Below, in pieces: positions 1 to 47,903 of a stretch of DNA of 47,903 nucleotides. The DNA is from Acidobacteriota bacterium. GTDB taxonomy: Bacteria; Acidobacteriota; CAIWXX01. Numbering within the stretch: position 1 is the stretch's first letter; each line of letters opens with the position of its first letter. The stretch spans positions 1-47,903 of the forward strand of contig JACPPM010000195.1 of assembly GCA_016191015.1 (NCBI GenBank). Reading direction: 5' to 3'. A program made the position numbers and the translations under genes. The notes beneath the pieces were generated by a model. It was given only the letters and a program-made list of their open reading frames with translations, had not been told where the DNA came from and ran no database searches.

Positions 1-115
1 GCAGTCATCTCCGGAGCTCAGGGTGGCATCGAACAGACCCCTTCCTGCCTTCCTAACTTCCTGCCTTCCTGAGAGGTGCTCGGAAAGGTCTTGCAGCGTG
101 CCTGGGTCTTGCCTG

Positions 116-142
116 TTTGGTTGCGGCTCCGCCGCGTTAGGG
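116..142. repeat. Short GC-hairpin repeat, copy 1
   Basis: A 27-base segment reads tttggttgcggctc, one base, then a complementary GC arm ending in cgttaggg. A near-identical segment occurs at 27472-27498. The core GCGGC..GCCGC is self-complementary. It lies just beyond the stop of the minus-strand FHA gene and may fold in that transcript's 3' end, but no T-run follows. It is probably an interspersed repeat of this genome. Confidence 0.55.
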
Positions 143-625
143 TCAAGGACGAGCGAGCTTCAGGCCGCAGTGATCACAGAACGCCGCGTCGGGCGGCAAG
201 TCGGTGCCGCAGCGATGGCATTGGCGCCCTTGTCGAGCACTCTCGGCCGGAGAATGCGCCGAGGGAGGCGGGACAGGTGGAGGGCCACCGTGCTCCACGC
301 GCGTGCTCCCTGCGGCGGCCGACTTGGCCGACTCGACGAGCTCGAAGACATGAGACCCGATCTTAAAACGATCACCTGGCCTGATCTCCTGCGATGTGAT
401 CCGCCGGCCATGCTGCCAGGTTCCATTGCTGCTCTTATCGTCGACCACGACAGCTTGGTTCCCGTCGAATCGAACATGAGCGTGCCGTCGCGATGCACCG
501 GTGTCGTTGAGACAGATGACGTTGTCGGGCCCTCGACCGATGGACGTCTTACCCGGCTGCAGCTCCGTCTCGCGGACACTCGCAGTGTCTTCCTCTCTCC
601 AGCACCTGAGCAGCAACCGGCTCAT
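143..625 (-). CDS. FHA domain protein with C-terminal zinc ribbon
   Basis: A predicted cytoplasmic phosphothreonine-binding adaptor of about 160 residues. The FHA core is visible at roughly residues 20-95: an SIGRGPDN-type strand, then SRRHAHV and SSNGTW, which are the family's phosphopeptide-binding loops. A low-complexity Pro/Ala linker follows, and a zinc ribbon (CHRCG, about ten residues, CDHCG) ends the protein. I chose the ATG at 625 because GGAAG lies about nine bases upstream; a GTG at 643 is the alternative. FHA modules usually read Ser/Thr kinase output, but no intact kinase lies in the window. The same ribbon style recurs in the proteins at 6893 and 7434, which suggests one local functional set (inference). 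The gene is divergent from the RDD gene. Confidence 0.85.
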   Translation of the reverse strand: MSRLLLRCWREEDTASVRETELQPGKTSIGRGPDNVICLNDTGASRRHAHVRFDGNQAVVVDDKSSNGTWQHGRRITSQEIRPGDRFKIGSHVFELVESAKSAAAGSTRVEHGGPPPVPPPSAHSPAESARQGRQCHRCGTDLPPDAAFCDHCGLKLARP

Positions 626-743
626 GACGAGATCTTCCGGCACGATGAGAGAATCGGGCTCCGTCGGTGCGGTCGGGTAAGCGAGGACGGCATCATGCTC
701 GCTACAAATAGCAGCCTTCCACGAAGGGTGTCAAGCGTGTGAA

Positions 744-771
744 TTGACAGTGCGGGTACACGGAGTAGAAT
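744..771 (+). promoter_or_regulatory. Predicted sigma-70-type promoter for the RDD/glycosyltransferase genes
   Basis: TTGACA at 744-749 and TAGAAT at 766-771 are separated by 16 bases. This is a near-consensus pair in the 330-base gap between the divergent FHA and RDD genes. Transcription would start near 778, leaving a leader of about 180 bases in which I see no gene. Confidence 0.5.
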
Positions 772-959
772 AGCTCTGCACTCTGATTCCTCAAGCTCTA
801 GGCAATCCCTTGACCGTGCGATATTCACATCGGGCGTTGTGGCGACGATGCACGCAGACGAGTCGCTCTAGGATCGTCCCCGCAGGCGCCCGTGTCCGCG
901 TCTCTCGTGCAAAAGTGTTTCCGCCGTGTTGAGTGGACGGTTGAGATCGCGGCGATACT

Positions 960-3752
960 TTGAGCGCTCCCGAGCCGGATATGCTGGCTGCCACTGACCG
1001 GCAGGGGTTTCCTCTCCGTTTCGCCGCCATTCTCATCGACTCGGTCATCGTCACGGTTCTCATTGTTGTGGTCCTGTTCATTCTCCGGTTGCCATGGCTG
1101 CCACCTTTCCTGGGTGCCGCCTATTTCTTCCTGGAGGTGATGCTCAAGTACACGCCGGGCAAGAGGATTCTCGGATTGGTCGTGCTGAGCGCGGATGGGA
1201 CGGCGGCCGGATTCGAGGCGCTCACGCGTCGCTGGCAGCTCAAGGTCGGCATCTCCTGTCTGATCAACTTCGTGGCGATGGTGGCCGCTCAGGTGAACTG
1301 CCCGCCGATGCTCGTTCAGCTTCTCGTTTATCTGCCGTCTCTGGCTGTGCTCTTGGGCTGCTTCACAATCTTTACTGCGTCGCGGCAGACGTTCTACGAC
1401 AAGATTTCGAAAACGGCTGTTTTCAAAGCCGACGCGGCGAAGCTGCGCGATGAGAAGGAGGAGTTGCAGAGGAGAGCAGACAGGATTTCGAGCTACCTGC
1501 ACACGGCACTGTCCTCCCTGTGGGGGTTCATCAAGTCGCACACCGGCATCTTCGATCGTGACGGGCACTTCTCCTGGAAAGGGTTGCTGCTTTTCCCGTT
1601 CAGGATCGTCAGGTCACGCGCCAGGGCTTTTGTTCGAGGCGCCATTGTTGGGGCCGCGCTCCACTTCTTTGCAGTCAGCTTGAGCGGCGGATACGACGAT
1701 GTCGGTGTCTTCCCTACGAACCTGCTTGTCCCCACTGTCAACGTCATCCGCGGAGGTAGTCCGCTCTCGCCGGTTCTCTTCATATTTGCGACAACCCTAT
1801 GGGGCGTGGTCTCCGCGTTGATTTCGTACGGCCTGAGGGTGGCGCGAGGCAAAAGGAAGGGGACTTCCGGGCCCGTTTCGGCAGGGGTGCTGCAACTGTT
1901 CGTGTCCATTTGTGGGACTCTGCTGGCAGCCGCGCGGCTCTGGGCCGACGACGGGGGCTTCTCGGAGTGGGCGAATGACCCCGCTGGATTCGTAGACCAG
2001 GGCGGGCTCGCGCTCGCCGGTCAGAGCACGGGAGTCGGCCTCGGTACTGGACTCGGGACCGGGATCGGTGACGCTGCCGGCGAAGCAGCCAATGGCGGCA
2101 CGGGGGTTAAACCGCAGGAACCATCGCCTGAACCGCCGCCAGTCGTCGGTGAGGGCCTCCCACCCACAGAAGATCCGGGCGATGACGAGGACGGAGAAGA
2201 CGAGGGCGAGGCGGGCACAGGCGACGACTTGCCGCCCGTTGTGGACACCGGCGACGAAGGGGAAGACGAAGAACCTCCGACTCCATCCCCCGAGCCCTCA
2301 CCGTCACCCGAACCCACTCCGTCGCCGCAGCCGTCCCCGAGCCCGAGTCCGAGTCCTTCGCCGAGCCCGTCTCCATCGCCCGAGCCATCCCCGAGCCCAT
2401 CGCCGTCGCCAGAACCATCCCCGAGCCCATCACCATCGCCGACTCCCACTCCCACGGCGGCGCCCACGCCAACACCTTCTCCGTCTCCAGAGCCGCTGCC
2501 CAGCCCGTCGCCCGAGCCGCCGCTCGTCGCCGGAGCCGGATCGAGCCCAACGCCGACACAGGCTGTCAGCACGACAAACTCGATCATCAAGTGCACGGTG
2601 ATCCCTATCTTCCTCGGACAAGGCGATGCGCAGGGCACGAAGTCTTACGAGATCGACACGCGTGTCGTTGCGAATGTCGGATCCGAACCGTCCGCGATGG
2701 TCACGTGTGTTTCCTCTCACAATTCGATACCGGTTTCGAGCGTCGCGCTCCACCCCCGCGATGTCGTCACCATCCCCATGCATCGTCACGACTTCGAGCC
2801 GGGCGAGATCGTGACCGTGACCTGCTCCATCTCTGAGGGCGGGAGCCGAGTGTGCTCGTGCAGAATCCCGGGTGGTCGACCCACGCCGCCGGTGCCATCG
2901 CCGGAGCCAACCCCATCCCCCGCGCCTCCCCCAGAGCCCTCGTCAGGGCCGACGCCGTCTCCTGCTCCGAGCCCAACACCGTCGCCAGCGCCGAGTCCCA
3001 CTCCCTCCCCGACACCAAGTCCAACTCCGTCCCCGACACCATCACCTACTCCTTCGCCGACGCCGAGCCCAACGCCATCCCCGACACCATCACCCACGCC
3101 TTCGCCAACACCGAGCCCGACGCCGTCACCAACACCGAGTCCGACGCCCTCGCCCACGCCCTCACCGACACCGTCACCCACTCCGTCACCAACGCCGAGC
3201 CCGACGCCGTCGCCAACACCGATCCCCACGCCCTCACCGACACCAAGTCCAACTCCATCGCCTTCACCCGGTCCAACACCCGCGCCGTCGCCTTCTCCAA
3301 CTCCCACTCCAACTCCAGAGCGTCGTAAGCTAAACTACTTCCGGCTGCGCGTGCGCGGCGGATTGGATGTGTCAGTGCCAGGGGGCGGAGCTTCCGCGAT
3401 GACGATAGAAGTCCAAGAAGTCTCCAATTCAATCTTGGGCGGTCTTGACTACGGGAGGACGATTACGCTCCGGTTCTACGGAATTGGGCCCGCCAAGGGC
3501 ATCGGCAAGGCCGGCGCCACCTTCATTTCGGATTGGACCGATCCCTTCACGACGGAAGACGCCGTCACACTCGAGGACTTTGCGGGGCTGGGGAATATCA
3601 CTGGGTGGCCTGGGATAACGATCGGAAGCTTGAGCCTCGGAGGGACTGTCACCCTGTTCTTCAAGGGTCCCAAAGTATCAGTCGACACGAGCAATCGCGG
3701 GCTGAGCATCACTATCTTCCAGTCGATCGCTGGGGTATGGACAAAATCGTAG
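960..3752 (+). CDS. RDD-family membrane protein with two mucin-like Pro/Ser/Thr stalks
   Basis: A 930-residue surface protein. Residues 14-150 form an RDD-type membrane domain with several hydrophobic segments. Further membrane segments lie near 220-240, 270-295 and 310-330. An acidic Gly/Glu/Asp linker follows at about 345-440. A first Pro-Ser-Glu stalk (about 440-520), a roughly 100-residue globular domain with paired cysteines (about 540-640), and a second, nearly pure PSPT stalk (about 640-790) come next. A beta-rich C-terminal domain (about 790-930) ends the protein. The start at 960 is a TTG; an ATG at 981 also fits, and neither has a clear ribosome site. The gene overlaps the next by 16 bases. 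The stalks look like O-glycosylation or cell-wall-spanning regions. The exact role is unknown. Confidence 0.75.
2989..3320 (+). repeat. Coding tandem repeat (Pro-Ser-Pro-Thr array)
   Basis: Imperfect 12-base units of the type ccgacgccgtca encode alternating PSPT tetrapeptides. A second, less regular array lies at 2281-2520. The third bases vary freely while the peptide is constant, so selection is on the protein and not only on recent slippage. Copy number is likely to vary between strains. Confidence 0.85.
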
Positions 3753-5896
3753 CGGCCGGGGTCGCGCCCGAACACTTCGATGCGGCCTATCACGATGCCG
3801 TGGAATGCGCCACGGTACCGTCGGCCGAGTCCATCGTCGACACGATTGTCAGGGAATTCGACCCCCGCAGCGTCGTCGATCTAGGATGCGGCACGGGGGT
3901 CTATCTCGAGCACCTTCTCCGGCGCGGCGTCGATGTCCTCGGGGTGGAGAAATCCACGGTGGCCATCGCGAAGTGTCGCGTGGGCCGCGACCATCTCGTC
4001 GCTCACGACTTGAATCGGCCATTCGCGCACGACCGGCGCTACGATCTCGCGCTTTGTTTCGAGGTGGGGCAGTCGATCGATCCACAGCGCGCGGGAGCCT
4101 TCATCGATACCGTGTGCTCATTGTCCGGCACGGTGCTCTTCAGCGCCGCCCAGACAGGCCAGGGAGGCGCCGGCCACATCAACGAACAACCATGGGAGTA
4201 CTGGCTCGCTCTCTTCTGGGAAAGCGGCTACGAGCTGGATCTCATCCACACGTCGCAGCTTCGGCACGAATGGGCGGAAGCCGGGGCTCCGAGCTGGTTC
4301 GGCAACAACCTCGCCGTCCTCACGCGCTCGCCCTGCTCGACCGATGTTCTATCGGGCGCCATGCAACTGGTGGACTCTGTCGAAGGCTGGCTCACGTTGG
4401 CCGAGGCACGCATTCTTTTTGCGGCGGCCCGGCAAACGCCGCGTGCCTCTTCCATCGTGGAGATCGGAAGCTGGAAAGGTCGCTCCACCGCCGCTCTCGC
4501 CCTGGGCTCTCTGGCCGGTGAAGGCGCTCCAGTCTATGCCGTGGATCACCACCACGGAGCGCGTGACATCGGAGAGTATCTCGGCACGACGCTTTCCGAA
4601 ATCCGTTCGTGGAACGAATTCCAGGCCAACCTCCAGGCCCTCCGCATCACGGACGCTGTGAAACCGATTCTCAAGGATTCCCTCGCCGCAGAAGCCTCCT
4701 GGGACGGAAGGCCCATCGACGTGCTCTGGATCGATGGCGGCCACGAATACGAGATTGTCAAGAGCGACTTCGAGGCATGGCGCGGGCATGTGCGATGCGG
4801 CGGCATCATCGCGATCCACGACACAACCGGCTTCGAGGGGCCCCGCCGGGTGGCCGAGGAGGCGCTGAAGGAGCGGCTGCTCTTGCGCCCCGTGCGGATC
4901 GATTCGCTGACTTACGGGATGGCATCGGGGGCAGAGTCCGGCCGCTCCAGGAGCTCCTCACTTCCGCCCATGCTCGGCTGTCGCGAACGCATCTCCATCA
5001 TGTTCCCGACACATGATGAAGGGTCGAGACTGCGCAGCACCATCGACAGCCTTCTCAGAAACACTCACTACCCTGATTACGAGGTCCTTATCCTTGATGA
5101 TGCATCCGAAGACGATTCGTGCGATTTCTTGTTCCTCCCTCCATACTCGCGCGACAAGCGTCTTCGCTACGTCCGCGTCGACCAGGCGGAAGGGCATCTC
5201 AAGCGGCGAGTCGAGGGCGTGACGCTTGCCACCGGTGAGGTTTTCCAGTTCATCGATGCCCATCATTGCTTCAGCCCGGATTGGCTCTCCAATGTTTACG
5301 ACTGCCTGCGTCGTCATGACGGCAACGCGATCGTGGGCCCCGCGGTGAGTGTACTGGATCCGGTCGTGTGGGGACCGACATCCGTGGTGACGTACGGATG
5401 GAGCTGCGACACAGCGCTTCAGGGGGCTTATCACATCGGTCTGCATGAAGTCAGGAAGGGTGGCCGGGTCCCCTGGCTCTCAGGGCACCAGATGATGATG
5501 ACGCGGCGTCTCTACGACGATATCGGCGGCATTTGCCAGCTCTTTCCAGGCCATGGGACGGACGACCTTGATCTCTGCCTGCGAGCCTTTCTTCTGGGGC
5601 ACGACTGCTACATCGAGCCCACGGCGATCATCGGCCACTACTACAAGAGCTACTTCGTCCGTCCACCGACATGGGATCAGCTCATGGTGAACTACCTGGT
5701 GACGGTCTATCTCAATCTCGGGCCGGAACGGTTCGCGGAGCTGAAGGCGAGGCAGGCGGGCCAGTATGGGTACGAAGGGGGCTGTCAGGCCTTCGAGACA
5801 ATGCGGCCGGAGATCGAGCGGTTCCGAAGTTGGATCGTCAGCCGCCAGAAGCGCCCCACCGTGGATCTGCTGGCCTTGCTCGAAGGAAAACCATGA
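3737..5896 (+). CDS. Trifunctional fusion: two SAM methyltransferases and a GT27-like glycosyltransferase
   Basis: A 719-residue protein with three catalytic modules. Module 1 (about 20-190) is a class I methyltransferase with motif [16 protein letters not shown]. Module 2 (about 215-400) is a second class I methyltransferase of the Methyltransf_24 type, with [12 protein letters not shown] and WIDGGHEY. Module 3 (about 415-690) has a GT-A fold: [21 protein letters not shown], a DAH metal motif (FIDAHHC) and a late [13 protein letters not shown]. The DXH motif and the layout resemble polypeptide GalNAc-transferases. I chose the ATG at 3737, inside the end of the RDD gene, because upstream codons of the frame lie within that gene. 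It ends in an ATGA overlap with the next gene. Its likely target is a glycan or glycoprotein such as the neighbouring stalk protein (inference). Confidence 0.85.
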
Positions 5897-6876
5897 CAGC
5901 CGAATCGGCGAATGGCGCGGTATCCATTGTCGTTGCCGCTCACAACGAAGGTGACAACGTGCGCCGCACAGTGGAGTCGATTGTCGGCAACACGGATACG
6001 CCCGAATTCGAAATCGTGCTCGTCGACGACGGATCCACAGATGACAGCTTCGCCTTTCTCTCGCGAGTCCCGCACGCCGGCGATCGACGGCTCCGCTGCT
6101 ATCGGTTCGGAGAATCCGTCGGCTGCATCCGAGCACGACACCAGGGCTCGCGACTCGCACAGTACGATCACATCGTCTTTCTCGATGCGCACGTCTCGGT
6201 GCCTCAGGGGTGGCTGGCCGCTCTGGAGCGAACGCTGCTGCGATGGGGGCCTCACATCGCCATTACCCCGGATGTCAGCACACTGAACGAAGAGACCTGG
6301 TCGGCGAATCCGTCCACGGGACAGGTGCTCACGATCGACGAAGACCTTGGCTTCGTGTGGCAGAATCTCCGCTACCCTACGCGTCTGATGGCCACGGCCG
6401 GCGGCTGCTGCGTCTTCATGACAAAGCAGCTCTATCGTCAGTGCGGGGGATTCGACCTGGGTCTCCGCCGCTGGGGCTGCGAATTCATCGACTTGATCAT
6501 GAAAGTCTACGCAATCGGCGGTGCCTGCTACCTCGAACCGTCCGTTCTGGTGGGACACCTTTTCAGGAGTGGATTCCCCTACCCGATGGATTACAGGGAC
6601 GTGACCTACAACAAGCTGCGCATCGGTTACATCCATCTCTCCGACATCGCCTTTCGAAACCTCCTTGAGCGTCTCACGCAACAGCATGGGTTCACCGAAG
6701 CGATGGTCGCCTTCCGCGCCGACCTCCACGAGATCGATCATCTTCGGCGGGCGCGACAGGCCGCCAACAGGCGCGATGAGGACTGGTTCGTGCGGATGTT
6801 CCTGCCGGGGCTCGACCCGCGCTGGAGGTCTGAGCCGCCGACGGTGAACCCAATTGGATTCGTGACCGCAGGATAG
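5893..6876 (+). CDS. GT2/GT27-like glycosyltransferase
   Basis: A 327-residue single-module GT-A glycosyltransferase. VSIVVAAHNEG starts the nucleotide-sugar fold at residue 9, VLVDDGSTDD lies near 46, and FLDAHVS near 97 carries the DXH metal motif. RRWGCEFIDL near 192 and VGHLFRSGFPY near 219 closely mimic the WGGENLE and GHVFRxxxPY blocks of animal-type polypeptide GalNAc-transferases. There is no lectin domain, signal peptide or membrane segment, so it probably acts in the cytoplasm. Its start codon overlaps the stop of the fusion gene (ATGA), implying translational coupling. The donor sugar and acceptor cannot be read from the sequence. Confidence 0.88.
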   Translation: MTAESANGAVSIVVAAHNEGDNVRRTVESIVGNTDTPEFEIVLVDDGSTDDSFAFLSRVPHAGDRRLRCYRFGESVGCIRARHQGSRLAQYDHIVFLDAHVSVPQGWLAALERTLLRWGPHIAITPDVSTLNEETWSANPSTGQVLTIDEDLGFVWQNLRYPTRLMATAGGCCVFMTKQLYRQCGGFDLGLRRWGCEFIDLIMKVYAIGGACYLEPSVLVGHLFRSGFPYPMDYRDVTYNKLRIGYIHLSDIAFRNLLERLTQQHGFTEAMVAFRADLHEIDHLRRARQAANRRDEDWFVRMFLPGLDPRWRSEPPTVNPIGFVTAG

Positions 6877-6892
6877 ACCAAGGAGCCGGATC

Positions 6893-7384
6893 ATGCACCC
6901 ACAACACGCCACCCGCTCAGACCCCCGTCCAAAGCCTCGACAGCCGGTCTCGCGAGAGGAGGTGGAGGCGATGGCAGCGGCCCTGCGCTTCGCTCGAGAC
7001 GCACACCAACTCCCACCCGAGGAATTCGCCGCTCTCCATGCTCGATTCAGAGTCTTTGACGAACGGGACACGGCCTGGACCGTCGCGCTGACCCAGCTCG
7101 GATGGCACCGCCTGGAAGTGAACCGCTGGGTCCCGCGCACGCCACCCGACAAATTCTACATGCGTAGAAAAGCATACTGGGCGATCCTGGCGCTCGCGGC
7201 GAAGGAACCCGCGTGCCCGGCCTGTGGATCCCCGCTTCGCGCTCGGTCGAACTTCTGCTTGAGATGCGGAACGCCTGCCAGGAGAATCACCTCGACCCAA
7301 CGACGATGCCCAAATGTCCGTTGCGGAAAGCCGGCAGCGCCCGACAAGAAGTTCTGCACGTCCTGCGGTACGCCGGTGGTCTAG
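6893..7384 (+). CDS. Double zinc-ribbon protein
   Basis: A 163-residue soluble protein. Residues 20-100 are helical and rich in Ala, Arg and Trp, with no family I recognise. Two C-terminal zinc ribbons follow: CPACG/CLRCG near 110-130 and CPNVRCG/CTSCG near 140-160. The second has an extra residue in its first knuckle. A ggagccgg stretch precedes the ATG. It is 16 bases after the glycosyltransferase and 49 before the next zinc-ribbon gene. The role is unknown; such ribbons often mediate protein contacts in signalling or envelope complexes. Confidence 0.75.
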   Translation: MHPQHATRSDPRPKPRQPVSREEVEAMAAALRFARDAHQLPPEEFAALHARFRVFDERDTAWTVALTQLGWHRLEVNRWVPRTPPDKFYMRRKAYWAILALAAKEPACPACGSPLRARSNFCLRCGTPARRITSTQRRCPNVRCGKPAAPDKKFCTSCGTPVV

Positions 7385-7433
7385 GTGCAGCGGCTCGAAC
7401 CTGCCGTGATGCGCCGTCTGGAGCACATTCAGA

Positions 7434-9464
7434 GTGAGATGCGTTCGCTGTAACTCCACTGTCGAGCCTGGTGAACGGTTCTGCGGCGAGTGCGGGCTGA
7501 GCTTTCCGGGCGCGCCGAGGCATGGGTCCGCGGGGCGGAGAATCCTCCGGCTTGGAGCCGCTCTCGTGCTCCTCGGCGCACTCGCCGTATCGATCCAGAG
7601 GTCGATACCCACGACGCACCGACCGAGCGGCTGGGCGGTCGTCCGGCCGCCCTATCAGGTTTCGGTGTTGCGGGAGCGCGGCGACCTCATCTGGGCTGGC
7701 GGAAGGGATGGCCTCTGCGCGATCGATCGAACGACCGCGACGCTCCGTCCCGCCTTGCCGGGGCAACCCTCACTGCGCTTCGTGAAAGACCTGCTGGTCG
7801 ATCGCGGCGGCCGCCTCTGGATCGCTCACGAAGACGGCCTGACGCTTCTCGATGGCGCGAGCTGGAAGAGCTACGGCGCGGCTGAAGGGTACCCGGGTGA
7901 TTCGGCGAAGTCGCTCCTGGAGGACCGAGACGGCGACCTCTGGGTTGGAACTCCCCGGGGGGCGCTCCGATACGATGGAAAAACATGGCAGCGATTTACG
8001 ACCGGCGACGGACTGGCGGCACCTTCCGTCGACGTCATCTTCCAAGACAAGGATGGCGTCATGTGGTTCGGCGCCTCATCGTCGACTCACGGTGGTCTCA
8101 CGCGATTCGACGGCAAAACATGGCGCACATACGACACGAGCAGCGGGCTGGCTCACAACGCAATCACATCGATCATGCAGGAACCCGATGGCTCGATGTG
8201 GATCGGTACAGGATCGGGGTACCGTGGAGGCGCCAGCCGGCTTGCTGGCGGCACGTGGACCACGGTGACTCGCGAAAGCGGGCTCGCCGGCGAGAAAGTC
8301 TGCTGCATTTTCCGCGACAGCCTCGGCCTCCTCTGGTTCGGGTCGGAGTACGACGGCGCCGCCGTGCACGATGGCAACAACTGGCGCGTTCTGGCTCACG
8401 AGGACGGGCTCGCCGGGCGCGAAGTGAAGCACATGCTGCAAGATTCGCATGGCGACTACTGGCTGGCCACGGACAATGGCGTGAGCCGGATCCCTCGCCA
8501 CGAATCGTCGATCGCGGATCGCACGGTTGTCGTGTACACGTCTGTCGATCAGGTGTACTCGGAGCCGATACTGATGGAGTTCGAGGCAAGAACCGGCATC
8601 CGCGTGAAATCGCTTTGCGATGTCGAAGCTGCCAAGACGACGGGACTCGTGAATCGGCTGATGGCGGAAAACGGAAACCCCCGCGCCGACGTGTTCTGGA
8701 ACGGCGAGTTCTCACAGACGATGCTCCTCAGGCAGCAGGGCGCGCTCGCGCCCTATCGCTCGTCCTGCTCGGCCGACCTGCCGGCGCAGCTCATCGATCC
8801 GGATGGGTATTGGACGGCCGTGGCAGGGCGGGCTCGGGTCTTGCTCGTCAACACGCGACTCGTTCCGCGAGCGAAGTTCCCGAGGTCCGTTTTCGATCTG
8901 CTCGCACCGGCGTGGCGGGGCGACCAGATCGGCCTGGCCTATCCGATGTTCGGGACTTCAGCAACGCAGGCAGCGGCCCTCTACGCCGCGATTGGGCCAG
9001 AGGCAGCGCGAGATTTCTACAGGAAGCTCCACGCGCGCGGTGCACGCGTGGTGGATGGGAACTCCGTCGTGCGCGACCTCGTGGCCAGCGGCCAACTGAG
9101 CATCGGGCTGACCGACACGGACGATGCGTGCGGCGCCGTTCGAGACGGAGCGCCCGTCGAGATCGTCATTCCCGACCAGTCGCCGGACGGCATCGGGACG
9201 CTGGTGATACCCGGCACCGTGGCTCTGATCGCCGGGGCGCCTCATCCCGCCATGGGTCGCCTGCTCATCGATTTCATCGGCAGTCGCGAGGTCGAGGGGA
9301 AGCTGATCGCTGCCGGTTGGAGCGATATCCCGTTGCGCAAAACGGACACCGCACCCGCGTGTCTTGCCGAATCGCGAGTCAAAGGAATGGCGGTGAGGCT
9401 GGAGGATGTGTTCCGTCAGATCGAGATCGCGAAGCATGACATGACTGAGATCTTCGTTCGGTAA
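7434..9464 (+). CDS. Zinc ribbon-TM-beta-propeller-Fe(III)-binding protein fusion
   Basis: A 676-residue membrane-anchored protein that seems to replace a free periplasmic binding protein. A zinc ribbon (CVRCN/CGECG) lies at residues 3-22 and a membrane segment at about 36-54. Repeats of two-component-regulator propeller type follow at about 70-360 (LWIAHEDGL, LWVGTPRGA, MWFGASS, MWIGTGSG, LWFGSEYDG, YWLATDNG). From about 365 there is an FbpA/AfuA-like iron-binding-protein domain (VVVYTSVDQVYSEPILMEFE, then a PRADVFWNGE segment). The GTG start is supported by TCTGGAG about ten bases upstream. Permease and ATPase genes follow directly. The zinc ribbon would face the cytoplasm, with propeller and ligand domain outside (inference). 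Confidence 0.85.
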   Translation: MRCVRCNSTVEPGERFCGECGLSFPGAPRHGSAGRRILRLGAALVLLGALAVSIQRSIPTTHRPSGWAVVRPPYQVSVLRERGDLIWAGGRDGLCAIDRTTATLRPALPGQPSLRFVKDLLVDRGGRLWIAHEDGLTLLDGASWKSYGAAEGYPGDSAKSLLEDRDGDLWVGTPRGALRYDGKTWQRFTTGDGLAAPSVDVIFQDKDGVMWFGASSSTHGGLTRFDGKTWRTYDTSSGLAHNAITSIMQEPDGSMWIGTGSGYRGGASRLAGGTWTTVTRESGLAGEKVCCIFRDSLGLLWFGSEYDGAAVHDGNNWRVLAHEDGLAGREVKHMLQDSHGDYWLATDNGVSRIPRHESSIADRTVVVYTSVDQVYSEPILMEFEARTGIRVKSLCDVEAAKTTGLVNRLMAENGNPRADVFWNGEFSQTMLLRQQGALAPYRSSCSADLPAQLIDPDGYWTAVAGRARVLLVNTRLVPRAKFPRSVFDLLAPAWRGDQIGLAYPMFGTSATQAAALYAAIGPEAARDFYRKLHARGARVVDGNSVVRDLVASGQLSIGLTDTDDACGAVRDGAPVEIVIPDQSPDGIGTLVIPGTVALIAGAPHPAMGRLLIDFIGSREVEGKLIAAGWSDIPLRKTDTAPACLAESRVKGMAVRLEDVFRQIEIAKHDMTEIFVR

Positions 9465-9488
9465 GGTGAGGGCGTGGAGGGCCGTGAA

Positions 9489-11123
9489 GTGAACGCGGCG
9501 GATCGAGACATACCGATGAGATCCCGACACCTCGGGTGGTCGTCCGCGTTGCACTGTGCCGGGCTGGTGCTTTTCCTTGTCATCGTCTACGGGCCTGTGG
9601 GGGCCCTGGTCGTCGAATCCTGTCGCGCCGTCACAAGAAGCAACTTCGATTGGCTCCTCCTGGCGCTGCCGTCGGGGAGGCGCGCGGTGTTGTTGATCAG
9701 AAGCGTCGGCCTCGCGTCGGGCGTCGCACTCTCCAGCACGGCGATCGGCCTGCTTGTGGCCTGCACGCTATGGCAATGGAGAGCCGGGGCGCGGGCCTAT
9801 GTCAGATGGGGGCTCCTGCTGCTCGCTCCGCTTCCGCCCTACATCCATGCCCTGGCCTGGACCTCCACCTGGACGGCGTTCACGACGCTTCTCCATTTCC
9901 AGTCGCTTTCTTCCATGACCGGCTGGCTGGGTGCGTGGTGGATCCTCACGATGACTTGGCTGCCGGTCTCCACCGGTTTCGCCCTGGTCGGACTCGAATC
10001 TGTCGACGTTGCGCTGATCGAGGCTGGGCGCGTCGCGCGTGCCGATTCCCACGTCTTCCTGAAGGTCGCCGTTCCATTGGCTCTTCCGTACATTATCGTG
10101 GGTGGTGTCTTTGGTTTCGTTCTCACCCTCACTGATTACAGCGTGCCGTCATTGTGCTCGGTCAATGTGACGGCCCTGGACGTTTTTGCCGAGTACAGTG
10201 CGAGCAACGAGCCGGCCAGAGCTTTTCTCCGTGCGCTACCGATTCTCACGATCACGGCTCTCGCAGCCGTCCTGTGCCAGGCTCCGCTTCAGCGCGCCGC
10301 GCAGAGCCCGCCGTGGCGCCGACGCGAGCCCTCCCCATCGCTCGCAATGCCTCGGTGGCTCACACAACTACGGCGCGCCGCCTTGGCCCTGATGGTCATG
10401 CAGATCGCGGTGCCACTCCTGAGCCTGCTCGTCGCGACCGGTTCGTGGAAGAGCCTCACGTTGTCGATTGCGGCCGCCCGTAGCGACATCGCGGACTCTG
10501 CCTGGCAGGCGATCGTGACCGTCGCCCTCTGCGTGCCGATAGGCCTGGCTGTGGCGCAGGAGCTGGATGGACACGGGCACCGGGCGCGACTTTGGCTATT
10601 CTTGGCGACCGCGCCGCTTGCGATTCCGGCGCCTTTGGCCGGCATCGGAGTCATCACGATGTGGAACCGCCCGGCGTGGATCGACCTCTACGGCAGTAGT
10701 CTTGCGCCTGCGATGGCGACGTCAGCTCGCTTCGCACCGTTCGCCGCACTGATCATGCTGGCTCAGTGGCGGCGTCTTGATCACTTGTTGATCGATGCGG
10801 CGCGGGTTCATCAGACCAGCGCTCTTCGCACGTGGCTCCAGGTCCGCCTGCCGATGCTGGCGCCGGGGTTGGCAGCCGCGGCGTGCGTTGTGTTTGCATT
10901 GAGCATCGGGGAGCTTGGCGCCACGCTCCTCGTCACCCCCGCCGGAGCCTCGACGCTCACGATGCGCATCTACAACTACCTCCACTACGGTGCTTCCGGC
11001 ACTGTCGCCGGTCTCTGCCTGGTGATGACGGCTGTCGCGATCGGCGCGGTGGGCCTCGCGCTCGCGATTCTTGGCGGATGGAACATCATCGGCCTCTCGA
11101 CAGACCGCGGAGGACGATCGTGA
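9489..11123 (+). CDS. Fe(III)-type ABC transporter permease, fused two-domain
   Basis: An inner-membrane permease of about 544 residues with two homologous halves, each with about six membrane segments, as in FbpB/SfuB-type Fe(III) permeases. EAA-like ATPase-contact loops are visible in both halves: EAGRVARADSHVFLKVAVPL near residue 180 and DAARVHQTSALRTWLQVRLP near 435. The GTG at 9489 is preferred because TGGAGG sits eight bases upstream; a GTG at 9474 is also in frame. The gene lies 24 bases after the propeller/binding-protein fusion and overlaps the ATPase gene by GTGA. The substrate is iron by family only; another metal, phosphonate or polyol is possible. Confidence 0.88.
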   Translation: MNAADRDIPMRSRHLGWSSALHCAGLVLFLVIVYGPVGALVVESCRAVTRSNFDWLLLALPSGRRAVLLIRSVGLASGVALSSTAIGLLVACTLWQWRAGARAYVRWGLLLLAPLPPYIHALAWTSTWTAFTTLLHFQSLSSMTGWLGAWWILTMTWLPVSTGFALVGLESVDVALIEAGRVARADSHVFLKVAVPLALPYIIVGGVFGFVLTLTDYSVPSLCSVNVTALDVFAEYSASNEPARAFLRALPILTITALAAVLCQAPLQRAAQSPPWRRREPSPSLAMPRWLTQLRRAALALMVMQIAVPLLSLLVATGSWKSLTLSIAAARSDIADSAWQAIVTVALCVPIGLAVAQELDGHGHRARLWLFLATAPLAIPAPLAGIGVITMWNRPAWIDLYGSSLAPAMATSARFAPFAALIMLAQWRRLDHLLIDAARVHQTSALRTWLQVRLPMLAPGLAAAACVVFALSIGELGATLLVTPAGASTLTMRIYNYLHYGASGTVAGLCLVMTAVAIGAVGLALAILGGWNIIGLSTDRGGRS

Positions 11124-11782
11124 TCGCCGTCCATCAGCTCACAAAGCACTTCCCTGAAGGGCCGAACGCGGTCGATCATGTGTCCTTCGATATTCCTGCT
11201 GGCTCTTCCGTCGCCGTACTTGGACCCTCCGGGTGCGGCAAGACGACGATGCTGCGGCTGATCGCGGGGCTCGAGAAACCGGACGACGGAATCGTGCTTG
11301 TCGACGGCCGGCGGGCCAGCGATCCATCATGGGTCCTGCCGCCTCATCTTCGAGACATCGGCATGGTCTTTCAGACACCGGCTCTCTGGCCTCACCTGAC
11401 GGTCGAGCAGAATATCCTGTTCGGAGTGCACGGGCTCAGGAGGCGGGAGGCCCGGAGGCGAACAGGAGAGCTGCTGGAGATGATCGAGTTGGAGGGGATG
11501 GGGAACCGCTATCCGAGCCAGCTCTCGGGAGGCCAGTCGCGCCGGGTGGCGCTCGCTCGAGCCCTCGCTCCCCGCCCTCGCCATCTGCTTCTGGACGAAC
11601 CTCTGACCAGCCTCGACCGCGGTCTCAAATGGCGCATGCTGTCGGTGATCGGGTCCGAGCTGAAGAGAGAAGCCGCGTGCCTGCTCTACGTCACGCACGA
11701 CGCGGAAGAAGCCGAGCGAGTATCGATGCGTGTGCTGCAGATGGAATCCGGCCGCATCCCGGAGCAAGGCCCCGTGTCATGA
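11120..11782 (+). CDS. ABC transporter ATPase, short form
   Basis: A 220-residue cytoplasmic ATPase that energises the preceding permease. Walker A is GPSGCGKTT near residue 36, the Q-loop MVFQTP is near 85, the signature LSGGQSRRVALARAL is near 134, Walker B is LLLDEP near 156 and the switch histidine is in VTHDAEEA. The signature has S where Q is usual (LSGGQQRR). The protein stops soon after the nucleotide-binding domain and lacks the C-terminal TOBE region of FbpC-type ATPases, which are about 340 residues. The GTG start overlaps the permease stop. Confidence 0.9.
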   Translation: MIAVHQLTKHFPEGPNAVDHVSFDIPAGSSVAVLGPSGCGKTTMLRLIAGLEKPDDGIVLVDGRRASDPSWVLPPHLRDIGMVFQTPALWPHLTVEQNILFGVHGLRRREARRRTGELLEMIELEGMGNRYPSQLSGGQSRRVALARALAPRPRHLLLDEPLTSLDRGLKWRMLSVIGSELKREAACLLYVTHDAEEAERVSMRVLQMESGRIPEQGPVS

Positions 11783-12150
11783 CCGGCGTGAGGCGGAGGG
11801 AGGGGTACGCAGATTACAGGCGAGGAGCCGAGAGGCACTTCGCCGTGGTGAAGGGACGAGCTTCGTGGGGGGGTGCTTACGGGATCCATGCGACCACTCT
11901 CCTACGCCTGGAGTTGCAATGCACGCGAGGACTCTGTCAGAGTCCACCCTGGGGGCGTGATCATCATCATCCTGGCTGACCTGTTCCCGCAGGGCGCAGG
12001 GTCAGCGCCGGTCCTGGCTTTCCTTCCCGGCCCGCCGTCGAGCCGCACGGGCCCAGTCGTTCTTGACACCGGCGGCCGCGACCCGTACCATAGCCGCACG
12101 AGTCACAATTGAAGACGAGTGGCCCCAAATCCCACAGCCGGAGAGAATCC
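11783..12150. other. Intergenic region before the secreted hydrolase
   Basis: A 368-base gap. A 66-codon frame begins in an ATGA overlap with the ATPase stop but has no recognisable protein character, so I do not call it. Near 11808 there is a cgcagattac string like that in the 145-base repeats. The only clear signal is the promoter at 12063-12091. Confidence 0.5.
12063..12091 (+). promoter_or_regulatory. Predicted promoter of the secreted hydrolase gene
   Basis: TTGACA at 12063-12068 and TACCAT at 12086-12091 are 17 bases apart, about 60 bases before the start codon at 12151. The -35 is perfect and the -10 matches four of six positions. Confidence 0.5.
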
Positions 12151-14064
12151 ATGAAGCGCATTGTTCTGCTCGGAGTGTTCGCCGCATCGACAACATCCTT
12201 GATGGCACGCGACGAGGCCTACAAGGTCATCACCGGCCCCGGCCGGGAGCTTGTAGACGGCACGCGGAGCGAACCCGTGCCCACTGCCAACGCTCAGAGA
12301 TCTGACTATGTTCGGATTGCGGTCGAGAGGCTGCCGTTCTCACGCGACATCGTGGTGTCGGGTGGGGCCCCCCTGCGGCTGGCGGCGGTGTCGGGTGAGG
12401 GCATCGACTGGGATGTGACCTTGCGTGATCCGCAGGGTCGCGCACGAAGCTCTGCCGAGGCCAAGGAGATGAGGGGCACCGAGGGGCAGGTTGTGGGTAG
12501 GACCTACTTGATTGAGAGTCCCGCGGCGGGAGTCTGGAACCTGAGGATCGAAGGTGAGGCAGGTCTGTCCGGCGCGTCAGTCTTTGTCTCGACCGGGAAC
12601 AAGAACCTCCTCGTGACCCACTTCACTTCCTACGACTTCCTGCTCGGCCGGACCGTAGGGCTGCGCGCGTTCGCCAGCGTCGATGGGCGCACCCCGGATC
12701 CGCATGCGGTGCTCGACCTGCGAGCGACGATCAGAGATCAGGAGTCAGCGACGCAAACGGCGGTGCCACTTTACGACGATGGATCTCACGGGGATCTGGA
12801 CGCGGGTGACGGAATCTACGGCTGTCAGTTCCGACCGGCGCGCGCTGGATTCTTCACGGTCGAGACGACCGCTTCCGGGTTCACCGGCGACGGGACGGTC
12901 TTCGAGAGATCTGCGGCTCAAGTATTCCCGATCGTCAAACCATTGGCCACCATCGTGTCGGCCCGCGCGGAAAACGTCGACGCGAATGCCGACGGCGCGG
13001 CCGACGGCACAGTGGACACGGTCCTTTTGCGCGCGCGGGTGCAGGCAGAGTCCGACTTCGATGCCGGATCGCTCGAGCTGCGATGCGACCTATACGGCCT
13101 GGGATCGGAGATCGGGGTGCCGGTGGCGTGGAGCCAGCGGATGTTCGACATCGGGCCGGGAGAGACGCGCGACGTCGAGCTGGAGGTGGACGCGCGTTAC
13201 GTTTCACTGGCCGGTGTGACGGGAGGTTTCGACCTCGAGCTAAGGAACCTGCGAATCGTCGACCCGGCGACCCACGTGATCGTCGCGCGTAGGGACCGGA
13301 TTGCTCTGGATCTGCCCCGAGCGGCCTACCGTGCCTTTGAAGGCGATGCAGCCGCGCTTCCGCCGGAGATGCTGATGGGCGAGAATCCGGCGGCCGCGAA
13401 GGCCGCGGGCGGTCCCGTCCTGATGCTGGTCCACGGATATTGCAGTGGGCTTGTCTGGCCGACCTCTGATTTCAGCAACTACATCGTCTTCCAGGACCTC
13501 AAACAGAATCGCACACATGATCAGTTCGCGCGCTTGATCCAGAGCTTCGGCGCGAACAACAGCAGCTTCGGCGTGGTTGCCCACAGCCAGGGGGGGTGCG
13601 CGTCGCTCCACCTCTACACGTACTACTGGAGCGGCCTCGACTACGCCACCGGATCGCGCCTGATCCAGTCAGTCGGAACGCCGTATCAGGGCACCTCGCT
13701 CGCGGGTAACCTCGCGCTGCTCGGCCAGATCTTCGGCGTCGGCTGCGGCACCAACTGGGACCTCACCTACGATGGCGCCTCACTATGGCTCGCCGGAATC
13801 CCGACCTGGGCGCGAGCGAAGGTGAACTATTCCACGACGTCATTCACCGATGTTTGGTATCGATACGACTACTGCAACATCGCCTCCGACCTCGTCCTCT
13901 CCGATCCCGAGGATGGGACGACCGAGAAGTCCAAGGGACAGCTCTCGGGGGCCGTGAATCGCGGCCACAAAACCGGCTGGTGCCATACGACGGGGATGCG
14001 CGATCCGGCCCAGTATCAGGATCATTCCCGTAACGCCCAGATGAGCTCATACGCTGCGAGGTAG
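12151..14064 (+). CDS. Secreted alpha/beta hydrolase (lipase-like)
   Basis: A 637-residue exported protein. A signal peptide (MKRIVLLGVFAASTTSLMA) ends near residue 19. A beta-rich N-terminal region contains a VPLYDDGSHGDLDAGDGIYG block near 205, typical of the choice-of-anchor X module. The hydrolase domain spans about 420-637: an oxyanion-type LVHGY near 427 and the nucleophile elbow AHSQGG with its serine near 478, followed by QSVGTPYQGTS as in triacylglycerol lipases. Many cysteines and aromatic residues in the last third fit an extracellular enzyme. GGAGA lies upstream of the chosen ATG; an in-frame ATG at 12109 would bury the signal peptide. The substrate is probably a lipid or ester. 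Confidence 0.85.
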   Translation: MKRIVLLGVFAASTTSLMARDEAYKVITGPGRELVDGTRSEPVPTANAQRSDYVRIAVERLPFSRDIVVSGGAPLRLAAVSGEGIDWDVTLRDPQGRARSSAEAKEMRGTEGQVVGRTYLIESPAAGVWNLRIEGEAGLSGASVFVSTGNKNLLVTHFTSYDFLLGRTVGLRAFASVDGRTPDPHAVLDLRATIRDQESATQTAVPLYDDGSHGDLDAGDGIYGCQFRPARAGFFTVETTASGFTGDGTVFERSAAQVFPIVKPLATIVSARAENVDANADGAADGTVDTVLLRARVQAESDFDAGSLELRCDLYGLGSEIGVPVAWSQRMFDIGPGETRDVELEVDARYVSLAGVTGGFDLELRNLRIVDPATHVIVARRDRIALDLPRAAYRAFEGDAAALPPEMLMGENPAAAKAAGGPVLMLVHGYCSGLVWPTSDFSNYIVFQDLKQNRTHDQFARLIQSFGANNSSFGVVAHSQGGCASLHLYTYYWSGLDYATGSRLIQSVGTPYQGTSLAGNLALLGQIFGVGCGTNWDLTYDGASLWLAGIPTWARAKVNYSTTSFTDVWYRYDYCNIASDLVLSDPEDGTTEKSKGQLSGAVNRGHKTGWCHTTGMRDPAQYQDHSRNAQMSSYAAR

Positions 14065-14160
14065 CGGCACCGACTTGCGCAGCGCACCGTTCCAGGACCG
14101 CGGCGCCGGAAGTCCATTTGACGCCATGCATCTGCACACATAGAGTGACCGCCGAAGACC

Positions 14161-15762
14161 ATGTCTGAATCGAGCCCGACGAGAGACTTCGACACCGATG
14201 TCATCATCATCGGATCCGGATTCGGGGGTTCCGTGGCTGCGCTGCGCTTCAGTGAAAAGGGTTACCGGGTCTGGGTTCTGGAGAAAGGCAAGCGGTGGCG
14301 GCCTGAGGACTTCCCGGCAACCAATTGGAACATTCCCAAATCTTTCTGGCTGCCGTGGCTGGGGTGCTATGGCACCTGGGCGCTTCATCTCCTACGAGAC
14401 GTCCTGGTCATACACGGAGTGGGAGTCGGTGGAGGCAGCCTGCTTTACGCCAACACTCATCTCGAGCCCGCCGACGCGGTTTGGGATGACCCGCGTTGGA
14501 AGGGGATCGAAGACTGGCGCGCCGTGATGCCGCCGCACTTCGCAACGGCGCGCCGGATGCTCGGCTCCGTCTCCTGCCCGCAACAGGGGATTGGCGACGA
14601 GGCGCTGCGGCGCATAGCCGACCGGCGTGGGTTCGGACAGACGTATCATCCGGCCGATGTTGGTGTGTTCTTCGGCGAACCGGACGTCGAAGTAGACGAC
14701 CCCTACTTCGATGGCCAGGGACCGCGGCGCAAAGGGTGCACGCACTGCGGCGCGTGCATGATCGGCTGCCGGATCGGGGCGAAGAACACGCTGGACAAGA
14801 ATTACCTCTACCTCGCCGAGAAAATCGGTACCCGGGTCGTCGCGGAGACACAGGTCGAGTTGATCGAGCCTCTGGCGGGAGGCGGGTATCGTGTGCACTG
14901 GAGGAAGTCGACGGACCGGGCCTTCCCCGATCGCGGCGCATTCACGGCTCGCAAAGTCGTCCTGGCGGGCGGAGTCCTCGGCACGGTGCCTTTGCTCATG
15001 AGTTGTGGGCGGCGAGGCAGCCTCACCCAGCTCTCCCCTGAGCTCGGGGCCTACACCCGCACCAACTCCGAGGCACTCCTCGGCATCACATCCCGCACCC
15101 ATGGTGACCTCTGGAAAGGGCTGGCAATTCAGGCGGAGGTTCATGTCGACAGCAGAACGAGGATGGAAATGGTGCGATTCCCGCGCGGCGCCGACGTCGT
15201 CCTGATGCTCGGCACGCCGCTGACCGATGGCGGTCCCGGCGCGCCGAGGCAGCTCAGATGGGCGAAAACTCTCCTCCGCCATCCGCTCCAGACACTCCGC
15301 GTCATGAAGCCCTGGGGCAAAGCGGAAAAGTCCGAGGTTCTTCTCGTGATGCAGACTAACGATAACTACACGCGCCTCGTCCAGAAACGCCAGGTATTTT
15401 GGCCCTTCCGCCCGACGCTGACATCAAAACCCACCCCTGGGCAGCCTCATGTACCCTCCTTCATCCCGATTGCCAATGATGTGGCGCGGGAACTGGCGGC
15501 AGAATTGGATGCCGTTCCGCAGAGCACAATCAATGAGGTCCTCATGGATCAGTCGACGACGGCGCACATCATGGGGGGATGCGCGATCGGGGCGAGCCGG
15601 GATCAGGGTGTGGTCGACTCGAAGTTCGAGGTGTTCGGGTACCCGGGACTCTATGTGATGGACGGATCGGTGATCGGCGCTAACCTCGGCGCAAACCCTT
15701 CGCTCACGATCACGGCTCTTGCCGAGTTCGCCTGCAGCCGCATCCCGCCGCGGACCACGTAG
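14161..15762 (+). CDS. GMC-family FAD oxidoreductase, cholesterol-oxidase-like
   Basis: A 533-residue flavoprotein oxidising an alcohol group. The FAD-binding Rossmann motif IIIGSGFGGSVAALR is near residue 15 and the GVGVGGGSLLYAN block near 95. A cysteine-rich GCTHCGACMIGCR segment near 193 is typical of the ChoD/sterol-oxidase branch. The C-terminal GMC signature is present (HIMGGCAIG near 468, then VMDGSVIGANLGANPSLTITALAE). There is no signal peptide. It lies about 100 bases after the hydrolase, and the next small membrane gene is close behind. The substrate (sterol or other hydrophobic alcohol) is inferred from the branch only. Confidence 0.88.
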   Translation: MSESSPTRDFDTDVIIIGSGFGGSVAALRFSEKGYRVWVLEKGKRWRPEDFPATNWNIPKSFWLPWLGCYGTWALHLLRDVLVIHGVGVGGGSLLYANTHLEPADAVWDDPRWKGIEDWRAVMPPHFATARRMLGSVSCPQQGIGDEALRRIADRRGFGQTYHPADVGVFFGEPDVEVDDPYFDGQGPRRKGCTHCGACMIGCRIGAKNTLDKNYLYLAEKIGTRVVAETQVELIEPLAGGGYRVHWRKSTDRAFPDRGAFTARKVVLAGGVLGTVPLLMSCGRRGSLTQLSPELGAYTRTNSEALLGITSRTHGDLWKGLAIQAEVHVDSRTRMEMVRFPRGADVVLMLGTPLTDGGPGAPRQLRWAKTLLRHPLQTLRVMKPWGKAEKSEVLLVMQTNDNYTRLVQKRQVFWPFRPTLTSKPTPGQPHVPSFIPIANDVARELAAELDAVPQSTINEVLMDQSTTAHIMGGCAIGASRDQGVVDSKFEVFGYPGLYVMDGSVIGANLGANPSLTITALAEFACSRIPPRTT

Positions 15763-15811
15763 CGACGCGGAGCCGTATCGTCTCCCGCACGATTGAGACG
15801 AGGAGGTGAGA

Positions 15812-16303
15812 ATGATCCCAGCGGTCATCGGCGCTCTAACGGTTATCGGCGCCCTCCTGCACCTGCTCGTGTCGAAGACACCACGCACACCCGAGCGGGT
15901 CGCCGAGGTGCTGCTGCTCTATGTTCTCGTGATCGGCTTCGGTCTCCAGAGCGCAGTTGGGTTCGCGGGACACGTTTTCTATCCTCAACAGGCCGCGGAT
16001 CAGGTCGGCTGGCCCGGCAACGGGCTCTTTCAGTTCGAAGTGGGCATCGCCAACCTCGGAATCGCCGTGACCGGCTTGTTGTGCATCTTCCTGCGCGGCG
16101 GGTTCTGGGCCGCGACTGCTGTGAATGCATCCGTCTTCTACTTCGGAACCGGCATCGGCCACATCCGCCAGGCGATCCACAGCGGGCGCGGGATCTTCGA
16201 GGCCGGCCCGATCCTCATCTGCGACTTCCTCCTGCCCGTCGTCGCCCTCGGCCTGCTGACAGGATACATGTCCCTCATCGCCGGGCGGTCGCGCGCGGTT
16301 TAG
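15812..16303 (+). CDS. Small integral membrane protein, DUF6790-like
   Basis: A 163-residue protein with four hydrophobic segments (about 3-20, 35-55, 75-95, 128-150). Conserved-looking features are GHVF and a GWPGNGLFQFEVGIANLG stretch before the third segment, as I remember for DUF6790. A strong AGGAGGTGAG site fixes the ATG at 15812. The function is unknown. Confidence 0.65.
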   Translation: MIPAVIGALTVIGALLHLLVSKTPRTPERVAEVLLLYVLVIGFGLQSAVGFAGHVFYPQQAADQVGWPGNGLFQFEVGIANLGIAVTGLLCIFLRGGFWAATAVNASVFYFGTGIGHIRQAIHSGRGIFEAGPILICDFLLPVVALGLLTGYMSLIAGRSRAV

Positions 16304-16484
16304 AAGTGCACCGTGGCATCGTGAGGACAACGGAGCGCAGAGCCGCGATGTTCCCGTCGCAGGCTGGATGCGTCCGCGTGATCAATCTGCGCAATCGGCG
16401 AAATCCGCGGTTTCCGCCGAAAAGGACTCGCAGGGAACCGATCTGTGACTTCCCGGCAGTCTTGGCCGCGAGCCGGCCACAATC

Positions 16485-16513
16485 TTGACTGCCCCGCCCA
16501 ATTCTGTTACTTT
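16485..16513 (+). promoter_or_regulatory. Predicted promoter of tRNA-Val / thrS
   Basis: TTGACT at 16485-16490 and TACTTT at 16508-16513 are separated by 17 bases, about 50 bases before the tRNA. A small perfect hairpin (tccccc-ga-ggggga, 16525-16538) lies in the leader. The 260-base gap before it contains no gene; part of it (about 16378-16423) resembles the ends of the 145-base repeats. Confidence 0.45.
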
Positions 16514-16566
16514 GCGTGTTTCGATCCCCCGAGGGGGAACTTATCTTTGGAGGGTACGGAATCTGG

Positions 16567-16643
16567 AGGCGCGTAGCTCAGTTGGTTAGAGCGCTACTTT
16601 GACATGGTAGAGGTCGACGGTTCAAGTCCGTCCGCGCCTACCA
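16567..16643 (+). tRNA. tRNA-Val (anticodon GAC)
   Basis: A 77-base cloverleaf. The acceptor arm AGGCGCG pairs with CGCGCCT, the D arm is gctcagttggttagagc, the anticodon arm CTACT-TTGACAT-GGTAG gives anticodon GAC, and the T arm carries GGTTCAAGTCC. The CCA end is encoded. It lies 82 bases before thrS and may be co-transcribed with it. Confidence 0.95.
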
Positions 16644-16725
16644 CCGCCGGAGAGTCAGAAGGAACAAGATGCAGCACCGAGTCGATCTGGTTGAGACTGC
16701 AGGATACGTGTAGGCTGGTGAGGCG

Positions 16726-18669
16726 GTGATTGGCGTGGAGAGCCCTCTGAGGCTGGAGTTTCCAGACGGGAAGTCGTCGGAGTTCCCTGCAGGCACACTC
16801 GTTCGGGAGACACTGGCGGACGTGGCCACTGCTGTGGCGGGGGATCCTGTCCTCGGGCTGCGTGTCGGCGCGGACGTCTATGATCTTGGAACTGCGCTGA
16901 CCCATGGCGGCCGTGCGGTTCCGATCACTCCTGCCTCGCCCGACGCCCTCGAGATTCTGCGCCATTCAGCCTCACACCTGATGGCTCAGGCTGTGACCGA
17001 CCTTTTTCCGGGTGTCGAAGTTGGCGTGGGTCCGGCCACGGAGAGCGGCTTCTACTACGATTTCAAGAAGGATGAGCCTTTCACCCCTGAGGACCTGGAG
17101 AAGATCGAGGCGCGCATGCGCGAGCTGGTTCGGGCGGACTTTCCGATCGTCCGGAAGGTGGTGCCGAGGCAGGAGGCGTTGGCCGTCTTCGAAAAGCGGG
17201 GGCAGAAGCTCAAGGTCGAGCTGATCAGCGATAAGGGCGGGGAGAGCGTCAGCTGCTACGAGCAGCGCGATTTCGTCGATTTTTGTCTCGGCCCACACCT
17301 CCCCTCGACCGGTCACATCAAGGCGATCAAGCTGCTGAGTGTCGCTGCGTGCTACTGGAAGGGCGACGAGCGGAACGTTTCGATGCAGCGAATCTACGGC
17401 ACCGCTTTCTACGACGAGAAGTCGCTCCAGGAGCACCTCACGCTTCTCGAAGAGGCCAAGAAGCGCGACCACCGCCGACTCGGCCCGCAGCTCGACCTGT
17501 TCTCGATCGAGGACCAGAATGTCGGGGCGGGGCTGATCCTCTGGCACCCCAAAGGGGCGCGCGTGCGGATGATCGCCGAGGATTTCCTCAAGGGCGAGCT
17601 CCTGAAAAACGGCTATGAACCGGTTTACACGCCGCATATCGCCCGGTTGAATCTCTGGAAAACCAGCGGGCACACCGAGTTCTTCCGCGAGAACATGTTC
17701 GCACCGATCGACATGGACGAGATGCAGTACCAGCTCAAACCGATGAACTGCCCCTTCCACGTCACGATATACAAGAGCCGGCTGCACAGCTATCGCGATC
17801 TGCCGATCCGCCTCTGCGAGTTTGGGACAGTGTATCGCTATGAGCGGAGCGGTGTGCTGCATGGGCTGCTGCGCGTCCGCGGGTTCACTCAGGATGACGC
17901 ACACATCTTCTGCCGTCCCGATGACCTCGACGCCGAGATCCAGCGTCTGGTCGACTTCACCTTCTTCATGCTGAAGTCGTTCGGCTTCGAAGCGTTCGAG
18001 ATCTATCTCTCGACTCGCCCCGAAAAGTTCATCGGCACGATCGAGAACTGGGATCGCGCCACCGCCGCGCTCCGCAAGGCACTCGAAACCCGGCAGCTCG
18101 ACTACACCGTCGAAGAGGGCGGCGGCGCCTTCTACGGCCCGAAGATCGACGTCAAGATCAAGGATGTGATCAACCGGGCGTGGCAGTGCACGACTATCCA
18201 GGTCGACTTCAACTTGCCGGAGAGATTCAACATCAGCTATATGGGCGAGGATGGCAACCACCATACCCCGATCATGATCCACCGCGCATTGCTCGGATCG
18301 ATCGAGCGCTTCATGGGAGTTTTGATCGAGCACTATGGCGGAGCGTTCCCCATCTGGCTTGCGCCCGTTCAGGCGATCGTCCTGCCGATTACCGATCGAG
18401 CGGTCGCGTACGCGCAGACCGTGAAGGAGACGCTCCAGAGCGAGAACCTCCGCGTGACGGTGGATTCGCGCAACGAAAAGATCGGCTACAAGATCCGCGA
18501 GGCCCAGAACCAGAAGATCCCCTACATGCTGGTCGTGGGAGACAGGGAGGCCGAAAAAGGAGTGGTTTCGGTTCGAAACCGCTTTTCCGGAGATCTCGGC
18601 GCGCGGTCGCTTCCCGATTTCATCGCCGAGATCAAGAAACACATCGCGGACAAGAGTCCGCGGCCATAG
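16726..18669 (+). CDS. thrS: Threonine-tRNA ligase
   Basis: A 647-residue enzyme charging tRNA-Thr, of normal family length. A TGS domain covers residues 5-65. The editing domain has the HxxxH motif (RHSASH, near 83) and the paired Cys/His in FCLGPH. The class II core contains MNCPFH (zinc Cys), GFTQDDAHIF (zinc His) and HTPIMIHRALLGSIERF (zinc His, motif 3). The anticodon-binding domain is C-terminal. Translation starts at GTG with ggtgaggc upstream. This is the first protein gene of the conserved thrS-infC-rpmI-rplT-pheS-pheT series. Confidence 0.97.
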   Translation: MIGVESPLRLEFPDGKSSEFPAGTLVRETLADVATAVAGDPVLGLRVGADVYDLGTALTHGGRAVPITPASPDALEILRHSASHLMAQAVTDLFPGVEVGVGPATESGFYYDFKKDEPFTPEDLEKIEARMRELVRADFPIVRKVVPRQEALAVFEKRGQKLKVELISDKGGESVSCYEQRDFVDFCLGPHLPSTGHIKAIKLLSVAACYWKGDERNVSMQRIYGTAFYDEKSLQEHLTLLEEAKKRDHRRLGPQLDLFSIEDQNVGAGLILWHPKGARVRMIAEDFLKGELLKNGYEPVYTPHIARLNLWKTSGHTEFFRENMFAPIDMDEMQYQLKPMNCPFHVTIYKSRLHSYRDLPIRLCEFGTVYRYERSGVLHGLLRVRGFTQDDAHIFCRPDDLDAEIQRLVDFTFFMLKSFGFEAFEIYLSTRPEKFIGTIENWDRATAALRKALETRQLDYTVEEGGGAFYGPKIDVKIKDVINRAWQCTTIQVDFNLPERFNISYMGEDGNHHTPIMIHRALLGSIERFMGVLIEHYGGAFPIWLAPVQAIVLPITDRAVAYAQTVKETLQSENLRVTVDSRNEKIGYKIREAQNQKIPYMLVVGDREAEKGVVSVRNRFSGDLGARSLPDFIAEIKKHIADKSPRP

Positions 18670-18682
18670 GAATCGACGTAAC

Positions 18683-18699
18683 AGGAGGGTTGGCCCATC
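18683..18699 (+). promoter_or_regulatory. infC ribosome site with AUC start codon
   Basis: AGGAGGGT at 18683-18690 ends about eight bases before ATC (18697-18699), the right spacing for initiation. No ATG, GTG or TTG sits at a matching distance. The GTG at 18718 has no ribosome site and would cut off the conserved N-terminus. Rare start codons are known for infC and underlie its autoregulation. Confidence 0.8.
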
Positions 18700-19302
18700 G
18701 AGCACAGTAACATCCGCGTGAACGAACGAATTCGCGCCCGTGAAATCCGAGTCATCGGCGCGAACGGGGAGCAGCTCGGTATCATGCTGCCGGCCGACGC
18801 CCTCAGAGTTGCCAGAGAAGCGGATCTCGATCTGGTCGAGGTCGCGCCGCAGGCGAACCCGCCTGTCTGTCGAATCCTGAACTTCGGCAAGTACAAATAC
18901 CAGCTCGATCGGAAGATGCACGAAGCTCGCAAGCATCAGCGCAATATCCAGGTGAAAGAGGTCAAGTTCAGGCCCAAGATCGACGAGCATGACTACCAGT
19001 TCAAGAAGAAGCATTGCGAGCGGTTCCTGGCGGACGGCGACAAGGTGAAGACCGTCATCATGTACCGTGGACGCGAAATGGCGCACACCGATTTTGGCCG
19101 CCACGTCCTCCAGCGGCTCCTCGACGAGCTGGCCGAGATCGCGATCATCGAGTCGCAACCGAAGCAGGAAGGACGGAACCTCTTCGCGATCATCTCACCG
19201 AAAAAGACCAAGGAGACAGTACACCATGCCAAAGTTAAAGAGCCACAGAGGAGCAAAGAAGCGGTTCCGGCTGACGGCGTCGGGAAAGATCAAGCGCGGT
19301 AA
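18697..19302 (+). CDS. infC: Translation initiation factor IF-3
   Basis: A 201-residue factor that binds the 30S subunit and checks the start codon. Beginning at AUC, the protein reads [20 protein letters not shown], matching the family's conserved start, followed by the N-domain, a lysine-rich linker (near 90-100) and the C-domain ([24 protein letters not shown]). The usual end would be near AIISPKK. Here the frame continues about 30 residues through the start of rpmI, a 77-base overlap, giving a charged tail that is probably unstructured. The AUC start predicts feedback control by IF-3 itself. Confidence 0.95.
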
Positions 19303-19423
19303 AGCCTTCAAGAACCACATCCTCACGAAGAAGGCCACCGGCCGCAAACGCAAGCTTGACATGCCCGGGTTCGTCAGCAAGGCGGACCACGAGCGCGTCA
19401 TGAAAATGCTGCCGTACGGATAG
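19226..19423 (+). CDS. rpmI: 50S ribosomal protein L35
   Basis: A 65-residue basic ribosomal protein with the family start [14 protein letters not shown] and end MLPYG. AGGAGA lies ten bases before the ATG, inside infC. The long overlap with infC makes translational coupling likely. Confidence 0.97.
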
Positions 19424-19441
19424 ACGGGAAGGAGACCGACA

Positions 19442-19825
19442 ATGCCTAGGGTGAAGCGTGGATATAAGAGAAAGAATCAGCGTAAGAAATACCTGAAGCT
19501 GACGAAGGGGTTCTACGGCGGTAAGAGCAAGCTGTACAGGTTTGCAAAAGAGGCGAGCGAACGGGCGGGCGTATTCGCCTTCCGCGATCGCCGCACGCGT
19601 AAGCGCGAGATGCGCAGCCTCTGGATCGCGCGGATCAACGCGGCCGCACGGAAGGCCGGAATCTCCTACAACAGGCTTATCTCCGGTCTCAACAAGGCCG
19701 GCCTGCTGCTCGACCGCAAGATCCTCGCGGAAATCGCCGCCAAGGACATGCCGGCATTCGAGAAGCTGGTTGCCCGGGCAAGGGAGTTCCCGCCACGGTC
19801 GCCGCGCAAGCCCGCGGCCGCGTAA
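19442..19825 (+). CDS. rplT: 50S ribosomal protein L20
   Basis: A 127-residue protein starting MPRVKRGYKRKNQRKKYLKL. The RNA-binding N-terminal helix and the folded C-domain (FAFRDRRTRKREMR, RKILAEIAAKD) are intact. The last ten residues (Pro/Arg/Ala) extend slightly past the usual end. The gene sits 18 bases after rpmI behind GGAAGGAG. In other bacteria L20 represses this operon; no leader target is obvious here. Confidence 0.97.
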   Translation: MPRVKRGYKRKNQRKKYLKLTKGFYGGKSKLYRFAKEASERAGVFAFRDRRTRKREMRSLWIARINAAARKAGISYNRLISGLNKAGLLLDRKILAEIAAKDMPAFEKLVARAREFPPRSPRKPAAA

Positions 19826-20056
19826 ACGGGCCGTGCCGCGCCTGAGAGCCGAAGCCCTGAGCGAAGCGAAGGGGTAGAGCGACGTGCCCCTCGCAACGCA
19901 CACGCCCGTCGGGCCTGACCGTTTGGCGGATGTCTCTCTCAGACGATGCGCATCGTGACCCGGCGGGAGGCTGATTCCTCAGGCCTGGCGGTGGGCGTGT
20001 GCGAACTGCTGCTTCCGACAACTTGAAACTTGAAACCTTAGACTTGAGACTCACGG
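19826..20056. other. rplT-pheS gap with short direct repeats
   Basis: This 231-base gap has no gene. It holds a ccctgagcgaagcgaaggg hairpin-like string (19855-19873) and, just before pheS, heptad-like repeats of acttgaa (20021-20051). No clear promoter is visible. pheS may be read from the upstream operon. Confidence 0.5.
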
Positions 20057-21082
20057 ATGGATCTCACGGACATCGAAGCTCTCGAAGCCCGGTTCAACGG
20101 CGAGCTTCAGGCGTGTGCCGATGATCGTGCCCTGACTGCCCTCCACGATGCCTACCTCTCTCGCAAGCGCGGGCACATCGGGGAAATCATGCGCCAACTG
20201 CCGCAGGTTGACCCCTCGGTGCGCGGCGCGGTCGGACAGCGCGCGAATGCGCTGAAGAGGCGAGTCGAGGAGGCGATCGAGAAGCGGCGCGCCGAGCTCG
20301 CCGAGGCCGCGCAGCAGGCCATCGTCGATCTCGTCGACGTGACGCTCCCGGGCATTCGACCCCGTCGCGGCTTCATCCACCCGATCTCCCAGACCCGGCG
20401 TGAGATCTGCCGGATCTTCATGCAGATGGGCTACTCGATCGAGGACGGCCCCGAGCTCGACACCGAGTACTACAACTTCGAGGCCGCGAATATCCCCCGC
20501 GACCACCCGGCTCGCGATGCTCAGGATAGCTTCTACGTCACCGACGATCTTCTGCTCCGGACCCACACGACGCCCGTGCAGATTCACGCGATGGAACGCC
20601 GGAAGCCCCCGCTGAGGATCATCGCTCCGGGTCGCGTCTTCCGCCGCGACGCCACCGACGCCACGCACACCCCGATGTTTTTCCAGGTCGAAGGACTCGT
20701 GGTCGGAAAAGGCATCAGCTTTGCGCACCTCCGGGGCACGCTTCAGACTTTCGCTCACATGATGTTCGGCCCCGACGTGAAGCTCCGCCTGCGGCCCAGC
20801 TACTTCCCCTTCGTCGAACCCGGTGCCGAAGTGGACATCTCCTGTTTCCTCTGCAAGGGAAACGGCTGCCGGGTCTGCAAGGACTCCGGCTGGATCGAGA
20901 TCCTCGGCGCTGGAATGGTGCATCCGGCCCTCTTCGATCGCGTCGGGTACGACAGGAAAGAGGTCACGGGCTTCGCTTTCGGCATGGGCATCGACCGAAT
21001 CACTCTGTTGAAGCACGGTATCGAAGACACGCGCCTATTCTTCGAGAACGACTACCGCTTCCTCTCGCAGTTCAGGAGCTGA
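20057..21082 (+). CDS. pheS: Phenylalanine-tRNA ligase alpha subunit
   Basis: A 341-residue catalytic subunit of the alpha2-beta2 class II enzyme. It has an N-terminal coiled coil (about 1-85) and the catalytic core with the class II motifs: HPISQTRREICRIFMQMGY near 107, FRRDATDATHTPMFFQVEG near 194 and FGMGIDRITLLKHGI near 312. A CFLCKGNGCRVCK cluster near 264 is seen in many bacterial PheS. It forms an operon with pheT four bases downstream. Confidence 0.97.
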   Translation: MDLTDIEALEARFNGELQACADDRALTALHDAYLSRKRGHIGEIMRQLPQVDPSVRGAVGQRANALKRRVEEAIEKRRAELAEAAQQAIVDLVDVTLPGIRPRRGFIHPISQTRREICRIFMQMGYSIEDGPELDTEYYNFEAANIPRDHPARDAQDSFYVTDDLLLRTHTTPVQIHAMERRKPPLRIIAPGRVFRRDATDATHTPMFFQVEGLVVGKGISFAHLRGTLQTFAHMMFGPDVKLRLRPSYFPFVEPGAEVDISCFLCKGNGCRVCKDSGWIEILGAGMVHPALFDRVGYDRKEVTGFAFGMGIDRITLLKHGIEDTRLFFENDYRFLSQFRS

Positions 21083-21085
21083 GCA

Positions 21086-23065
21086 GTGAAGATCAGCTAT
21101 CTGTGGCTCCGGGATCTGGCCAAGCTACCGGCCGGCCCGCTCGAGACTGCCAAGGCCCTGACCTCCATGGGACACGCCGTCGACACGGTCTCGAAGCTCT
21201 GGGAGGATCACATCTTCGACCTCGACATCACGTCGAACCGGCCGGACTGTCTGAGCGCGATCGGGCTGGCGCGCGAGCTGGCCGCTTATTATGGCACGAA
21301 TCTGCATACGCGCCCGGCATCCCCGGTCGAAGAGGGGCAGCGGATCGAGAATCTCACTACGGTCGTAGTAGATGCTCCTGACCTCTGCCCGCGGTACTGC
21401 GCGCGGGTTCTGACGTCGGTGAAGATTGGCGAGTCCCCCGCCTGGCTGAAGTCACGCGTCGATGCCCACGGGTTCCGTTCGATCAACAACGTCGTTGACG
21501 TGACCAATTTCGTGATGCTGGAGATGGGGCACCCCGTTCACGCGTTCGACCTGGACCGACTCGGCGGGCACATGATTCGCGTGAGGAAGGCGAAGGCGGG
21601 TGAGCGCCTGAGGACGCTGGACGCTGTCGACCGTCTGCTCGACCCCGAGGTTCTCGTCATTGCCGATCAGAAGGAGCCGGTCGCGCTGGCGGGAATCATG
21701 GGGGGAGAGCTCAGCGAGATCAGCGCGGGCACGACACGGATCCTGCTCGAAAGCGCCCTGTTCGATCCGATGAATGTCCGGCGCAGCAGCAAGCGGCTGG
21801 GCCTGCGGACCGAGGCATCGGCCCGGTTTGAGAAGGGCTGCGACCCTGAGGCGCCGCCGCGGGCGGCCGATCGGGTCTGTCACCTGTTGCAGGAGATGGG
21901 GTGTGTCGTCGCGCGCGGCTACCTGGATGTGAAATCCGCCACACGGCCGCCAGCGGTCATCGACCTGAAAGTGGCCGATGTGCATGCTCTCCTCGGAGTC
22001 GAGATCGGCGCCGAGGAATGCGCGCGGTTCCTCGATCTGCTCGGCTTCACCGTCAAGCTCAACGGGGCGGAGTCACTTCAGGCACGCGTTCCCACGCACC
22101 GTGTCGACGTCAGCTCGCCGGTCGACTTGATCGAGGAGATCGCACGGTTCCACGGCTACGATCGAATCCCTGCTGCTTTGCCGCCGCTCGACTCCGAGCC
22201 CGAGCCCCTGCCGGCGCACCTGGCGCTCGAGGAGGACATCCGCGACTTCCTTGTCGGAGCCGGGCTGACCGAGGTGATCACCTACTCCTTTGTGCAGCCG
22301 CCGGCCGATCCCGCCGGCATGGTCCCCCTGAGGAACGCGATATCCGAACGCACGCACCTGCGCTCGTCGCTCGCGGCCGGGATGCGGGAAGCGGCCCTCC
22401 ACAACATCAACAATGGGCATGAGGACTTCCGGTTCTTCGAGTTGGGTCACGTCTTTCCCGCGGGGCAGCGAGAGAGTGCCGCGCTGGGGATTCTGGTCTC
22501 GGGCGGAGCGACGGCCGAGCCCACGTGGCGCGCGCCGGCGGACCGCCCCGATTTCTTTGAGGTGAAGGGCATCATCGAGGAGCTGTTCGAACGGGTTGCC
22601 GCGAAGTGGGTCGCCTTCCGCAGGAGGGACGGCACGGCGGCAGCCGAGATCTCGGCTGGAGGCGCAGCGGTGGGCTGGATCGAGCCGCTGACGATTGACG
22701 GGAGGCACCCCGCCTATCTTGCCGAAATCAATCTCGATGCACTAGCTCTGCGGATCGGTCGACGCGTGGACTACGCGCCGGTTGTGAGGTACCCGGCGAG
22801 CTGGAGGGACGTGTCGTTTCTCGTCGATGAGAGTACGGAGTATGCGAGTGTGGTGAAGGCCGTCGCAGACGCCGGCGGCAGGGAGTTGGGTTCGATCACC
22901 TTGATCGATCTCTATCGGGGGGATAAGCTCCCCGGAGGTAAGAAATCGATGACGCTCAGGCTGCGGTACCAGTCGGCAACGCGAACGCTGACGTCGGCTG
23001 AGGTTGATGAGCTGCACGCGCGGTGTGTGGAAGCGGTCGCGACGCTCGGATCTGTGAGAAGATAG
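21086..23065 (+). CDS. pheT: Phenylalanine-tRNA ligase beta subunit, short form
   Basis: A 659-residue non-catalytic subunit. Domains in order: N-terminal B1-like region (DLDITSNRPDCLSAIGLARE near 48), B3/B4 editing domain (about 85-275), B5 (about 290-370), catalytic-like domain, and C-terminal ferredoxin-fold anticodon-binding domain (about 565-659, YPASWRDVSFLVD). The EMAP/OB tRNA-binding insert that makes many bacterial PheT about 800 residues is absent: the N-terminal strands run straight into the B1 motif. The GTG start has AGGAG just upstream. Confidence 0.96.
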   Translation: MKISYLWLRDLAKLPAGPLETAKALTSMGHAVDTVSKLWEDHIFDLDITSNRPDCLSAIGLARELAAYYGTNLHTRPASPVEEGQRIENLTTVVVDAPDLCPRYCARVLTSVKIGESPAWLKSRVDAHGFRSINNVVDVTNFVMLEMGHPVHAFDLDRLGGHMIRVRKAKAGERLRTLDAVDRLLDPEVLVIADQKEPVALAGIMGGELSEISAGTTRILLESALFDPMNVRRSSKRLGLRTEASARFEKGCDPEAPPRAADRVCHLLQEMGCVVARGYLDVKSATRPPAVIDLKVADVHALLGVEIGAEECARFLDLLGFTVKLNGAESLQARVPTHRVDVSSPVDLIEEIARFHGYDRIPAALPPLDSEPEPLPAHLALEEDIRDFLVGAGLTEVITYSFVQPPADPAGMVPLRNAISERTHLRSSLAAGMREAALHNINNGHEDFRFFELGHVFPAGQRESAALGILVSGGATAEPTWRAPADRPDFFEVKGIIEELFERVAAKWVAFRRRDGTAAAEISAGGAAVGWIEPLTIDGRHPAYLAEINLDALALRIGRRVDYAPVVRYPASWRDVSFLVDESTEYASVVKAVADAGGRELGSITLIDLYRGDKLPGGKKSMTLRLRYQSATRTLTSAEVDELHARCVEAVATLGSVRR

Positions 23066-23078
23066 AGGAGGATATCTG

Positions 23079-23354
23079 ATGGAGAGTTTGCGCGTTCTCG
23101 AGGAAAAAGTGGCCGGGGCGGTCGATCTGATCGCAAAGCTTCGCGCCGAGAACGCGACGATGGCCGAGAGGCTGAAGAAAACCGAGAACGAATCGAAGCG
23201 ATTGCAGCACGATCTCGAGAAAGCTCGCACCGCCGTTGACTCGCTCACGAAGAGTGACGAGGAGGTGAAGGCTCTTCGCTCCGAGCGCGATACTGTGAAG
23301 ACGCGAGTCGAGTCGATCCTGCAGAAACTATCCGTGCTCGACGCGGAGGAATGA
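23079..23354 (+). CDS. Small coiled-coil protein (ZapB-like)
   Basis: A 91-residue protein that is almost wholly a charged heptad-patterned coiled coil (RVLEEKVAGAVDLIAKLRAE and onward). AGAGGAGG lies nine bases before the ATG. Its place directly before zapA suggests a division-ring partner like ZapB, but coiled coils do not prove homology. Confidence 0.75.
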   Translation: MESLRVLEEKVAGAVDLIAKLRAENATMAERLKKTENESKRLQHDLEKARTAVDSLTKSDEEVKALRSERDTVKTRVESILQKLSVLDAEE

Positions 23355-23406
23355 CGGATCCTCATGTCTCACGGACCCGTTGGCCCCTGGTCCCTGGACG
23401 GATCGA

Positions 23407-23694
23407 ATGGCTCAGAACGCTAGAGTAGAGATCTTCGGTCAGTCCTATACTCTGCAAGGGCAGGGGACGGAGGAGGAGATGAATGCGCTTGCCGCCTATG
23501 TCGACTCCAAGATGCGTGAAATCGCGGCGGGCTCCATGACGGTTGAAACTGCCAAGATCGCGATTCTCGCGGCCGTGCATGTAGCCCACGAGCTGTTTCT
23601 GTGCCGGGCGGAGCTCGATAGACAGAAGAGCGAGATCGAAGGCACCGCTGGAAAGCTCGGGGTCACGCTGGACCAGGCGTTGCGCCCCCGCTGA
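23407..23694 (+). CDS. zapA: Cell division protein ZapA
   Basis: A 95-residue FtsZ-binding protein. It shows the ZapA start (RVEIFGQSYTLQG), the EEEMNALAAYVDSKMREIA helix and a C-terminal coiled coil with a KIAILAAVHVAHEL segment. The ATG at 23407 is chosen over an upstream TTG because the family homology begins right after it. The 6S RNA gene follows, a common arrangement. Confidence 0.88.
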   Translation: MAQNARVEIFGQSYTLQGQGTEEEMNALAAYVDSKMREIAAGSMTVETAKIAILAAVHVAHELFLCRAELDRQKSEIEGTAGKLGVTLDQALRPR

Positions 23695-23858
23695 TCGGGA
23701 ATCCTCCGAGAGACGCGGGTCCCTGAGCGCTGCGACCCACTGTCCGCGGGCGTTGTCGGTAACGGGTACGTGGACGAGGGGCACGAAGGATGGCCGGGAA
23801 TGACCTTGTCCCGGGCGTTCTGAGATTCGGAGTAGACGCACACGGGTATGAACGTGAC

Positions 23859-23964
23859 GTCATCCTGAGGAGCCGGGCGAAGCCCGGTGACGAAGGATCT
23901 CCTCCATGGCCTACGGATCTTGCAGAAGATCCTTCGGCCCGGCTGCGCCGAGCCTCAGGATGAC
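23859..23964. repeat. REP-like element with perfect 12-base ends
   Basis: gtcatcctgagg at 23859-23870 and its exact complement cctcaggatgac at 23953-23964 bound a 106-base unit. Inside are two complementary gaaggatct / agatccttc strings. It lies in the zapA-6S RNA gap, has no ORF, and looks like a dispersed palindromic element. Confidence 0.7.
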
Positions 23965-24020
23965 ATGCTGGCTGTACTGCGGCCAAGTCTGCTCCGAATC
24001 CCAGCGGGCGTTCGAGTGGC

Positions 24021-24050
24021 TTGACAAGACCCGTCTCTTGGTTCAATCAT
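24021..24050 (+). promoter_or_regulatory. Predicted promoter of 6S RNA
   Basis: A perfect TTGACA at 24021-24026 and AATCAT at 24045-24050, 18 bases apart, place transcription start near 24057, just before the 6S closing stem. Confidence 0.5.
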
Positions 24051-24072
24051 TAGGTTGGAGGAAGAGAGTTCT

Positions 24073-24250
24073 ATCCCTGCTGTGCCCGTGATGGATTGAT
24101 GATGTTTGAGCCAACAGTCCTTTGAATGGGAGCCCGATTTTCCGTGCGGTGTGCACGCTGCGGTCATGGGGCCGCAGAAGCCTGATGTACGGATAGGGTG
24201 ACCACCTGTAAGACAGGTTCAAACGGACATCCACACGGCACAGCGGGGTC
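24073..24250 (+). ncRNA. ssrS: 6S RNA
   Basis: A roughly 180-nt regulator of sigma-70 RNA polymerase. The closing stem pairs ccctgctgtgcc (24075-24086) with ggcacagcgggg (24237-24248). The characteristic 3' half is present: a ctgcggtcatggggccgcag hairpin, then gaagcctgatgta, the cacctgtaagacaggttcaa hairpin and acggacatcc, which line up with the E. coli 6S order (GGTCC..GAGAAGCC, CACCTTGAACC, ACAGCC). Location after zapA is a common context. The 5' end could lie up to 15 bases earlier, at the promoter. Confidence 0.85.
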
Positions 24251-24352
24251 CAAAATATTCACGCCATCCGGCAAAGTACAACCCAAACCACAAAATGAAT
24301 CCGATTGCGCATAGGAAGGGAATGAGTTTTGAGGCCGGGGTAGAGGTGCACA

Positions 24353-25921
24353 TTGACCACAGAATTCATCATCGGAGTCGGCGGAGGCCTGGTGACGTGC
24401 GCGGGTGCGTACGCTGCCTGGTTTCGCAGCCGGAAAAAGATAGAGGCGCAGACGATTGGCCGGGCAGAAGAGCTGGCCAAGAGGACAGTATCGGAGGCTG
24501 AGAAAGACGCGGAACGCCTCCGCAAAGATGCGCAGGTCGAAGCGAAGGAAAAGTTCTACGCCCTCAAACAGGACTTCGATCGCCAGGCACAGGAGCGGCG
24601 CAACGAGCTGAACGGGATCGAACGCCGGCTGGCGCAGAGGGAGGAACACCTCGAGCGAAAGCTCGCCGAGGTGGATGAGCGCCTGAAGGAGCTGGCCGGG
24701 CGGGATCGGAACATCAAAGCCCGGGAGAAGACGATCGAGGATTGCGAGCGGAAGCTGAAGGGAATGATTGCGGACCAGCAGAGACAGCTCGAACAGATCG
24801 CAGGCCTGACCAGCGAAGACGCGAAAAGGGTTCTGCTCAAGAGTCTCGAATCCGATGCGCGGCGAGACGGAGCCTTGATGGTCAAGAGGATCGAGGAAGA
24901 GGCCAAGCTGAAGGCCGAGAATGACGCGAAGAAGATCGTGTGCATGGCCATTCAGAGATGCGCGGTCGACCACACGACAGAAACCACCGTCTCGGTCGTT
25001 GACCTGCCGCGCGAGGACTTGAAGGGCAGGATCATCGGCCGCGAGGGGCGCAACATCCGCGCTCTCGAGCAGGCCACCGGCGTGGATCTGATCGTCGATG
25101 ACACCCCGGAGGCCATCATCCTGTCAGGCTTCGATCCGGTCCGCCGGGAGATCGCCAAAATGGCGATCGAGAAGCTGATTTCTGACGGGCGCATCCACCC
25201 CTCGCGAATCGAGGAGGTGGTGGAGAAGGTGAAGAAGGAGCTGGACGAGAGGATGAGGCGCGAGGGGGAGAGCGTGGCGCTCGAGCTCGGCCAGGGCGAC
25301 ATCCCCCCTGAGATGCTCTACCTGCTAGGCAAGCTGAAATTCCGGACCAGCTACGGGCAGAACATGCTGCAGCACTCGAAGGAAGTGGCGTTTCTGGCCG
25401 GTTTCATGGCCACTGAGCTTGGACTGAGTCCCCGGATCGCGCTGCGTGCCGGCCTCTTTCACGACATCGGTAAGGCCGTGGATCGCGAAACCGAAGGGAC
25501 GCACACGGAGCTGTCGGTTGAGCTGTGCAGGAAGCACGGCGAGAGCAAGGAAGTGCTCGACGCCATCGAGGCCCATCACTTCGACGCTGACTTCGTGAGC
25601 CTGGAATCGATCCTGGTGCAGGTCGCCGACGCCATCTCGGCGGCACGGCCTGGAGCCCGCCGCGAGATGCTCGAAAACTACGTCAAGCGGGTGCGCAAGC
25701 TCGAAGAGATTGCGGACTCATTCGAGGGCGTCGCGAAGGCCTATGCGCTCCAGGCGGGACGCGAAGTGCGGATCATCGTCGAGAGCAACAAGATATCGGA
25801 TGAACAGTCCATCTGGCTGAGCAAGGACATCGCGAAGAAGATCCAGAGCGAGATGCAGTATCCGGGGCAGATCAAGGTGACCGTCATCCGCGAAACACGC
25901 GCGATTGATTACGCGAAGTGA
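24353..25921 (+). CDS. rny: Ribonuclease Y
   Basis: A 522-residue membrane-anchored endoribonuclease that starts mRNA decay. It has an N-terminal membrane segment (about 4-22), a long charged coiled coil (about 25-205), a KH domain (GRIIGREGRNIRALEQATGV near 223) and an HD domain with HDIGKAVDRE near 370 and AHHFDAD near 408. It starts at TTG with gaggtg upstream, about 100 bases after 6S RNA. ymdB follows, the same pairing as in Bacillus. Confidence 0.96.
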   Translation: MTTEFIIGVGGGLVTCAGAYAAWFRSRKKIEAQTIGRAEELAKRTVSEAEKDAERLRKDAQVEAKEKFYALKQDFDRQAQERRNELNGIERRLAQREEHLERKLAEVDERLKELAGRDRNIKAREKTIEDCERKLKGMIADQQRQLEQIAGLTSEDAKRVLLKSLESDARRDGALMVKRIEEEAKLKAENDAKKIVCMAIQRCAVDHTTETTVSVVDLPREDLKGRIIGREGRNIRALEQATGVDLIVDDTPEAIILSGFDPVRREIAKMAIEKLISDGRIHPSRIEEVVEKVKKELDERMRREGESVALELGQGDIPPEMLYLLGKLKFRTSYGQNMLQHSKEVAFLAGFMATELGLSPRIALRAGLFHDIGKAVDRETEGTHTELSVELCRKHGESKEVLDAIEAHHFDADFVSLESILVQVADAISAARPGARREMLENYVKRVRKLEEIADSFEGVAKAYALQAGREVRIIVESNKISDEQSIWLSKDIAKKIQSEMQYPGQIKVTVIRETRAIDYAK

Positions 25922-26035
25922 CGCGGCCCGGCGGGGTGGGCCCCGAGCCGCGCCGGAGCCGGATGCGCCGGATCCTTCGACACCGCGCTCCACTCACCCC
26001 CTCAGCACCACAATGCAGTCAATGATCGGAGCATA

Positions 26036-26821
26036 ATGAACATCCTTTTCCTGGGCGACGTGAACGGAAAGGTGGGGCGCACCATGGTGCGCTCGAACCT
26101 GAACAAGCTCATCCTCGACAACAATATCGATTTCACGATCGCCAACGTCGAGAACGCCGCGGCGGGATTCGGGATCACACCGCCGATCACGGAGGAATTC
26201 CTCTCCTGGGGGATCGACCTGCTCACCACCGGTAATCACATCTGGGACAAGAAGGAGATCATGCCGTATCTCGAGAGCCAGCCGCGGTTGCTCAGGCCCG
26301 TCAACTACCCCCCGGGCCTGAAAGGCTACGGCTGGGGAACGGCTCAGACGCGCTCCGGCGAGACGGTAGTCGTGGTGAACCTGATGGGGCGCGTCTTCAT
26401 GCCCCCGGTCGACTGCCCTTTCCAGGCGATCGATCGCCTGCTTCCGGAGCTTCAGAAGCACTCGAAGATCATCATTGTGGACATGCATGCCGAGGCGAGC
26501 TCCGAGAAGCAGGCGATGGGCGTGCATGTAGACGGTCGCGTTTCGGCCGTGGTGGGAACGCACACCCATGTGCAGACGGCCGATGAGCGCGTGCTGCCGG
26601 GCGGCACGGGCTACATCACCGACTGCGGGTTCGCCGGAGCGATCGATTCGGTCATCGGGGTGATCAAGGAGCAGGCGCTCCTGCGCTTCCTCACATCGAT
26701 GCCGACCAAGTTCGAATCCGCAACTGGCCGCGGCACAGTCCAGGGAGTCGTCATCGAGCTATCCTCGGAGACGGGCCGGTGCGCGGCGATTCGCCGTGTC
26801 CGAATCGACGAGCCGGCATAG
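26036..26821 (+). CDS. ymdB: YmdB-type metallophosphoesterase (TIGR00282)
   Basis: A 261-residue di-metal phosphodiesterase; homologues hydrolyse 2',3'-cyclic nucleotides. The metal ligands are visible: GDVNG (Asp8), NVENAAAG (Glu/Asn near 39), TTGNHIWD (Asn/His near 67), DMHAEASSEK (His near 150) and THTHVQTAD (His near 175). Family blocks YITDCGFAG and ATGRGTVQG follow. It sits downstream of rny, and the two probably act together in RNA turnover or signalling. Confidence 0.93.
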   Translation: MNILFLGDVNGKVGRTMVRSNLNKLILDNNIDFTIANVENAAAGFGITPPITEEFLSWGIDLLTTGNHIWDKKEIMPYLESQPRLLRPVNYPPGLKGYGWGTAQTRSGETVVVVNLMGRVFMPPVDCPFQAIDRLLPELQKHSKIIIVDMHAEASSEKQAMGVHVDGRVSAVVGTHTHVQTADERVLPGGTGYITDCGFAGAIDSVIGVIKEQALLRFLTSMPTKFESATGRGTVQGVVIELSSETGRCAAIRRVRIDEPA

Positions 26822-26939
26822 AATCACGCGCGGCGATATTGAGCACGCCATTCTTCCGAGGGGCGGCGGGCGAGAGAGACCCTGCGCTCAAGGGCAGGCC
26901 GAGCCCGCGGGCCCGGCCCATCGGGGATACGCTCAAAGC

Positions 26940-27279
26940 TCCCCTCGCCTTCACGCCTTTGCACCGGCATGAGCTGCGCAACGCCTTTCGGCTCGCCGTG
27001 TTTCGGAAGGTTCTGACCGTGAAGCGCTGCCGAGCCGTGCTCGAGGAAATCGAAATCGATACGAAGACTGGCGCGCTTCTCGAAACTCCCGTTTCATGGG
27101 CGGAAGTGTACACGGAGGCGGAGACTCTCAGCGCGGCCCGTACGGAAAGGCTTGGAACAGGGGCTTTTGACGTGTTGCACGTAGCTGCGGCCGCCGCACT
27201 CGGGGTCAAGCACTTCTACACCTTCGACGCCCGTCAGAAGGCCCTTGCTGTGAAAGCCGGGATGAAGGTCAAGCCGTAG
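26940..27279 (+). pseudogene. Truncated PIN-domain (VapC-like) toxin remnant
   Basis: From about 26940 the frame encodes only the C-terminal half of a PIN ribonuclease: TPLHRHELRNAF, an AEVYTEAETLSAA helix, LGTGAFDVLHVAAA with the third acidic residue, and HFYTFDARQKALA. The N-terminal strand with the first catalytic Asp is missing. Upstream codons in this frame run into ymdB sequence and low-quality peptide. No antitoxin gene is adjacent. It is probably the debris of a toxin-antitoxin locus. Confidence 0.7.
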
Positions 27280-27791
27280 TGTCTTACAAGTTGCGTGTTG
27301 ACACGAAATGGCAAGAAATTTGAGGCGGCTAGATCTTCCGAACTCCTCTCAGGAAAGCAGGAGGGGAGGAATGCAGGAACGGAGCGGTCGTCTCGGCCGA
27401 TCGGGGTGGCTCGGAAGAACGCGCTCACTCTCCACGCTCCACGCTCTCACGCGCGGCTGAGACGCAACCTTTTTGGTTGCGGCTCAGCCGCGTTGGGGGG
27501 TCCCGCCCGCTTTGCACTATCCGGGCCTTTTCGCGTTCGATCTCGAGACCCATCCAGTTTGCGACCTTGTCCTCGACAGACGCGACGAACACGATGCACC
27601 GGCACCGAGCCGGTATGACGATCTCGCCCGTGTGCCTGCAAAGCTCAGCTCTGACCCATGCCAAAGATGCGTTCGATATCCCTCGCCATAGTGCCATGCC
27701 CGTTCTCGTGCGGCCTCGGAGACTCCGGATCGACCGCCTGAAGGCGACATCGCGAGAGTCCCGGGGTCTGCCCACCCCGTCTTCCGGCCCC
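27280..27791. other. Intergenic region with hairpin repeat copy 2
   Basis: A 512-base gap between convergent genes. It contains the second copy of the GC-hairpin repeat at 27472-27498. On the minus strand, roughly 27530-27680 has short coding-like stretches in shifting frames (for example IVFVASVEDKVANWMGLEIE), which could be a decayed small gene. I cannot name it and see no intact ORF. Confidence 0.4.
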
Positions 27792-30700
27792 CTACCACAC
27801 CCGCAGATCCTCCGGACGGTAGCCAACACCATTCTTCACGACCATCTCGACCGAGTCGGTGTTCTCGATCTTTTCCAGCGGATTGCGCTCGAGCACCACG
27901 AAGTCGGCCAGCTTGCCGGGCTCGATCGAGCCGAGGTCTCGGTCGAGGCCGAGGGCCTGCGCGGGAGCGAGCGTCGCGACGCGCAGCGCCTGGAGCGGGG
28001 TCATGCCGCCCTGCACGAAGGCCCAGATCTCCCAGTGCGGTCCGAGCCCCTGCATCTGCCCATGCCCGCCCAGGCAGACCCGCCCGCCTGCATCGACGAC
28101 CTTCTTGGCCGAGGTGGCTACGTCGATGTGGTGCCATTCATCGTCGGGCGCCATCACGCTGCGGATGCGCCCAAGCCGGTCTACGACGCTCTGCGGCACG
28201 AACCGCAGCAGCCGCGTGTCCTTCCAGATATCGTAGTGCTGGAAAAACCACTTGTCGCCCGAGAGGCCGCCGTACGCCACGAGGAGCGTCGGCGTGTAGG
28301 CCGTGCCGCTGCGTGCCAGCAGGGTCACGACATCCTTGCGCAGCGGCGTGACCGGCAGCGAATGCTCGAGTGTCGTGTGGCCGTCGATCACCATCGTCAT
28401 GTCCGCCTCGAGGTTCCCGCCGCCCTCGGGCACCACCATCAACCCTTCCTCGCGCGCCGCTTGAATCACCCACTGTCGCTGATCACGCCCGGGTTGCATG
28501 TATGACTTCACGCTCATGGCCCCCAGCGCCTTCAACCGGCGAACGTGACGGCGTGCGTCGTCGAGGCTCTTGATCTGGGCCCGGCTGGGATCGTCGGCCC
28601 CGTAGAGAACGAAGCCGGTCGAATAAATGCGCGGCCCTGTCATCAGTCCGGCCTCGACCATCTCCGCCTGCGCGAATACCTCGTGCGTGGCCGCCGATGG
28701 GTCGTGGGTCGTCGTGACGCCATAGGCCAGGTTAGCCATGTACTTCCAGGGGCGTTGGGGGAGGATGTCCAGGGTCGTGTAATGCAGGTGGGCATGCTCG
28801 TCGAAGAGGCCCGGGATGATCGTGCGCCCCGCCGCGTCGACCGTGCGCGCTCCGGCCGGGATCGACACCTGCCCTTCGGCGCCCACGTTCACGATCCTGT
28901 CGGCGTCGACGACGATCGTCCCGCGCTCGATCACTTCGTCGCCTTTCATCGTCACAATCCGCGCGCCGGTGTAGGCCACCAGCCCTGAGGGGCGGGCCCG
29001 TGGGACTTCCAGCTTGATTTCGATCCTTTCGGACTCAGGAAGCTTTTTCGCTTCCTCCGTTGCCGGCGGGGCGTTTTTCGCACCGGCGGGCTTCTTCTTC
29101 TCCTCGGCCTGAGCTTGCGCGAAGGCCTTCTCGAGGGTCAGGCGATGGTAGGCCGTTCCGAAAATCCAGCCCACACGGTGGCTGTCCGACGACCAGCTCA
29201 CCCACTCCCCGCCTTCGTCACTGAGTTGACACAAGGGGAGCGGAGCATCCGTCAACGAGGCCTCCACCGTCTGCCCGCTCCACTCGGGGAACGCCGCGAC
29301 GTAAGCATTGTGAAGTTCCATGAAGGCCACCCACCTTCCGTCGGGCGAAACCAACGCCTCCTCGGCCATGCCCCATCTCATGTGCACGCGCCGATCCGTG
29401 CCGTCCAGTTTTACAGACACCAGAATCGCCTTAGGAACCTCCGTGGGTTTTTCTGTCTTATCGTCTTCAAGGTAGAAGATGCGTTCGCCGTCGCGAGAGA
29501 AGAACGGCCTCGCCATGCGCCGATTGCTACCGCGGTTCTTCGTGCCGACGACGAAGTGGCCCGCTCCGCCGCCGGCCTCGACCCATTGCACCTCGTGCCA
29601 GATCTCCTCGCCCAAATCGTATCCGCGCGCCGTCACGCCGCTCCCCTTCAGATAGGCAATCTTCGACCCGTCCGGCGAGAACGACGGATTTGCGTACTGT
29701 CCCGCGTTCGTCGTGACGCGGCGCGGCACGGACCCGACCTCCGCGGTGACCGCCCATACCTGCCCGTAGCTCTTGTCGTTCCACGTGACGTAGGCGACCT
29801 CCTTCCCATCCGGCGACCAAGCCGGGGAGAACTCGAGATCGTCCCCGGCCGTGAGGCGCTTGGGGGTCCCACCCGGAAGCGCCATTGTGTAGAGGTGGCC
29901 GAGCGCCGAGAACGCCAGGGTCTCCCCATCGGAGGACTCGACCGGCCATTGCACGATCCGCGCTCGCACCATGTCCTGGACCGCCGGACGCGGCGTCCGC
30001 AGCGCCTGCGACACGCGCTGCTCGACCGCGGCCGTGAACGGGATCAGCGTACGGTTCCCCGTGGAGAGCTCCCACTTCCAAATCCGACCTTCCGCGGTCG
30101 CCACGACGGCTCCGCCGTCCGGGGTCCATGCATAGCCCGGGAAAACGCCGTGGTCAGCAAACCCCTCCTGCATGTCCCTCTGCACCGCCGGAGCCAGCAC
30201 GCGCGTGCTGCCTGTGGCGAGGTCCATCAGCTCGAGCCGTGTCTGCGTGCGCACCCGCCGCACATAGGCCATCAGCTTCCCATCGGGGGAGATCCGCGGA
30301 GCGGCCATGCCTCCCCAGTCCTGTGAGAGCGGCACCGTCTGGTTGTTCCGCAAATCCAGGCGCTTGATCTGCCAGATTCCCTCGTCCACATTGCGGTCGT
30401 AACGATAGCGTGAGTCTCGGGCCGAGAAGTACAAGAAGCGCCCATCCGGCGAGAACTCCAGGTCGGCCGCGTCCGGCTGATCCTCCCTCTTCGTGATCTG
30501 GACTCCCAGCCCGCCCTTGATGTGCCACATGTAGAGGTCGATCGTGCCGATCGAGGAGGTGTCAGTGGTGCGCTTCCGCCCGACGATGTAGTCGCCGCTG
30601 GGGCTCCACTCCGGCGCGCTCACCGTCTTCTCCTTCTCCGTGCTGATAGCACGTGAGTTGGAGCCCTCCAGATCGCAGATCCAGATGTTCTCGATCCCGC

Positions 30701-31064
30701 TGCGATCGCTGGTAAAGGCGATCCACTTACCGTCGGGGCTGAAGCGCGGCTGCACGTCGTAGGATGGGCCGCTGGTTATCCGCCGGGCCTCGCCGCCGCC
30801 GATCGGCAGGAGGTAGAGGTCGCCCAGCAGCGAGAAGACGATGCGATCACCCGCAGGATGGACGTCCAGACTCATCCAGGTTCCCTCGTCCGTTGTGAAC
30901 GTGACAACGCTGGCGGGCCCGTGTGCATCGTCGACCTTCCAGTTCTCGCCGCTTACCCGTGCTGGCGCCGCGGCCGGCTTCGACATCGCGGTCGCGGCCA
31001 TGGCCGCAAGCAACGTCATTATCGGAAATAGTGCCCTCATCCCGATGGACGATGTGGATCTCAT
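27792..31064 (-). CDS. Secreted TolB-propeller / amidohydrolase fusion
   Basis: A 1090-residue exported hydrolase. A signal peptide covers about residues 1-30 (ALFPIMTLLAAMAATAMS). Two thirds of the protein are WD40/TolB-like propeller blades with repeated FSPDGKWIAF and WSPDGKEVAY motifs (about 50-640). The amidohydrolase domain (about 690-1090) has the metal motif DEHAHLH near 755, a TTLEHS block near 895, and the C-terminal QALRVATLAPAQALGL and GKLADFVVL typical of imidazolonepropionase/prolidase-like enzymes. The start at 31064 has AGGGAGA upstream; an in-frame start at 31217 would add about 50 residues before the signal peptide. The layout suggests a peptide- or cyclic-amide-hydrolysing enzyme, with the propeller gating access (inference). 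Confidence 0.9.
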   Translation of the reverse strand: MRSTSSIGMRALFPIMTLLAAMAATAMSKPAAAPARVSGENWKVDDAHGPASVVTFTTDEGTWMSLDVHPAGDRIVFSLLGDLYLLPIGGGEARRITSGPSYDVQPRFSPDGKWIAFTSDRSGIENIWICDLEGSNSRAISTEKEKTVSAPEWSPSGDYIVGRKRTTDTSSIGTIDLYMWHIKGGLGVQITKREDQPDAADLEFSPDGRFLYFSARDSRYRYDRNVDEGIWQIKRLDLRNNQTVPLSQDWGGMAAPRISPDGKLMAYVRRVRTQTRLELMDLATGSTRVLAPAVQRDMQEGFADHGVFPGYAWTPDGGAVVATAEGRIWKWELSTGNRTLIPFTAAVEQRVSQALRTPRPAVQDMVRARIVQWPVESSDGETLAFSALGHLYTMALPGGTPKRLTAGDDLEFSPAWSPDGKEVAYVTWNDKSYGQVWAVTAEVGSVPRRVTTNAGQYANPSFSPDGSKIAYLKGSGVTARGYDLGEEIWHEVQWVEAGGGAGHFVVGTKNRGSNRRMARPFFSRDGERIFYLEDDKTEKPTEVPKAILVSVKLDGTDRRVHMRWGMAEEALVSPDGRWVAFMELHNAYVAAFPEWSGQTVEASLTDAPLPLCQLSDEGGEWVSWSSDSHRVGWIFGTAYHRLTLEKAFAQAQAEEKKKPAGAKNAPPATEEAKKLPESERIEIKLEVPRARPSGLVAYTGARIVTMKGDEVIERGTIVVDADRIVNVGAEGQVSIPAGARTVDAAGRTIIPGLFDEHAHLHYTTLDILPQRPWKYMANLAYGVTTTHDPSAATHEVFAQAEMVEAGLMTGPRIYSTGFVLYGADDPSRAQIKSLDDARRHVRRLKALGAMSVKSYMQPGRDQRQWVIQAAREEGLMVVPEGGGNLEADMTMVIDGHTTLEHSLPVTPLRKDVVTLLARSGTAYTPTLLVAYGGLSGDKWFFQHYDIWKDTRLLRFVPQSVVDRLGRIRSVMAPDDEWHHIDVATSAKKVVDAGGRVCLGGHGQMQGLGPHWEIWAFVQGGMTPLQALRVATLAPAQALGLDRDLGSIEPGKLADFVVLERNPLEKIENTDSVEMVVKNGVGYRPEDLRVW

Positions 31065-31223
31065 CTCAGTCTCCCTCTTCTCTGTATTCCAGTGCGTTAG
31101 AGCGTTTCCGCATCGAGCGGGCTCTCCGCGAAGCGGCCGTAACTCCGCACTCTCTACTACGCCCCGATCGAGCCCGGGTTTCACGAAAGAGAATGCAGAC
31201 TCGTTCGATAAAGTCACGAATCG

Positions 31224-31913
31224 CTACTTGAGCCCCTGGATGAGGTACAGCTCCGACATCTGCCTGATGAAGGTGTATGCGTAGGCGCGCTGGTCGGGCG
31301 TCGCGACGGCGGAGGCGATGAGGGTAACTCCGGCCAGATCCGGGGGCGAGAGCTCGTGCAACAGGGTCGTGGCGCCGTCCGTCGCATCGCATCGCAGGAG
31401 TGCGCCCGGTGGGGTGCCGACACGCATCAGAATGAGCGACCTGCCATCCGCAACGAATCTCAGCGCACCCAGACCGGGCTCTCCGGGCGAGAGAGGACGA
31501 GCGCTCCCGTTCTGCAGGTCAGCGATCAACAGCGTTCCGTCGGCAGCGTAGACCGCGGCCCACCTGCCGTCAGGCGAGACAGGGGTGAGTGAAGAGCACG
31601 GATTGGTGTCCAGGTCCCGGTCGAGGAGGAGCGCGGGCGGTCCGCCTGCAAGTTTCTGCAGGAAGAGTCGCCCCCGGTTTTCCCGATCGCGCGCCACGAA
31701 GACGAATCCCTGGGCATCGGGCAAGAAGCCGGGATCCAGACCGGAGCTCACTCCTTCGAGCGCGATCGTGCGTGGTTCGCCGGTCCCGGTCGGTACCAGC
31801 ATCGCGCGCGGCGGATTATCGAGCGAGAGGAACAGGACCGTCCTGCCGTCCGGGGAAAGGACTCCGCCGTTGCCCTCAGCCAAGCGGATGGCTTCGGACC
31901 CGTCCGCTCCGGG
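31224..31913 (-). pseudogene. C-terminal propeller fragment of a Ser/Thr kinase
   Basis: About 230 residues of TolB-like blades (LAEGNGGVLSPDGR, VSPDGRWAAVYAADG) ending in YTFIRQMSELYLIQGLK, the usual tail of acidobacterial-type Ser/Thr kinase-propeller proteins. The frame is open only to a TGA just beyond 31913. The kinase domain, membrane segment and first blades are missing, and an unrelated DUF6463-like gene begins there. A TTG at 31883 could start a short protein but has no sensible N-terminus. It is most likely a relic of a deletion. Confidence 0.7.
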
Positions 31914-31944
31914 TCAAGTCGCAGCGGTGGGATGTGGGTGCGAG

Positions 31945-32331
31945 TCAGACTCCCGCCCTGCCCCTTTCGGACCCGCTCCTGGAGCGGCTCGCCCGACGAA
32001 TGGCACCAACTGCCGGAGCGAACATCAACCAACCACCGGAGATGGGCATGATCACAACGACAGCGACTGTCAGACCCAGGAAACTCCAGCCAAGGAATCG
32101 TGGGAGCTCCCCAAAGTGGCGCTCTACCCAATCCACAAATAGCCCGAAGATGATCGCAAGGATCCCGAAGGAGAGAAACCAGAACGGGAACTCGCGTTCA
32201 GCCTGCCCGTTGACCGTGTTCCAAAGCCCTTCGCCGAGCCACATCGCGAGCTGCCCGCGAAATCCCAGCAGCCCGAACAAAGTATGGACAACGCCAATAC
32301 CGCCGATGAACTTACCTATCCAAGGGCGCAT
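31945..32331 (-). CDS. Small membrane protein, DUF6463-like
   Basis: A 128-residue protein with about four hydrophobic segments (5-25, 50-68, 78-98, 100-112). It starts MRPWIGKFIGGIGVVHTLFG, the pattern I associate with DUF6463. AGGAG lies nine bases upstream of the ATG. The Ser/Arg-rich last 15 residues look like run-on sequence next to the kinase-remnant boundary. The function is unknown. Confidence 0.65.
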   Translation of the reverse strand: MRPWIGKFIGGIGVVHTLFGLLGFRGQLAMWLGEGLWNTVNGQAEREFPFWFLSFGILAIIFGLFVDWVERHFGELPRFLGWSFLGLTVAVVVIMPISGGWLMFAPAVGAIRRASRSRSGSERGRAGV

Positions 32332-32968
32332 GAAATCTCCTCTCGTCCTTTGCTGATGAGCGCCCCTATTGGGGGGTAGTCGGGCAATCTTCGATCAGGG
32401 CGTCACAGCAAGGAGTGTATCAGCAGCGCAGGTCACGGGCAATCCAGAATGCATGCCCCTGAATCCGCGCGTAGGACGCGCGGATTCGGGAACTAAAAAT
32501 GCAAAATTAGAAATGCAAAAGCGGGGGAAGGCTGAGTGACGGACCTAGCGCAGATGCAACGCTCGTCGTGGCACCGAAGCGGTCGAGATTTCTTTCTGTC
32601 AAGAGATGCTTGACCTTGTTGACTCGTGTGTGGGACGGCTTTCATAAGCGACCCGAGCACGCCGCGCGCGACGATTGACCGAACAGTTTCCGGTTTTTTG
32701 ATTTTGAATTTTGAATTGCCCGAATCCGCAGGTAAGGATCAGTGTGCCATCGCCAATGAACACCACGAAGCCGTGTTCACGGTGGAAGGGACGCGCCGCC
32801 CCGTCACGCCAGGCTCGTGACCCCTACCCGGAGGCGAGCGATCGATCCTTGGCCGTGGATTCACGGATGCGCACGGATTCGACGCTGAGCAGGCGAACCG
32901 GCACGCCCCAGAGACGCCCTGTTGGGCGTTCCCGGACGCGCCTGTCCGCGAATCCCCGGTGCGGAGCG
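32332..32968. other. Gene-poor region with hairpins and AT-rich repeats
   Basis: A 637-base gap without a convincing gene. Contents: a perfect 11-base inverted repeat with a 5-base loop at 32461-32487 (gaatccgcgcg ... cgcgcggattc); two aaatgcaaaa direct repeats just after it; a ttttgaattttgaatt string near 32703; and an 8-base-stem hairpin (gcggagcg-cta-cgctccgc, 32961-32979) that spans the stop codon of the TldE gene. None has a terminator T-run. Confidence 0.5.
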
Positions 32969-34294
32969 CTACGCTCCGCTCAACTCGAGCCCCGCGAACC
33001 GCAGGCTCGGGAGCCGCCACGAAGAGTAGATCCACGGATCCGAGCCGACTTCGACGAGCTGATTCCACAGCGTGCCCAGGTTCCCGCTGAGGTTCATCTC
33101 GTTCACGGCCCCTACGATCTGGCCGTTTTCGACCTGCTGTCCTACGATCCCGAACGAGTAGTCGCCGGTGGTCGAGTTCGAATTGCCGCCGATGAAACTC
33201 GTGATCAGGATCCCTCGCTTGAGGTCTCGGATCATCTCTTCGGCGCTCCGCGTGCCTCCGGCGAGGACGATGTTCGAGGGAGAGCCGCTGGTGAGCTCCA
33301 TCCCCAGTTTCCTCCCGTAGTAGTTATCGACGTAGTAGTGCTTCAGCACTCCCTTCTCGATCACTACTCGCTTCTGTGCAGCCAGCCCCTCGCTGTCGAA
33401 GCGCCGCGATCCCAACCCTTTGGGGACGAAGGGATCGTCGGTCACGGTGAGGGCCTCGGAAGCGATCTTGGTACCGAGCTTGCCCTCGAGGAACGAGCGT
33501 TTCTGCTGCAGTGCGCGTGCCGTCATCGGGCCGTAGAGTCCTGAGAGCAGCCGGGCCGCCGAGCGGTTCTCGACGACCACGTCGTAGACACCCGACTGGA
33601 TCTTCTTCTGGCCGATCTTGCGTAAGGCCCGCCGCACGGCCTGTTTGCCTATCTCGGCTGTCGCCGGCGCATCGTTCAGCAGTCGCACAGTGGTGTACAT
33701 CCAGTCCTCGGGGCGGCCCTTCTCGCCGTCCTTCACGGTGACATCTGCGCCCGTCGAGAACGCAGTCGACTCACGCTCGCCCATGAATCCGTTGCTGTAC
33801 ACGTCGGTGCGCTCGGTGTGTGCGTCCGAATAGCTGGCCGTCACCGAGATGATCTGTTCGCTCATGGGAAGGGCGGCCTCTTCGATCTCGCGGGCGATCT
33901 TCACACGGCGCGCTGTCTCGATTCCGGCGTAGGCGGTGTCGAGGAGCTGGAGGTCGGCCGGGTTTATCTCGCGGAAGTATTTCTCCTCCGGGAGCATGCG
34001 GAACGGATCCTCGCTCAGGTAGCCGGTCATGGCCACCGCCTCGGCGATGAATTTCTCGAGGGCCGGGCGGTTGAGGTTGGATGTGGTGTGGCCGGAGAAC
34101 TTGCCCTTGACGTAGAGGTTGAGGCTCAGCGAGCTGCGCGTGGCTTCGGTTAACTTCTCGATCTTGCGCGCCCTCACCGCGACCTCGATTTCGCGCGCTC
34201 GCTCGATCGTGGCGGCCGCCGCGTCAGCGCCCACCTTCCTGGCATAGCCCACGGCCCAGGAGGCCAGTTCTTTTCTCTGTGCACGGTCCATCAT
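32969..34294 (-). CDS. TldE/PmbA-like metalloprotease partner
   Basis: A 441-residue member of the TldD/PmbA (U62) family, the non-catalytic partner of the TldD-TldE peptidase in known pairs. Visible family blocks are VGADAAAATIERAREIEV near the start, SRRFDSEGLAAQKRVVIEKG near 315 and the glycine/asparagine-rich SFIGGNSNSTTGDYSFGIVGQQVENGQ end. There is no HExxH motif, as expected for the E subunit, and no signal peptide. The ATG at 34294 overlaps the TldD stop (ATGA), so the two are coupled. Confidence 0.92.
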   Translation of the reverse strand: MMDRAQRKELASWAVGYARKVGADAAAATIERAREIEVAVRARKIEKLTEATRSSLSLNLYVKGKFSGHTTSNLNRPALEKFIAEAVAMTGYLSEDPFRMLPEEKYFREINPADLQLLDTAYAGIETARRVKIAREIEEAALPMSEQIISVTASYSDAHTERTDVYSNGFMGERESTAFSTGADVTVKDGEKGRPEDWMYTTVRLLNDAPATAEIGKQAVRRALRKIGQKKIQSGVYDVVVENRSAARLLSGLYGPMTARALQQKRSFLEGKLGTKIASEALTVTDDPFVPKGLGSRRFDSEGLAAQKRVVIEKGVLKHYYVDNYYGRKLGMELTSGSPSNIVLAGGTRSAEEMIRDLKRGILITSFIGGNSNSTTGDYSFGIVGQQVENGQIVGAVNEMNLSGNLGTLWNQLVEVGSDPWIYSSWRLPSLRFAGLELSGA

Positions 34295-35859
34295 GACTGC
34301 ACCCCGCCCACCGTGATCGACGACACCTTGACGGTCGGGAGGCCCATCGAGACCGGCACACCCTGGCCGTCCTTGCCGCAGGTCCATCCGCCGTCAGCCA
34401 TCTTGAAGTCGTCAGCGACCATGACCACCTTGCGGAGCACCTCGGGCCCGTTGCCGATGATGTTGATGTCCTTGACCGGCCGCGTGAGCTTGCCGTTTTC
34501 GATCAGATACCCGCTCTTGACGTAGAAAGTGAAATCCCCGGCGCCGATGAAGACCTGACCGTTGGTAAACATCTCGGCAAGGATCCCCTTCTTGACGCTG
34601 GCAATGATCTCATCCCGCTTGTGCGGTCCCGGCAGCATGTACGTGTTGCGCATTCGGGGCATGGGCGCGAAGCGGAAGGACTCGCGGCGGCCGTTGCCGG
34701 TCGGCTGCACCTTGTAGTGGGATGCACTGATGCGGTCGTGCATGTAGCTCGCGAGCACCCCATCCTGCACCAGGTAGGTGCGTTGGGTGCCGTTGCCCTC
34801 ATCATCCACGTTCAACGACCCGCGCACATTGGGGTTCGTGCCGTCGTCGACGATGGTCACGAATTTCTCGGCCACCGGCTTGCCGATCTTGTCGGCGAAT
34901 ATCGAAATCCCCTTGCGATTGAAGTCGGCCTCCATGCCGTGCCCGATGGCTTCGTGGAGCAAGATCCCGGAGCTCCCGGCCTCGAGAACAACTTCCATCT
35001 CGCCCCCCTCGGGCTTGGTCGCATCGAACAGCGACACGGTGCGCCGCACCGCATCCGCGGCAATCGTCTTGACGCGCTCCGCGGTGAAAAACTCGATGCC
35101 TTCGCGCCCGCACAGGTCTGCGTAGCTGTTCTCGCGGCGGCCGTCCTGCTCGGCCGAGCAGCTCGCCCGTAGCTGCGCCATGGGCTGGTAGTCGTAGGTA
35201 ATGAGTCCGTCCGAGCTGGCCAGCAGCACGAAGGAGGTGTCGTCCATGAGGGCCGCGCTGGCCTTGATGATGCGTTTGTCTCCGGCGAAGATCAGGTCGT
35301 TGAGCTTCTGGAGGAACGGCACCTTGCGGTCCGCCGACACGTTCTCCCACCCGGTGTTGATCACGTAGTGGTTCGGCAGCTTCTGGTGGGTGAAGGAGGT
35401 CGGAGCTTTCCCGGCAGGGCCTTCAGCGATCGCCGCCGCCGTGCGTGCAGCGTCACGCATCGCCGGCACCGAAAGATCTTCTGTGAAGCTGAAGCCGGTC
35501 TGGTCGCCTTTCACCACACGGATGCCGACGCCGAGGTCGACGCTGGTGTAGGCCTGGTTGACGATCTTGTCCTCGAGCCCTATGTAGCTCGAGATCGTGT
35601 GCTGGAAATAGAGGTCGCAGAAATCGCCGCCCCGTTCGAGCGCCGCCACCATGACCTGGCGCAGGATCGACTCGTCGATGCCGAAGCGGGCGAACAGGTC
35701 GGCCGGTGTCGTTCCAGCGGGAGCGGCTGTCAGCGCCGCCAGCGGATCCCGTCCGAAGAACATCGGGACGCTCACAATCGCCATACCCTTCATCCCCGTA
35801 GAGATGAAGTCACGCCGTGAGAGCCCCCGGAAGAACCGGGGTACGTGCCATGATGCCAT
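34291..35859 (-). CDS. TldD-like metalloprotease with Tat signal
   Basis: A 522-residue zinc peptidase of the TldD family. The catalytic HEAIGHGMEAD (HExxH) is near residue 300, followed by SGYLIENGKLTRPVKDINIIGNG near 455. Unlike the cytoplasmic E. coli protein, it begins with RGLSRRDFISTGMKGMAIVSVPMFF: a twin-arginine motif (SRRDF) plus a hydrophobic stretch, so export in folded form is predicted. Known TldD/E cut unfolded or ribosomally made peptides such as microcin precursors; here the substrate would be periplasmic or extracellular (inference). The gene is transcribed first in the TldD-TldE pair. Confidence 0.92.
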   Translation of the reverse strand: MASWHVPRFFRGLSRRDFISTGMKGMAIVSVPMFFGRDPLAALTAAPAGTTPADLFARFGIDESILRQVMVAALERGGDFCDLYFQHTISSYIGLEDKIVNQAYTSVDLGVGIRVVKGDQTGFSFTEDLSVPAMRDAARTAAAIAEGPAGKAPTSFTHQKLPNHYVINTGWENVSADRKVPFLQKLNDLIFAGDKRIIKASAALMDDTSFVLLASSDGLITYDYQPMAQLRASCSAEQDGRRENSYADLCGREGIEFFTAERVKTIAADAVRRTVSLFDATKPEGGEMEVVLEAGSSGILLHEAIGHGMEADFNRKGISIFADKIGKPVAEKFVTIVDDGTNPNVRGSLNVDDEGNGTQRTYLVQDGVLASYMHDRISASHYKVQPTGNGRRESFRFAPMPRMRNTYMLPGPHKRDEIIASVKKGILAEMFTNGQVFIGAGDFTFYVKSGYLIENGKLTRPVKDINIIGNGPEVLRKVVMVADDFKMADGGWTCGKDGQGVPVSMGLPTVKVSSITVGGVQS

Positions 35860-36096
35860 GTTGTGACTCCTTGGATTGTTGATCGCAGCGGGGAGTGAAG
35901 ACTCCCGTGTGACGGAAGAGCGGCCACGGACGATCCCATCGGCGCCCTCATCGATTCAGAATCCTCTCCTGCAACTCCCGCAGCCTGTCAGACTCTACCA
36001 CAACATAGTACGCGGGAGACCGGCGGCGAGTTCCAGTCTGTGATGAAACGGCTCAGCGGAGGGCCGATCTGCAGATATCCTCCGGGTGACACACAC

Positions 36097-36486
36097 TCAC
36101 AGTCGAATCAGAAACACGGCCATCCCTACGCCGAGGATGGCGAGCAGCCCCACGATAACGAAAGCCAGGGACGAACCGAAGACGTGTCGGAAACGGCCCT
36201 GGTCAATGGCTGCAATGTATTGTGTGTGCCGAAGCGCTGAGATGACACACGTCATCACTCCTGTGCCGATAAGACCGAGACCGAGCCACAGCGAGATCCC
36301 CAGTCCCCGTCCATCGGACCCCGGGTTGGCCCCACCAACCACCACGACTTCGCGCAGAAACACGCCGAAGCGCGCAACCACAAACCCGAAGGCCATGAAC
36401 GCAAGGCCCGTCCGGATCCATGCGAGAAACGTGCGCTCCGCCGCCATGTAGATCCTCGGATCACGCGCGCCATCGCTGTCCGTCAT
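36097..36486 (-). CDS. DUF202 membrane protein (YidH-like)
   Basis: A 129-residue inner-membrane protein with three hydrophobic segments. It carries the family start YMAAERTFLAWIRTGLAFMAFGFVVARFG, followed by a Gly-rich loop and two more helices. A monocistronic minus-strand gene, divergent from the Rrf2 regulator. The molecular role is unknown. The 237-base gap before tldD holds only a small hairpin (35891-35906). Confidence 0.88.
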   Translation of the reverse strand: MTDSDGARDPRIYMAAERTFLAWIRTGLAFMAFGFVVARFGVFLREVVVVGGANPGSDGRGLGISLWLGLGLIGTGVMTCVISALRHTQYIAAIDQGRFRHVFGSSLAFVIVGLLAILGVGMAVFLIRL

Positions 36487-36717
36487 CGTCTGTCAGCCCT
36501 CTCATCACCCTGCCTGGGTCGCTTCCGCGGACCGCAGGTAGCTCGATATCCGAGTCCATCGGCGGCCGATCTCTCCACGGGATGGAAAGTATCAGCTGCA
36601 CGGCTGATGGTCAATCGGGGAATCATGCGATCATGCGATTGGCGTGGGGACGCCACGCGTCGGGACGGCCCTCCCACAATCCGCGCGCGTTAAGGGCGGA
36701 TTTAGCCTGGAACGCGC

Positions 36718-36746
36718 TTGCACGATTCTTGACTAAACAGTATACT
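36718..36746 (+). promoter_or_regulatory. Predicted promoter/operator of the Rrf2-Mrp unit
   Basis: TTGCAC at 36718-36723 and TATACT at 36741-36746 are 17 bases apart, 34 bases before the regulator's ATG. The -10 lies in a TTGACTAAACAGTATACTTAA segment whose core AGTATACT is palindromic. This recalls Rrf2/IscR-type sites, so autoregulation at this spot is likely but unproven. Confidence 0.5.
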
Positions 36747-36779
36747 TAAACGCGGTATGCCGATGAAGGAAGAACGCCG

Positions 36780-37247
36780 ATGAGATTCACGTCTCAGGAA
36801 GAATACGGGTTGCGGTGTGTGTTGCAGATGGCGAAGCGGGATGGTGAGGGTCCGATGAAGATTGCGGATCTGGCTGAGCTGGAGAGCCTGACGCCGGCCT
36901 ACGTCGCCAAGCTGATGCGTGTCCTGCGCAAGGGGGGGATCGTTGTGAGTGTGCGAGGGCAGTCGGGTGGCTACAGACTTGCGCGGCCACCGGCGCTCAT
37001 GAGTGTCGCCGATGTCTTGATGGTGCTCGACCACCGTCTCTACGAGCCGGCCTATTGCCAGGAATACACGGGCATCTCCCCATCGTGCGTACACATGAGC
37101 GACTGCTCGATTCGGGCGCTTTGGAGGCGGCTGGAGGCGAGCCTTTGGCACGTCCTCGACAAGGCGACTCTCGCCGACCTCGTCGGACGCGAGAGAGAAA
37201 CGATCGTGCAGCTCGGCGCCCCGCTTCACGCGGCCCGCGTGTCGTAG
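36780..37247 (+). CDS. Rrf2-family regulator with Fe-S cysteines
   Basis: A 155-residue winged-helix regulator. The Rrf2 start (MRFTSQEEYGLRCVLQMAKRD), recognition region (LTPAYVAKLMRVLRKGGIV) and wing (RGQSGGYRLARPP) are clear. Three cysteines follow near 94-111 with spacing CX9CX5C (YCQEYTGISPSC then VHMSDC); IscR has CX5CX5C. They should bind an Fe-S cluster that senses Fe-S supply, oxygen or NO. AAGGAAG precedes the ATG. The Fe-S carrier gene mrp starts 12 bases downstream. Confidence 0.9.
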   Translation: MRFTSQEEYGLRCVLQMAKRDGEGPMKIADLAELESLTPAYVAKLMRVLRKGGIVVSVRGQSGGYRLARPPALMSVADVLMVLDHRLYEPAYCQEYTGISPSCVHMSDCSIRALWRRLEASLWHVLDKATLADLVGRERETIVQLGAPLHAARVS

Positions 37248-37258
37248 CAGGGGGGACA

Positions 37259-38335
37259 GTGATTACTGAGGCGGCCGTATTGCAGGCTCTTCGAGTGGTT
37301 CAGGATCCGGATTTGCACCGGGACATCGTCGCGTTGGGGTTCGTGAAGAACGTCAGTATTTCTGGCGGCGCGGTGTCGTTCGACATCGAGCTCACGACGC
37401 CGGCATGCCCGGTACGGGAAAGGATGCAGGCGGAAGCGCGCGACGTCGTGTCGGCGATTCCGGGAGTCGCATCCGTCAAGATTCGCATGACATCCCAGGT
37501 GCGGCCCTCGCCGGGAGTTGCCAAGGAGCAGCTGATCCCCGGAGTCCGGAACGTCCTGCCGGTCGCCAGTGGGAAGGGCGGCGTGGGGAAGTCCACGGTG
37601 AGTGCCAATCTGGCTCTCGCCCTCTCGGCGATGGGTGCGAGGGTGGGGCTCATGGACGCCGACGTGTACGGGCCGAGCATCCCGACGATCATGGGTGTGA
37701 AGGAGCCGCCGGGTATGATCGGCGAGCGAATCATTCCGGTCGATCAATACGGGATCAAGGTCATGTCGATGGGCTTTTTCCTTCGGGATGATCAGGCCGT
37801 GGTCTGGCGTGGCCCGATGCTGGCGAAGATGGTCGAGCAGTTCCTCGGCGGGGTGGAGTGGGGCGAGCTGGACTATCTGGTGATCGACCTGCCGCCCGGC
37901 ACGGGTGATGTGCAGCTCACGCTCTGCCAGCGCATCCCCATCTCGGGCGCGGCCATCGTTTCGACACCGCAGGATGTCGCGCTGCGCGTCGCCGAAAAGG
38001 CGATCCACATGTTCCGGCAGCTCAACACTCCGGTGCTCGGGCTGATCGAGAACATGAGCTACTTCGTCTGCGGTCACTGTGGCGAACGAGAGAACATTTT
38101 CGACAATGGCGGAGCGCGCCGGGCGAGCGACCGGCTCGCCATTCCCTTCCTCGGTGAGATCCCGCTGGCGAGCTCGATTCGAGTTGACTCGGATGCGGGA
38201 CGCCCGACGGTCATCGCCGCCCCTGAATCTGCACTGTCCCGTGCGTTTTTCGGCGTGGCCGAAAACCTGGCCGCTCAGGTGAGCGTCACGAACATGCAGC
38301 AGGAGCTCACCGGCTCCGTCCAGATCTCATTCTGA
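37259..38335 (+). CDS. mrp: Mrp/ApbC-type Fe-S cluster carrier ATPase
   Basis: A 358-residue P-loop protein that carries or inserts Fe-S clusters. A MIP18-type (DUF59) domain covers about 1-90 with TTPACPVRERM. The deviant Walker A GKGGVGKST is near 105, Walker B-like MDADVYGPSIP near 130, and DLPPGTGDVQL near 212. A CGHCG motif near 282 supplies the cluster-binding CxxC. The GTG start follows a GGGGGAC site. It is coupled to the Rrf2 gene and to the DUF971 gene one base later. Confidence 0.95.
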   Translation: MITEAAVLQALRVVQDPDLHRDIVALGFVKNVSISGGAVSFDIELTTPACPVRERMQAEARDVVSAIPGVASVKIRMTSQVRPSPGVAKEQLIPGVRNVLPVASGKGGVGKSTVSANLALALSAMGARVGLMDADVYGPSIPTIMGVKEPPGMIGERIIPVDQYGIKVMSMGFFLRDDQAVVWRGPMLAKMVEQFLGGVEWGELDYLVIDLPPGTGDVQLTLCQRIPISGAAIVSTPQDVALRVAEKAIHMFRQLNTPVLGLIENMSYFVCGHCGERENIFDNGGARRASDRLAIPFLGEIPLASSIRVDSDAGRPTVIAAPESALSRAFFGVAENLAAQVSVTNMQQELTGSVQISF

Positions 38336-38336
38336 C

Positions 38337-38669
38337 GTGTTTGTCTCAGTGCTCGGGACGAAGCCGGTTCCGAAGACCGTGAGCCGCGCCAATCTCCACG
38401 ACGTGAAGATCGTGTGGAACGACGGGCACGAGAGTCTATACATCGCCCGCGACTTGCGCCTGCGCTGCCCCTGTGCTGTCTGTGTGGAGGAGATGTCGGG
38501 CCGCCCCCTGCTCGACCCCGACTCTGTCGCTCGCGACGTCCACCCTCTTGGGATCAGCCTGGTCGGCAAGTACGCGATCCACATCCAGTGGAGCGATGGC
38601 CACTCGACCGGAATCTACACATTTGACAGCCTCCGTCGCCTCTGCGCCTGCCCCTCGTGCGCGAGCTGA
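38337..38669 (+). CDS. DUF971 protein
   Basis: A 110-residue protein equal to the DUF971/GBBH-N domain: LRLRCPCAVCVEE near 42-54, ISLVGKYAIHIQWSDGHSTGIYTFDSLRRL, and a final CACPSC. The Cys-rich CPCAVC and CACPSC pairs suggest metal or Fe-S binding. DUF971 is often next to or fused with Mrp, so a role in cluster transfer is likely. The start may instead be the GTG at 38349. Confidence 0.88.
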   Translation: MFVSVLGTKPVPKTVSRANLHDVKIVWNDGHESLYIARDLRLRCPCAVCVEEMSGRPLLDPDSVARDVHPLGISLVGKYAIHIQWSDGHSTGIYTFDSLRRLCACPSCAS

Positions 38670-38674
38670 CGAGC

Positions 38675-39142
38675 TCACGGGTACTGTGCCCCACTAATGT
38701 CGAGCTTCATGCACACAGCGGTCGACGGGCAGCACGTGCGGAACTCCTCGGTCGCTCGGATGGCGTCTGGGGCATCCCGCCTTTCGATTCTCGCGAACCC
38801 CCGCTTCGCGAAGAATCCCTCGGCGGACGTGGTAAGGAGATAGAGCTCCTTCACCCCGAGGTTCCTCGCCTGCCGCGTGAGGCGGTCGCAAAGCTCGTGT
38901 CCGAGCCCACCCCCGCGGAAGCCGGAGGCCACTGCCAGAGAACGCAGGAGCCCCAAGGCGCCCGCCGGCTCGAGACCCACACATCCCACCAGTCCCGCTC
39001 CGTTCTTCGCCAGGATGAAATGCCCGATGTGCGGCTCGATATCCTCACTCGGCAATCCGGCGTCCGACAGAAGAGATCGGACGCCGGGCAGGTCGATGGG
39101 ACGAGCAGATGCGAACGTCAGCTCGCTCATCATCTTCCCCAT
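38675..39142 (-). CDS. arsN2: ArsN2-like GNAT acetyltransferase
   Basis: A roughly 155-residue GNAT acetyltransferase of the arsenic-operon ArsN2 type. The acetyl-CoA region reads RSLAVASGFRGGGLGHELCDRL near 72 and is followed by LYLLTTSAEGFFAKRGFARIERRDAP near 105. The start is set at the ATG one base after arsM; ATGs at 39133 or 39130 are equally possible. It is the last gene of the regulator-arsM-arsN2 operon. Related enzymes acetylate arsenic-containing amino-acid analogues; the substrate here is inferred from context. Confidence 0.85.
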   Translation of the reverse strand: MGKMMSELTFASARPIDLPGVRSLLSDAGLPSEDIEPHIGHFILAKNGAGLVGCVGLEPAGALGLLRSLAVASGFRGGGLGHELCDRLTRQARNLGVKELYLLTTSAEGFFAKRGFARIERRDAPDAIRATEEFRTCCPSTAVCMKLDISGAQYP

Positions 39143-39143
39143 C

Positions 39144-39998
39144 TCACTTCTTCGCCACGATCTTGGCGCTCCAGATCTTGCCCGCGACATGGCGATCGAT
39201 CGCCGTCTCGACCGGTCCCTGGACAAGCTTGGCCAGCGTGCCCAGCAGGCGATTGTCGGAGATCAGGCTCATGATCATGTCTCGATCATAGACGATCCGT
39301 TCGGTCACCTGCACATCCGAGAATCCCGCCTTCCTGATCTCGTCGACGTACTGCGACTCCGGAATCGCACCGGCAACACAGGACGCGTAGAGCTCGGCCG
39401 AGTGACGCAGCGCCCACGGAAGATCAGCTTCGACCATGATGTCGCTGATCGAGAGCCGCCCACCCGGCTTGAGAACCCTGTAGGCTTCGGCGAAGACCTT
39501 CGGCTTATCCGGCGAGAGGTTGATGACGCAGTTGGAGATGATCCAATCGGCTGCTCCGTCTTCCACAGGCATCGATTCGGCGTCTCCGAGCCGGAATTCA
39601 GCGTTCGTCACCCCGGCATCCCGTGCGTTTTCGCGCGCCTTCTCGATCATCACGGGCGTCATGTCAATTCCGATGACACGGCCCTCAGGCCCCACCTTCT
39701 GCGCCGCCAACAGGCAATCAATCCCCGCGCCGCTCCCAATGTCCACAAGAAGCTGCCCCCGTTCCACACCGGCGAATGCCAGCGGATTCCCACAGCCGAA
39801 ACTGTTCACCACCGCGTCCTTGGGCAGAGCCTCCAGCTCCTCCGCCGTGTACCCCGCTGCCGCAACCACACGGCCCCGTTGCAGGTCACCGATAGACGCT
39901 GAGCTGCTGCTGCATCCGCAGCAGCTGCCTCCGCCCGTCACGGCCTTCGTGTAGTGCTCGCGCACATTCTGTTTGATCCCCTCTTGTGTCGATTCCAT
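39144..39998 (-). CDS. arsM: Arsenite methyltransferase
   Basis: A 284-residue SAM-dependent As(III) methyltransferase. Motif I is VDIGSGAGIDCLLAA near 85. All arsenic-binding cysteines expected for ArsM are present: an N-terminal CCGC cluster at 26-29, Cys69 in NSFGCGNP, Cys157 in SNCVINLSPDK and Cys207 in ASCVAGAIPES. The start at 39998 has AGGAGG at nine bases; the frame is open further upstream but that lies in the operator region. It sits between the MarR-type regulator and arsN2. Confidence 0.95.
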   Translation of the reverse strand: MESTQEGIKQNVREHYTKAVTGGGSCCGCSSSSASIGDLQRGRVVAAAGYTAEELEALPKDAVVNSFGCGNPLAFAGVERGQLLVDIGSGAGIDCLLAAQKVGPEGRVIGIDMTPVMIEKARENARDAGVTNAEFRLGDAESMPVEDGAADWIISNCVINLSPDKPKVFAEAYRVLKPGGRLSISDIMVEADLPWALRHSAELYASCVAGAIPESQYVDEIRKAGFSDVQVTERIVYDRDMIMSLISDNRLLGTLAKLVQGPVETAIDRHVAGKIWSAKIVAKK

Positions 39999-40016
39999 CG
40001 AACAAAACCTCCTACT

Positions 40017-40033
40017 ACTTGCGTCACGCAAGT
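40017..40033. promoter_or_regulatory. Operator site A before arsM
   Basis: acttgcgtcacgcaagt is a perfect 8-1-8 inverted repeat, 19 bases before the arsM start codon and within the 50-base gap after the regulator gene. It matches operator B at 13 of 17 positions (shared pattern ASTTGCRTCACRCAAST), including the TTGC..GCAA form common for MarR proteins. On the minus strand a possible -10 (TTTACT) abuts it. Confidence 0.75.
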
Positions 40034-40048
40034 AAATGACGAAAAAAA

Positions 40049-40540
40049 TCAGTCGGGCTTCGTGCCTTCGGCTCGCGCGTCGGTCGTGAAGCAACCGCAT
40101 GGCATGGCGCCGCCCGGAGACAGAGCCGAGATCAGTCGCCGGACGATGCCGGGAAGCGCTTTGATCACCGGAGCCGGCACTCCATCCAGGGCATGCGCGA
40201 TGATGTGGCCGAAATCCTCGTCGAGACGGTTGACGAGTCGCCGTCCGGCATCGGTCGTCGCAATCTCACGGACCCTGGCATCTGAGGCCCCTCGCCTGCG
40301 GATCGCCAGTTTCTTTCGTACGAGCTGATCGACGATCCGGGTCGTGGAGGAGAGATCCAGCCCCAGCCGCTCCGCGAGCTCGGAAGTGGCAAGGATCCCT
40401 TCCCGTGACAAAGCCTCGAGCGCGTAGCACTGGGACACCGTGAGTCCATAGCAGCAGACCTCCTCACGGTTCCGGAACTGGTACCGCCGCGCCAGCTCCG
40501 AGAGCGCCCTGTAAATCTCCAGGCCGTTCATTAGTTGCAT
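40049..40540 (-). CDS. MarR-family regulator with cysteine pairs, likely arsenite sensor
   Basis: A 163-residue winged-helix repressor. The DNA-binding region is ILATSELAERLGLDLSSTTRIVDQLVRKKLAIRRRGASDARVREIATT (about 47-95). Unusual cysteines lie at 29, 30 and 38 (EEVCCYGLTVSQC) and at 148/150 near the C-terminus (MPCGCF), well placed for binding As(III) (inference). The start ATG (40540; next ATG 40531) is only a few bases from the predicted transcription start, so the mRNA may be leaderless. It heads the arsM-arsN2 operon and is flanked by two matching operators. Confidence 0.85.
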   Translation of the reverse strand: MQLMNGLEIYRALSELARRYQFRNREEVCCYGLTVSQCYALEALSREGILATSELAERLGLDLSSTTRIVDQLVRKKLAIRRRGASDARVREIATTDAGRRLVNRLDEDFGHIIAHALDGVPAPVIKALPGIVRRLISALSPGGAMPCGCFTTDARAEGTKPD

Positions 40541-40549
40541 CACACAACT
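40533..40549. promoter_or_regulatory. Operator site B at the regulator's own start
   Basis: agttgcatcacacaact lies inside a larger perfect inverted repeat (attagttg-7 bases-caactaat, 40530-40552). It covers the predicted transcription start and first codon of the regulator and resembles operator A. Binding here would block the promoter at 40550-40578, giving autorepression. Confidence 0.75.
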
Positions 40550-40578
40550 AATATAGGCGCCCCGCGACGTTTTGTCAA
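40550..40578 (-). promoter_or_regulatory. Promoter of the MarR-arsM-arsN2 operon
   Basis: On the minus strand, TTGACA (40578-40573) and TATATT (40555-40550) are exactly 17 bases apart, a near-perfect sigma-70 promoter. Transcription should begin around 40543, three bases before the ATG at 40540. Confidence 0.75.
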
Positions 40579-40668
40579 GGGGCACCGTCGGAGGGGCAGG
40601 GCTGCGGCAAAGTCGAGGCGCCGACTCGGGCGAGGCCGTTCCGTGCGAAACCGCAGATGGTGCGGATT

Positions 40669-40813
40669 TCCGCGCAGATTACGCAGATTCTTCCAGCATT
40701 CGACCAACGAGCAACCTACTCCTCACTCTCGGGTCGGCGCGAAGCAATCGGCGACATCTGCGAGTCAATCTGTGAAATCTGCGGTTTCCGGGACTTTGCT
40801 GTAGCCTTGTTCG
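40669..40813 (-). repeat. 145-base dispersed repeat, copy 1
   Basis: This stretch is the reverse complement of 47759-47903 with about seven differences in 145 positions. It contains cgcagattacgcagatt at one end and a related atctgtgaaatctgcgg string near the other. There is no ORF of its own. It begins ten bases beyond the stop codon of the peroxiredoxin gene. Confidence 0.9.
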
Positions 40814-40822
40814 GAGGGGTGG

Positions 40823-41260
40823 CTAAAGCGAGTCGATCAGGGTGGCCGGGTGCGTCCGTGCATCCACCGAGCCGATCGCCTGCGAGATCTTCCCGTCCGC
40901 TCCGATGACGTACGTGATTCTCCTGGCCGTGCGGTCAGACGCGCTGGTACAGGCGCCATACGCCATGCCCAGCGACTTGCTGGTGTCGCAGAGGAGCGGA
41001 AAATTGAACCCAAATTTCTTCGCGAATGCTGCGTTATCTTCGGGCGAGTCGAACGACGCGCCGAGGATTTCGATGCCTTTCGCTGAGTATTCGGACTTGA
41101 GGTCGCGGAACCCGCAACCTTCGGCCGTTCAACCGGGTGTGTCGGCCTTGGGGTAGAACCAGAGCACGACTGTCTTGCCTCGAAAGTGGGCGAGTGAAAC
41201 CGTGCGTCCCATGTGATCCGGGATCCTGAAATCCGGTGCGATATCCCCAACGTTTAACAT
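40823..41260 (-). CDS. bcp: PrxQ/BCP peroxiredoxin with in-frame UGA (probable selenocysteine)
   Basis: A 145-residue thiol/selenol peroxidase reading through one UGA at 41129-41131. The frame is LNVGDIAPDFRIPDHMG ... WFYPKADTPG, UGA (codon 44), TAEGCGFRDLKSEY and onward to a TAG at 40823, with every BCP block intact on both sides. The UGA sits exactly where the peroxidatic Cys belongs, and the resolving Cys is at 49 (UX4C). A stable hairpin follows the UGA. GGAGT lies seven bases before the ATG. A plain-code reading would give a 43-residue fragment. The selenoprotein machinery is not in this window. The alternative is a nonsense mutation. Confidence 0.82.
41101..41119 (-). promoter_or_regulatory. 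SECIS-like hairpin downstream of the UGA
   Basis: In the mRNA sense, GGTTGCGG-GTT-CCGCGACC forms eight continuous pairs (one G-U) closed by a three-base loop starting with G; one further A-U pair extends it. Seventeen bases separate the UGA from the loop, within the window known for bacterial SECIS elements. The hairpin lies within the coding sequence, as bacterial SECIS elements do. Confidence 0.65.
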
Positions 41261-41298
41261 TGATGCTACTCCAGTCTCCTCTCGATGAGGATGCTTAG

Positions 41299-41327
41299 TA
41301 GGTATCGGGGGCGCAATCACTTGTCAA
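41299..41327 (-). promoter_or_regulatory. Predicted promoter of the peroxiredoxin gene
   Basis: On the minus strand, TTGACA (41327-41322) and TACCTA (41304-41299) are 17 bases apart, about 40 bases before the start codon. Its -35 overlaps that of the divergent promoter. Confidence 0.45.
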
Positions 41328-41348
41328 GCGAATCGGCTGAAATATAGA
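41321..41348 (+). promoter_or_regulatory. Predicted promoter of the cyclophilin fusion gene
   Basis: TTGTCA (41321-41326) and TATAGA (41343-41348) are 16 bases apart, 22 bases before the ATG at 41371. The -35 shares the same ttgtcaa bases with the divergent peroxiredoxin promoter, so the two genes could compete or be co-regulated. Confidence 0.45.
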
Positions 41349-41370
41349 CTGCTGAGGAAGAGGTGGGGAG

Positions 41371-42591
41371 ATGAGAGACGGATCGAATGCCGCGGGCCTG
41401 GCTGGGGTTCTCTGCATGTCACTGCTGTCGGTTCCCGCGTTCGGGGCGGTCGAAGAGGTGGCCGTGGTGAAAACGTCCTTCGGGGACATCGTATGGCGCT
41501 TTCTTCCCGAACAGGCGCCGGGACACACGGCCTACGTCAAGGAGCTCATCGGGCAGAAGTTCTATGATGGAACCACGTTTCACCGGGTGATCCCTCACTT
41601 CGTCGCGCAGGGTGGCGATCCCAATTCCACGAACGCCGACCGCGCTGACGACGGCAATGGGGAAGCCGGCAGGAGGCTCAAGGCCGAGTTCAGCCAGACG
41701 CTGCACTATCGCCCCGGCACTGTCGGGATGGCGCGCGATTCCGACCCCGATTCCGGCTCGTGCCAGTTCTTCATCGCGCTCGAGAACATTCCCCGACTCG
41801 ATGGAAAGTACACGATCTTCGGTGAGGTAGTTGCAGGCCTGGAGGTCGCGCGGGCGATCGCAGACGCACCGCGAGATCTGAACGACAACCCGCTCACTCC
41901 GGTCCCGGTCACGATCAGCGTGCAGCGGCGCGCCGTCCCGCCCCGAGTCTACTCACTCGAGCCCGCGGAGTCCGGCGAGGTGCTCACCGGGCCCCTCAAG
42001 CCGAAGTTCTACGACGCCCGCAACGTATTGTGGACGCCGCCGAAGCTCAAGACTCCCGCGGCTCCTGCATCGCCGGCGACTCGCGTCGACATTGCGGTCG
42101 GGACGGACGGGAAAGTTCTGGACGTACGCTTCGCGAGCAAGGACGTGGCCGGTGCGGGAGTCGTGCGGCAGGCCGTGATGGCGTGGGCATTCGAGCCTGC
42201 GCTGTTCGAAGGGACCCCTGTCAAGGTCCGCATCGAGATCAACACGGACGGGACGGCGGTCGGGCCGCCTACGGGGGGCGGGGCACCGCAGGAAATCGCC
42301 GGGGACATAGTGGCGCCTCGCCTAGCGGTGAGGGTGGATCTGGCTGTGGGCGAGAAGGTCCCTGATAAGCCGTGCAGGCTGCGGCTGATTGTCGATCCAG
42401 CCGGCAAGGTTGCAGACGCCTCGATTCAGTCGACCAGCGGCAGCGCGGAATTGGACCGGGCTGCGGTAGCGGCAGCGCGGGAGATGATCTTCAAGCCTGC
42501 GACGACACCTGCGCCGCCCGGATCCGACCCCGAGCCTGTGGCGGTCTATCTGGACATCGATGCGGTGTTCATCGTTCCACCCGGCCCCTGA
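41371..42591 (+). CDS. Secreted cyclophilin with two TonB-C-like domains
   Basis: A 406-residue exported prolyl isomerase fusion. The signal peptide ends near residue 26 (LLSVPAFGA). The cyclophilin domain spans about 28-190: FYDGTTFHRVIPHFVAQGGDP, a conserved GTVGMARD and GSCQFFIAL, with the active-site Arg in HRVIP. Two domains follow at about 215-295 and 315-402, each with TonB C-terminal character (VDIAVGTDGKVLDVRFAS..VVRQAVMAWAFEPA; LRLIVDPAGKVADASIQSTSG..LDRAAVAAAREMIFKPA). GGGGAG precedes the ATG. It probably helps fold envelope proteins; the TonB-C parts may be binding modules. Confidence 0.88.
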   Translation: MRDGSNAAGLAGVLCMSLLSVPAFGAVEEVAVVKTSFGDIVWRFLPEQAPGHTAYVKELIGQKFYDGTTFHRVIPHFVAQGGDPNSTNADRADDGNGEAGRRLKAEFSQTLHYRPGTVGMARDSDPDSGSCQFFIALENIPRLDGKYTIFGEVVAGLEVARAIADAPRDLNDNPLTPVPVTISVQRRAVPPRVYSLEPAESGEVLTGPLKPKFYDARNVLWTPPKLKTPAAPASPATRVDIAVGTDGKVLDVRFASKDVAGAGVVRQAVMAWAFEPALFEGTPVKVRIEINTDGTAVGPPTGGGAPQEIAGDIVAPRLAVRVDLAVGEKVPDKPCRLRLIVDPAGKVADASIQSTSGSAELDRAAVAAAREMIFKPATTPAPPGSDPEPVAVYLDIDAVFIVPPGP

Positions 42592-42596
42592 CAAAC

Positions 42597-42626
42597 TTGA
42601 CGCATCGGGGACTCGGATGCTAGGTT
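42597..42626 (+). promoter_or_regulatory. Possible promoter of the secreted repeat protein
   Basis: TTGACG at 42597-42602 and TAGGTT at 42621-42626 are 18 bases apart, just after the cyclophilin stop and about 55 bases before the next start. The -10 is weak. Confidence 0.3.
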
Positions 42627-42678
42627 TGGAGCTTGTACGTTGTTGGGAATGTCGTGGGTATCAATCGAGGGAGGCGCA

Positions 42679-43962
42679 GTGAGAACGACAGTAGCGATCG
42701 TGTTCGCGGTTTTGATTTCGTCAGTGGCATCGGCGAACGAATCGGCGTCATTCGTCATTTCAGGGTCGGTTGCGGGTAAGAACGGCGACCCGGTTCTCGC
42801 CTACAACACCGATCTCGACCAGTTCCTGGTCGTGTGGGCAAACTCGACCGACAACAAGGCACGATGCAGAGTGGTCAAGACGGGCGGCAACCTCGGCGGC
42901 AACCCCGTCGCACTCAGCAAGAAGACGGTCGGCGAAGATCTCGCTGTCGCGTACAACAGCAAGACCAAAGAGTTTCTCGTCGCGTTTGAGACCAATACCA
43001 ACGGCGAGTATGCCAACACTCTGTACATCCAAAGGGTGAGCTCGCAGGGGACCCTGCGCGGCGGAGCGGTGAAGGTGGCCTTCGAATCGAAGAAGCTCAA
43101 CTGGCGCCCGGCGCTCGTCTACAACCCCATCGACAACGTGTACCTGCTCATCTGGTCCAAGGAAGGCCTATACACCGCCGACGGCGGGGACTACTCAGCC
43201 GCCACCGATGGCATTTACGCCCGCTTCATCTCGTCGAATGGGGCTCTCCAGGGAGCCGAGGCCCTCGTGCAGAAGATGGCCTACCAGACGAAGGATGGCA
43301 AAGTGTGGCACCTGGGCTACCAACGCTTCGCCCTGAGCTGGCAGACGCTGACGAGTCGATATGGGATCCTCGCGAGTCATGTCGTCTCTCCAGACAAGAC
43401 AGGGGATCCGCGAAATCAGACCATTGATTTCCTCTCACTGTCGGACGCCGGTGCGCTGGTGGGCTCCCCGCGCAAGGTGAGCTCGGTTGGCGTCGGGGAT
43501 CGCTCCTCCTACGTCACGATGACCCAGGACATCACGACTGGGAAGTGGCTCACGGCCTGGGAGAACAAGTGGAAGGAAGGGAGCTCGAACGAAGGCAGGA
43601 TCTACTCGCGCCTACTGACATCGACCGGCAGCCCGGCCGGCGGCGAGCGGAAGACATTCGAGAATTTTGAGGACTGTGGGAGGCCTTCGGTTGTGTTCAA
43701 TCCGGACAAGGGCAATTCCCTCCTGGTTTTTACTACTGACAGCGACTTCGCCGGCCCCGAGGCCTGGGACATCTACGGTCAATTTATGGCCGCAAACGGT
43801 TCCCCCACGGGCGACGAATTCCCTATCGCCGCAAACAGCACGACGGAAGCCGAGCCGGTCATCGGATACAACTCGGATATAAAGAAGTTCCTGGTCGTCT
43901 ACACTGAAGTCTACGGGAGCAGCGACTTCCGAATCGTCGGAAACTTCGTCACTCCGAAGTGA
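42679..43962 (+). CDS. Secreted beta-propeller-like repeat protein
   Basis: A 427-residue exported protein. The signal peptide is RTTVAIVFAVLISSVASA. A recurring unit of the form YN-D-(8)-FLVVW appears at intervals (AYNTDLDQFLVVWAN, AYNSKTKEFLVAFET, VYNPIDNVYLLIWSK, VFNPDKGNSLLVFTT, GYNSDIKKFLVVYTE), suggesting about six propeller blades. No catalytic motif is seen. The GTG at 42679 behind GAGGGAGG is preferred; an ATG at 42640 would place extra residues before the signal peptide. Probably an extracellular binding protein. Confidence 0.8.
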   Translation: MRTTVAIVFAVLISSVASANESASFVISGSVAGKNGDPVLAYNTDLDQFLVVWANSTDNKARCRVVKTGGNLGGNPVALSKKTVGEDLAVAYNSKTKEFLVAFETNTNGEYANTLYIQRVSSQGTLRGGAVKVAFESKKLNWRPALVYNPIDNVYLLIWSKEGLYTADGGDYSAATDGIYARFISSNGALQGAEALVQKMAYQTKDGKVWHLGYQRFALSWQTLTSRYGILASHVVSPDKTGDPRNQTIDFLSLSDAGALVGSPRKVSSVGVGDRSSYVTMTQDITTGKWLTAWENKWKEGSSNEGRIYSRLLTSTGSPAGGERKTFENFEDCGRPSVVFNPDKGNSLLVFTTDSDFAGPEAWDIYGQFMAANGSPTGDEFPIAANSTTEAEPVIGYNSDIKKFLVVYTEVYGSSDFRIVGNFVTPK

Positions 43963-43994
43963 AGGCAACTACAGTCGCGGTACGGACCCGCTGA

Positions 43995-44059
43995 ACCACC
44001 AAGGCACCAAGATGCCAAGGGCCTTCTCTTCCTCCCTGGTACCTGGGTGTCTTGGTGGT
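43995..44059. terminator. Hairpin between convergent genes
   Basis: accaccaaggcacc (43995-44008) pairs with ggtgtcttggtggt (44046-44059), 14 pairs including one G-U, around a 37-base loop. It lies between the convergent repeat-protein and ThDP-enzyme genes and could act as a two-way terminator, though no T-run follows. It may instead be an interspersed repeat. Confidence 0.45.
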
Positions 44060-44097
44060 CAAGACGACCGATCCGCCGCAGTCGAGGCGAAGCGGTC

Positions 44098-45813
44098 TCA
44101 TGAGAGTACCTTCCTCCCGATCGCTCTGGCCAACAGGCGAATGCGGTCCGACCAAGGGAGCCGCCAGAAGTTCGTCGTCACCACACCTTTCGTGAAATAA
44201 GTCTTGCTCGAGTAGTCGATCGCCGTCTCGACCACGACGGGCTTGCCTGTGTGCGAGATCTCGAGCGCTTCCCGAAGCACCCCCTGCGCCTCCGCGTCGC
44301 GGTGGAGCGAAAGGTACGCGCAGTTCGTGGCGGCGGCCAGCGACTTGAGGTTGTAAGGGTGGAGCTCGGAACACGTGGCGCGGTCGAGGGTTGTCCGCTG
44401 GAACTGTGCGATCTGGGCCAACTCGCCATCGCGGAGAGCGATGACGACCAGACCGGCACTATAAGCGGCGGCAGACGCCAATTCGAGACCTGTCATCAGG
44501 AATGCGCCGTCACCGGCAAGCGCCACGACGTCGGTACGCGGATTCGCGAGTTTCGCACCGATGGCCGCGGGCACAGCGTATCCCATGCACGAGAAATCCA
44601 CGGGCGCCAGAAACCGACCCGGTCGTTCCAGCCGCAGATGCTCCATGGCGAGAAACGTCCCGTTTCCACTATCCGTCGCGTAGATGGCTCCGCGATCCGT
44701 GATCTGCTGCAGGGCCGTGAACAGGGCGGCGGGCGTTACCCGGTGTTCACCGGCATGCTCCGCCCACCGCTCCCTCACGTGCTGGTGTCCTCTCGCAATC
44801 GTCTCCTGCGCCTGTGGACGTGCCGCCGGGATATCGCCCAGTAGTGCCTCGATCGCATCGCCCGCATCGGACTCAATCGTCAGGGCAGCACGGTAGTTGC
44901 GATTGAAAACGCCCGGGTCGACGTCGATGTGGATCAGTGACTCGGGTGGCTTGAAGCCGTAGCTCGCCGTCGCCACCTCACTGAAGCGGCAGCCGATCGC
45001 GAGCATGCAGTCGCACTCCGTCTCAATCTTCCTCACGAAAGGCGGCGTGGATGCGCCCAACCCGTTCCAGAGAAAGAGCGGGTGAGTTTCGGGGAAGACG
45101 CCTTTTCCCTGGATCGTCGTCGCCACGGGGCTGCCGAGACGTTCGGCCAATTCGAGGAGACGTTCGCATGCGTGATGGGCGCCGTAACCGACGTAGAGGA
45201 TGGGGCGGCGGGCGGTTCGCAGCATCTCGGCGGCACGGGTGACTGAGGCATGGTCAAGTCGAGGAGATGGGCGGTCCGCCGGCGCGAAGACCGGGGGCTC
45301 GATGTCCTGACGCAAGAGGTAGTAGTTGGCTGGGATCTCGACGGCGACGGGGCCCGGACAACCCTCGCGCGCGAGGCCACAGGCACGGCGCATCGTCGAG
45401 TAAATCTCCATAGGAGATTCGATCTTGAAGGCGGCTTTCGTGATGGGGCGGAGCAGGGCGAGTTGGTCGATGTCGTGGAGCTGGTAGGCCCTTCCCGTAT
45501 CGTTGCGAATGCCGCAGGTGAGCACCAGCACGGGGACGCAGTCCAGGAAAGCCTCGGCGATTCCCGACATCGCATGCGTGACACCCGCCCCCGGCACGAC
45601 GTTGACGACTCCGAGGCTGCCGGAGCTCCGCGAGACCCCATCGGCCATGAACGAGGCCGACTGCTCGTCCGTGACCAGGATCGGTGTGATCTGTGTCGAT
45701 TGGGAGAGCGCGTCGTAGAGCTCGATGTTGTGCGTTCCCGGGATGCCGAACGCGAAACGGACACCCTCCTCCTCGAGCGCCCGGAGTACGAGGCTCGCTC
45801 CGGAGGCCTTCAT
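44098..45813 (-). CDS. ThDP-dependent enzyme, acetolactate-synthase-like
   Basis: A 571-residue ThDP enzyme. The N-terminal PYR domain has FGIPGTHNIELYDAL and the catalytic Glu in TDEQSASFMADG near 50. A central domain follows (RRPILYVGYGAHHACERLLELA). The PP domain has GDGAFLMTGLELASAA near 430, but the usual NN of the metal motif is replaced by RD (IALRDGELAQIAQFQ), as in some uncharacterised ALS-like relatives. A roughly 30-residue tail follows. The start ATG overlaps the stop of the GMC gene (ATGA). The substrate is unknown; decarboxylation or ligation of a 2-oxoacid is expected. Confidence 0.88.
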   Translation of the reverse strand: MKASGASLVLRALEEEGVRFAFGIPGTHNIELYDALSQSTQITPILVTDEQSASFMADGVSRSSGSLGVVNVVPGAGVTHAMSGIAEAFLDCVPVLVLTCGIRNDTGRAYQLHDIDQLALLRPITKAAFKIESPMEIYSTMRRACGLAREGCPGPVAVEIPANYYLLRQDIEPPVFAPADRPSPRLDHASVTRAAEMLRTARRPILYVGYGAHHACERLLELAERLGSPVATTIQGKGVFPETHPLFLWNGLGASTPPFVRKIETECDCMLAIGCRFSEVATASYGFKPPESLIHIDVDPGVFNRNYRAALTIESDAGDAIEALLGDIPAARPQAQETIARGHQHVRERWAEHAGEHRVTPAALFTALQQITDRGAIYATDSGNGTFLAMEHLRLERPGRFLAPVDFSCMGYAVPAAIGAKLANPRTDVVALAGDGAFLMTGLELASAAAYSAGLVVIALRDGELAQIAQFQRTTLDRATCSELHPYNLKSLAAATNCAYLSLHRDAEAQGVLREALEISHTGKPVVVETAIDYSSKTYFTKGVVTTNFWRLPWSDRIRLLARAIGRKVLS

Positions 45814-47312
45814 GTCGAGCGGAGGGCAGGGAGGTCCGTCTTCACGCGCTCGGCCACCCTGTCCGCGAGCGCCATGATCGTGATGTATGGATTGATCTCG
45901 CTGCACGCCGGGAAAAGGCTCCCATCGGCCACGTACAGCCACGGCACGCCGTGGACTCGTCCCCATGCGTCGGTCACCGAGCTTGAGCGGTTCAGTCCCA
46001 TCCGGCATCCGCCCATCAGGTGCGCGCTCGTCACGGAAACTTTGCCCGGCTTGAGCTGGTCCATCGTGATCACATCGTCGATTCTCTCGACCTCGTCGGC
46101 GGTGATGAAGAACTTCCTGCCGGCCGGGGCGTGGACACGACGAGCACCACCTGCGAAGAAGATCCGTGCCGTGTACCGCATCGACGCGAGAAGCGAGGAG
46201 AGGACCGGTGGGGTCAGAGTGTAGTCAACGACGGGATCACCCGAGGCGTCGACCGTCACACGGTTCTCGGGAACGGCGGGATCGAGCGCCAGGACGAGGA
46301 TCATCTGGAGGCGATCCATGTGCTGCATGAGCTCACTGTGCTCGCGTCCGAAGCCGATGAGGTTCTTGGCCGTCGTGAAGGGGAAGTACATGCACGTTTC
46401 GAGCAGGAATCCGTGGGACTCCGCGAATTGATCGCAATAAAAACTCTTTGGATGACCGTAGTAGTTGGTGATCGCGTGATCATGCTCGGCGACCAGAATC
46501 AACGCCGGGTGAGTCGTGAGATAGCGGCCGAGCGCCGGGAGACTCTGCGGGAGTCGAGATCGCAGGAGCAGTGCGGGGGAGTTCACGGCACCGCATGAAA
46601 CGACGACCGCCTTCGCGCTGATCCGATATCGGCCGTCGGGCCACCGGGACGCTTCGCCGTAGGGCGGAGTCGTCACGGTCGCGATGCACTCGCGATCGCC
46701 GATCGTTTCCACTCTGCAATTGGTGATGACCTCCACGCCGAGCTCCTCGGCCAGCGGAAGTTGCACGCGATGAGTCCCCTGTTTTGCCGCATTCGGGCAT
46801 CCCAGGTTGCACAACCCCGACCCCTGGCACCCTTTCAGGTTCACGGGAAACTGCTCAACCCGGTATCCCAGCTTCTTGCATCCTTCGTACAAAAGACGAT
46901 TGTTGTCGTTGAGCTTGTCGCGCTCCAAGAGATGAACGTTATTCTCGCGGAGATATTTTTCGGATCGCACCCGGACATCTGTCCAGTCGAGCCCGGGGAC
47001 CGCCCACTTCCTGATCACCGACTCGGGAATCATCAGCGAAGTCCCTGTGTAGACCACGGTCGACCCGCCGTACGCACGGCCGAAGGCGAGTGTCATCGTA
47101 CGATCCCGTGTGAGCACCCCGCCCATGTCGAAGTAGAGTTTCTCCGCCATCTCCACTTCACGCCCGGTGTACTCATCCTCGCGCAGCTTCGCTCCCCACT
47201 CGAGGACCGCGATTTTCACGCCGTCGCGGCAGAGCGGGGCGAGCTCCTTTGCCACCGCACCGCCTCCGGCTCCCGAGCCGATGATGACGATATCGTACGA
47301 CCTCTCAAACAT
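45810..47312 (-). CDS. GMC-family FAD oxidoreductase
   Basis: A 500-residue flavoprotein. FAD motif YDIVIIGSGAGGGAVAKELAP at 5-25, then GRAYGGSTVVYTGTSL near 78 and a CQGSGLCNLGCPNAAKQGTH cysteine region near 168. The C-terminal block reads HLMGGCRMGLNRSSSVTDAWGRVHGVPWLYVADGSLFP near 435. It resembles the large subunit of gluconate/fructose-type dehydrogenases and long-chain alcohol oxidases. It overlaps the small-subunit-like gene upstream by eight bases and the ThDP gene downstream by four, so all three are one operon. Confidence 0.9.
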   Translation of the reverse strand: MFERSYDIVIIGSGAGGGAVAKELAPLCRDGVKIAVLEWGAKLREDEYTGREVEMAEKLYFDMGGVLTRDRTMTLAFGRAYGGSTVVYTGTSLMIPESVIRKWAVPGLDWTDVRVRSEKYLRENNVHLLERDKLNDNNRLLYEGCKKLGYRVEQFPVNLKGCQGSGLCNLGCPNAAKQGTHRVQLPLAEELGVEVITNCRVETIGDRECIATVTTPPYGEASRWPDGRYRISAKAVVVSCGAVNSPALLLRSRLPQSLPALGRYLTTHPALILVAEHDHAITNYYGHPKSFYCDQFAESHGFLLETCMYFPFTTAKNLIGFGREHSELMQHMDRLQMILVLALDPAVPENRVTVDASGDPVVDYTLTPPVLSSLLASMRYTARIFFAGGARRVHAPAGRKFFITADEVERIDDVITMDQLKPGKVSVTSAHLMGGCRMGLNRSSSVTDAWGRVHGVPWLYVADGSLFPACSEINPYITIMALADRVAERVKTDLPALRST

Positions 47313-47709
47313 GCAGCATCTCGTTGCCGCGCTTCGATGGCGAGTAGCTCACGCGCGGCCAAACCTCGGGCTGACCGTAATAGCCGAGAAACGTCATGGT
47401 CTTCAGCCCCCAGAAGGCGCTCCGCAAGAGCGAGATGGGGGAGCCCTGCAGCCAAGCCAATATACAATCCTGCTTCTCGCCACGCAGCGCCGTGAAGGTC
47501 CGTCCGAAGCGCAGGACCGGCAGCACATCGAGAATGCGGAGGAACATGCCGAACTGCCGTTGCACAGCCGGCGGCCGCGAGCCGATCGCGCGTTCGATGA
47601 GACCGCGGAAGCGCTGCTGCCCGCCGGCATCCAGCCCCGCCACCTCGGGAACAACCCGCCTCGCGACGCCGAGAAGAACACGAAAGCCGGATTCGCTGAA
47701 GGGTGACAC
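47305..47709 (-). CDS. Gluconate 2-dehydrogenase subunit 3-like protein
   Basis: A 134-residue helical protein. Segments such as LLGVARRVVPE near the start and LRSAFWGLKTMTFLGYYGQPEVWPRVSYSP near the end match the small subunit of GMC dehydrogenases (gluconate 2-dehydrogenase subunit 3 family). Many homologues carry a Tat signal that exports the large subunit; none is visible here, so the complex may stay cytoplasmic. First gene of the three-gene operon. Confidence 0.8.
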   Translation of the reverse strand: MSPFSESGFRVLLGVARRVVPEVAGLDAGGQQRFRGLIERAIGSRPPAVQRQFGMFLRILDVLPVLRFGRTFTALRGEKQDCILAWLQGSPISLLRSAFWGLKTMTFLGYYGQPEVWPRVSYSPSKRGNEMLHV

Positions 47710-47758
47710 GGCGCTATTTAACTGCGTGGGCCGCCAGAGGTCAAGGTGTGTCTGTACA

Positions 47759-47903
47759 CGAACAAGGCTACGGCAAAGTCCCGGAAACCGCAGATTTCAC
47801 AGATTGACTCGCAGATGTCGCCGATTGCTTCGCGCCGACCCGAGAGTGAGGAGCAAGTTGCTCGTCGGTTGAATGCTGGAAGTATCTGCGTAATCTGCGC
47901 GGA
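47759..47903 (+). repeat. 145-base dispersed repeat, copy 2 (reaches window edge)
   Basis: Inverted copy of 40669-40813, about 95 percent identical over 145 bases. The window ends inside or at the end of it, so its true right boundary is not visible. It lies upstream of the GMC-operon and has no ORF. Confidence 0.9.

Follow-up and report, generated by a model that had tools for sequence, protein, structure and literature searches.

Related systems

In OpuA and GlnPQ, the substrate-binding protein (SBP) is fused to a permease domain and is thereby covalently tied to the membrane complex. A tied SBP means a high local concentration, a feature that these importers share with the gene considered here, which lies at 7434-9464 of the window (i.e., the whole 47,903-nt stretch of Acidobacteriota DNA that was analysed); in our gene, however, the fusion partner of the SBP is a separate propeller subunit. 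The ferric-binding proteins FbpA, FutA and HitA have the fold of its SBP domain, whereas the window differs from them in having Asp-Asp for the tyrosine pair, a fused propeller and transmembrane helix, and a short ATPase of 220 aa. Hybrid two-component sensors of the BT4663 type, which combine two propellers with a Y_Y_Y domain (PMC5121618), use the same Reg_prop repeat family, with TM 0.76-0.78 over one propeller. In contrast to BT4663, the window protein has one propeller and not two, lacks both Y_Y_Y and a histidine kinase, and places its transmembrane helix at the N-terminus and an SBP at the C-terminus. The SBP HptA, whose fold is related, acts by contacting the membrane protein HptS (PMC8774646); there, however, the two proteins are separate, the partner is a histidine kinase instead of a propeller, and the signal is glucose-6-phosphate. 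Genes SYNPCC7002_RS15765-RS15790 of plasmid pAQ7 encode an orthologous SBP, permease, ATPase and propeller, and zinc-ribbon proteins as well; unlike in the window, the propeller and SBP are separate, the gene order is another one, and the products are labelled only generically.

Architecture of the fusion gene and its neighbours

The gene at 7434-9464 (+) is one uninterrupted, GTG-initiated open reading frame (ORF) of 676 aa, with GGAG 10 nt 5' of the GTG. It and its neighbours comprise the following features.

960-3752 (+): RDD membrane protein with an ADD motif and a long Pro-rich tail (RDD, Pfam)
6893-7384 (+): upstream protein, W-rich domain (about residues 29-85) and two zinc ribbons (Zn_Ribbon_1, DZR over cut-off)
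7434-9464 (+): fusion gene, 676 aa, zinc ribbon, transmembrane helix, seven-bladed propeller and SBP (ORF, Pfam, AlphaFold2, GC3)
7440-7493 (+): N-terminal zinc ribbon, residues 3-20, CxxC-x10-CxxC (Zn_Ribbon_1, four Cys)
7542-7598 (+): single transmembrane helix, residues 37-55 (hydropathy maximum 1.99)
7635-8492 (+): Reg_prop propeller, seven blades, residues 68-353 (Reg_prop, AlphaFold2)
8493-8525 (+): join of ~11 residues in place of the SBP lipoprotein signal (comparison with relatives)
8526-9461 (+): SBP domain, FbpA/AfuA fold, 'TSVDQ...DVFWNGEF...TDTDDA' subfamily (profile, AlphaFold2, Foldseek)
9111-9128 (+): TDTDDA motif, Asp-Asp at the FbpA iron Tyr-Tyr position (alignment to FbpA)
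9474-11123 (+): permease, two transmembrane domains in one chain (BPD_transp_1 over cut-off in two stretches)
11120-11782 (+): ABC ATPase, short form, 220 aa (ABC_tran, E=4e-34)

A sequence-only reading of the window had placed a zinc ribbon, a membrane anchor, a propeller and an SBP in one chain, and the single ORF, the Pfam matches, the four cysteines and the AlphaFold2 models bear this out. The ribbon cysteines are residues 3, 6, 17 and 20, all four of CxxC-x10-CxxC, and Zn_Ribbon_1 matched this N-terminus below its curated cut-off (E=0.0014, 18.8 bits versus 25). Residues 37-55 are the sole strongly hydrophobic segment ahead of the propeller and probably form an N-in/C-out signal anchor; three K/R residues lie on each side of the helix, a charge balance that does not decide the topology. 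The propeller matched Reg_prop with E=2e-28 (95 bits), and its model (pLDDT 94) shows seven four-stranded blades in a ring closed by an N-terminal strand. The SBP domain matched SBP_bac_6 (E=1e-14), SBP_bac_11 and SBP_bac_8 over their cut-offs, was modelled with pLDDT 92, scored 504 bits against the subfamily profile, and is 44-60% identical to 26 relatives. AlphaFold2 was run on the SBP and the propeller separately, using family alignments; an alignment of the full-length fusion with the separate proteins misplaced propeller rows and was dropped for structure prediction.

The binding protein had also been said to adjoin its own permease and ATPase, which was confirmed: genes with BPD_transp_1 and ABC_tran follow the fusion gene directly and in that order, and SBP, permease and ATPase all scored over their curated cut-offs. 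The GTG start of the ATPase gene overlaps the permease stop by a few bases, and orthologues of the permease adjoin separate SBPs in other loci. Between the RDD-tail gene and the upstream zinc-ribbon gene, positions 3533-6876 encode two GT2 proteins, one of which also has two methyltransferase domains.

Separate propeller and SBP genes in other genomes

A separate propeller gene was found by SBP, permease and ATPase genes in about 33 loci from at least nine phyla, archaea included; the hosts comprise Chloroflexota, methanogens, Bacillota, Pseudomonadota, Thermodesulfobacteriota, Sumerlaeota, Acidobacteriota, Armatimonadota and Cyanobacteriota. Most of these loci have the order SBP-permease-ATPase-propeller on one strand, usually with the propeller immediately behind the transporter genes, whereas in the window the propeller is fused ahead of the SBP. 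The separate propellers are ~340 aa long and carry an N-terminal membrane anchor (one transmembrane helix) or a lipobox, two of them resembling lipoproteins. They are 32-50% identical to the window propeller, and profiles built without the window scored it at 382 bits (propeller) and 481 bits (SBP). Three loci outside the profile-building set (L118, L130 and L131) contained the core set with propeller and zinc ribbons, and two more (L128 and L129) were repeats of L018 and L029. L118 (8422-19504) is the plasmid pAQ7 of Picosynechococcus PCC 7002, with the full unfused system: zinc ribbon, SBP, permease, ATPase, propeller, tailed membrane protein and zinc ribbon.

The phylogenies of the two halves are concordant. 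In a tree of 27 transporter-linked and 7 same-genome sensor-type propellers, the window propeller was placed with the former, apart from the latter (SH-aLRT 88), next to L016 (Desulfobacca) and L107. The window SBP groups with the same Desulfobacterota kin as its propeller, and lies with Desulfobacca, Geobacteraceae and Dehalococcoidia. On the SBP tree, presence of the propeller costs 5 changes versus 20.5 with shuffled labels, a count in which many propeller-less rows have only about 1.5 kb of flank. L085, L088, L089, L105, L111 and others have flanks of ~5 kb or more on either side, likewise without a propeller, and no propeller was found within the stretch available for L023 and L037, whose SBPs fall in the propeller clade.

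We put at roughly three in four (0.77) the probability that this gene naturally unites two subunits which a recurrent and apparently undescribed ABC import system normally keeps apart. One would be a lipoprotein SBP from a distinct subfamily with the FbpA fold, the other a dedicated, extracytoplasmic propeller of seven blades, anchored by one transmembrane helix or by lipid. The idea of a tethered binding protein with a two-component-regulator-type propeller gained support from Pfam, AlphaFold2 and the comparative loci, and the link between propeller and transporter was much strengthened.

Tethering, ligand presentation and signalling

A membrane-tethered SBP-propeller subunit of an importer is the best-supported reading of the chain. 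Fusion in the window and separate neighbouring genes elsewhere together imply contact between SBP and propeller, and neither proves it; we infer this contact, together with the inward direction of transport. The transmembrane helix would anchor the whole chain; helix and propeller together take the place of the lipoprotein signal of the SBP. With the topology that we infer, the propeller would sit at the outer membrane face and keep the SBP beside the two-in-one permease; the SBP would capture the ligand and hand it over to the permease in cis, with ATP hydrolysis powering uptake. The propeller would scaffold the SBP, and might bind an envelope partner or the source of the ligand.

The presumably zinc-binding N-terminal ribbon has to be considered together with the zinc-ribbon proteins of the other loci. 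Zinc-ribbon ORFs were found in 20 of 28 propeller loci versus 0 of 11 controls outside the system; four further "controls" with zinc-ribbon matches were members of the system's own clade or genomes. Because zinc-ribbon proteins are thus regular members of the system, the fused ribbon is probably a third fused element, on the cytoplasmic side. None of the separate propellers that were read carries an N-terminal zinc ribbon.

An alternative is transport-coupled signalling, in which loading of the SBP would alter the propeller and the transmembrane helix would pass the change to the cytoplasmic zinc ribbon, which would recruit the zinc-ribbon proteins of the operon to tune expression or activity. 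The best structural match of the propeller is the sensor BT4663, HptA shows that an SBP of related fold can signal via a sensor kinase, the "two-component system" SBP structure 6lkg is among the Foldseek matches of the SBP, and the regular presence of zinc-ribbon proteins would suit such a route. However, Pfam scans of the fusion gene and of flanking ORFs revealed no kinase, receiver or HTH/DNA-binding domain, the two propellers and Y_Y_Y domain of BT4663-type sensors are here reduced to one propeller with no Y_Y_Y, and the separate propellers do not have the N-terminal ribbon. Moreover, the two lipoprotein-like propellers cannot by themselves signal through a transmembrane helix. We therefore regard this signalling route as rather unlikely; tethering or ligand presentation is no less probable.

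Many propeller loci also encode a membrane protein whose N-terminal domain is W-rich and whose tail looks secreted. At L020 (4806-8240), L021 (717-5891), L040 (1514-6718) and L043 (9038-12337), the membrane proteins are large and contain the W-rich domain one to three times. The domain has the consensus YRELxxxRxxGxIxxEQFxxxVxxLRVQDxxGxWWQxDPxxGxWxxWDG, and its carriers have transmembrane helices, very variable tails and, in many cases, an ADDCxRDPLNAxDCLRT-like motif; no Pfam family scored over cut-off in the W-domain membrane proteins scanned. In the window, the W-rich domain of the protein at 6893-7384 was recognised (i-E 1.2e-4) by a profile made solely from propeller-ABC loci. The RDD protein at 960-3752 resembles the tailed proteins of L021 and L040 in layout, had no significant sequence match to the tailed proteins of other loci, and is a possible, weak candidate for their counterpart.

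A broader proposal, which we advance tentatively and hold to be somewhat less probable than not, is that SBP, permease, ATPase, propeller, zinc-ribbon proteins and W-domain membrane proteins with tails make up a single, undescribed envelope machine of bacteria and archaea, in which an extracytoplasmic propeller couples the importer to a zinc-ribbon module in the cytoplasm. The window fusion would then unite the physical core of this coupling in a single chain.

The SBP subfamily and its substrate

The sequence-only reading had called the C-terminal part an FbpA-like, iron-binding domain, and only the first half of that description held. The fold is that of FbpA and FutA (Foldseek TM 0.84-0.88 for the best matches, about 21% identity, E about 1e-23), whereas the iron site is lost: in the alignment, Tyr195/Tyr196 of Haemophilus influenzae FbpA correspond to Asp-Asp, invariant in the subfamily, and His9 to Asp. 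Residues D204, D206 and D207 are invariant across 27 sequences of the subfamily. A ferric-iron importer, with an FbpA-type iron-binding protein tethered to the propeller, would suit the closest solved relatives, which are ferric-binding proteins of the same fold, and the label "iron ABC transporter permease" that permeases of relatives sometimes bear. Against this stand the changes at these three positions and the binding of hexose phosphates (AfuA, VcA0625) and PLP by other proteins of this fold; we consider ferric iron very unlikely and rejected it as the substrate on the binding-site alignment. As a separate candidate, the 2-aminoethylphosphonate SBP (PhnS) was rejected at 83 bits versus an NCBIfam curated cut-off of 310.

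A propeller-less sister clade of SBP-permease-ATPase genes often lies by ChrB/ChrB_C and sometimes by ChrA (chromate-resistance genes). These neighbourhoods suggest that the sister clade is an importer linked to chromate or metals, which sometimes bears the label of an iron transporter, and the ChrB/ChrA adjacency is a hint that the wider SBP family has a role related to metals; no ChrB/ChrA link was found in the propeller loci examined. Sister-clade loci are L085, L088, L089, L090, L105, L119, L120 and L121, some of which also have a 3-keto-disaccharide-hydrolase-like secreted protein. The sister clade also has a member in the genome of the window itself: a second SBP, without a propeller (L002, G000:C206), which lies by a 3-keto-disaccharide-hydrolase-like protein. 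In one genome of the methanogen-phylum sample (G1146), an SBP gene of the subfamily is split by an in-frame TAA (L110, 8236-9315).

Authenticity of the join

An assembly or frameshift artefact might have fused a propeller gene to an SBP gene, given that the assembly is a draft of 349 contigs and that ours is the sole fused example found. No other propeller-SBP fusion was detected in 1,985 genomes or in a scan of GTDB contigs, which relied on exact matches to short peptide patterns and can overlook distant cases; within the data searched, the fused form stands alone, and the SBP relatives in the GTDB contigs are ordinary separate proteins. However, the reading frame runs through without a break, and third-position G+C (GC3) is even across the join (propeller 0.76, SBP 0.78, permease 0.77). 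The join leads from the natural C-terminus of the propeller to the mature N-terminus of the SBP, and in relatives a signal peptide or lipobox stands directly before the homologous VVVYTSVDQ. An artefact would thus have had to bring functionally matched partners together at mature domain boundaries, both from families whose genes adjoin elsewhere. A frameshift or misassembly between propeller and SBP, named at the outset as what would overturn the reading, is accordingly extremely unlikely, and we rejected it on frame, composition and matched partners. The window gene order is unlike the usual one, so that simple loss of a stop codon between neighbours would not have yielded the fusion.

Chance joining to another of the genome's sensor-type propellers, with no functional meaning, might be thought of in a genome with 134 query-matching places, mostly such propellers, but is scarcely credible given that the window propeller falls in the transporter-linked clade and that the genome's sensor-type propellers compared reach at most 179 bits per domain versus 411. 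Judged by tree and profile scores, the window propeller is not borrowed from the genome's sensor kinases.

Distribution and significance

Strong matches to the SBP subfamily were found in 3/247, 3/301, 4/247, 3/40, 5/349 and 1/349 genomes of six phylum samples. In the window's phylum, a propeller lies beside an SBP in 2 of 396 genomes, and of the two genomes compared in its class, the second is without the system. The system is rare and patchily spread, and this distribution suggests horizontal spread. PADLOC gave no defence-system match, and no relative was found on viral contigs. In the open-licence literature, we found no description of a propeller-SBP-zinc-ribbon system and, among pAQ7- and chromate-related papers, none on the pAQ7 operon; the propeller-linked ABC system is apparently undescribed.

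The fusion serves as a "Rosetta stone": a propeller labelled as a generic "two-component regulator" is, in this family, the partner of a transporter's binding protein. It provides about thirty genes of bacteria and methanogens, which are hypothetical or bear generic labels, with a role that can be tested, and brings to light a rare ABC system in which zinc-ribbon and W-domain proteins recur. Picosynechococcus PCC 7002 is transformable and holds the unfused set on a plasmid, which makes contact, substrate and signalling directly testable.

Elsewhere in the window, positions 27792-31217 (-) encode a 1141-aa protein with a PD40 propeller ahead of an amidohydrolase domain.
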